This document shows, piece after piece, positions 1 to 38,609 of a DNA stretch of 38,609 nt. The notes below the pieces were generated by a model, which worked only from the letters and a program-made list of their open reading frames with translations, did no database searches and was not told the origin of the DNA. Position 1 is the first letter of the stretch; the number at the start of each line of letters is the position of its first letter. Both the position numbers and the translations under genes were made by a program. This DNA is from an uncultured Myxococcales bacterium (lineage in GTDB: Bacteria; Myxococcota_A; UBA9042; DTJE01): contig CAINDP010000118.1 of NCBI GenBank assembly GCA_903847405.1, positions 1 to 38,609 of the forward strand, read 5' to 3'.

Positions 1-12
1 GGGACCGCCTGA

Positions 13-102
13 AGGCTGTCCCCCCGTCCCAGGCTGTCCCCCCGTCCCAGGCTGTCCCCCCGTCCCAGGCTGTCCCCCTGTCCCGGCCTGTCCCCCCGTC
101 GC
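13..102. repeat. 18-bp tandem repeat, five units
   Basis: Five head-to-tail units of 18 bp, consensus AGGCTGTCCCCCCGTCCC, start at 13, 31, 49, 67 and 85; the last two units are slightly diverged. The AGGCTGTCCCCC part equals the right arm of the first 26-bp palindrome at 14325. The array lies downstream of the stop codon of the minus-strand gene that ends at 136. I see no gene in the first 135 bases, although something could enter from beyond the left edge. Confidence 0.85.
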
Positions 103-135
103 TCCACCACCATGCCGTCCCCCCTCGTCACGGGG

Positions 136-2706
136 CTACAACCCCTGGGCCCGCACGCGGATCGCGACGGTGGCACCCGGCGCCAGGTCGATTGCCGGCG
201 TCTGCGCCGACGTCGTCTGGAACAGCGAGGTCCAGCGTTGCACCGCATCCGTCGCCACCGGCACACCGTCGACCGCGAACTCCGGCGCACCCGACGGCGC
301 GTCCCAGCGCATGGCCAGGCGCCACGCCGTCACGTCCGCGGAACCCGCCCGCCGGGTGACCTGCACCACCGCCTCGCCCGCCACGCTCCGCTCGACGACC
401 AGATCGAACCGCTCGCCGCCCGCGCGCAGGCCCCGGAAGGCCATCCGCGGCCACCCCGCAGGCAGATGGGGCCGCAGCGTGATCCCCTGCGACGTGGCGT
501 CGGGCCGGAAGCCCACCAGGTATCGCAGGACCGCCTCGGCCACGATTCCCCCCTCCCAGGGCCGGAACTTGGTCGTGTAGTCGCCCAGCGCGCCGATCGG
601 GTCGTAGGCGATCGAAAGCCCCGAGTGGTCGTCGTAGATCATGTACTCGACCAGGTTTCCCGACGTGTCCAGGTCCGTGCGGACGGCCGCGAAGGCCGCC
701 GCCGCCTGGGGATGCCCGGTGTCCGTCATGGCGGCCAGCGTGTACCCGGGCAACATGCCGGTGTAGACCCCTTCCCAGGCGAACGTGCCTTCGTACAGTG
801 GGTCCGGACGGCTGACGATCTCGCCGGGGGCCCGCCCCAGTTGCTTCACCAGGCAATCCAGGGACGACTGGGCCAGCGGGTCGTCCCCGTCCTTCCACCC
901 GGACCAACTGACCTGGAGGGCCACGTCCTCGAACGGCAGCGACATCTGCAGCGTGTCCATCCAGGCGAACGCCGCCATGCACCCGTCGGTCCTCTGGAAG
1001 TGCGGGACGGAATCGCGTTCGACTTCCGCCGACAGGGCGCGAACCTCCTCGCCCTCCGCGACCTTCCCCAGGGCACCGGCCAGCCGGTCCAGTTCCCGGG
1101 CCGCCCCCAGCCACAGGAACGTCGAGTTCGCGGACCACGTCAGGTCATGGTGGGCATACTCCAGATCCAATCCGAAGGCCGCGTTCATGGCGGCCCGGTA
1201 CGTTTCGTCGCCGGTGAAGGGCAGCAGCCGGTCGATCCCGAACCCCTGGGCGAACAGGCACCGCCGCAGCAGGCCCCACCGATCCGTCGCCCGCGCCGGA
1301 TCCCCCGTGTACCGGTGGTGCAACCCGTACATGGTCACCATGTAGGACGGCGTTTCGCCCGCCACCCGGCCTTCCAAAGGCGCCATCGCGGCCCACTCCG
1401 GAGCCGCCGGCGCCGTCGTGACGTCCAGGTCCGCGTCGTAGCTGTTCTTCAGGTCGCCGGCGTACCGGATCGCCGCGTACACGTAGTCCAGCATGGCCTC
1501 GACGTCCTCGAACGCGCCGTACGCCAGCAGCGCCATGACCGGCCCGATGTTGTCCCGGGCCCACGTCCGCGTGTACTGGGACATCGGGCAGGTGGCGCCG
1601 GTCGCCGCGGTCTGGACCTTCAACGTCATCTTCATGCCGTCCAGGAAGTCCGCCACCATCGGGTCCGGGACGTCGGCCTGGACCGTGCCCGCTTCCCATC
1701 CGGTGTACGCCGTCGCCGCCGCGCCGAGGAACGCGGACATCGCCAGGGCCGGATCCTCGGTGAACCACCCGGGAACCGCGTCCGCCTCGGCGGTTTCGGC
1801 CGGGGCGTCGCCGGTGCAATGGGACAGCAGATGGACCGATTCGCCGCCCGGCGCCACGGGTTCCAGGCCCAGCACCAGGCGGCCGTCGATCGCCGATGCC
1901 GTCGCGCCGACGACGCCCTGGAACTGCGTGGCCAACCGGCGGACCCGCCCGTCGGAGGGGGCCTGGGTTTCCAGGAGGGTGCCGGCCGCCGGCGACGTCA
2001 CGGGGTTCGTCGGGACGACCACGATGGCCAGGGGTTGGGACGCAACGGCGCCGCGGTTCCGGACGATCACCTGCCGCAGGAAGCACGTCAGCGGGGCCTC
2101 GCCGCTGCCCGCCGGGGGCGCCAGATCGATCGTGTCCAGTTCCAGGTCGCCCAGCCGCCCCCGGGTCACGACGACCGGCGCCGACAGGCTGCGGCCGGCC
2201 CATTCCTCGTCGAAATCGGGAGGCGTCTGGTCGACGGCCCGCGCCAGGCGGATCGCGTAGTCCCCGAAGAAGTTGGCGCGACGCTCGTAGGTCGGCCCGA
2301 TCAGCGAATGCAGCGTGTTCAGCGGATCGGCCAGCCCCACGAACCCGAAGACCCGGCCGTTGCCGGTCCCGAAAGCCCCGCGATGGCCCACGTTCGGACG
2401 CGCGGCCACCGGGCCCGTGACATGGGTCGCATACCGGCTCATGCGGGCGAACGCCTCGGGGTGCTGCGCCGGGACCGTCCCGTCCAGGGGGAATCGGTCG
2501 GGCACGGTCCAGGCGACGCCCTCGGGGAGCCCGTCGGGAACGTCGGGCATGTCGGCAACGTCCAGCGCGTCCGACGCGTCCGCCGACACCTCGTCGCCGC
2601 CCTCGGGAGGCACGTCCGCCCCCGTCAGATCCGCCCCCGCCCCGGCCCCCGACCCGCACGCCGCCGCCAGCAACAGCACCGCCGCCCATCCCGCGCTTCG
2701 CACCAT
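136..2706 (-). CDS. Lipoprotein with six-hairpin glycosidase-like domain
   Basis: 856 residues. The start at 2706 gives a lipoprotein signal with lipobox cysteine at residue 17, followed by a GA- and Asp/Pro-rich linker; an in-frame upstream extension would bury this signal, and a GAGGG sequence precedes the chosen ATG. The body has the feel of an (alpha/alpha)6-barrel glycosidase: an aromatic/acidic TWARDN motif near residue 383, alternating helical segments, a DLTWSANSTFLW segment near residue 525 and a C-terminal beta-rich domain with LRPHLPAGWPRM, as seen closing many six-hairpin glycosidases. I infer hydrolysis of a polysaccharide or oligosaccharide at the cell surface; I cannot assign a GH family or substrate. 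It is followed in the window by other secreted hydrolases. Confidence 0.7.
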   Translation of the reverse strand: MVRSAGWAAVLLLAAACGSGAGAGADLTGADVPPEGGDEVSADASDALDVADMPDVPDGLPEGVAWTVPDRFPLDGTVPAQHPEAFARMSRYATHVTGPVAARPNVGHRGAFGTGNGRVFGFVGLADPLNTLHSLIGPTYERRANFFGDYAIRLARAVDQTPPDFDEEWAGRSLSAPVVVTRGRLGDLELDTIDLAPPAGSGEAPLTCFLRQVIVRNRGAVASQPLAIVVVPTNPVTSPAAGTLLETQAPSDGRVRRLATQFQGVVGATASAIDGRLVLGLEPVAPGGESVHLLSHCTGDAPAETAEADAVPGWFTEDPALAMSAFLGAAATAYTGWEAGTVQADVPDPMVADFLDGMKMTLKVQTAATGATCPMSQYTRTWARDNIGPVMALLAYGAFEDVEAMLDYVYAAIRYAGDLKNSYDADLDVTTAPAAPEWAAMAPLEGRVAGETPSYMVTMYGLHHRYTGDPARATDRWGLLRRCLFAQGFGIDRLLPFTGDETYRAAMNAAFGLDLEYAHHDLTWSANSTFLWLGAARELDRLAGALGKVAEGEEVRALSAEVERDSVPHFQRTDGCMAAFAWMDTLQMSLPFEDVALQVSWSGWKDGDDPLAQSSLDCLVKQLGRAPGEIVSRPDPLYEGTFAWEGVYTGMLPGYTLAAMTDTGHPQAAAAFAAVRTDLDTSGNLVEYMIYDDHSGLSIAYDPIGALGDYTTKFRPWEGGIVAEAVLRYLVGFRPDATSQGITLRPHLPAGWPRMAFRGLRAGGERFDLVVERSVAGEAVVQVTRRAGSADVTAWRLAMRWDAPSGAPEFAVDGVPVATDAVQRWTSLFQTTSAQTPAIDLAPGATVAIRVRAQGL

Positions 2707-2734
2707 GAATCGAGCCCTCGCCTGAAGCGGTCCT

Positions 2735-2764
2735 AGGGTAGCGTGGAGGTGCCCGAGACGTCCA
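2735..2764 (-). promoter_or_regulatory. Candidate promoter for the glycosidase-like lipoprotein
   Basis: On the minus strand TGGACG (2759-2764), an 18-bp spacer and TACCCT (2735-2740) lie about 30 bp upstream of the start at 2706. The match to the sigma-70 consensus is modest. Confidence 0.3.
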
Positions 2765-2806
2765 CCGAGGAATACTGAAAGGGGATCCGGGAGGTTGGGA
2801 AGAAAC

Positions 2807-4423
2807 CTACCTGGCCTGGCAACCGCCGCCGGTCGGGGCGCCGCCGGCGTCATTCGACAGGGTCTTTTCGCAACCGGGAGTGCCCGGGTTGCCGGCGCAG
2901 AAGATCTGACGGATCTCGTCGGCGGTCAGGGCGCTGGCGGGCTGACGGTTGTTCACCAGCCACGACGGGCTGGCGCTGACTCCCAGTTCCTGGCCGATGG
3001 CGGCGTCCGCGGCCAGCAGCTTCCGGCCCTCGGGACCCTTGGCGCACTTCTCGATGACCGCGGCCTTGATCGGGCCCTTGGCGCAGGCCTTCCAGTCCGG
3101 CGACTCGATGGCCTGGTTCCGGCACCACACGTAGTCCAGCCACAGGTTGTCCTTGCCGTACTTCGCGCTGGCGCAGATCTGGCGCAGGTCCTCGTCCACC
3201 TCGGCCTGGCCGTGCAGCGAGTCGATCGCCCCGCCCTCGCCGACATCCGCCAGGAAGTGGACCTTGAAGTCCATCTTCTTCCCGAAGGTGGCCAGGACTT
3301 CCTTCATGGCGTTCATCGCGACGATGCCGTAGGGGCACTGGCTCATGACGAACACCTCGAGGGTGCCCTTCCGTTCGGGACGGCACGCGAAGTCGGCCGT
3401 GCACCCCGGGTCGTCGCAATCGATCTTCCCGTTCCCGTCGTCGTCGGTCCCGTTGCCGCAGATCTCGGCCGTCGGATCGAAGCCGGCGTCCACCGTCAGC
3501 AGGCGGTAGGGCCCGGCCGCCTCGAAGTACTTTTCGATCTGGGCGAACGACGGGTCCTTCGTGACCTCCTCGCTGAACAGGAAGGCCGGCAGGAACTTCT
3601 GGTCCGCCGCCCGCAGGGTCGCATACAGCGCCTTCCCGTCGTCGCTGCCGTACTCCAGGACGCGGTCCTTCAGGCCCGGGAAGATGCCGCGCAGTTGCTG
3701 CAGGCCGATTTCGACGGCCTTTCCACAGGGTTCGCACCGCGGGTCGGTCAGGACCGTCAACGGGACGGTCACCGGAACCGGCAGCGTCGCGCAGACCGCC
3801 GGCTTGCCGCCGGTCACCAGGCCGCACAGGGTGCGCAGGTACGATTCCGTCGTGCGGGGACCCTCGAACGGCTTGCCGTTGACGGCCATCGACGGGGACC
3901 CCTGGACGCCCAACTGCTCCGAGTGCTGGAACGACGCCTTCAGCAGCGCCTTCCCCTCGTCGCCTTCGGCGCAGGCCGTCACGGCGGCCACGTCGATGCC
4001 GGCCTTCTGGGCGCAGGGCCCGAAACTGTCCGGTACGGACTGGGGATCGATGTTCATGCAGGAAATCACCCCGCGGTACGCCCGGGGCGCCAGTTTCGCC
4101 GCACAGGCCTGCAGCAGGTCCCCGCGCAGTTCCGGCTCGCCGTGCATCGAGGTCAGACTGCCGTCGTCCTCGACCCCGCCGATGAAGTGCAGGCGGAAGT
4201 CCACCGCGTCGCCCAACTGCTCCAGCGCCGGGAACAGGGCGCTTTCGGCCTGGACGCCGTAGGGACAGCGCGACATCACGAACAGTTCGACCTGGACCGG
4301 TGTCGCCGCGACCTCGGCGGCGACCGGCTTGGGCGGCGTGTCATCCGCCTTGCGGGAGTGGCAGCCCAGGGTCAGCAACAGGGCGACGGCCACGGTCGAA
4401 ACAGCCAGCGTGCGAGCCATCAT
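2807..4423 (-). CDS. Lipoprotein with three thioredoxin-fold domains
   Basis: 538 residues. The tandem ATG at 4423/4420 follows GGAGGG; the signal peptide ends in a lipobox (LTLGC, Cys21). Three thioredoxin-like domains follow. Domains 1 and 3 carry CPYG at residues 53-56 and 363-366 in the context FVMSxCPYG, each followed by Cys-rich helices and a probable cis-proline (GSPS and SASPSW), as in DsbA/GILT-like proteins. Domain 2 has a true CEPC pair at 230-233 and FLPAF as probable cis-Pro. Between domains 2 and 3 is a short acidic module, CGNGTDDDGNGKIDC (about 322-336), like the putative metal-binding motifs common in Myxococcota. I infer periplasmic or outer-membrane thiol-disulfide or thiol-carrier chemistry; substrate unknown. 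The reading frame stays open far upstream, but that part overlaps the epimerase gene and is not real coding. Confidence 0.8.
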   Translation of the reverse strand: MMARTLAVSTVAVALLLTLGCHSRKADDTPPKPVAAEVAATPVQVELFVMSRCPYGVQAESALFPALEQLGDAVDFRLHFIGGVEDDGSLTSMHGEPELRGDLLQACAAKLAPRAYRGVISCMNIDPQSVPDSFGPCAQKAGIDVAAVTACAEGDEGKALLKASFQHSEQLGVQGSPSMAVNGKPFEGPRTTESYLRTLCGLVTGGKPAVCATLPVPVTVPLTVLTDPRCEPCGKAVEIGLQQLRGIFPGLKDRVLEYGSDDGKALYATLRAADQKFLPAFLFSEEVTKDPSFAQIEKYFEAAGPYRLLTVDAGFDPTAEICGNGTDDDGNGKIDCDDPGCTADFACRPERKGTLEVFVMSQCPYGIVAMNAMKEVLATFGKKMDFKVHFLADVGEGGAIDSLHGQAEVDEDLRQICASAKYGKDNLWLDYVWCRNQAIESPDWKACAKGPIKAAVIEKCAKGPEGRKLLAADAAIGQELGVSASPSWLVNNRQPASALTADEIRQIFCAGNPGTPGCEKTLSNDAGGAPTGGGCQAR

Positions 4424-4446
4424 GGGACCCTCCAGAATTCCGGCAC

Positions 4447-4475
4447 AGGGTACACCCGTCGAACCCGATTGGACA
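4447..4475 (-). promoter_or_regulatory. Candidate promoter for the thioredoxin-fold lipoprotein
   Basis: Minus strand TGTCCA (4470-4475), 17-bp spacer, TACCCT (4447-4452), about 24 bp upstream of the start at 4423. Spacing is ideal, the hexamers are weak. Confidence 0.3.
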
Positions 4476-4497
4476 GTTCTGGCGCCCGCGAACCGCG

Positions 4498-5391
4498 CTA
4501 CAGCGCCGACCGCAGCGCAGTCGGCAGATCCGGGCTGGCAAAGCGGTAGCCCGACTCCGTGGCGACCCGCGGCAGGACCCGCTGGGACGCCAGCAGGGCC
4601 TCCGCGAACTGGCCCAGGACGATGCGCAGCGCAAAGCCGGGCACAGGCACCAGGGCGGGTCGCCCCAGGGCCTTTCCCAGTTCCCGGGCAAACTCCCGGT
4701 TGATGACCGGCGCCGGTCCGACCACGTTCAGGGGCCCGTCCAGGCCCGGCGCCGTCGCGGCGTGCAGCAGCATTCCCACGACGTCGTCGATGGCGACCCA
4801 CGGCATCCATTGGCCGCCCAGGCCGAAGGGACCGCCCAGCCCGACCCGGTAGATCGGAAGCATCGCGGCCAGCGCGCCGCCGTCCGGCCCCAGGACCACC
4901 CCGATGCGCGGCGCCACCACGCGCATCCCGAACGCGCGCGCCTTCCAGGCTTCCGCTTCCCAGGCGACGCAGACCTCCGACAGGAAGTCGCTCCCCGGCC
5001 CGCTGGCCTCGTCCAGGATTTCGTCGCCCCGGGACCCGTAGTACCCGACCGCCGAGGCACTGACCAGCACCGCCGGAGGCCGCGGCAGTTCGCGCAGCGT
5101 GGCCACCAGGTTCCGGGTGCCCGACACGCGGCTGCCCAGGATGCGGGCCTTTCGCTCCCGGGTCCACCGGCCCGACCCCACGTTCTCGCCGGCCAGGTGG
5201 ATCACCGCGTCCACGCCCTCGAAGGCCTCGTGCGGCGGCGGCCCCGATTCGGCGTCCCACCGGAAGGCGTCCACCGGCCCCAGGTCGGCCCGCGCCCGAA
5301 CCGGATCCCGGGACAGCACGGCCGGCCGCTCCAGCCGTGCGACCAGGCGACGCCCGATGAACCCCGTGGCACCTGTGACCAGCACGCGCAT
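4498..5391 (-). CDS. TIGR01777/YfcH-type NAD(P)-dependent epimerase-like protein
   Basis: 297 residues, cytoplasmic. It starts with the Rossmann glycine motif GATGFIG (residues 7-13) of extended short-chain dehydrogenases, has the VIHLAGENVG segment and the SASAVGYYG segment typical of the YfcH/TIGR01777 group, and ends in the DUF1731-like C-terminal region (PALVPVPGFALRIVLGQFAE). Length is normal for the family. The ATG follows a clear GGAGG seven bases upstream. Members are widespread but their substrate is not firmly known; I infer a nucleotide-sugar- or small-molecule-type oxidoreductase/epimerase fold without naming a reaction. It has its own promoter and stands between two secreted-protein genes on the same strand, so no shared pathway is implied. 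Confidence 0.9.
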   Translation of the reverse strand: MRVLVTGATGFIGRRLVARLERPAVLSRDPVRARADLGPVDAFRWDAESGPPPHEAFEGVDAVIHLAGENVGSGRWTRERKARILGSRVSGTRNLVATLRELPRPPAVLVSASAVGYYGSRGDEILDEASGPGSDFLSEVCVAWEAEAWKARAFGMRVVAPRIGVVLGPDGGALAAMLPIYRVGLGGPFGLGGQWMPWVAIDDVVGMLLHAATAPGLDGPLNVVGPAPVINREFARELGKALGRPALVPVPGFALRIVLGQFAEALLASQRVLPRVATESGYRFASPDLPTALRSAL

Positions 5392-5414
5392 GGATGCCTC
5401 CGAACAGGGAGTCC

Positions 5415-5443
5415 AGTGTAGGCAGGCCCAGGGGAGGGGTCAA
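5415..5443 (-). promoter_or_regulatory. Sigma-70-like promoter of the epimerase gene
   Basis: Minus strand TTGACC (5438-5443), 17-bp spacer, TACACT (5415-5420). The predicted start of transcription lies about 17 bp upstream of the ATG at 5391, just ahead of its GGAGG. Confidence 0.65.
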
Positions 5444-5483
5444 TGCGGGGGGGTTGGAATGGAGGTGGCCGTGTGGCGGGCGG

Positions 5484-7775
5484 CTACTTGCCGGTCGGGT
5501 GCGGGGGCAGGCGATCCGGGAAGTCGGCCGGGACCAGGACGTCCGCCTCTTCCTTCAGGCGGTAGAACTGCTCGGCCGCCCGGATGACCTCGAACAGGGC
5601 GTCCTCGAAGCTGTTGGTCGAATCCTTCGTCAGGTCCTCGCCCCACCGGTTCGTCACCTGGTTCACGAAGAAGTGGCCGCTGTTGCACTCCTGCGTGAAG
5701 CCGTCCCGGCTGATCTTGGTGATCGCGCACTCCTCGTGCGTGCCCTTGCACTGCGCCTCGGAGCACGTGAACATGCCCGCGTCGTCCTTGTAGCAGTTGC
5801 AGTACCGCTCGCCGGTATCGTCCTTGCGGTAGCAGCACTGCCCGTCGGGCGCCATCAGCACGAAGCGCGGCGTGGTTCCATAGCCCCAGGTCAGGTTCAT
5901 GATGGCGGTGATCGCGATGGTGTCCTTCAGGGGCATGCCCACGCCCGGCAGGATCAGGCCCAGCGGATACCGGGTGGTCGCGTTCACTTCCGAATCGTAC
6001 TCCGGGGGCAGGTTCACGGCGTACCAGCGCCGCTGGCCCAGGATTTCGCTGTAGTACGACCGGTACTCGATGCGCCCGTCGAACTCGTAGTTGTCCACCC
6101 ACATCGCGTCGGGCAGGCGGGCCATCGTCATGGTGTACAGGACGCCGGCACGCAGCGACACCTCGGTCCCGTTGCCCACGTGGCCGCCGCTGCCGCTGAG
6201 GGGATCGGCGGTGGGGTCGCCGTAGCCCATGATCGCGGCATCGCCGAAGGACTTGCGGGACCAGTCGATCCCGCCGAGGTCCATCATGACGTCCTCGTTC
6301 AGGGAGTTCGGCAGCATCGCGTCCGGGTTGCCGCCGAAGTCCATGTACCGCTTCACGTTGATGCCGCGCAAGGTCAGGGCGTTGGCCGCGTGGACCATGT
6401 GGGTCAGCGCGTGCAGCGCGTCCCGGATGCCGCCATCGAAGTAGTACTGCTTCTCCTTCAGCACCTCGATCGGGGCCTTCCGGAAGAAGGAACGGGAATC
6501 GGCGTCGATCATCTTCTGGAGATTCGGGTTGTTGGTGTATTTCCCGTCGCCCTCGCCGAAGTCCTTGAACCCGATCGCCGACTCGGCCAGACCGTCCAGG
6601 CCCAGGTCGCTGAAAATCTCGTCCTCGTCGTACTCGTAGTTGCCCTCGGTGCCGCCGGGGTTGGTCAGCAGGTCGAAATCGTCGCCGTTCGGATCCGTGC
6701 CCTCGACGTAGGCTGCGTTCGGGCCGACCGAGCACCCGCCGTCCCCGTCCTCGCGGACGTTCGGGCAGCCATCGACGCCCCAGTCGCTCCAGCGCTCGCT
6801 CATGTTGATGACCATGGGTTCACCGTAGTCGTGCCGGCCATTGGCGTTCAGGTCCACCGACAGCAGCAGCGGGACGGGCCGCGAGTAGGCGTGGGCGGGG
6901 TCATACGCGGCGGTCAGTTTGCGGAAATCAGGGTTCAACTTCCCGCACTTGTTCGGGTCCCCCTGGTAGCAGCCGACGGGCGTTTCGCCGTCGCAATAGC
7001 CGACCAGGTCGTAGGTGCCCTGGGGGTTGTACTCGACGTTGTAGTTGTAGGGCTTGCCCACCTTGACCGGGTTCGCGCAACGGTCCGAACTGCTGCGCAG
7101 CAACTCGGACGGCTGGACGCCGGGGGGCAGCAGCGGGTGGTCGGGGTTGTAACTGATGATGTTGCCGTATGCGAAGGCCATGCTTTCCAGGACGTCGTTG
7201 TAGAAGTCCCGGTCCCAGGTGCCGCCCTGGGTGTCAAAGTGGAAGTGGTTGAAATCCCATTCGTATTCCCAGGGCTGCTTCTTCACGTTCGCCGTGCCGC
7301 AGAACACCAGCGGGTTGTCCGGGTTGTTGATGTCCGCCAGGACGTCGGGCTGCAGCAACTGGTCCAGAGGGCAGAAGCCGCCACCCATGTACTCGCGGAT
7401 CATGTGGGCCAGGTAGCGGAAGTCGATGTAGCCGCCCAGGCCGCCGGCCGCGTCGAACCACTCGGGGTGGTGGGCCGCCACGGTCAGCGCCATCGCGCCC
7501 ATGGACATGCCGGCGACCGTCCGGAAGGTGAAGTGCTTCAACACCATCGGGACGTCCTCGGGAACGTCGGTCACGACGTCCGGGTCACCCGGATCGTCGA
7601 CGGCGTCGGGCGTCGTCACGTCCGGAACGTCCGCCACGTCGGAGGGTTGCGGGGTGTCGGCAGTGTCCAGCACGCCGGGGTCGGTCCCCAGGTCCGCGGG
7701 GCTGTCGTCCCCGCCGCAGGCCGCGAAACCGGCCACCAGGAACATCACCGCGATCGAAACTGCGAAGCGCTTCAC
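5484..7775 (-). CDS. Esterase-like lipoprotein with apparently permuted alpha/beta-hydrolase fold
   Basis: 763 residues from a GTG start preceded by GGAGGG; lipobox Cys20, then an Asp/Pro linker to about residue 77. The nucleophile elbow GMSMG (Ser91) and the helix after it (AMALTVAAHHPEWFDAA) come immediately after the linker, with no room for the strands that normally precede it. The segment that opens an esterase-D/feruloyl-esterase-type domain (YAVNLPPEYD, then RYPLGLILPGVG and FVLMAPDGQ) is instead near the C-terminus, from about 585. It is followed by a Cys-rich insert and the helix SFEDALFEVI that usually leads into the nucleophile. The middle contains DLNANGRHDYGEP, an EF-hand/dockerin-like calcium loop. 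I infer a surface esterase; the catalytic Asp and His are not certain. An upstream ATG in the same frame lacks a signal sequence and is not chosen. Confidence 0.75.
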   Translation of the reverse strand: MKRFAVSIAVMFLVAGFAACGGDDSPADLGTDPGVLDTADTPQPSDVADVPDVTTPDAVDDPGDPDVVTDVPEDVPMVLKHFTFRTVAGMSMGAMALTVAAHHPEWFDAAGGLGGYIDFRYLAHMIREYMGGGFCPLDQLLQPDVLADINNPDNPLVFCGTANVKKQPWEYEWDFNHFHFDTQGGTWDRDFYNDVLESMAFAYGNIISYNPDHPLLPPGVQPSELLRSSSDRCANPVKVGKPYNYNVEYNPQGTYDLVGYCDGETPVGCYQGDPNKCGKLNPDFRKLTAAYDPAHAYSRPVPLLLSVDLNANGRHDYGEPMVINMSERWSDWGVDGCPNVREDGDGGCSVGPNAAYVEGTDPNGDDFDLLTNPGGTEGNYEYDEDEIFSDLGLDGLAESAIGFKDFGEGDGKYTNNPNLQKMIDADSRSFFRKAPIEVLKEKQYYFDGGIRDALHALTHMVHAANALTLRGINVKRYMDFGGNPDAMLPNSLNEDVMMDLGGIDWSRKSFGDAAIMGYGDPTADPLSGSGGHVGNGTEVSLRAGVLYTMTMARLPDAMWVDNYEFDGRIEYRSYYSEILGQRRWYAVNLPPEYDSEVNATTRYPLGLILPGVGMPLKDTIAITAIMNLTWGYGTTPRFVLMAPDGQCCYRKDDTGERYCNCYKDDAGMFTCSEAQCKGTHEECAITKISRDGFTQECNSGHFFVNQVTNRWGEDLTKDSTNSFEDALFEVIRAAEQFYRLKEEADVLVPADFPDRLPPHPTGK

Positions 7776-7821
7776 GGAACCCTCCGGAAGAAGAAGCAGG
7801 GTCCTGCAACCCGGCGCAGGC

Positions 7822-7850
7822 ATTGTAGGGAAGCGTTCACCGCCGCACAA
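7822..7850 (-). promoter_or_regulatory. Candidate promoter of the permuted esterase gene
   Basis: Minus strand TTGTGC (7845-7850), 17-bp spacer, TACAAT (7822-7827); about 47 bp upstream of the GTG at 7775. Confidence 0.5.
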
Positions 7851-7895
7851 TGCCCGAATTGACACACTGAGTCATGGATCACGGGGCAGGGTGGG

Positions 7896-8813
7896 TCACG
7901 GCGCCAGGCGCAGGTCCGCGACGATGGGCCAGTGGTCGGAGGGGAACTTCGGCCCGGTCCCGTAGCGGGTCAGATCCACGCGCCAGTCCGCGGCGGTCCA
8001 GCCCGTCCCCGCGACAAAGACGTGGTCGATGCGGATTGCGGGGTCGTACGTCAGGGGCGGCACGTCGTTCGAATCCACGTGGGGTTCCGGGGCCAGCGCA
8101 TACGCGTCCTGGAACCGGAAGCCCTGTCCGGCCACGCCGCCCGTCAGGATCGCGTAGGCCGGGTGCGCGGGTTCGGCGTTGAAGTCCCCGACCAGGATCA
8201 CCGGCATCCGGTCGGCCCAGGGCGCCGTGCGCTCCAGGACCATCGGGGCCATCTTTTCCTGGGCGGGGTTGTTCGCGTCGAAGTGCGTCACGGCGAAGAA
8301 GATCTCGCGGCCCGCCAGCCGATCGTTCAGCCGCGCCCAGTGTACGTGGCGCGGGATCACCTGTCCGTCGATCAGCCCGACGGACCACGGGATGTCGGGA
8401 GTGGGGCTCAGCCAGTAGATGCCGTGTTCCAGCACGTCGAAGCGGTCGATCCGGTACATCAACGTCGCATCGGGGTTGGGCAGCCACTGCTCTGCGTCGT
8501 TCCCTTCGTAGTACAGGGCCGCGAAGCCCGGCGCCACGGCGAGGACCTGGGCAACGTCCTCCGGGAACATCAGTTCCTGCAGCCCCATCAGGTCGGGCGC
8601 GTACCGGCTGAAGATGTCCTGGAAGGCCTTCAGGCGCTCCTCCCACGGATCGTAGGTGTCGTCGCACCACGCGCACAGGACGTTGAAGGACATGACCTTG
8701 TACGACGTCGGCTCGGGCGGGGTGTCGGTGTCGCTGCCGCAGGCCCCCAGGATCCAGGCCGCCGAAAGGGCGGCCAGCGCCGTCAACACCCGGATCCCAC
8801 GGGTCGTTCGCAC
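7896..8813 (-). CDS. Endonuclease/exonuclease/phosphatase-family lipoprotein
   Basis: 305 residues from a GTG start preceded by GGAGGG; lipobox ILGAC with Cys25, short linker, then the complete EEP (DNase I-like) fold: MSFNVL with the metal-site Asn, GLQE with the metal-binding Glu, THFDANN, the catalytic VGDFNAEP, IDHVFV and the terminal SDHWPIV. All hallmark catalytic positions are present, so the enzyme should be active. Family members cleave phosphodiester or phosphomonoester bonds in DNA, sphingomyelin, inositol phosphates and related compounds; which applies here cannot be read from the sequence. It begins 25 bp after the stop of the hydrolase gene at 8839, so the two are probably cotranscribed. 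Confidence 0.9.
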   Translation of the reverse strand: MRTTRGIRVLTALAALSAAWILGACGSDTDTPPEPTSYKVMSFNVLCAWCDDTYDPWEERLKAFQDIFSRYAPDLMGLQELMFPEDVAQVLAVAPGFAALYYEGNDAEQWLPNPDATLMYRIDRFDVLEHGIYWLSPTPDIPWSVGLIDGQVIPRHVHWARLNDRLAGREIFFAVTHFDANNPAQEKMAPMVLERTAPWADRMPVILVGDFNAEPAHPAYAILTGGVAGQGFRFQDAYALAPEPHVDSNDVPPLTYDPAIRIDHVFVAGTGWTAADWRVDLTRYGTGPKFPSDHWPIVADLRLAP

Positions 8814-8838
8814 GGGCCCTCCCTGTCGAACCGGCGGC

Positions 8839-10197
8839 CTATTCGGGAACCGCGTGGAAAACGATCTCGTCCCCGAAGGCCGCACCCGCTTCCTGGGTCA
8901 ACCAGGATTCGGACGGGACCGAACCGCGCATGAACCGGTTCAGGAACGAAATCGCGTACTGGTTGATCGCCTTCTGGGCCTGGTTGTAGTCCCAGTTCGT
9001 CACCGGGTTGCAGCCGTCGTCCATGGCGTCCTCGGCGTCCCCCCAGAGGGGCGCGACCTCGGCCAGGTTCATCTTGCACACGTCGGTGAAGGTGTAGTGG
9101 CCGCCGCGCTTGATCGTCAGGAACCACTTCGGCGGCAGTTGCTGCCTCCAGGGGTCCCACTGGGAGATCGTGTAATCCAGCGTCCTGTCCATCTGGCCGC
9201 CCATCATCAGCGTCGGCAGGCTCAGTTCGCTGATCAGGGGCGCGTAGAACTGCGGCGAGATCAGGTCCACCATCGAGCCCTCGGGCGCCATCGGGACGAT
9301 CGCCTTCACGCGCGGGTCCCAGGTGATCGCATACGACGTCAGTCCGCCAAACGAGTGGCCGGTGCTGCAGACGTTGTTGGTGTCCACGCGGCCGTAGAAC
9401 GGGTCGACCGGGTCCAGCACCTTCTTCGCCATCGTGTCGATCAGGAACGTCAGGTCCACCGGGCGCCGGACGGCCGAGTCGAACAACTCTTCCTTCTGGT
9501 AGCCGTACACCATGATCTCGTACAGCGTGTTGTCCTCGTGATCGGGCGACATCACGACATAGCCGTGGGAGGCCAACTGGACGGTGAAGAACACCGTCTG
9601 GTACCGGATGCCGAAGGCGCCGTGGCTGAACAGCGCCAGGGGCCACTTCGTTTCGCCGACCCGCACCGGGGCGCCCCAGACCGCCGCCGTCGGGTACAGG
9701 CCCAGGTCGATGCCCTCGTACTTGGCGCGCAGGGCGTCGGTCCCGTCCGCCTTGATGTCGTAAACGAACCCGGGCTTGCCCCGCTGATCCTCGGTGGTGG
9801 GATACCAGATCTCGGTGACCAGGGTCCGCGGCGTGCCGTCGGCGTTCGGGTTCAACGGGTCCGTGTAGGTGTAGCGCATCACGCCCACCGGGAACGGGCC
9901 GAAGGCGCCCGGGTCCGGCGCGTGGGTCGGGTCGGCGGCGCACAGGCCCTCGAAGCAGGAGGGCTCGGCGGCCGGCAACTCAGGCGGAACGTCGGCTGGC
10001 ACGTCGGCGGGCACGTCGGCGGGCACGTCGGCCGGCACGTCGGCCGGAACGTCCGCGGGCTCGTCCTGAGCAACGTCGAAGGGCACGTCGGTCACGCCCG
10101 GGTCCGTCGCCGTCGACGAACTGTCGCACGCCACGATTCCCACGCACAGGAAGCCCGCCACCGCGAGCGTCATCACGAACATCCCGGTCTTTCGCAT
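8839..10197 (-). CDS. Alpha/beta-hydrolase lipoprotein, PAF-acetylhydrolase/dienelactone-hydrolase-like
   Basis: 452 residues; ATG preceded by GGAGGAA; lipobox GIVAC with Cys24. Then comes a linker with repeated ADVP units (six 12-bp repeats in the DNA). The hydrolase domain has VTEIWYPT, the oxyanion strand LALFSHGAFG, ASHGYVVMSPDHEDN and the nucleophile elbow GHSFGG with Ser near residue 281. A later MMGGQMD strand likely carries the acid and KRGGHYTF the catalytic histidine. This order matches the plasma PAF-acetylhydrolase-like/dienelactone-hydrolase-like group. I infer a surface ester hydrolase; substrate unknown. It is the probable first gene of a two-gene unit with the downstream EEP lipoprotein. 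Confidence 0.88.
   Translation of the reverse strand: MRKTGMFVMTLAVAGFLCVGIVACDSSSTATDPGVTDVPFDVAQDEPADVPADVPADVPADVPADVPADVPPELPAAEPSCFEGLCAADPTHAPDPGAFGPFPVGVMRYTYTDPLNPNADGTPRTLVTEIWYPTTEDQRGKPGFVYDIKADGTDALRAKYEGIDLGLYPTAAVWGAPVRVGETKWPLALFSHGAFGIRYQTVFFTVQLASHGYVVMSPDHEDNTLYEIMVYGYQKEELFDSAVRRPVDLTFLIDTMAKKVLDPVDPFYGRVDTNNVCSTGHSFGGLTSYAITWDPRVKAIVPMAPEGSMVDLISPQFYAPLISELSLPTLMMGGQMDRTLDYTISQWDPWRQQLPPKWFLTIKRGGHYTFTDVCKMNLAEVAPLWGDAEDAMDDGCNPVTNWDYNQAQKAINQYAISFLNRFMRGSVPSESWLTQEAGAAFGDEIVFHAVPE
9988..10059 (-). repeat. Six 12-bp repeats encoding an Ala-Asp-Val-Pro linker
   Basis: Six units of 12 bp (plus-strand form CACGTCGGCGGG and variants) run without interruption inside the hydrolase gene and encode the linker between lipid anchor and enzyme. 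Because the unit is four codons, copy-number change keeps the frame and only changes linker length. Confidence 0.85.
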
Positions 10198-10234
10198 CGG
10201 TTCCTCCATGCTGGTCGCCACTCCACCCGGCGGC

Positions 10235-10263
10235 ATTATAGGGAGTTTCCTAGTTCGAGGTAC
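10235..10263 (-). promoter_or_regulatory. Candidate promoter of the hydrolase-EEP unit
   Basis: A perfect TATAAT lies on the minus strand at 10235-10240, 38 bp upstream of the start at 10197. The 17-bp-spaced -35 position reads GTACCT (10258-10263), which is weak and overlaps the 3' end of the preceding gene. Confidence 0.5.
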
Positions 10264-11728
10264 CCTGGCACTGCACTGCCGGCACGATCTGGCATTCGGT
10301 CCCCTCGGCCAGGGGCTTTCCGGCCAGCCGGTCCTTCAGCCACGCCTTCTGCTCGGGCATGGACCAGAAGGATCCCTGGGAGTGCAGGGCACCCTGGCAC
10401 TCCAGGTACTGCATCCGGTATCCCTGGCCGCACAGCGTCGTGAAGGAGCCCTTTTCAATCCCGACGTCCACCAGTTCGTCGGCGCCGGCCATGACCCACA
10501 GGACGGGCGCATCGGCCCCGCGCGGGAACGAGGTCGTCGTCAGCGAGTTCTGCTGGAACCAGCAGCCCCAGGGGTCCATGCCCGACAGGCCGGTGGCCTC
10601 CAGGCCCGCCAGGAAGGGCGCTTCGAACTCCTGCTGCGCGGTCACCCCGTCCAGGGTTCCATAGAAGTCGCACCGCGTGTCCAGCGCCACGGGGAACGTC
10701 GTCCGGAAGTGCCCGGGTTCGGTGTCGGTCAGCGTGGTCGCCAGGACCTCCTCGTGGCCGTAGTAGCGGGCCGAAGCGACCAGGAAGGCGCTGAGGTTCG
10801 ACATGGACAGGCGGCTTTCGCGGATGGAAATTTCGGACTGGGCCTGGAGGTTCGCCGGCGGGGTCAGGGCGATGGTGGCCGGGACCTCGAACTCCGGGGC
10901 GTACCACCGGGCCAGGCGATCGGCATACAGCGCGGCATGCCCGCCCTGGGACGCGCCCCAGGGAACGACGCGGCGCTCGGGCCGGGCCGGCTCGTCGGTA
11001 ATTTCCCCGGACGACAGCAGCGCATAGGCGGCCCGCACGGCGTCCCACCCGGCGACGGCGGCCGGTTCCCCGACGAGGTAGGGGTGCTTCATTTCGGAGG
11101 GCGCCCCGAAGGCGTTCATCCCCAGGTAGTCGGGCGCCACGCTGATGTAGCCCAGCGCGGCCCACAGGGCGGCCAGGGCGTTGCCTTCGATGCCCAGCGA
11201 CGGCGCGCAGCCGTCCGAGGCGCCCGAGGTCCCGTGCATCCACATCACCATGGGGTAGGTCGCGGCGCCGCCGTCATCGCGCTGGGGAACCGCCACCAGG
11301 GCCGTGGCCCGGCGCGGAACGCCCTTGTCCTGCGTCGTGTAGGCGATCTTGTACATGCGCGTGCCGAATTCCAGCGGAGCGGCGGCCCCGAAGCCGGCGC
11401 CGATGATCGCGTCCTCCAGGATTTCCTTCGGCTGGGCCCACATCGGGTCCTCTTCCCAGGAAACGACGGCGCCCACCTCGGCTGCGGGCAGCCAGGCATA
11501 GGCGGGCAGGCCGCAGCCCCCGGGCACGACGTCCGGGGAACCGGGATCCCAGGGAAGGTCGGCCGGGACATCGGCCAGGACATCGGCAGGAAGGTCGCCC
11601 AACGCGTCGGCAACCACGTCAGCCCCGCCCAGGTCGACGTCGGACGCGCCGTCGTCCCCGCAGGACGCCAGGGCCATCGCCGCCAGCGCCATCGTCATCG
11701 CCATCATCGAACCGGATCGCCTGCGCAT
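10250..11728 (-). CDS. Alpha/beta-hydrolase lipoprotein, secretory-lipase-like
   Basis: 492 residues; ATG preceded by GGGGAGGAA; lipobox LASC with Cys23 and an Asp/Pro-rich linker. The domain begins with a strand-rich segment (KIAYTTQDKG, RRATALVAVP), the oxyanion motif MWMHGTSG, GYISVAPDYLGM, the nucleophile elbow GASQGG with Ser near residue 259 followed by HAALYADRL, and late GADELVD and CQGALHSQ segments that could hold the acid and histidine. The GASQGG elbow and the APDYLG segment resemble fungal/actinobacterial secretory lipases (LIP family). I infer surface lipase/esterase activity. It is followed on the same strand by a second hydrolase lipoprotein with its own likely promoter. Confidence 0.85.
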   Translation of the reverse strand: MRRRSGSMMAMTMALAAMALASCGDDGASDVDLGGADVVADALGDLPADVLADVPADLPWDPGSPDVVPGGCGLPAYAWLPAAEVGAVVSWEEDPMWAQPKEILEDAIIGAGFGAAAPLEFGTRMYKIAYTTQDKGVPRRATALVAVPQRDDGGAATYPMVMWMHGTSGASDGCAPSLGIEGNALAALWAALGYISVAPDYLGMNAFGAPSEMKHPYLVGEPAAVAGWDAVRAAYALLSSGEITDEPARPERRVVPWGASQGGHAALYADRLARWYAPEFEVPATIALTPPANLQAQSEISIRESRLSMSNLSAFLVASARYYGHEEVLATTLTDTEPGHFRTTFPVALDTRCDFYGTLDGVTAQQEFEAPFLAGLEATGLSGMDPWGCWFQQNSLTTTSFPRGADAPVLWVMAGADELVDVGIEKGSFTTLCGQGYRMQYLECQGALHSQGSFWSMPEQKAWLKDRLAGKPLAEGTECQIVPAVQCQGTSN

Positions 11729-11838
11729 GGTTCCTCCCCGCCCCTGGGCGGCGGGAGGATACCGCAGGGCGCGACAACTTGCATCGCGACCTCCGGGGCC
11801 CGGGAATCCCCGGGGAATCCGCCCCCCGGCCGGACCCG

Positions 11839-11867
11839 TGGACGCCGCCGGCCGCTTCCGTTAGGCT
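11839..11867 (+). promoter_or_regulatory. Candidate promoter of the GH92 gene
   Basis: TGGACG (11839-11844), 17-bp spacer, TAGGCT (11862-11867), 48 bp upstream of the ATG at 11915. Weak hexamers with ideal spacing. The 186-bp divergent gap 11729-11914 holds nothing else I can name. Confidence 0.35.
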
Positions 11868-11914
11868 TCCCGCGCCGCCCGACAGCGTGACGGGCGGTTC
11901 GACGGGAGGCGCAC

Positions 11915-14314
11915 ATGGCGGTTCGTTTCGGTTCGAAGGGTTCGACGGCATTCACCACCATCGCGGCCACCCTGCTGGTGGCGGCGGCCCTGGCGGCCTG
12001 CGGCGGCGGGAAGGGCGGGACCGATGCCGCATCCGATCCCGGCCCCGGCGACCTGGCCGACGTGCCGCCGATCGACGTGCCCGCGGTCGACGCACCCGAC
12101 GTTCCCGACGTCCCCGAGGACCCCGACGTCCCGGGCACCGCCGAACTGCCCACGCTCCCCAACCTGACGCCCCTGGTGAACGTCTTCATCGGCACCACGG
12201 CCGCCGGCAACGTGATTCCCGGTCCCAGCGTCCCCCGGGGCATGATGAAACTGTCCCCCGACACCAACGCCAGCAGTTCGGCGGTCGAGGGCTACAACTA
12301 CGGCGACAGCAAGATCCAGGGCTTCAGCCACACGCACCTCGAGGGCCCCGGCGGTTCCACCAACGGCTACAGCCAGATCCTGTTCATGCCGACGACCGGC
12401 CCGCTGAAGACGAACGTGAAGGACTACGCCTCGGCCTTTTCCCACGACGACGAAACCGCGGCGCCGGGCTACTACGCCGTCGGCCTGAAGGACTACGGCA
12501 TCCAGGCCGAACTGACGTCCACCGCAAAGTGCGGCATCCACCGCTACACGTTCCAGAATGCGGGCGAGGCGCGCGTGCTGATCGACCTGGCCCGGACCCG
12601 CGGGCAGGCGCTGATGGGCACCCTGGCCCTGGTGGGCGACCGCCGGGCCGAGGGCTACGGCAAGTACATCGTGAACTCCCTGATCTCGATCGGGCTGGCG
12701 GACACGAACCCCACCACCGGCGAGTCGACGGTCTACTTCTCGGCGGAACTGGATCGGCCGTTCCTGCCGACCTCGGCCACCTTCCCGACGGGCGACTCCA
12801 TCGGCGCCCACCTGGACCTGTCGCCCGCGGCCGGCGACGTCGTGACGGTGAAGGTCGGGATTTCGTACATCTCGGTCGCGCAGGCCCGCAAGAACCTGGA
12901 AACCGAGTGCCTGTCCGAGTCCTTCGAGGACGTCCGGGCCGCCTCCGTCGCCGCCTGGAACCGCAAGCTGTGGCGCGCGGAGGTCACGGGCGGGACGACG
13001 GAGCAGCAGCGCATCTTCTACACCGCCCTGTACCACTCGTTCCTGGTGCCCGTGGACGCCACCGAGGACGGGAAGTTCTTTTCCGGCTGGGACGAAAAGG
13101 GCCAGGTCGTCGAGGCCAAGGGCTGGAAGTACATGACCGACGACTGGTGCATCTGGGACACCGGCCGCGTCACGCACCCGCTGCACACGATCGTCGATCC
13201 GGAATCGCGCTCGGACATCGCCCAGAGCCTGGTCCACACCTACGAGGCCGGCGGCTGGATGGCCAAGGCCACGTGGAACGCCCTGGGCGACTCCCGGTGC
13301 ATGACCGCCAACTTCCAGTTCTGCGTCATCGCCGACGCGTACCGCAAGGGCTTCCGGGGCTTCGACGTCGAAAAGGCCTGGGAGGGCATCTACAAGGGCG
13401 CCACCCAGGACTGCGTGAACAGCCTGCAGGACATCACGTGCGCCTACCTGAACCAGGGCACGCCGCCGGACTACATCAACCTGGGCTACGTCAGCGAGCA
13501 GTGCGATGGCATCCAGTCGGCCAGCACGACGCTGGAATACGCCTACAACGACTTCTGCATCGCGCAGTTCGCCGAGGCGATCGGCAAGCCCGATCAGGCC
13601 GCCATCTTCCGCGCGCGGTCGGGCAACTGGAAGAACAACTTCGACTACACGATGGGCTTCTCCCGGCCGAAGAACCGGGACGGCACCTGGCGCGATCCGT
13701 TCGACCTGTTGTCGGACATCGGGTTCTGCGAGGCAGATTCCTGGAAGTACACCTGGCACGTCCAGCAGGACATGTGCGGGCTGGTGGACGCCATGGGCGG
13801 GGTCGCCAAGTTCCAGGCGAAACTGGACGAGTTCTTCGCCGACGGCCACTTCTCGATGGACAACGAGCCCGACTTCCAGACGCCGTTCCTGTACAACTAC
13901 ATCGGCAAGGCGGCCAAGACCCAGGATCTGACGCGGAACCTGCTGGCCCGGTATTTCAAGGACGCGCCGGACGGCCTTCCCGGGAACGACGACTCGGGCG
14001 CCATGTCGTCCTGGGCGGTGTTCGCGATGATGGGCCTGTACCCGGTGGCGCCGTCCGACGACCACTACGCGATCACGTCGCCCGTGTTTGAAAAGACCGT
14101 GCTGCACATGGATCCCGAACGCAAGGCGGGCATCGACTTCGTCATCCAGGCGGACGACGTGTCGGACACGAACCGCTACATCCAGTCGGCCACCCTGAAC
14201 GGCGTGGCGCTGAACCAGCCGCGCATCGCCCACGCCGACATCGCGAAGGGCGGGACGCTGGTGCTGAAGATGGGGGCGATGCCGTCGCTGTGGGGCGAGG
14301 CGCTGTGTCCGTGA
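11915..14314 (+). CDS. GH92 alpha-mannosidase lipoprotein
   Basis: 799 residues; GGGAGG precedes the ATG; lipobox ALAAC with Cys29 and a DVPD-rich linker to about residue 80. GH92 signatures are clear: VNVFIGTTAAGNVIPGPSVP at the start of the N-terminal beta domain, the GFSHTHLEGPG substrate/Ca region, WDTGRVTHPL in the (alpha/alpha)6 barrel, and GNDDSGAMSSWAVFAMMGLY, which contains the acidic residues used by this inverting, calcium-dependent family. GH92 enzymes trim alpha-linked mannose from N-glycans, mannans or mannosyl-phosphates; the exact linkage cannot be told. Length is normal for the family. It converges with the PIG-L deacetylase gene, with two palindromes in the gap. Confidence 0.95.
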   Translation: MAVRFGSKGSTAFTTIAATLLVAAALAACGGGKGGTDAASDPGPGDLADVPPIDVPAVDAPDVPDVPEDPDVPGTAELPTLPNLTPLVNVFIGTTAAGNVIPGPSVPRGMMKLSPDTNASSSAVEGYNYGDSKIQGFSHTHLEGPGGSTNGYSQILFMPTTGPLKTNVKDYASAFSHDDETAAPGYYAVGLKDYGIQAELTSTAKCGIHRYTFQNAGEARVLIDLARTRGQALMGTLALVGDRRAEGYGKYIVNSLISIGLADTNPTTGESTVYFSAELDRPFLPTSATFPTGDSIGAHLDLSPAAGDVVTVKVGISYISVAQARKNLETECLSESFEDVRAASVAAWNRKLWRAEVTGGTTEQQRIFYTALYHSFLVPVDATEDGKFFSGWDEKGQVVEAKGWKYMTDDWCIWDTGRVTHPLHTIVDPESRSDIAQSLVHTYEAGGWMAKATWNALGDSRCMTANFQFCVIADAYRKGFRGFDVEKAWEGIYKGATQDCVNSLQDITCAYLNQGTPPDYINLGYVSEQCDGIQSASTTLEYAYNDFCIAQFAEAIGKPDQAAIFRARSGNWKNNFDYTMGFSRPKNRDGTWRDPFDLLSDIGFCEADSWKYTWHVQQDMCGLVDAMGGVAKFQAKLDEFFADGHFSMDNEPDFQTPFLYNYIGKAAKTQDLTRNLLARYFKDAPDGLPGNDDSGAMSSWAVFAMMGLYPVAPSDDHYAITSPVFEKTVLHMDPERKAGIDFVIQADDVSDTNRYIQSATLNGVALNQPRIAHADIAKGGTLVLKMGAMPSLWGEALCP

Positions 14315-14324
14315 TTGCTGCAAG

Positions 14325-14350
14325 GGGGGACAGCCTTAAGGCTGTCCCCC
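14325..14350. repeat. 26-bp perfect palindrome, copy 1
   Basis: A perfect inverted repeat with half-site GGGGGACAGCCTT around a TTAA centre. It lies 11 bp after the GH92 stop codon, in the gap between convergent genes. No T-tract follows, so it is not a textbook intrinsic terminator, although a hairpin could still slow convergent transcription. Confidence 0.9.
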
Positions 14351-14360
14351 GTCTGTTGGT

Positions 14361-14386
14361 GGGGGACAGTCTTAAGACTGTCCCCC
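14361..14386. repeat. 26-bp perfect palindrome, copy 2, overlapping a stop codon
   Basis: Second perfect palindrome, half-site GGGGGACAGTCTT, ten bp after the first. It differs from copy 1 at one position in each arm (C to T, G to A), so pairing is preserved. Its central TTA at 14372-14374 is the stop codon (TAA) of the minus-strand deacetylase, and the arm encodes the last residues of that protein. Confidence 0.9.
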
Positions 14387-15301
14387 TGTCCACAACGCCT
14401 GCACGATCGGCCTCACCGACCCCACGAACGTGACCCGAGTCCCCTCGAAGTCGTCGAACATGTACGTCAACCGATCCCACCGATGGGGCTTCTTCGCATA
14501 ATCCAGATCGGCCGGCACCAACCCCAGCTCCTCGACCGCCATCAGTTCTTCCAGCGTGCGCGGGCCGCCGAACGGACGCCCCAGCGGCGCCACGAAATGG
14601 ACCACCTTGCGGAACTTGGCGAACCCGGCCGCCTGCGACGCGAACACCTCGGTCAAATGCACCTTCAACGCCAGTTCTTCCGGCGTCAGGCGGAAGCGCA
14701 GGCGCGTGCCCCGGTACAGGGGATGGAACCGGAACGCGATGGCGACGGTGTATTCGTAGGCGGGCAGGTGGTACAGCGGCACGGGCACGCCGGTTTCCCG
14801 CACCAGGTCGCGCACGGCCAGCATCGTGAAGAAGTGCGTCAGGTCGTGCTCGGGCTGGCCGCCCTGCCAGGCCTGCGTGAACACCGCGTCGGGCTTCAGG
14901 GCGAAAACGGCGTCGCGCACGGCGTCCCGGAACGCCTGGAAGTACGGCTTCACTTCCTCGATGGTCTTTTCGCCGGAGTACAGCCAGGCGAAACGCCGGT
15001 AGGTTTCGACCTCCGAGATGCCCAGGTTCGTGACGCCCTCGGGCGGAATTCCCAGCAGCGCCATCGACCGGTACCCCTCGGCGACGCGGACCGCCGAGTA
15101 GTCCGCGGGCGACAGGTCGGACTCGAAATACAGCCCGTCGCTGTTGGTCGTGAAAATCGCCCGCTTTCCCGGCCCCAGGCGCTGCACCAGGCCGGCCGTC
15201 GAGATTTCGTCGTCGTGGTGGGCCAGCACGATCACCGGCCGCTGGAACGACGGCAGGTCCCGGCAGAATTCGTCCCCCAGGCGGAATGCTTCCTTCGACA
15301 T
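14372..15301 (-). CDS. PIG-L/LmbE-family deacetylase
   Basis: 309 residues; the ATG at 15301 follows AGGAGGG. The zinc-site motif reads AHHDDE at residues 27-32, where the family usually has AHPDDE, and a second His-rich site EHDLTHFF supplies the remaining ligand. No signal peptide is seen, so it is probably cytoplasmic. PIG-L proteins remove acetyl groups from N-acetylglucosamine-type sugars, in GPI, mycothiol or bacillithiol synthesis, antibiotic making or glycan salvage. No glycosyltransferase or ligase partner is adjacent, so the substrate is open. The last residues (TGGQS) and the stop codon come from the palindromic repeat at 14361, which suggests the original C-terminus was altered by the repeat. 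Confidence 0.88.
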   Translation of the reverse strand: MSKEAFRLGDEFCRDLPSFQRPVIVLAHHDDEISTAGLVQRLGPGKRAIFTTNSDGLYFESDLSPADYSAVRVAEGYRSMALLGIPPEGVTNLGISEVETYRRFAWLYSGEKTIEEVKPYFQAFRDAVRDAVFALKPDAVFTQAWQGGQPEHDLTHFFTMLAVRDLVRETGVPVPLYHLPAYEYTVAIAFRFHPLYRGTRLRFRLTPEELALKVHLTEVFASQAAGFAKFRKVVHFVAPLGRPFGGPRTLEELMAVEELGLVPADLDYAKKPHRWDRLTYMFDDFEGTRVTFVGSVRPIVQALWTGGQS

Positions 15302-15327
15302 CGTCCCTCCTCTGATCAGGCGGGCCG

Positions 15328-15358
15328 AGTGTACCGCAGCCGCCCCTGGCGGGAGCAA
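15328..15358 (-). promoter_or_regulatory. Candidate promoter of the PIG-L deacetylase gene
   Basis: Minus strand TTGCTC (15353-15358), 19-bp spacer, TACACT (15328-15333), 27 bp upstream of the ATG. The spacer is longer than ideal. Confidence 0.35.
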
Positions 15359-15408
15359 CCTCTCTCCTTTATCCTTCACGCCGGCTTCGGGGGCGACGGG
15401 GAGGTTCC

Positions 15409-16818
15409 ATGGAACGGCGGTTCGGGTTTGTTGTGGCGATCCTGCTGGTGGCGGGGCTCTGGACGGCGTGCGGCGGCGACGGCTCCGCGGCCCCGGATGC
15501 CCTGGCGGACACGGATCCGGGCATGGACGTCGCCGGCGACCCGGGGACTGACAGTCCCGGCGACTTGCCGCAGGACGACAAGCCCGTGGACGTTCCGGGC
15601 GACGCGCCCCTTGCCGACGATGGCGTCGACGACACCGCCCAGATCCCCTTCCCCGAACTGGACCCGGCCGTCTGCCGCCTGGCCGCCCCGATCGATCTGC
15701 TGGGCTTCAATCCCGCCTATGTCCCGCCCACCGGCACCTCGATCCTGCAGGACAAGGCCTGGTTCCTGCTGACCGCATTGATGCAGGTGCCCGACGCCCG
15801 CGCTGCGGTGACGAATGATCCCGCCCTGCTGGCCCTGTCGACCGCCCGCACGGCCGCCCTCCGGGACGCCGCCGCCACGTGCGGGGCCGACGCCACCTGC
15901 CACGCCGTACACCTGTCCTGGTCCGCGAAGCAGATCACCGATGTAGCCACGGACCTGGCGCGCGTGCTGAAGACCACGAACGTCACGGCCACGCACCTGC
16001 GCCCCTCGGGCCGGTTCACGCTGTTTGCCGACCTGGACGACGATGCCCTGGTGATCCGCGCGGCGACCGAGGCACTGACCACGTTGCAGGCGACCTTCGA
16101 CAACTACGCCCGGCCGCGACCCGACCTGGAAACGCTGGTGTCCACCGCCTCCACGGCCCACCCCGATGCGCTGCTGTTCTTCGAGCCCCTGCTGCACCTG
16201 GCCCTGGCGGGAGTGAAGGCCGACGAAAGCGACCAGGCCGAGCAGTTCGAGCCCCTGGCCGTCGGCGAAAACAAGAAGGCGCTGGAACGGGCGGCCACGA
16301 TTCAGTGGGACGACTGGCGCTTCACCGTGATCCTGGTCCTGGGCTGGGGCCCCGACGATCTGGCACAACCGTTGTCGGACACGGGGCGCGAGCACTGCGA
16401 CATCGCCGCGACGCGGTGGCAGGCCGGCCTGGCGCCCTTCCTGCTGCTGTCCGGCGGAGCGGTGCATCCGGACCGCACGCCGTACTTCGAAGCCATCGAA
16501 ATGAAGAAGTACCTGGTCGAAACCCTCCTCATCCCCGAAGACGCCATCCTGGTGGACCCCCATGCCCGGCACACCACCACGAACGTGCGCAACGCCTCCC
16601 GCCTGATGCTCCGGGCCGGCATCCCGACCGACCACCCGGCCCTGATCAGTTCGGACTTCCTGCAGGCGCCCTACGTCACGGCCCTGGGCGTCCGGTGCAT
16701 GGCGGACCTGGGCTACCTGCCCTGGAGTTCCATGGCGCAGTTGTCCGACAACGACGACTGCTGGCTGCCCTCGCCGGTATCGCTGTATGGCGACGCCCGG
16801 GATCCCCAGGACCCGTAG
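15409..16818 (+). CDS. Lipoprotein with C-terminal DUF218 (YdcF/SanA-like) domain
   Basis: 469 residues; ATG preceded by GGGGAGG; lipobox LWTAC with Cys21, Asp/Pro linker to about 75. Residues about 80-290 form an all-helical, Ala-rich region that I do not recognise. The C-terminal part has the DUF218 pattern: FTVILVLGWGP opening strand, REHCDIAATRW helix, FLLLSGG strand-turn, EAIEMKKYLVE helix, LVDPHARHTTTNVRNA with the conserved acidic/His/Thr-Asn segment, and ALISSDFLQAPY. DUF218 proteins include ElyC, SanA and YdcF, linked to envelope integrity, but no reaction is firmly assigned. A lipid anchor on a DUF218 domain is unusual compared with the membrane-anchored E. coli members. It is divergent from the PIG-L gene. 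Confidence 0.82.
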   Translation: MERRFGFVVAILLVAGLWTACGGDGSAAPDALADTDPGMDVAGDPGTDSPGDLPQDDKPVDVPGDAPLADDGVDDTAQIPFPELDPAVCRLAAPIDLLGFNPAYVPPTGTSILQDKAWFLLTALMQVPDARAAVTNDPALLALSTARTAALRDAAATCGADATCHAVHLSWSAKQITDVATDLARVLKTTNVTATHLRPSGRFTLFADLDDDALVIRAATEALTTLQATFDNYARPRPDLETLVSTASTAHPDALLFFEPLLHLALAGVKADESDQAEQFEPLAVGENKKALERAATIQWDDWRFTVILVLGWGPDDLAQPLSDTGREHCDIAATRWQAGLAPFLLLSGGAVHPDRTPYFEAIEMKKYLVETLLIPEDAILVDPHARHTTTNVRNASRLMLRAGIPTDHPALISSDFLQAPYVTALGVRCMADLGYLPWSSMAQLSDNDDCWLPSPVSLYGDARDPQDP

Positions 16819-16945
16819 GCCGAACCTCCCCTCCCCGCCCCGAAAACAATCGCCGTCCGTGACAGCGCCATGACATCGCTGCCCCATGCTGGACCTCGGT
16901 GACCGCACTGGCGGGCGCACCATGGGGCAACGAAACGGAGGAATC

Positions 16946-17593
16946 ATGACCTGGGAAATCACCGAAAGCCGCCAGGAAGAAGTCGCCAACGCCCTGCTGC
17001 ACGGGTTGGGCGCGGCCATGGGCCTGGCGGTCCTGGCCGTCCTGGTGGTGCTGTCGGCACTGCACGGAACCGCCATGAACATCGTCACTTCGGCCGTCTT
17101 CGGCGCCAGCCTGGTGCTGCTGTACATGTCGTCCACCCTCTACCACGCCTTCACCTGGCCCCGGGCCAAGCAGTTCTTCGAGGTGATGGACCACGCGGCG
17201 ATCTATGTGCTGATCGCCGGGACCTTCACCCCCTTCGCCCTGGTGACGCTGGGCGGGGCCTGGGGATGGTCGATGTTCGGGGTCGTCTGGGGCCTGGCCA
17301 CGATCGGCATCGTGGCGCAGGTGGTCTTCCCGGGCCGCTTCCGGGGCCTGATGACCGCGCTGTACATCCTGATGCCCTGGTCGGTCGTCGTTGCCGCCAA
17401 GCCCCTGCTGTCCGCCCTGGAACCCGCGGCGCTGGCCTGGCTGGCCGCCGGCGGCGTGGTCTACAGCGTCGGGGTGTTCTTCTACTACAAGAAGCGCTTC
17501 CCCTTCAGCCACGCCGTCTGGCACGTCTTCGTGCTGGGCGGATCCGCGTGCCACGTCGTCGCGATCCTGAACTACGTGGTGCCGCGGGGGTGA
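16946..17593 (+). CDS. Hemolysin III/PAQR-family membrane protein
   Basis: 215 residues; ATG preceded by CGGAGGAA. Seven hydrophobic segments are visible. Family signatures are EEVANALLHGLGA near the N-terminus, SSTLYHAF in the third segment region, EVMDHAAIYVLIAGTFTPF, and FPFSHAVWHVFVLGGSACHVVAI at the end; the conserved Ser, His and Asp residues that form the metal site of PAQR proteins are present. Prokaryotic members are annotated hemolysin III or YqfA; the true role is probably lipid or membrane homeostasis rather than toxin activity. The upstream in-frame ATG lacks a ribosome binding site. The gene converges with the toxin gene of the toxin-antitoxin pair. Confidence 0.93.
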   Translation: MTWEITESRQEEVANALLHGLGAAMGLAVLAVLVVLSALHGTAMNIVTSAVFGASLVLLYMSSTLYHAFTWPRAKQFFEVMDHAAIYVLIAGTFTPFALVTLGGAWGWSMFGVVWGLATIGIVAQVVFPGRFRGLMTALYILMPWSVVVAAKPLLSALEPAALAWLAAGGVVYSVGVFFYYKKRFPFSHAVWHVFVLGGSACHVVAILNYVVPRG

Positions 17594-17629
17594 CCGTGTG
17601 GTGGACCGTTCGCCCCCCACCCGCCTCCA

Positions 17630-18037
17630 TCACCTGGCCCTGGTTACCGGGAACCTCACCGGAACGCCCTCTTCGATCTCCCCTGCCTTCGACACGAACT
17701 TCCGATCGAACGTCACGAACTCCTCACACTCGCCCGCGGATGCCAGATGCAGGGCGTCGGCGAATTCCATACCCTGGGCTGCCCATGCCAGTGCACGAAG
17801 GACCCCCGCGTTGTCCTCGACCGTCAGGTTTTCGTATCCGACGATGCGCCGGAGAGCGTCCAGACAAACCTCGCGGGGAAGCCTGTATGCAAACTGGAGA
17901 ACCCATGCCGTCTCAAGGAGCACGGTCTTCGCGACCCACAGCGAATCGGTCTTCATGACCTCCGCAGCCGCCGCGAACTGCTCAGGGTCGTCCCGTGTCA
18001 CGACCCGGACCAGGATGTTCGTGTCGATGGCCTTCAT
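17630..18037 (-). CDS. vapC: PIN-domain toxin, VapC-like
   Basis: 135 residues with the PIN nuclease acidic set: Asp5 in AIDTN, Glu42 in LLETAW, Asp94 in FADALHLA and Asp111 in TFDRKF. VapC toxins are Mg/Mn-dependent RNases, often against tRNA or rRNA. The start codon overlaps the stop of the antitoxin gene by an ATGA, giving translational coupling, so the two genes form a standard toxin-antitoxin operon with the antitoxin first. The frame extends upstream through the antitoxin gene but without PIN homology. All catalytic acids are present, so the toxin should be active. Confidence 0.92.
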   Translation of the reverse strand: MKAIDTNILVRVVTRDDPEQFAAAAEVMKTDSLWVAKTVLLETAWVLQFAYRLPREVCLDALRRIVGYENLTVEDNAGVLRALAWAAQGMEFADALHLASAGECEEFVTFDRKFVSKAGEIEEGVPVRFPVTRAR

Positions 18038-18285
18038 CGGCTTTGCCTCGCCCCTTCGGCCACGCCCGATTCCATGTCTTCCAGGCTCTTCGCCGGTCCC
18101 TGGTACCCCGTGCAGCCGATCAGGTCGGCCAGCGTGGTCCTGGGCAGCTTTCGAACAGGCCGCAGGACCAGGCAACCCCCGTGTTCCTCGATCTCGATCT
18201 CCATCCCTGCCGCCCACCCATGGGAGGCTCGTATTCCCTTCGGGATCACGATCTGGCCTTTCGACGAAACCGTTGTCTTCGTCAT
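18034..18285 (-). CDS. AbrB/SpoVT-type antitoxin
   Basis: 83 residues. The N-terminus MTKTTVSSKGQIVIPKGIR is the swapped-hairpin AbrB/MazE-type DNA-binding domain; the C-terminal half, rich in charged residues after about residue 55, would wrap the toxin. The gene lies directly upstream of the PIN toxin with a 4-bp overlap. Such antitoxins normally repress their own promoter with the toxin as co-repressor; a direct repeat that could be the operator overlaps the promoter upstream. Confidence 0.92.
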   Translation of the reverse strand: MTKTTVSSKGQIVIPKGIRASHGWAAGMEIEIEEHGGCLVLRPVRKLPRTTLADLIGCTGYQGPAKSLEDMESGVAEGARQSR

Positions 18286-18296
18286 CGGTCACCCCA

Positions 18297-18313
18297 GTAA
18301 GACAAAGGTAAGA
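18297..18313. promoter_or_regulatory. Candidate antitoxin operator, direct repeat
   Basis: GTAAGA occurs at 18297-18302 and again at 18308-18313, 11 bp apart, about one helical turn. The pair straddles the predicted -10 box and start of transcription of the toxin-antitoxin operon, in an AT-rich patch of otherwise GC-rich DNA. Confidence 0.45.
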
Positions 18314-18338
18314 TAGTGCTTCCCGTCGCCTGTTTCAA
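18310..18338 (-). promoter_or_regulatory. Promoter of the toxin-antitoxin operon
   Basis: Minus strand TTGAAA (18333-18338), 17-bp spacer, TATCTT (18310-18315), about 25 bp upstream of the antitoxin ATG at 18285. Confidence 0.65.
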
Positions 18339-18352
18339 GCGGGCACCCGCCC

Positions 18353-20212
18353 TCACGCCGCCGGGAACGTAACGGTGAACTCGGTGCCCTGGCCCAGGTG
18401 GCTGGACACCTCGATCTTGCCGCGGTGCAGGTCCACCAGGCGCTTGACCAGCGACAGGCCCAGGCCGGTGCCGTCGGCCAGTTCCCGGGCGTTGCGGGCC
18501 CGGAAGAACTCCTCGAACAGGTGGGGGATCGCCTCGGGGGCGATGCCGATGCCGGTGTCGGCGCAGGCCAGGACGACGGACGACCCCTCGCGGCGCAGGC
18601 GCAGACGGACCGTCCCCCCCTCGGGCGTGTACTTCACCGCGTTGTCGGCCAGGTTTCCGACCACGTGCTCCAGATCCTCGGGGGTCCCGTAGACCGTCAT
18701 GGGGGCGTCCGGCAGGTCCAGTTCCAGGTGCTGGTTCCGGGCGTCCACGTCGGGCTGGATCCGCTCGACCACCCGGGCGATCACCTCGTCCAGGCGCACG
18801 CTGACCTTCGCCCGCTCCGGCACGCGATCCTTCAGGGCGCCCAGGTTCATCAGGTCGCCGACCAGGGTCTGCAGCGACGCCGCGCGCCGCTGGGCCCGGT
18901 CCACCAACTTCATCTGGCCTTCGGACACCTCGCCCTGGTAGCCCTCCTCGATCAGCGACAGGGCCGACCGCACCGCGGACAGCGGCGACTTCAACTGGTG
19001 CGCCACCTGGAACACGAACCGGGACTTGGCGTGCTCCAGTTCCTCCAGGTGGCGATAGGCGCGGGCGTTTTCGATGGCCACGGCGCCCTGGCCGGCCAGC
19101 GTCGCCAGGAAGTCCTGGTCCTCGGGACCGAACTGCCGGACGTCCGCCGAGTAGAACCGCAGCACGCCGATCGTCCGATCGCGGACCGTCAGCGGGGCGC
19201 ACAGCACGGAACGGATGCCTTCGCGCACGGCTTCCTCGGGGTACTGCAGCAGGCCCCCCTTCACGACGTCCTCGACGGCCACGGTCCGGCCCGCCAGTAC
19301 CTCGCGGTCGATCGGGCTCTGGGAGGGGTCGACGTCGCCCTTGGCCAGGTAGGCTTCCGACAGGCCGGCCACCGCGACCAGGCGCAGGAGGCCCGTGTCC
19401 GGGTCCAGCAGGCGCAGCGAGCAGGCCTTGCCCCCCAGGGCGCGGGCCGTGGATCGGACCAGCGTGTCCAGGACCCGGTCCAGGTCCAGGTCCGACGTCA
19501 GGGCGCCGCCGATCTGGTACAGCGTGCGGGTGCGCCGGGCGGCATCCTCCAGGCGCTCCTGCGTCTGCAGCAGGTCCCAGGTGCGGGACCACAGGGGCCG
19601 CGCGATGTTCCCGGTCAGGTACTTCGCCACCAGCACCGACGAGGCGAACGCCCCGAAGGTGACGACGACCTCGAACGTGCTGCCGTAGTCGATCGCCGTC
19701 AACCCGGGCAGGGGCCGGCAGGGCAGGATCCCCTGGGCTTCCAGCAGCCCCAGCACGCCCACGAACAGGATGCCCACCACCGCGTGGGCCCAGGCCGCCA
19801 TGGGAGGCAGCAGGATGCTGACCAGGATGGCGTGGAACACGAAGTAGGGCAGCAGCGGACTGCCGACGCCGCCGGTCAGGTGGGCCAGGACCGTCAGGGC
19901 GATCCAGTCCGTGATGAACTGTGCGCTGGCCAGGCGGGAAAACGACTCCAGGCCCGCCCCACGGCGGCGCACCAGGCGGTCCAGCAGGTACGTGAAGATC
20001 CCGTTGTAGGCCAGGATCAGCGCGCCGCCGAAGGCCAGGGCCAGGGCCTGGAACGACGCGCCCAGGACGGCTTCGCCCACCGCCGCACCGATCACGACCG
20101 CCATGCCGGCGCCCCAGCGCAGGCGCACGATCCAGGCGGACCGGATGATCATCTCGCGTTCGACGGGCGGGCGTTCGGGACGCACGCTCCCTTCCCACAG
20201 GTCGTCGGCCAT
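18353..20212 (-). CDS. Membrane sensor histidine kinase with GAF domain
   Basis: 619 residues from the ATG at 20212. Residues about 20-205 contain five to six hydrophobic segments (a MASE-like membrane sensor). A short linker leads to a GAF domain (about 235-385: LYQIGGALTSDLDLDRVLDTL to AVAIENARAYRHLE). The HisKA H-box FQVAHQLKSPLSAV has His405, and the ATPase domain shows NLADNAVKYTPEGG, DTGIGI, FEEFFRA and GTGLGLSLVKR, so all catalytic boxes are intact. No response regulator is adjacent, making this an orphan kinase. The GGAGG lies only one base from the ATG, which is unusual, but the promoter at 20265 would exclude the longer in-frame start. It is divergent from a lipoprotein gene. Confidence 0.92.
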   Translation of the reverse strand: MADDLWEGSVRPERPPVEREMIIRSAWIVRLRWGAGMAVVIGAAVGEAVLGASFQALALAFGGALILAYNGIFTYLLDRLVRRRGAGLESFSRLASAQFITDWIALTVLAHLTGGVGSPLLPYFVFHAILVSILLPPMAAWAHAVVGILFVGVLGLLEAQGILPCRPLPGLTAIDYGSTFEVVVTFGAFASSVLVAKYLTGNIARPLWSRTWDLLQTQERLEDAARRTRTLYQIGGALTSDLDLDRVLDTLVRSTARALGGKACSLRLLDPDTGLLRLVAVAGLSEAYLAKGDVDPSQSPIDREVLAGRTVAVEDVVKGGLLQYPEEAVREGIRSVLCAPLTVRDRTIGVLRFYSADVRQFGPEDQDFLATLAGQGAVAIENARAYRHLEELEHAKSRFVFQVAHQLKSPLSAVRSALSLIEEGYQGEVSEGQMKLVDRAQRRAASLQTLVGDLMNLGALKDRVPERAKVSVRLDEVIARVVERIQPDVDARNQHLELDLPDAPMTVYGTPEDLEHVVGNLADNAVKYTPEGGTVRLRLRREGSSVVLACADTGIGIAPEAIPHLFEEFFRARNARELADGTGLGLSLVKRLVDLHRGKIEVSSHLGQGTEFTVTFPAA

Positions 20213-20264
20213 GCCTCCCCCCGGGTGGATCGCCTGGGATCCCAATACCGACTGCAGCACTCCG

Positions 20265-20294
20265 ATTGTGTTCCCCCGGACGATCGACTGTCAA
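20265..20294 (-). promoter_or_regulatory. Promoter of the histidine kinase gene
   Basis: Minus strand TTGACA (20289-20294, perfect), 18-bp spacer, CACAAT (20265-20270). The transcript would start near 20258, so the GTG at 20260 could not be used and the ATG at 20212 is favoured. Confidence 0.6.
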
Positions 20295-20329
20295 CGGAGA
20301 TCCCGTGGACATTGCAGTGGCATCTCCGT
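20294..20329. promoter_or_regulatory. Inverted repeat between divergent promoters
   Basis: ACGGAGAT (20294-20301) and its exact complement ATCTCCGT (20322-20329) flank 20 bp. The left arm touches the -35 box of the kinase promoter and the right arm touches the -10 box of the lipoprotein promoter, as a shared operator would. Confidence 0.4.
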
Positions 20330-20334
20330 ATGCT
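20306..20334 (+). promoter_or_regulatory. Promoter of the ThuA-like lipoprotein gene
   Basis: TGGACA (20306-20311), 17-bp spacer, TATGCT (20329-20334); the transcript would begin about 22 bp before the ATG at 20363. Confidence 0.6.
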
Positions 20335-20362
20335 GCCCGCGGTTGTTGCCTGGAGATTTCGG

Positions 20363-21682
20363 ATGGTACGGCGCCTGACCGGTTTCGCGGGGATTTCGGT
20401 GTGCATGGCCCTGGCGTGCGGGGGGGCCAACCCCACCGGCGATCTGGGCATCGTGATCCCCGGCGGGGACGTGTCCGGCGAGGTCCGGGACGTGCCGGCC
20501 GGCCCCGATGCGGTGCGCGATGCGCCGGTGGCCGACACGATCGAACCCCCGGCCGACGGGATTGAGCCCCAGGATCCGGGCACCCCGACCGACCCGGGCA
20601 CGCTGACGGATCCCGGCACGGTCGATCACGGCACGTCCGATCCGGGCACCCTGGACCCCGGCTACCTGGACCCCGGCTACCTGGATCCGGGCACCCCCGA
20701 CCCGGGCACCGAATACGACTCCGGCGGCGTGGGCGGCTGCGACCCCTGCGGCATGGGCACGGTCGCGGGCAAGACCTGCGCCCCGAACATCAAGACGGCC
20801 GTCGGTGGCGTGAAGGTCTGGGTGGACACCATCGACTGCAGCGGCAACCCGGTACACATCGAAACCCACTCGAACCAGCAGGGCGAGTACACGATGCAGG
20901 TCCCCTGCGGCACCCAGACCATCAACATGCTGAAGGGCAACTTCGGCGGGTCGTACACGCGCTGGATCGACAAGGGCAAGGTCACCACGATGACCAGCGC
21001 CGACGCGTGCCTTTCGGGCACCCTGGCCAAGATCGCCGTGATCACGGGCGACTGGGACGAGATCGAAAACACCCTGCTGCTGCTGTGGCTGCACTTCACC
21101 AAGATCGCCGGGGCCGCCGGGGAGGAAGGGCAGACCAACCAGACCGCGATCAATTTCCTGAAGGATTGGTCGAAGCTGAGCGAGTACGACATCCTGTTCC
21201 TGAACTGCTCGGATGCGGGCTGGCCGAACATGCAGTCCGGGGAAGCGGGCCAGATCCGGGCCAACCTCAAGGCCTTCGTGGCCAAGGGCGGGTCGGTGTA
21301 CGCCTCCGACTACGCCCTGCCCTACCTGTCGGAAACGTGGCCGGGGTACATCCTGGGCGGCGGCTGGTCCGCGGCCGGAAACTCCACGTACCTCGCCAAC
21401 GTCGTCGATCCCGATCTGGCCGCCTATGTCGGCAAGAGCCAGGTCAGCATCAAGTACGGGCTGGGCCCGCTGACGTGCGTGACGGGCATCGGCGCCAACA
21501 CCTTCCTGTCCATCGATTCCACGAAGCCCATCAGCGGGTGCAGCGGGACCCAGATGATGATGTCGTTCGAGCCCGAAACGAACGGCGGGCGCGTCATCTA
21601 CACGACGTTCCACAACGACGAGCAGCCCAAGACGGGCAGCGACATGCAGATGATCCTCGAGTTCCTGGTCTTCCTGATGTAG
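20363..21682 (+). CDS. Lipoprotein with ThuA/GATase-like domain
   Basis: 439 residues; the ATG follows TGGAG; lipobox ALAC with Cys19. A long DPGT/DPGY linker runs to about residue 118, then a small Cys-containing domain (CDPCGMGTVAGKTC to about 205) that resembles a carboxypeptidase-regulatory-like beta-sandwich: GGVKVWVDT and NQQGEYTMQVPCGTQTINM. From about 215 a Rossmann-like domain follows: KIAVITGDWDEIENTL, YDILFLNCSDAGW, IRANLKAFVAKGGSVYASDY, and RVIYTTFHNDEQPK near the end. The pattern of strand, acidic residue and loop resembles ThuA/GATase-1-like folds but I see no Cys nucleophile in place, so it may bind rather than catalyse. Function unknown. It shares a divergent control region with the orphan histidine kinase. 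Confidence 0.75.
   Translation: MVRRLTGFAGISVCMALACGGANPTGDLGIVIPGGDVSGEVRDVPAGPDAVRDAPVADTIEPPADGIEPQDPGTPTDPGTLTDPGTVDHGTSDPGTLDPGYLDPGYLDPGTPDPGTEYDSGGVGGCDPCGMGTVAGKTCAPNIKTAVGGVKVWVDTIDCSGNPVHIETHSNQQGEYTMQVPCGTQTINMLKGNFGGSYTRWIDKGKVTTMTSADACLSGTLAKIAVITGDWDEIENTLLLLWLHFTKIAGAAGEEGQTNQTAINFLKDWSKLSEYDILFLNCSDAGWPNMQSGEAGQIRANLKAFVAKGGSVYASDYALPYLSETWPGYILGGGWSAAGNSTYLANVVDPDLAAYVGKSQVSIKYGLGPLTCVTGIGANTFLSIDSTKPISGCSGTQMMMSFEPETNGGRVIYTTFHNDEQPKTGSDMQMILEFLVFLM
20573..20710 (+). repeat. In-frame DPGT/DPGY linker repeats
   Basis: Degenerate 12-18-bp units built on GATCCGGGCACC encode Asp-Pro-Gly-Thr/Tyr-Leu units between the lipid anchor and the folded part of the lipoprotein. Two adjacent 15-bp copies encode LDPGY. 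Confidence 0.75.
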
Positions 21683-21686
21683 CGTC

Positions 21687-22202
21687 CTAGGCCTTCGACG
21701 CCCGGGCCTCCAGGTCCAGCAGGCGCCGCTTGGTCACAACACCCCCCGCCGCCGAAAACCCGCACATCGCACCCGACGCGCCCACGACGCGATGGCACGG
21801 CACCACCAGCGGCACCGGGTTGCGCGCCATCGCCTGCCCCACGGCGCGGGCGGCGCCCGGCCGGCCCACCTTCGCGGCCAGGTTGCCGTAGGTTTCGGTG
21901 ACGCCGGCAGGGATCGACCGGGCTTCGACCAGGACGCGGCGCAGGAACGGCGGCACCGTCGCCAGGTCCACCGGGATCCCCGTCAGATCGGCGGGTTCGC
22001 CCGACAGCAGCCGCCGGATGCCGTCCACCGCGGCGGACAGCCAGGCCGGGGTATTGACGGGCATCGGCGACATCAGGTCGATACCCGGGTCCCCGGGCAG
22101 CCGCACACACGCCACCCCCGATTCCGTCCACCCGATCCCGCACACCCCCAGGGCCGTGTCGAAACGGGCTTCGCCCCTGGATGCAGACGATTTGCCGGAC
22201 AT
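21687..22202 (-). CDS. ogt: Methylated-DNA-protein-cysteine methyltransferase
   Basis: 171 residues; ATG preceded by AGGAGG. The C-terminal domain has TYGNLAAKVGRPGAARAVG (helix-turn-helix with arginine finger), RNPVPLVVPCHRVV with the acceptor Cys136, GASG and the closing GGVVTKRRLLDLE. It repairs O6-alkylguanine by irreversible transfer to Cys136. The family usually shows GF followed by a Gly-rich turn after the PCHR motif and this is kept (CGFSAAGG). The start lies nine bp after the stop of the LolC/E-like permease gene on the same strand, so it is probably the second gene of that operon. It ends four bp from the convergent lipoprotein gene. Confidence 0.95.
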   Translation of the reverse strand: MSGKSSASRGEARFDTALGVCGIGWTESGVACVRLPGDPGIDLMSPMPVNTPAWLSAAVDGIRRLLSGEPADLTGIPVDLATVPPFLRRVLVEARSIPAGVTETYGNLAAKVGRPGAARAVGQAMARNPVPLVVPCHRVVGASGAMCGFSAAGGVVTKRRLLDLEARASKA

Positions 22203-22211
22203 GGGGTCCTC

Positions 22212-23648
22212 CTATGCGATCTTCCGAAGGCCGTCCACGGGGTTCAGGCGCGTCGCACGCCAGGACGACAGCAGGCAGGAAACCAGCACGACGGCCAGCG
22301 ACAGGCCGCCGATCGCCAGGGCATCGGTCCACGACAGGGTCGCGGGCAGTTCGGAAATCAGGTAGACGCGCGGATCCAGCGCGAAATCGATGGACGCGAT
22401 GCCGCGCACCACCAGCCAGCCCAGCCCCAGCCCCACCGCCACGCCCAGGAAGCCCAGCGTGAACCCGTGGACCACGAACACGCGCGCCAACTGCCGGCGC
22501 GACGCGCCCAGCGCCACCAGCGTCGACACCTCCTTGACCCGCTCGCGCGCCACGATCAACTGCGTTCCCACGATGTTGAACGCCGCCACCAGCACGATGA
22601 TCAGGAAGAACAGCGCCAGGACCACCTTCTGGGTCCGCAACGCGCCGAACAGGTTCCGGTTCATTTCCTTCCAGTCGATCAGCCGGTACCGCTGGACGGG
22701 GCCCGCGGCCAGGTCGCTGTATTCCAGGGCCTGGTGGCCTTCGTGGACCGCCCGGAACAGGTCCACGACGGTGGTCTGGGCTTCCGGGGGCGGCAGGGCC
22801 AGTTCGGTCACGTGCGCCAGGTCCCGCTGCAGACGGGCGATGTTCTGCACGACCTCGAACAGCGTGAACGGCTGCAGCGTGGACAGGACCTCGCGGCGCA
22901 TGTCCTCGGTCGCGAACATGTCGGTCAGGCGCATCTCGATCCACCGGACGACGGTGCCGCGCCCCAGGAATTTCTGGGCGGCGGCGAGGTCCAGGACCAC
23001 CAGGCGGGAGTCGTACTCCCAGAAGCCCGACTCGAAGCAGTCCCGCACCACGAAGGCCTGCTGGACCGGCGCCATGCCGAAGGGACCCGAGCCGCCCCCG
23101 TCCAGGCCGCGGACCGGCGTGGTCAGAGACACGCGATCGCCGGGTTTCGCCTTCAGGCGGTCCATCAGGGCGCACCCCAGCAGGACGCCCATGGGCTCGC
23201 CCTCGCGCCAGCGCAGGGGCGTCAGGTCCTTCCCTCGGGTCAGGGACCGCAGCGAGGACACGCGGTCCACGCCGTCCAGGTCCACGCCCTTCACGATGAC
23301 GCCGGCCGTGCCGCCATCGGCGGAAATCATCATTTCGTCGTAGGTGGACGGGTTGGTGCCGGCCACGCCGGGCAGGCGGGACAGCGTCTGCGTGGCCTCG
23401 GGATACTCGGTGAAAGGTTCGCCCCGGGCCAGGACCACCAGGTGCGGGTAGACCCCCAGGATCTTGTCCCGGAACGCCGCCTCGAACCCGCCGGTCACCG
23501 CCAGGACCGCCGTCAGCGTCGCGACGCCCACGCCGATCCCCAGGATCGACACCAGGGTGGCGGCCGACACGCGGGAGCGACGGCGCCCCGAGAACAGGGA
23601 CAGGCCCAGCGCCAGGGAAAAGGGCAACGACTTCAGAAGGCCTGCCAC
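22212..23648 (-). CDS. LolC/LolE-family ABC transporter permease
   Basis: 478 residues from a GTG start with GGAG at good spacing; a TACAAT box 25 bp upstream supports this start. Architecture: N-terminal FSLALGLSLFSGRRRSR, first membrane helix with SILGIGVGVATLTAVLAVTGGFE, a large periplasmic domain (about 60-340), then three membrane helices (LALFFLIIVLVAAFNIVGTQLIV and two more) and the conserved end SSWRATRLNPVDGLRKI. In the Lol system such permeases pair with the ATPase LolD to extract lipoproteins from the inner membrane. No ATPase is adjacent. At 478 residues it is longer than the usual 400-415, with the extra in the periplasmic domain (a GGGSGPF insertion region). Given the many lipoproteins nearby, a lipoprotein-sorting role is an attractive inference. 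Confidence 0.88.
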   Translation of the reverse strand: MAGLLKSLPFSLALGLSLFSGRRRSRVSAATLVSILGIGVGVATLTAVLAVTGGFEAAFRDKILGVYPHLVVLARGEPFTEYPEATQTLSRLPGVAGTNPSTYDEMMISADGGTAGVIVKGVDLDGVDRVSSLRSLTRGKDLTPLRWREGEPMGVLLGCALMDRLKAKPGDRVSLTTPVRGLDGGGSGPFGMAPVQQAFVVRDCFESGFWEYDSRLVVLDLAAAQKFLGRGTVVRWIEMRLTDMFATEDMRREVLSTLQPFTLFEVVQNIARLQRDLAHVTELALPPPEAQTTVVDLFRAVHEGHQALEYSDLAAGPVQRYRLIDWKEMNRNLFGALRTQKVVLALFFLIIVLVAAFNIVGTQLIVARERVKEVSTLVALGASRRQLARVFVVHGFTLGFLGVAVGLGLGWLVVRGIASIDFALDPRVYLISELPATLSWTDALAIGGLSLAVVLVSCLLSSWRATRLNPVDGLRKIA

Positions 23649-23672
23649 GTAGGACTCCGCGCGAACGGCGGG

Positions 23673-23678
23673 ATTGTA
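23673..23678 (-). promoter_or_regulatory. Candidate -10 box of the permease-ogt operon
   Basis: TACAAT on the minus strand, 24 bp upstream of the GTG at 23648. No convincing -35 box is seen. The 232-bp gap 23649-23880 otherwise holds only the mscS-family promoter region. Confidence 0.4.
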
Positions 23679-23826
23679 CGACGGGCGACGCAAATTGGGG
23701 GAAACCCTTCGCGTGACGGACGCGGCGCGCGCCATGGGCCGGGCCTGCGGACGGAAATCCCCGACAAACGCTTTGCATCGGGCGTCTTCCCAGGCGCAAG
23801 GTACCGGTCCTCGGGCGAAGGCGTTA

Positions 23827-23832
23827 TATACT
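23827..23832 (+). promoter_or_regulatory. Candidate -10 box of the MscS-family gene
   Basis: TATACT inside the AT-rich patch TTATATACT, 48 bp upstream of the ATG at 23881. The 17-bp-spaced -35 position is not recognisable. Confidence 0.4.
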
Positions 23833-23880
23833 GGGACCTTCGCAAATCCACAGGGCTCGCAGGGGGGGCGACAGGCGGAC

Positions 23881-26397
23881 ATGGACGTGTTGACTTCGGG
23901 TTCAGGCGCCCGGACGCGGACCTTCACCGTGCTGCTGGCAACTCTCCTCGTATCGCTCCCCCTGGGTGCCACACCCGGCCTTCCCGTCATCCCCGGCTTC
24001 GACACCGGCACGATCGAGGCAGCGAAGCCCCCCGAGCCCGCGGCGCCCCCCGAACCCGCCGCCATCCCCACCCCCCAGGTCAGCCGCGCAGCCGTCGAGG
24101 CCTACCGGACCCTGAAGTCGCAGGTGGACAAGGCCCTGGCCGAAGGCAGCCGTCCGGACCTGGAATCGATGATCGCCGAGGCCTCTGCGGCAGCCGATCG
24201 CGCGGGATCCCAGGTGGCCGCCGCCACCATCGACACGCTGACCGGCCGGGACCTGTCGGACGTGAAAAAGGAACTGTCCCGGCAGGATGCCGCGCTGGCC
24301 CGGATCGGAAGCCGGCAGGAGGCCGCCCTGTCCGCGGTGTACACCATCCTCGCGGAGGTGCAGAAGGCCGGCCGGGTCTGGACGCTGACCGAGGAGGCCG
24401 TGCGCGACGGCGCCGTGCCCCCCGAAACGCTGGCGCGCGTGCGTGCAGTGCACGACCAGGTGGCCACCGCCGAAGCGCGCGTCCGCGGACTGGCCCATGG
24501 TCTCCTGGAATCCCAGGATCACGTCGCCTCCCACCGGATCCGCATCGCCGGGTGGCTGGAGGACGTGGGGCGCGCCGAACAGGTCCTGGAGCGACAGTTG
24601 TTCGAGGTCGAGGCGCGCCCCCTGTGGGAGGCCTTCGATGAGTCATGGGCCGGCGGGTTCGGACCGCAACTCGCGACTTCGTTCTTCCATCACCAGGATG
24701 CCCTGGTCGCCTTCCTGGCTGACGAGGGAGGCGTGGTCTGGATCCCGGTCGTCCTGTTCCTGATCGTCGGGTGGGCCCTGCGCGCCCTGGGACGACGCCT
24801 GCAGGCCGGCGCCCGGGAGGACCCCGTGATGGCTGAAACGATGGAGGCCCTGGCCCATCCCTGGGCCGCTGCGCTGTTGTTCGCCCTGGGCGTCTTCCCC
24901 TGGCTGTTCATTTCCGTGGACGCGCCTGCCGTCTTCAAGGAGGCGATGTTCCTGGCCATGCTGGCACCGCTGCTGGTCGTGATCCGCGCGATCGTGCCGG
25001 CGCGCCTGCGACGGCCGCTCTATGAACTGACCGCGCTGTTTGCGGTCGCGCGACTGGCGCTGCTGCTGCCGGAGTACTCGGTCCCGGGACGGCTGCTGGT
25101 GGTGGCCCTGGCGGTCGCCGGCGTCCTGGTCCTGGTCCGGGTATGGCGCAGCCCGTCCTGGGAAGTCGTCATCGCGGGTGTGCGACGCCGGTGGGCCCCC
25201 GTGGCGCTGCTGGCGGCGGCCCTGGGCCTGGCCGCTTCCGTCGTCGCGAACGTGGTGGGCAACGTCAGCCTGTCGCGCCTGCTGGCTGTCGGCATCCTGA
25301 CCAGCGCCCAGTTCGCCGCGCTGCTCCGTGCCGTCGCCATCGTCCTCCGGACGCTCCTCGTCGGCGTCCTGCGAATGCCCGCGCTGAACTCGCCGGCCTT
25401 CACGGGCGCGCAGCGGGACGCCGTGTCCCGGGTGCTCGGCCGATCGATCCACTGGCTGGCTCTGGCCACCTGGGGTCTGGCAACGGCGGGGCTGTTCCAC
25501 CTGGGACCGGCCGTCGTGTCCCTGGCCGGGACCGTGTTCGGCAGCCGCCTGCGTTCGGGGGGCCTGAACGTCTCGCTGGGGGACCTGGCTGCCTTTGGCC
25601 TGACGCTGTATGGCGCGATTCTCCTCTCCCGCGTCCTCCGCTTCGTGCTGGACGGGGCGATGCGGAACCGCGATCTGCCCGCGGGCATCCCGGCGGCGGT
25701 TTCCAAGACCACCGGCTACGTGGTGGTCTTCCTGGGATTCTGGTTCGCGATCCTGGCGTCGGGGATGGACACGTCGCGCTTCACGGTCCTGGTCGGTGCG
25801 CTGGGCCTGGGCATCGGGTTCGGCCTGAAGGGCGTCGTGAACAACTTCGTGTCGGGCCTGATCCTGCTGTACGAGCGGGCGGTGCGCGTGGGCGATATCG
25901 TGGAGATCGGCACGACCTTCGGGGAGGTCGCCCACATCGGGGCCCGCGCCACCACCATCAAGACCTTCCAGGGTGCCGAGGTCGTGGTGCCGAACGCGAA
26001 CCTGGTGTCGAACGACCTGGTGAACTGGACCCTTTCCGATCGGGCCCGCCGCATCGAGGTGGATCTGGCGGTGGCCTATGGGTCCGAACCGGAAAAGGTG
26101 ATGGACCTGCTGCTGGAAGCCGCGCGGAACCACGACGGCGTGTTGCAGCAGCCCCCGCCCACGGCGCTCTTCAACGGCTTCGGCGACAGCGCGTTGAAGT
26201 TCCAGCTCCGTTTCTGGACCCGCCGCTTCGACGGCTGGATGGCCGTTGCCAGCGAAATCCGCATCTCCCTGGTCCGGTCGCTGGGTGCCGCGGGCATCGT
26301 CATCCCCTTCCCCCAGAGCGACCTCCACATCGTTTCGGTGGATCCCCGGGTGGCCGAAATCGGAAAGGAACGCTGCGCGCCACAGACGCCGCGTTGA
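23881..26397 (+). CDS. Large MscS-family mechanosensitive channel
   Basis: 838 residues. A signal peptide (to about residue 30) and a Pro-rich spacer precede a helical, Ala/Glu-rich periplasmic region (about 60-270). Many membrane helices follow, then the MscS pore and beta domains: GALGLGIGFGLKGVVNNFVSG pore-lining segment, RAVRVGDIVEIGTTFGEVAHIG, RATTIKTFQGAEVVVPNANL and NWTLSD, and a C-terminal alpha/beta domain ending in GIVIPFPQSDLHI. The size and periplasmic domain resemble MscK/MscM/YbdG-like large channels, which open on osmotic down-shock. The ribosome binding site (AGGCGG close to the ATG) is weak. Its stop codon TGA lies within the -35 box of the next gene. Confidence 0.93.
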   Translation: MDVLTSGSGARTRTFTVLLATLLVSLPLGATPGLPVIPGFDTGTIEAAKPPEPAAPPEPAAIPTPQVSRAAVEAYRTLKSQVDKALAEGSRPDLESMIAEASAAADRAGSQVAAATIDTLTGRDLSDVKKELSRQDAALARIGSRQEAALSAVYTILAEVQKAGRVWTLTEEAVRDGAVPPETLARVRAVHDQVATAEARVRGLAHGLLESQDHVASHRIRIAGWLEDVGRAEQVLERQLFEVEARPLWEAFDESWAGGFGPQLATSFFHHQDALVAFLADEGGVVWIPVVLFLIVGWALRALGRRLQAGAREDPVMAETMEALAHPWAAALLFALGVFPWLFISVDAPAVFKEAMFLAMLAPLLVVIRAIVPARLRRPLYELTALFAVARLALLLPEYSVPGRLLVVALAVAGVLVLVRVWRSPSWEVVIAGVRRRWAPVALLAAALGLAASVVANVVGNVSLSRLLAVGILTSAQFAALLRAVAIVLRTLLVGVLRMPALNSPAFTGAQRDAVSRVLGRSIHWLALATWGLATAGLFHLGPAVVSLAGTVFGSRLRSGGLNVSLGDLAAFGLTLYGAILLSRVLRFVLDGAMRNRDLPAGIPAAVSKTTGYVVVFLGFWFAILASGMDTSRFTVLVGALGLGIGFGLKGVVNNFVSGLILLYERAVRVGDIVEIGTTFGEVAHIGARATTIKTFQGAEVVVPNANLVSNDLVNWTLSDRARRIEVDLAVAYGSEPEKVMDLLLEAARNHDGVLQQPPPTALFNGFGDSALKFQLRFWTRRFDGWMAVASEIRISLVRSLGAAGIVIPFPQSDLHIVSVDPRVAEIGKERCAPQTPR

Positions 26398-26422
26398 CGG
26401 CGGGCGGACGGCTGCCTATCCT
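26394..26422 (+). promoter_or_regulatory. Promoter of the ThiF-desulfurase operon
   Basis: TTGACG (26394-26399), 17-bp spacer, TATCCT (26417-26422). The -35 box contains the stop codon of the channel gene. The transcript would begin about 21 bp before the ATG at 26450. Confidence 0.6.
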
Positions 26423-26449
26423 GCCCCGGGGCACATTCCAAGGGCTTTG

Positions 26450-27484
26450 ATGGACGCCGACCTCGAACGATACCGTCGCCAGGTGCGCCTGCCGGAGATC
26501 GGCGAGGACGGGCAGCGGCGACTGCGGGCGTCGTCGGTCCTGGTGGCCGGGTGCGGGGCGCTGGGATCCGTCGCGGCGGTGCTGCTGGTCCGGGCGGGCG
26601 TCGGCCGGGTGGTCGTGGCCGACCGGGACATCGTCGATCGCGCGAACCTGCACCGCCAACTGCTGTACGACGACGACGACGCCGCCACGCCGACGCCCAA
26701 GGCCCAGGCCGCGGCCCGGCACCTGGCCCGGGCGAACCCCGACGTGCGCTGCGAGGCCGTCGTGGCCGACCTGGACCGGACGAACGTGCCGCGCCTGGTG
26801 GAGTCGGTGGACCTGGTCATCGACGGCGCCGACAACTACGAGCTGCGCTTCCTGGTGAACGAGGCCTGCGTGCGGGCCGGGCGCCCCTTCGTGTCCGGCG
26901 CCGCGATCGGGACCTACGGCCTGCAGTTCACGGTGCTGCCGGGCGAAACGGCCTGCTATGCCTGCCTGGTGGACGAAATCCCGGCGCCCGGCACGACCCC
27001 CACCTGCGAAACGGCGGGCATCCTGGGCACGGTCAGCACGATCGTGGCGGCCACGCAGGCCACCGAGGCCCTCAAGGTGCTGACCGGCCGCCGGGACCGG
27101 GTGCGCCGCACGCTGTGGGCGTTCGACGCCTGGGAGGGCACGCGTTCGGAGGTCGCCATCGTCCGGCGCACCGGGGCCGACGGCTGCCCGGTGTGCGCGC
27201 AGGGGCGCTACGACTGGCTGGAGGGGCGCCTGGGCGGCCCGGCGGTGCGCCTGTGCGGGCGCGACATGGTGCAGGTGCCTCCGCCGGCGGGCGGCCGGGT
27301 GGACCTGGATGCCGTGGCGGCCGGCCTGCCCGCTGACGCCGGGGTCTTCCGCAGCCCGTTCCTGCTGCGCTTCACCGCCCGCGGCTGCGAGGTGACGCTG
27401 TTCCCCGACGGCCGGGCGCTGGTCCGCGGCACCGACGACCCGGGCCGCGCGCGGGCCATCGTGGCCGAGCACCTGGGCATGTGA
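26450..27484 (+). CDS. ThiF/MoeB-family sulfur-carrier adenylyltransferase
   Basis: 344 residues; AAGGG precedes the ATG. It begins with YRRQVRLPEIGEDGQ, then the nucleotide-binding GCGALGS (34-40), ADRDIVDRANLHRQ, DGADNYELRF, catalytic-type Cys186 in TCETAGILG, and the zinc pairs CYAC (169-172) and CPVC (246-249). These are hallmarks of E1-like enzymes that adenylate the C-terminal Gly-Gly of MoaD, ThiS or similar carriers. After the zinc site is a C-terminal domain of about 90 residues (VFRSPFLLRFTARGCEVTLFPDGRALVRG) instead of a rhodanese, seen in several proteobacterial homologues. It is followed at once by a cysteine desulfurase; no carrier protein gene is visible in the window. Acting in sulfur transfer is inferred from this pair. 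Confidence 0.92.
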   Translation: MDADLERYRRQVRLPEIGEDGQRRLRASSVLVAGCGALGSVAAVLLVRAGVGRVVVADRDIVDRANLHRQLLYDDDDAATPTPKAQAAARHLARANPDVRCEAVVADLDRTNVPRLVESVDLVIDGADNYELRFLVNEACVRAGRPFVSGAAIGTYGLQFTVLPGETACYACLVDEIPAPGTTPTCETAGILGTVSTIVAATQATEALKVLTGRRDRVRRTLWAFDAWEGTRSEVAIVRRTGADGCPVCAQGRYDWLEGRLGGPAVRLCGRDMVQVPPPAGGRVDLDAVAAGLPADAGVFRSPFLLRFTARGCEVTLFPDGRALVRGTDDPGRARAIVAEHLGM

Positions 27485-27501
27485 CGGTCAGGGAGCCCCG
27501 A

Positions 27502-28665
27502 ATGATCTACCTCGACAACGCCGCGACGACCTTCCCCAAGCCCGACGCCGTCTGGGACGCGATGGACCGTTTCGCCCGAAACGACGCGGGCAACCCGGGC
27601 CGCTCGGGGCACCGCTTCGCCACGGCGGCTGCCGCCCAGGTCGAAGGCGCCCGGGAGGAGGTGGCCCAGGTGATCGGCGCGCCCGATCCCTCGCGGGTGG
27701 CCCTGTGCCTGAACGCCACCGACGCCCTGTCCATGGTCTTCCACGGCGTCCTGCACCCGGGCGATCACGTCGTCACGTCGCGGATGGAGCACAACTCGGT
27801 CGTCCGCCCCCTGAACGCGCTGGCCCGGGCCGGCGTCATCACCGTCGATCGGGTCCCGAACGATGCCGCGGGCGTGGTGGATCCGGACGCCCTGGCCGCG
27901 CTGCTGCGCCCGACCACCCGCCTGGTGGCGATGACGTGGGCGTCCAACGCGTTCGGCACGATCCAGCCGGTCCAGGCCATCGCCCGGCACGCGAAGGCCC
28001 ACGGCGCGATGCTGCTGCTGGACGCCTCCCAGGCCGTGGGCAGCCTCCCGGTGGACGTCGCCGAGGTGCCCGTGGACCTCCTGGCGTTCCCGGGCCACAA
28101 GGGACTGCTGGGCCCCATGGGAACCGGCGCCCTGTGGGTCCGCGAGGGCGTCGAGGTGGCACCCTGGCGCGAGGGCGGCACGGGCGGCGACTCGACGAAC
28201 CCGTTCCAGCCGGACGTCCTGCCCCATCGCCTGGAGGGCGGGACGCCGAACGCCCACGGGTTGGCAGGCCTGCGGGCGGGGTGCCGCTGGGTGCGCGAAC
28301 GCGGTGTGGCGACGATTCGCGCCCACGAGCAGGCCCTGGTCGCGCGCCTGCTGGACGGCCTGGGGTCCATCGGGGGCCTGACGGTCCACGGATCCACGAA
28401 CGCCGAGGATCGCACGGGCGCCGTGTCCTTCACGCTGGCCGGAATGGACCCCCACGAGGTCGCGTCGATCCTGGAATCGGCCTTCGGAATCGCCGTCCGG
28501 GCGGGCCTCCACTGCGCGCCCGAGGCCCACGCGGCCCTGGGCACCGCACCCGCCGGCACCGTCCGCGCCAGCGTCGGCCCCTTCACCACGACGGCCGACA
28601 TCGACGCGCTGGTCGCCGCACTGGGCGCCCTCGCTACCGTCACAACGCCCCCCCATTCCGCTTGA
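27502..28665 (+). CDS. Cysteine desulfurase (class V, SufS/Csd-like)
   Basis: 387 residues from the ATG at 27502, preceded by AGGGAG; the typical opening MIYLDNAATTFPKP supports it over the GTG 21 bp earlier that overlaps the preceding stop. PLP features: N-terminal NAATT, RMEHNSVVRPL, DASQAVG with the pyridine-binding Asp174, and AFPGHKGLLGP with Schiff-base Lys200. The active-site Cys338 lies in RAGLHCAPEAH, followed by GTVRASVGPFTT. The enzyme takes sulfur from cysteine to an enzyme persulfide for Fe-S clusters, thiamin or molybdopterin. It forms an operon with the ThiF/MoeB gene, which suggests that both serve one carrier. The stop TGA lies inside the TTGACA of the next promoter. Confidence 0.93.
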   Translation: MIYLDNAATTFPKPDAVWDAMDRFARNDAGNPGRSGHRFATAAAAQVEGAREEVAQVIGAPDPSRVALCLNATDALSMVFHGVLHPGDHVVTSRMEHNSVVRPLNALARAGVITVDRVPNDAAGVVDPDALAALLRPTTRLVAMTWASNAFGTIQPVQAIARHAKAHGAMLLLDASQAVGSLPVDVAEVPVDLLAFPGHKGLLGPMGTGALWVREGVEVAPWREGGTGGDSTNPFQPDVLPHRLEGGTPNAHGLAGLRAGCRWVRERGVATIRAHEQALVARLLDGLGSIGGLTVHGSTNAEDRTGAVSFTLAGMDPHEVASILESAFGIAVRAGLHCAPEAHAALGTAPAGTVRASVGPFTTTADIDALVAALGALATVTTPPHSA

Positions 28666-28689
28666 CACCCGGGGCCGGACGCGTAGATT
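28662..28689 (+). promoter_or_regulatory. Strong promoter of the beta-helix lipoprotein gene
   Basis: TTGACA (28662-28667, perfect), 16-bp spacer, TAGATT (28684-28689), with the ATG at 28739. The -35 box overlaps the stop codon of the desulfurase gene. Confidence 0.7.
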
Positions 28690-28738
28690 CGCTTTGGTTT
28701 TCAGCATTTATCAAATCCTACAAGGACGGGAGACTGGA

Positions 28739-30853
28739 ATGACGCTGCGACTCTGTCGGATCTTGACGGCCTGTATTGCGATTGCGGGAATCGCGGGTTG
28801 CGGGGGGGATGGCACGTCCATCGGCGTCGACACGAATGTCACGCAGGACACCCCCGCCGACATCGCGACCGACTCGGATCCGGGCACGGAAGCCGACGCG
28901 ACCCGGGATGCGGACGCTGGAACGGAAACCGGCACGGACCCGGGCACGGACCCGGGCATGGAAACCGGCACGGACACCGAGCCCGACGCCGACGTGGGCG
29001 CGGACTGCCCCGACGGTTGCCTGATCGACTCGGTCTGCCACCCGGACGGCACCGCGAATCCCGGCAACGCATGCACGGTCTGCACCCGCACGCTGTCGGC
29101 AACCGCCTGGACCGACAACGACGGCGCCGCCTGCGACGACGACCTGTTCTGCACCGGCGCGGACACCTGCGGCGCCGGCACGTGCAGCGTGCACGGGGGC
29201 AACGGCTGCGTCGACGACGTGGCCTGCAACGGCGTCGAAAGTTGCGACGAGGCCGGCAAGACCTGCGTGGCGGGGCAGACCACCTGCGACGACGACTACG
29301 TTTGCGACACCGCCACGGACACCTGCCGGACCACCTGCACCGGCTGCCTCATCCTGGAAATCTGCCATGCCGACGGCGTGCCCAACCCGGAAAACGCGTG
29401 CGAGTGGTGCGCGGCCGCCACGCTGTCCACCGGCTGGTCCAGTCACGACGCCCAGGTCTGCGGCAGCCACGGCGCCTGCCAGTCGGGCGTCTGCGAGTGC
29501 GAGCCCGGCTACACGGGCGCAACCTGCGACACCTGCATCCAGTTCGTCAACGCTGCGGCCGTGGACGACACCGGCGACGGCGCTTCCTGGGCCACCGCCC
29601 GGAAGACCGTGCAGCCGGCCATCGACGCCGCGTCGCCCCTGGGATGCAACGTGTGGGTCGCCGCAGGCACCTACCTGCCGACGACGGGCACCGATCGCAA
29701 CGCCAGCATCGTGCTGGCCGACGGCGTCGCGGTTTACGGCGGCTTCCTGGGCACCGAAACCCGCCTGACCCAGCGCGACCGGGTCGCCAACGTCACGACG
29801 TTCAGCGGCGACATCGGCGTCGTGGACGACCCCGCCGACAATTCCCTCCACGTGGTCCGAGGCGCCACCGGCGCCACGCTGGACGGCTTCACCATCGTCA
29901 AGGGCATGGCCTCGGGGTCGTTCCTCGACGACACCTCCGCCGGCGGGGGGATGCTCAACGTCGGCGCCTCGCCGACCGTCGCGCATTGCACCTTCACGGG
30001 CAACTACGCGATCCTGCGGGGCGGCGGCATGTCCAACCTGGGCGGCAGCGCGCCCACGGTGACCGACTGCCTGTTCGTGGACAACAGCGCGGGGTATGGC
30101 GGCGGCATGCACTGCGACGCCAGTTCGGCCATCGTCACCCGTTGCATCTTCAAGACCAACACCGCCGCGGGGCGCAGCAATTCGCAGGGCGGCGGAATGG
30201 ACAACGAGAACGGCAGCAACTCGATCGTCACCGACTGCGACTTCATCGGCAACTACGCGCCCTTCAGCAGCGCCATGAACATCTATGCCAGTTCCCCGAC
30301 GCTGACCAACTGCCTCTTCCTGGGCAACTGGGGTGGCGAGAGCAACGCGGGCTGGGGTGGCGGCATGGTCATCATGGGCGGCTCGCCGACTCTGACGAAC
30401 TGCGTCTTCGCGCAGAATTCGTCGCATGCCGGCGGCGGGGTCTACGTCTACACCGGCTCCAACCCGACCTTCAACAACTGCACCTTCTGGAACAACTACG
30501 CCGATCCGGGCTACGGCGAGGGCCTGGCGTGCCGCTCGGCGGTGACGATCAACAACAGCATCTTCTGGGACGACACCTTCTACCAGTACCAGTGCACCCC
30601 GGTGGTCAACAACAGCGACCTGTGCGGCATGGAAGGGACCAACGGCAACATCTGCAGCGACCCGCTGTTCGCCAGCGTCGTGTCCACCGACGCCAACTTC
30701 CTGCGCCTGGGCGCCGACTCGCCCTGCATCGACCAGGCCGGCGCGGACGCCACCGTCACCGACCGCCTGGGCAACGCCGCCTTCGACGTCGATACGGTGG
30801 TCAACGCCTCGGCGTCGGCACGGGACATGGGCGCGTACGAGTACCGTCCGTAG
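28739..30853 (+). CDS. Lipoprotein with Cys-rich modules and parallel beta-helix
   Basis: 704 residues; ATG preceded by GGGAG; lipobox GIAGC with Cys21; DPGT-rich linker to about 95. Residues about 98-260 are Cys-rich: a module starting CLIDSVCHPDG and a second starting CLILEICHADG are duplicates, with an EGF-like CECEPGYTGATCD at the end. From about 265 the polymorphic-outer-membrane-protein pattern begins (FVNAAAVDDTGDGASWATA, VWVAAGTYLP, AVYGGFLGTE). It continues as a right-handed parallel beta-helix with repeats such as GGGMSNLGGSAPTVTDCLF and closes with LRLGADSPCIDQAG and RDMGAYEY. Such proteins are surface adhesins or polysaccharide-binding or -cleaving proteins; no catalytic acids are identifiable, so binding is the safer guess. 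Confidence 0.9.
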   Translation: MTLRLCRILTACIAIAGIAGCGGDGTSIGVDTNVTQDTPADIATDSDPGTEADATRDADAGTETGTDPGTDPGMETGTDTEPDADVGADCPDGCLIDSVCHPDGTANPGNACTVCTRTLSATAWTDNDGAACDDDLFCTGADTCGAGTCSVHGGNGCVDDVACNGVESCDEAGKTCVAGQTTCDDDYVCDTATDTCRTTCTGCLILEICHADGVPNPENACEWCAAATLSTGWSSHDAQVCGSHGACQSGVCECEPGYTGATCDTCIQFVNAAAVDDTGDGASWATARKTVQPAIDAASPLGCNVWVAAGTYLPTTGTDRNASIVLADGVAVYGGFLGTETRLTQRDRVANVTTFSGDIGVVDDPADNSLHVVRGATGATLDGFTIVKGMASGSFLDDTSAGGGMLNVGASPTVAHCTFTGNYAILRGGGMSNLGGSAPTVTDCLFVDNSAGYGGGMHCDASSAIVTRCIFKTNTAAGRSNSQGGGMDNENGSNSIVTDCDFIGNYAPFSSAMNIYASSPTLTNCLFLGNWGGESNAGWGGGMVIMGGSPTLTNCVFAQNSSHAGGGVYVYTGSNPTFNNCTFWNNYADPGYGEGLACRSAVTINNSIFWDDTFYQYQCTPVVNNSDLCGMEGTNGNICSDPLFASVVSTDANFLRLGADSPCIDQAGADATVTDRLGNAAFDVDTVVNASASARDMGAYEYRP

Positions 30854-30854
30854 C

Positions 30855-30887
30855 CACGCCGCAAGTCACGCCGCAAGTCACGCCGCA
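30855..30887. repeat. 12-bp tandem repeat between convergent genes
   Basis: CACGCCGCAAGT occurs at 30855 and 30867, with a partial third copy (CACGCCGCA) at 30879. It begins just after the beta-helix stop codon and lies before the convergent methyltransferase stop at 30910. Confidence 0.7.
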
Positions 30888-30909
30888 CCCCCCCGCATGC
30901 CGCAGTCCG

Positions 30910-31728
30910 TCACTCGGTAGCGGCAGGCACGGCCCCCTTCGGGGCGTAGTAGCGGTTCGCGGCGTCCAGCAACCGGTACTTCCGGATCTCGACGTACCCG
31001 TGCGCGGCGAAGAACCCGTCGATGGCGTCCTCGGTGGCGCCCTTGACCTCGACACACGCCAGGTCCGGCCGGAAGCGATCGATGTCGAATCCCGCCAGCG
31101 CCATCGGCTCGTAGCCCTCGATGTCCAGCGACAGGAAGTCGACCTTGGTGACTTTCTCGTGGTCCAGCAGGGCGTTCACCGTGGTCGTCTGCACCTCGAC
31201 CTTGCGGTAGACGCCGTCCCCGAACGCCTGGCGGTACAGGTCCATCCGCTCGCGGACCCCGGTCGATTCCTTCGTCGCGGCATCGACGATGTAGAAGTCG
31301 GCCTTTTCGTCCGCCTTGTCCGACACGAAGAAGGTGAAGTAGCGGGTGCGGGGCCGGTGCTGGACGTACCCCTCCCGGAACTCCGGGTTCGCGTCGACGG
31401 CGATCCCCGACCAGCCCAGGCGCTCCTCCAGCAGCGCGGTCGTGCTGTCATCCTTCCAGTCGGAGGCCCCGACATCCAGGAAGAATCCGCCGCGCCGATC
31501 CTGGAAAAAATCCCGGATCAGCAGTTCCTCGTTTCCCTGGGAGTAGACCCTCGCGCCGTACTTCCGCGCCAGTTCGAACTGGAACCTGCACGCCGGGTCG
31601 ACCCCGTCCGGCCCCAGGCAGGCCCTCGGGACGTCTTCCCGATCGGCGCCCCCGGAAATCCAGCGAGCGGCGAAGGCCACCCCCAGCGCCACGGCCAGCA
31701 GGACCAACAACCAGCGCCAGCGCGTCAT
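30910..31728 (-). CDS. Membrane-anchored FkbM-family methyltransferase
   Basis: 272 residues; the ATG follows a GGGGGAAAA stretch. Residues about 4-22 (WRWLLVLLAVALGVAFAARW) are a hydrophobic anchor. The rest is an FkbM-type SAM-dependent methyltransferase: ARVYSQGNEELLIRDFF, GGFFLDVGASDWKDDST as motif I, GIAVDANPEF with the acidic ribose-binding Asp, TTTVNALLDH, and VDFLSLDIEGYEPMALAGFD. FkbM enzymes O-methylate sugars or polyketides. A hydrophobic N-terminal anchor is not usual in this group; if it is a signal anchor the domain might face the periplasm, where SAM is not expected, so inner-leaflet placement facing the cytoplasm is more likely. It has its own promoter. Confidence 0.88.
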   Translation of the reverse strand: MTRWRWLLVLLAVALGVAFAARWISGGADREDVPRACLGPDGVDPACRFQFELARKYGARVYSQGNEELLIRDFFQDRRGGFFLDVGASDWKDDSTTALLEERLGWSGIAVDANPEFREGYVQHRPRTRYFTFFVSDKADEKADFYIVDAATKESTGVRERMDLYRQAFGDGVYRKVEVQTTTVNALLDHEKVTKVDFLSLDIEGYEPMALAGFDIDRFRPDLACVEVKGATEDAIDGFFAAHGYVEIRKYRLLDAANRYYAPKGAVPAATE

Positions 31729-31769
31729 TTTTCCCCCGAGCGGCCAGGATCCGTCGTGCGGTCGATGGC

Positions 31770-31798
31770 ATCGTAGCGAGTCGGGATACGGGTGGCAA
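31770..31798 (-). promoter_or_regulatory. Promoter of the FkbM methyltransferase gene
   Basis: Minus strand TTGCCA (31793-31798), 17-bp spacer, TACGAT (31770-31775), about 42 bp upstream of the ATG at 31728. Confidence 0.6.
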
Positions 31799-31809
31799 GA
31801 ACGGCCGGA

Positions 31810-32925
31810 TCAGCGCTCCAAGGCCCTGGCGGGCGCATCGAAGTCGACCCCCGCCTTCGGATCCTCGGGATAGTCCAGACCCAGTCTGGGGTTGCGCAGA
31901 CCGCCCGGGACGACCTGGAGGGGGCCGCGATCCCGCGGGCATCGCAGCAGGGCGTCGAACAACACGGGCGACGGCGCCGCGTCGGCCCCCCCGACCTTTC
32001 GCCCCGCGATCGCGAACGAACTGAAGCGATCCACCGACAGCACGCGCCGCGGTCCCAGGTCGTCCAGGCGATCCAGGCCGTCCCGCAGCGCGCCGTACAG
32101 GCGGGCCGGCGGAAGGCGCCCGGTCAGCCGCCACGACACGCGATCCAGGAAACTGCAGGGCGGGGTGGCCAGGAACCCCCGGGACGCGATCCGCCGTTCG
32201 CCGAACCCGGTAGCGGCCAGCACCCGCTCCAGGCGGGTGGAATCGAATACCCACAGGTCCGTGAACGCCGGCGGACCTGCAGGCGCCTCGGGCCCCTTGC
32301 GACCGGTCAGTGACTTCACGGCCCGCAGCACCCGGCCGGCGGGTCGCTTGAACAACCCCTCCAGCATCTCGGCCGACACCGTCGGTTCGTGAGACAACAG
32401 CAGCACGCCGCCGGGCCTCAGGACCCGGGCCACCTCCCGCAGGAACGCGGGCACGTCGGGCAGGTGGTGCAGCATCGAGTTGCCCACCACGCAGTCCACG
32501 GCGCCATCGGCCAGGGGCAGGCGCGTCACGTCGGCGCGGACGGTCCGCACGCCGGATACCCCCTCGCGCTGCAGGTTCGCCCGCAGCGCCCGCAGCATGG
32601 CCGCGCTGAGGTCCACCGACAGGCACTGCCGGAAGGCGCCGGCGCCCATCAGGGCCATCGTCAGCAAGCCGGTCCCGCACCCCAGATCCACGACCGTGTC
32701 CCGTCGCAGGGGCGGCAGCAGGTCCAGGCGCCCCAGCACCTGCCGGGTCCACCACGGATCCGGGCGGTGGTCGTGCCCCCCGGCGTACACATCATCGATG
32801 GCCCGGTTCGCCTGCAGCACCAGCCGGATGCCCTCGGCATCCAGCGTGTAGTCGCCCGCCAGCCGATCCCGCAGGAAGGGCCGCACCACCGAGTTCAGCA
32901 TGGCCGCCTGGGAATGTTCAACCAC
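31810..32925 (-). CDS. Class I SAM methyltransferase with Trm112-like C-terminus
   Basis: 371 residues from a GTG start; GGAGG lies nine bases upstream, and the promoter at 32949 puts the transcript start about 17 bases before it. Motif I is VVDLGCGTGLLTMALMG (about residues 78-94), then SVDLSAAMLRAL, RADVTRLPLADGAVDCVVGN, and HHLPDVPAFLREVARVLRPGG: the UbiE/Methyltransf_11 pattern. The last 50 residues (VLFDALLRCPRDRGPLQVV, then YPEDPKAGVDF) resemble the Trm112/UPF0434 zinc-ribbon domain, but only one of the usual cysteines is kept. The substrate is unknown. The C-terminal part could have come from a fusion of a Trm112-like partner that has lost its zinc site. Confidence 0.85.
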   Translation of the reverse strand: MVEHSQAAMLNSVVRPFLRDRLAGDYTLDAEGIRLVLQANRAIDDVYAGGHDHRPDPWWTRQVLGRLDLLPPLRRDTVVDLGCGTGLLTMALMGAGAFRQCLSVDLSAAMLRALRANLQREGVSGVRTVRADVTRLPLADGAVDCVVGNSMLHHLPDVPAFLREVARVLRPGGVLLLSHEPTVSAEMLEGLFKRPAGRVLRAVKSLTGRKGPEAPAGPPAFTDLWVFDSTRLERVLAATGFGERRIASRGFLATPPCSFLDRVSWRLTGRLPPARLYGALRDGLDRLDDLGPRRVLSVDRFSSFAIAGRKVGGADAAPSPVLFDALLRCPRDRGPLQVVPGGLRNPRLGLDYPEDPKAGVDFDAPARALER

Positions 32926-32948
32926 GAAACCACCCCTCCGTGGGCCAC

Positions 32949-32977
32949 AGTATCCGGGTCAAGCGTCCAGGGGTCAA
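32949..32977 (-). promoter_or_regulatory. Promoter of the Trm112-tailed methyltransferase gene
   Basis: Minus strand TTGACC (32972-32977), 17-bp spacer, GATACT (32949-32954). It sits in the 382-bp divergent gap 32926-33307, which also holds the metY promoter and leader. Confidence 0.6.
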
Positions 32978-33078
32978 CCTCCGGCGCCGAAGCCTCGCCC
33001 TGGCAACTCTTGACCCTCGTGCTCATCTTTGTTTGCGCTGTTGTTCCGTTGGTTTCTGCGTCTGTAATGGAGCCGTGC

Positions 33079-34618
<1,540 letters not shown>

Positions 34619-34655
34619 CCCCCGCCGAAGGGCCCCCTTGTGATTGGAGTTCCCG

Positions 34656-35408
34656 GTGAGCGACGACATCTATGACGAAACCCACGCGGCCCTGAACCGG
34701 CTGGTGGGCCGACACCACAACAACCCACTGGGCGACGCGGCCTTCCCCCTCCTCCGGCGACTGGCCCGAGGGACGGGGATGCTGCAGGTCCTGGACGTCG
34801 GCAGCGGTCGCGGCGCCTCGTCCCGCTGGTGGGCTGCACGGGGCGCACGGGTCACCGCCCTGGAGCCGTCGCCCGCCATGCGCGCCGAATCGGGGGCGCG
34901 CGCCGTAGCCGAGGGCGTCGCCACGGCGATCGACCACGCGGCCGGGGGCCTGGAGGCACTGGATCCGGACCGCCGGTTCGACATCGCCCTGGCGCTGGAC
35001 GTCCTGTGCTATCTGCCCGACCCGGCCGGAGCCCTGCGGACCATCGTCGACAGCCTGGCCCCCGACGGCCTCCTGTGCGTCACCGACTACCACGGCCGGG
35101 TCCAGCGGGCCGAGGTCGCAGCGGTCACGGCGGCCTGGGGCATCCGCCCGCCCCCGACGTTCGACGCTTTTCGCGCGACCCTGGAACGCCTGCCGGTGAA
35201 CGTCCTGTTCCACGTCGACACCACGCGGCAATACCGGGCGCACTGGCGCGCGGTCGCCGCAGCCCTGGAACGGCAAACGATGGACGCGGTGGCGATTGCG
35301 GGCACGGACGCCGTTGCGCGGTTCGCGAACCAGGTCCGGTCCATCGAGGCCGCCATCGCCACGGGCGAGTTCGGCCATTCCTGGGCGATCCTGGAGGTGA
35401 AACCATGA
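34656..35408 (+). CDS. Class I SAM methyltransferase inside the sulfur operon
   Basis: 250 residues from a GTG start preceded by GGAG; a TTG 12 bp earlier in frame overlaps that GGAG and is not chosen. Motif I is LQVLDVGSGRGASSRWW, then VTALEPSPAM with the acidic Glu, DIALALDVLCYLPD, and LAPDGLLCVTDYHG. This is the Methyltransf_11/25 fold, soluble. The stop overlaps the ATG of the cystathionine beta-synthase gene by four bases (ATGA), so translation is coupled. The gap to metY is 37 bp. I do not recognise a specific substrate; the setting suggests methyl transfer linked to homocysteine or SAH turnover. Confidence 0.88.
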   Translation: MSDDIYDETHAALNRLVGRHHNNPLGDAAFPLLRRLARGTGMLQVLDVGSGRGASSRWWAARGARVTALEPSPAMRAESGARAVAEGVATAIDHAAGGLEALDPDRRFDIALALDVLCYLPDPAGALRTIVDSLAPDGLLCVTDYHGRVQRAEVAAVTAAWGIRPPPTFDAFRATLERLPVNVLFHVDTTRQYRAHWRAVAAALERQTMDAVAIAGTDAVARFANQVRSIEAAIATGEFGHSWAILEVKP

Positions 35409-37021
35409 CCATCCTTCCCAGCATCCTGGACGCCGTCGGCCGCACGCCGCTGGTGCGCCTGAACCGGGTGACCGACGGCCTGCCGGTGACGCTGCTGGCG
35501 AAGCCCGAATTCCTGAACCCCGGCGGCAGCAGCAAGGACCGCATCGGCCTGGCGATGATCCAGGAGGCCGAGCGCCAGGGCCTGCTGCGTCCCGGCGGCA
35601 CGATCGTCGAGGCCACGGCCGGCAACACGGGGGTGGCCCTGGCCCTGGTGGCCGCGGTCAAGGGGTATCGCTGCATCTTCGTGCTGCCCGACAAGATGAG
35701 CGAGGACAAGGTCAACCTGCTGAAGGCCTACGGGGCCGAAATCGTGATCACGCCCACCAGCGTGCCGCCCGACTCGCCCGAGTCGTACAACGGCGTGGCC
35801 GATCGCCTGTCACGGGAAATCCCCGGGGCCTTCCGGCCGAACCAGTTCGGGAACCTCACGAACCCCGAGGCCCACTACCGGACCACCGGACCCGAGATCT
35901 GGGCCGACACCGACGGGAGGGTCGACGTCCTGGTGGCCGGCATGGGCACCGGCGGCACCATCTCGGGGGCCGGACGCTACCTGAAGGAGCGCAACCCCGC
36001 GATCACGGTCGTCGGGGCGGACCCGGAGGGCTCGATCCTGTCGGGGGACAGCCCGCACTCGTACCTGGTGGAAGGCATCGGCGAGGACTTCATCCCGGTC
36101 ACCTTCGATCGGCAGGCGGTGGACGACTTCGTCCGGGTCGGCGATGCCGAGGCCTTCCAGATGGCCCGGCGCCTGGCCCGGGAAGAGGGCCTGCTGGCGG
36201 GGGGATCCTCCGGAACCGCCGTGGCCGCCGCGGTGCGCTATGCCCGACGCCTGCCGCCCGGCAAGGTCGTGGTCGTGGTCCTGCCCGACACGGGACGCAA
36301 CTACCTGACGAAGTTCCATTCCGACCGGTGGATGATCGAAAAGGGCTTCCTGGAACAGGCCCGGGACAACGTGACGGCCGGGGACGTCCTGGCGGCCAAG
36401 GGCGGCGTGCTGCCGCCGCTGGTCACGCTGCCGCCCCACGTCGCCGCGCTGCAGGCCGTGCGCCTGCTGGAAACCCACGGGATCTCGCAGATCCCGGTCC
36501 TGGACGCCGCCGGCCAGTGCGTTGGCTGCCTGAACGACGTCACGCTGCTGAAACTGCTGCACGACGGGGAGGACCTGTCGACCCGCCGCGTGGCCGACGT
36601 GATGGGCCGCCCCCTCCCGATGATGGACGCGACGGTCGACGTGTCCGAACCCTACCGGCTGCTGATGTCCGGGCACACCGGCGTCCTGGTGACGGTGGGC
36701 CGCACGCCCGTCGGCCTGCTGACGCGCATCGACCTGGTGGAGTTCTGGGCCCGGCGGACGAACCCGAGGGGACCATGCGTTTCGAAACCCGTGCGATCCA
36801 TGCCGGCCAGGAGCCGGATCCCCGGACCGGGGCAGTGGCGGTCCCGATCTACCAGACGTCCACCTATGCCCAGCGGGGGCCCGGCGAGCACACCGGCTAC
36901 GAATACGCCCGGACGCAGAACCCGACCCGGGAGGCCCTGGAGGCGGCGCTGGCGTCCCTGGAAGGCGGCCGCTGGGGCGTCGCGTTCGCGTCGGGCCTGG
37001 CCGCGATCGCGAACGTCATGA
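35405..37021 (+). CDS. Cystathionine beta-synthase with CBS pair, lacking its own stop
   Basis: As read, 538 residues. The fold-type II PLP core has TPLVRLN, NPGGSSKDRIG with Schiff-base Lys44, EATAGNTGVALAL, GMGTGGTISGAGRYLK and GGSSGTAVAAA. The PDTGRNYLTKF segment is typical of cystathionine beta-synthases. A CBS-domain pair follows (about 325-451), ending near 36757 at FWARR. There is no N-terminal heme region. No stop codon follows: the frame runs on into the next gene and ends at 37021, giving an Arg/Pro/Ser-rich tail of about 87 residues that looks like an out-of-frame shadow. One substitution, for example GGA to TGA at 36770-36772, would give a normal end. It condenses homocysteine and serine to cystathionine in reverse transsulfuration. 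Confidence 0.85.
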   Translation: MTILPSILDAVGRTPLVRLNRVTDGLPVTLLAKPEFLNPGGSSKDRIGLAMIQEAERQGLLRPGGTIVEATAGNTGVALALVAAVKGYRCIFVLPDKMSEDKVNLLKAYGAEIVITPTSVPPDSPESYNGVADRLSREIPGAFRPNQFGNLTNPEAHYRTTGPEIWADTDGRVDVLVAGMGTGGTISGAGRYLKERNPAITVVGADPEGSILSGDSPHSYLVEGIGEDFIPVTFDRQAVDDFVRVGDAEAFQMARRLAREEGLLAGGSSGTAVAAAVRYARRLPPGKVVVVVLPDTGRNYLTKFHSDRWMIEKGFLEQARDNVTAGDVLAAKGGVLPPLVTLPPHVAALQAVRLLETHGISQIPVLDAAGQCVGCLNDVTLLKLLHDGEDLSTRRVADVMGRPLPMMDATVDVSEPYRLLMSGHTGVLVTVGRTPVGLLTRIDLVEFWARRTNPRGPCVSKPVRSMPARSRIPGPGQWRSRSTRRPPMPSGGPASTPATNTPGRRTRPGRPWRRRWRPWKAAAGASRSRRAWPRSRTS

Positions 37022-37914
37022 CCCTGCTGAAATCCGGCGACCACGTGGTGTGCACCGACGACTGCTACGGCGGCACCTACCGGATCTTCACGAAGATCTT
37101 CCAGGAGTACGGGATCGACTTCACGTTCGTGGACACCCGGGACCCGGACGCCCTGGCCGCGGCCCTGGGCCCCCGGACGCGCCTGGCCTGGATCGAGACC
37201 CCGTCGAACCCGCTGCTGAAGATCGTGGATCTGCGGGCCGTCGCCGCCCTGTGCGCGGCCCGGGGCGTCATCAGCGTCGTGGACAACACCTTCGCGACCC
37301 CCTGCCTGCAGCGTCCCCTGGAACTGGGCATCGACCTGGTCGCCCACTCGACCACCAAGTACCTGGGCGGCCACAGCGACGTGGTGGGCGGCGCGCTGGT
37401 GACGGCCCGGGAGGATCTGCACGCCCGCCTGCGGTTCGCGCAGAACGCGGTCGGCGCGGTGCCGGGACCCTTTGACGCCTGGCTGGTCCTGCGGGGCCTG
37501 AAGACCCTGCCCGTCCGCATGGAACGCCACTGCGAAAACGGCCTGGCCGTGGCGCGCTTCCTGGAATCGCACCCCCGGGTGGAACGCGTCATCTACCCCT
37601 TCCTGCCGTCGCACCCCCAGGCCGCCCTGGCCCGGTCCCAGATGTCCGCCGGCGGCGGGATGGTGTCGGTGGAACTGCAGGGGGGCCTGGCCGCGGCCGA
37701 TCGCTTCCTGCGCCGCCTGAAGGTCTTCACGCTGGCCGAGTCCCTGGGCGGCGTGGAGTCGCTGGCCGAAAGCCCCGCGATCATGACCCACGCCTCGGTG
37801 CCCGCCGCGATCCGGGCCGCCAACGGCCTGGCCGACGGCCTGGTCCGACTGTCGGTCGGGCTGGAGCACATCGACGACCTGCGGACCGATCTGGATCAGG
37901 CGTTGACACCGTAA
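36775..37914 (+). CDS. Cystathionine gamma-lyase/gamma-synthase
   Basis: 379 residues; ATG preceded by GAGGGG; the opening MRFETRAIHAGQEPDPRTGAV is typical. PLP signatures: VPIYQTSTYAQ, YARTQNPTREALE, FASGLAAIANVM, DDCYGGTYRIF, ETPSNPLLKI, VDNTFATPCLQRPLELG, and HSTTKYLGGHSDVVGG with Schiff-base Lys195. Length and motifs match the gamma-synthase/gamma-lyase group; next to a beta-synthase, gamma-lyase (cystathionine to cysteine) is more likely, but the two cannot be split by sequence alone. The first 247 bp overlap the open tail of the beta-synthase frame; this frame is clearly the real one there. Confidence 0.93.
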   Translation: MRFETRAIHAGQEPDPRTGAVAVPIYQTSTYAQRGPGEHTGYEYARTQNPTREALEAALASLEGGRWGVAFASGLAAIANVMTLLKSGDHVVCTDDCYGGTYRIFTKIFQEYGIDFTFVDTRDPDALAAALGPRTRLAWIETPSNPLLKIVDLRAVAALCAARGVISVVDNTFATPCLQRPLELGIDLVAHSTTKYLGGHSDVVGGALVTAREDLHARLRFAQNAVGAVPGPFDAWLVLRGLKTLPVRMERHCENGLAVARFLESHPRVERVIYPFLPSHPQAALARSQMSAGGGMVSVELQGGLAAADRFLRRLKVFTLAESLGGVESLAESPAIMTHASVPAAIRAANGLADGLVRLSVGLEHIDDLRTDLDQALTP

Positions 37915-38023
37915 CCCGCTGAATTGGCTGTCTGCTTCGCATCCCCACACCCGCCTTCCCGGATCCGGGCCGGTGACCTGCCCGCCGGGCGCCTGCTCCT
38001 GCGAGGGCATGCACACCCCGTTC

Positions 38024-38051
38024 TTGACACCGTCACCGCCGGGACCATGCT
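38024..38051 (+). promoter_or_regulatory. Candidate promoter of the last gene
   Basis: TTGACA (38024-38029, perfect), 16-bp spacer, CATGCT (38046-38051), 28 bp upstream of the ATG at 38079. The -10 match is weak. The rest of 37915-38078 holds only a 12-bp palindrome CCCGGATCCGGG near 37958. Confidence 0.4.
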
Positions 38052-38078
38052 CAGGGTGAACGCCACAGGGGACAAACC

Positions 38079-38609
38079 ATGGATATCATTCGTGCAACAC
38101 GCGTGTTCCTGGTCCTGGGAGGCCTGCTCGCCGCCTCACCTGCCGGCGCCCACGTTCCGTACCTCGAGAAGCGCGATTTCTCGGAACAGCGGCCGTTCTG
38201 GGTGCAGCCGCCGGTGGAAAAGTCCATCGCGGTCTATTCCTGGTTCCACAGCGCGAACGACCTGGACGTCTTTGCCTTCGAGGTGGACGAACCGGTCCGC
38301 GTCTATGCCCAGGCGCTCGTGCCGGTCTGCAACGGGTACGAGGAGCTGAGGCCCTGGTTCGCCCTGGTCGGTCCGGGCCTTCCGCGCCCGGTCGCGCCGG
38401 TCCCGTTCACGCTGATGCCGGGCTACGGGGCGATCGTCGTCGAGAACGTCCCCCCGGGACAGGCGCGGGAGACCTTCTACGAACCGTTCGGCGGCAAGTC
38501 GTACTTCGACGGCCCCGCGCTGGAACTGGAGGTGGCGACTCCCGGCACCTGGTACCTGTACTTCTGGGCGCCGGGCCGCGCCACGGGGGACTACGTCGCC
38601 GTCATCGGA
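38079..38609 (+). CDS. Secreted protein of unknown function, cut off at the window edge
   Basis: 177 residues are visible without a stop. AGGGG lies upstream of the ATG. A signal peptide of about 24 residues ends in SPAGAH. The mature part starts with VPYLEKRDFSEQRPFWVQPP, then beta-strand-like segments (SIAVYSWFHS, LDVFAFEVDEPVRVYAQALV), a proline- and glycine-rich middle, VVENVPPGQARETFYEPFGG and TPGTWYLYFWAP. The pattern resembles one or two small beta-sandwich domains, and C-terminal membrane or heme parts could follow beyond the edge. I do not recognise a family. It is not a lipoprotein, unlike most exported proteins in the window. Confidence 0.75.
   Translation, partial: MDIIRATRVFLVLGGLLAASPAGAHVPYLEKRDFSEQRPFWVQPPVEKSIAVYSWFHSANDLDVFAFEVDEPVRVYAQALVPVCNGYEELRPWFALVGPGLPRPVAPVPFTLMPGYGAIVVENVPPGQARETFYEPFGGKSYFDGPALELEVATPGTWYLYFWAPGRATGDYVAVIG

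Follow-up and report, generated by a model that had tools for sequence, protein, structure and literature searches.

Feruloyl and acetyl-xylan esterases of the CE1 type, like esterase D, build the α/β-hydrolase fold in a canonical order, wherein strands β1 to β4 come first and the nucleophile elbow, the Asp motif and the His motif follow. The acyl-enzyme mechanism of CE1 enzymes, which employs a Ser-His-Asp triad, is well established. A different arrangement reportedly emerged from the crystal structure of the Penicillium funiculosum PHB depolymerase (Hisano and others, 2006), an enzyme said to have been described there as a circular permutant of the fold. In type 2 depolymerase domains the oxyanion hole follows the triad on its C-terminal side, and the depolymerase of P. 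funiculosum is listed as a member of this type (PMC2666664). A 2024 survey of α/β-hydrolases mentions permutation only for the peripheral strands β1 and β2, with 3fle, 2z8x and 1lgy as hydrolases whose peripheral strands are permuted or reversed (PMC11878206). The protein described herein likewise deviates from the canonical strand order, but it is cut in the core of the fold, before β5. Our search, of mostly open-access literature, found no paper describing a permuted CE1 or feruloyl esterase.

Layout of the gene and its product

The window, meaning the whole 38,609-nucleotide stretch of Myxococcota DNA that was analysed, belongs to a 5.65-Mb genome assembled into 273 contigs. On its minus strand, where all features of the protein lie, an ORF at 5484–7775 with a GTG start codon encodes a 763-residue lipoprotein, which on the evidence of the ORF and its relatives is a circularly permuted CE1/esterase-D-like hydrolase. 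Identity with 29 aligned relatives ranges from 28 to 72%. Residues 1–20 (7716–7775) read as a putative lipoprotein signal ending in AGFAAC, with Cys20 as the likely lipid anchor, and an unconserved Asp/Pro-rich linker (residues 21–77; 7545–7715), of a type that recurs in other proteins of the same genome, is likewise evident from the sequence.

Immediately after this anchor and linker, as a preliminary description made from the letters of the sequence had proposed, stands the nucleophile elbow GMSMG (residues 89–93), with the Ser91 codon at 7503–7505. Profile and model place it in a segment (residues 78–125; 7401–7544) consisting of strand β5, the elbow, helix αC and strand β6, the counterpart of residues 143–183 of 7xrt. 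A large insert (residues 126–440; 6456–7400; alignment and model) separates β6 from a strand and the GGIRD motif, which is followed by a helix (residues 441–475; 6351–6455; model and canonical-profile alignment) and includes the putative catalytic Asp452 (codon 6420–6422). The last strand region, the GGHVG motif with the putative catalytic His532 (codon 6180–6182) and the last helix (residues 476–551; 6123–6350; model and alignment) end in what is canonically the C-terminus of the fold.

The canonical N-terminus of the fold lies downstream, at residues 567–645 (5841–6077; counterpart of 7xrt 26–105), to which profile and model assign strands β1 to β4, helix αA and the oxyanion-hole loop LPGVGM. 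After a Cys-rich insert (residues 646–700; 5676–5840; alignment), the chain closes with helix αB (SFEDALFEVIRAAEQFYRLKEE) and the C-terminus (residues 701–763; 5487–5675; profile and model); αB canonically leads into the elbow and corresponds to 7xrt 119–146. The preliminary description was correct in locating the fold-opening strands near the C-terminus (NLPPEYD at 588–594, RYPLGL at 602–607 and FVLMAPDG at 638–645) and in noting that they are followed by the helix that normally precedes the elbow, the final helix beginning at about residue 722. The Cys-rich insert it mentioned is present at about residues 646–700 but reaches its full size only in the nearer relatives. Two of its residues, Cys647 and Cys697, are invariant in all 30 aligned members and form a probable disulphide.

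No part of the family is more conserved than the 315-residue insert between β6 and β7, which is rich in invariant Asp, Asn, Gly and Glu and contains the majority of the family's invariant residues. The EF-hand-like loop reported earlier was found within it, as DLNANGRHDYGE (residues 308–319; 6819–6854; alignment), where it agrees with the loop consensus and is invariant at positions 1, 5, 9 and 12 in 30/30 members. Like EF-hand and dockerin-type loops, this DxNxNGxxDxxE loop has invariant ligand positions, but the flanking helices of those loops are absent, and the model instead shows short strands on either side of 308–319. The loop and further D/N/G-rich turns of the insert look like calcium sites. 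Within the insert, an acidic motif reads DPxxDDxDxxxNPGGTEGNGxFDxGEP; it recurs in LptD/OstA-looking proteins of other Myxococcota (L161, L162 and L163, from genomes G239, G144 and G096). These were rejected as family members, since they are LptD-like and have only the acidic calcium-type motif in common with the family.

Order of the halves in sequence and predicted structure

A single-sequence phmmer search of the PDB aligned the protein to 7xrt, the Bacteroides ferulic acid esterase BT_4077, in two reversed pieces, wherein residues 567–614 match 26–71 and residues 81–113 match 143–176. We cut the 30-member family alignment into an N-part (75–551) and a C-part (552–763). The C-part profile covers 7xrt 27–105 and 119–146, and the N-part profile covers 143–183 of the same chain, together with a weak piece at 202–251 that includes the Asp motif, such that the two parts meet at 143–146, just before the nucleophile strand. 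With the whole-family profile, 7xrt is matched in four pieces that are collinear only once swapped (E 3.7e-16 overall), and the profile also matches many other CE1 enzymes, with their first half aligning to the C-terminus of the family. PF00756 behaves in the same manner among the relatives, where profile positions 1–114 fall at the C-terminus and 111–144 at the N-terminus. This model matches 24 of the 30 members (E up to 0.01) and several relatives score above its cut-off, while the 763-residue protein itself scores 20 bits, just under the cut-off of 22.

Restoring the canonical order merges these pieces. For a canonical comparison set we used PF00756 proteins gathered from related genomes, against which hhalign placed the C-part at 16–141 (E 1.3e-14) and the N-part at 144–246 (E 4.4e-12) in the natural order, and a single alignment of 216 columns (E 2.8e-26) in the unswapped order. 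In hmmsearch, several relatives went from two pieces to one on unswapping, as illustrated by the distant relative L031, whose matches of 32.8 and 24.8 bits became a single match of 56.6 bits. Neither the 763-residue protein nor its relatives have the canonical CE1 order, and the order of the 763-residue protein, with the elbow first and the fold-opening strands last, is far beyond chance.

AlphaFold2, given residues 75–763 and 30 sequences, produced a single packed hydrolase domain for the 763-residue protein (pLDDT 92.4, pTM 0.91) and a comparable model for L031 (pLDDT 88.3, pTM 0.89). In model numbering, to which 74 is added to obtain protein numbering, the chain begins with a strand (11–16), the elbow and its helix (17–28) and a further strand (35–39), followed by the long loop-rich insert. 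The Asp and His side comprises a strand (369–375) that the Asp motif follows, a helix (382–395), a strand (439–444), the His loop and a helix (462–478), and the C-terminal side comprises strands 494–502, 507–515 and 531–535, helix 542–558, strand 565–569 and helix 649–663. Both the models and structure comparison give an α/β-hydrolase fold with a nucleophile elbow.

The best solved match found by VIA-align is the P. funiculosum PHB depolymerase (2d80/2d81), with Z 11.9, rmsd 4.0 and 244–246 residues for the 763-residue protein (model 8..665) and with Z 16.4–16.6, rmsd 4.2 and 244 residues for L031; in each case the alignment runs through both parts in the same order. CE1 structures match by half a fold at a time in Foldseek and VIA-align, as is expected of sequential aligners, and model segment 488..669 aligns to CE1 first halves while 2..483 aligns to the second halves of various hydrolases. 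Residues 585–735 are not a separate domain, and both parts align to one permuted hydrolase. The circular permutation relative to CE1 and esterase D that had been proposed from motif order is therefore supported by profiles, by structure prediction and comparison, and by the 76 distinct relatives described below.

Distribution and genomic surroundings

Of the 284 Myxococcota genomes sampled, 78 have matches to the N-part profile; in three of the 78 these are LptD-like motif matches only, and most of the 78 hold one copy. The swapped order, for which a wider search of this phylum had been suggested, is widespread: among 76 distinct ORFs whose order was read, some of them partial, the elbow comes first in every member that has both parts. 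Two ORFs that automatic sorting labelled 'other' follow this order too, their profile matches overlapping at the edges, and two that have no C-part run off the end of a contig. None of the 76 has a canonical first half upstream or a separate C-part-like ORF nearby, and no canonical-order ancestor or duplication intermediate was present among them. One member sits on a single 10.3-Mb contig. The genome of the window carries a second copy in the same permuted order (L002, G000:C133:34951-37188; 48% identical), and a scan of genome contigs with window-specific peptides yielded two close relatives. Plasmids and viral contigs yielded no relatives.

Distant members (L030, L031, L032, L035 and L037) have a ZU5-like β-domain directly before the permuted hydrolase, a position that is occupied by the Asp/Pro-rich linker in the 763-residue protein and its near relatives. 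In the modelled L031 protein (locus 1039-3423, plus strand), residues 43–189 align to ankyrin-B 4d8o with a VIA-align Z of 11.9, and L030 gives a weak Pfam match to ZU5.

The adjoining part of the window (7896–11728, minus strand) encodes lipoproteins of the endonuclease/exonuclease/phosphatase family, of a PAF-acetylhydrolase/PETase-like type and of the secretory-lipase (LIP) type. Three predicted secreted ester hydrolases thus lie within about 6 kb. Two more lipoproteins with the same Asp/Pro-rich linker are encoded on the plus strand at 11915–14314 and 15409–16818; by eye, they resemble a GH92-like mannosidase and a YdcF/DUF218-like protein. At 2807–4489 (minus strand) there is a lipoprotein-type ORF, wherein a D/N/G-rich linker separates two apparent thioredoxin/DsbA-like halves with CPYG-type motifs. 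With its two closest orthologues the gene shares no neighbour, apart from a single weak match in another part of the window.

Predicted function and origin of the permutation

Both halves of the family match CE1 feruloyl and acetyl-xylan esterases and esterase D (PF00756; 7xrt, 1jjf and 7b5v) in sequence, and the Ser, Asp and His motifs and helix αB are common to the two groups. The halves stand in opposite order, however, and the permuted family adds the large calcium-type insert between β6 and β7 as well as a lipid anchor. Computation shows the order of the parts and that this order is conserved, the packing into a single domain, and the conservation of the Ser, Asp and His residues. We are highly confident that the protein is a serine esterase with the α/β-hydrolase fold, secreted and lipid-anchored, and that it arose from CE1/esterase-D-type enzymes by circular permutation.

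In the proposed scheme, the former N- and C-termini would have become linked, and the αB/β5 loop would have been opened to create new ones. The chain would then run β5, elbow (Ser91), αC, β6, calcium-loop insert, β7 (Asp452), αE, β8 (His532) and αF, and continue through β1, β2, β3, αA, β4, the Cys insert and αB. Ser91 would attack the ester with the aid of His532 and Asp452, presumably by the usual acyl-enzyme route, and the oxyanion would be held by the backbone following Ser91 and by the LPGVG/LHGYG loop. The insert at 126–440 occupies the usual cap position of hydrolases, where it may bind calcium and act as a rigid cap that shapes the substrate site, and the anchored protein would reside in the periplasm or at the outer membrane. 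Judged from its sequence features, the protein is likely a calcium-stabilised, membrane-anchored carboxylesterase, for which feruloyl, acetyl or polyester compounds are the foremost candidate substrates.

Several other readings were weighed. That the gene was rearranged or its frame corrupted in one metagenome-type assembly is conceivable for a genome in 273 contigs, but the same order recurs in 76 distinct ORFs elsewhere, including the one on a 10.3-Mb contig, and we regard this reading as negligible. Scarcely more credible is a two-domain protein with an independent C-terminal domain and a coincidental order of motifs. The order was originally deduced from motifs alone, yet the parts complete each other on one template with a seam at 143–146, and they form one packed domain (pTM 0.91) in which the 244-residue structural match spans both. 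An acyltransferase or binding protein on an esterase scaffold deserves more consideration, although we find it unlikely. By sequence, the N-part has its best PDB match in the PS1 mycolyltransferase domain, and structure comparison indicates that the fold is also that of the antigen 85 group of acyltransferases; against this, Ser91, Asp452 and His532 are kept in all aligned members extending over these positions, and the matches to the fold's first half, carried by the C-part, are feruloyl and acetyl-xylan esterases.

The preferred reading of a permuted CE1-type esterase leaves the relationship with the type 2 depolymerases to be considered. Type 2 dPHA-scl depolymerases (NF050059; 2d80/2d81) have the same elbow-first order, with the oxyanion-hole half at the C-terminus and the same αB/β5 seam, but are devoid of the 315-residue calcium-loop insert. 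With such an enzyme as the best solved match, natural permutation of the fold is not new; this kind of rearrangement has a precedent, one that the preliminary description did not contain. The shared order and seam, and the structural match itself, could indicate that both families descend from one permutation event, with ours a divergent branch of type 2. We think this improbable, and slightly more so than the acyltransferase reading, because any two hydrolases cut at this seam would match structurally and because a link in sequence went undetected. The curated model NF050059 (280 bits) has no match to the 763-residue protein at E up to 10, nor in the 30 members at 0.01, and hhalign gives a probability of 2.4% between the permuted family and type 2. 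Each permuted family is instead nearest to a different canonical family. Ours reaches a median of 41.5 bits with CE1, compared with 4 for PHB esterases and -2 for type 2, whereas type 2, sampled as six proteobacterial sequences, scores 27–30 bits against PHB esterases (E 8.7e-16 when unswapped). In a tree of unswapped cores, our family lies beside CE1, and type 2 groups with a PHB esterase. An AU test did not reject a joint clade of the two permuted families (p 0.25, a difference of 12.4 log-likelihood units), and thus independence rests mainly on the profile scores. No type 2 depolymerase was found in 96 sampled Myxococcota, in a search whose positive control was on two plasmids.

On these sequence comparisons, the seam was probably cut twice, in two independent permutations, which is better supported than one origin; type 2 depolymerases would derive from PHB esterases and the present family from CE1. 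We therefore favour, with good though not full confidence, a second, independent and ancient permutation, of CE1/esterase D, at the seam used by type 2, in an undescribed Myxococcota-wide family with a conserved calcium-loop cap between β6 and β7.

Standard domain annotation overlooks or splits such permuted proteins, as illustrated by the 763-residue protein, of which Pfam reports one half only, and that below threshold. To our knowledge, natural circular permutation in the core of the α/β-hydrolase fold has been recorded for type 2 PHB depolymerases only. If the same seam has indeed been used twice, this would point to the loop ahead of the nucleophile strand as a site where the fold tolerates a break, a proposal that is open to test by engineering.
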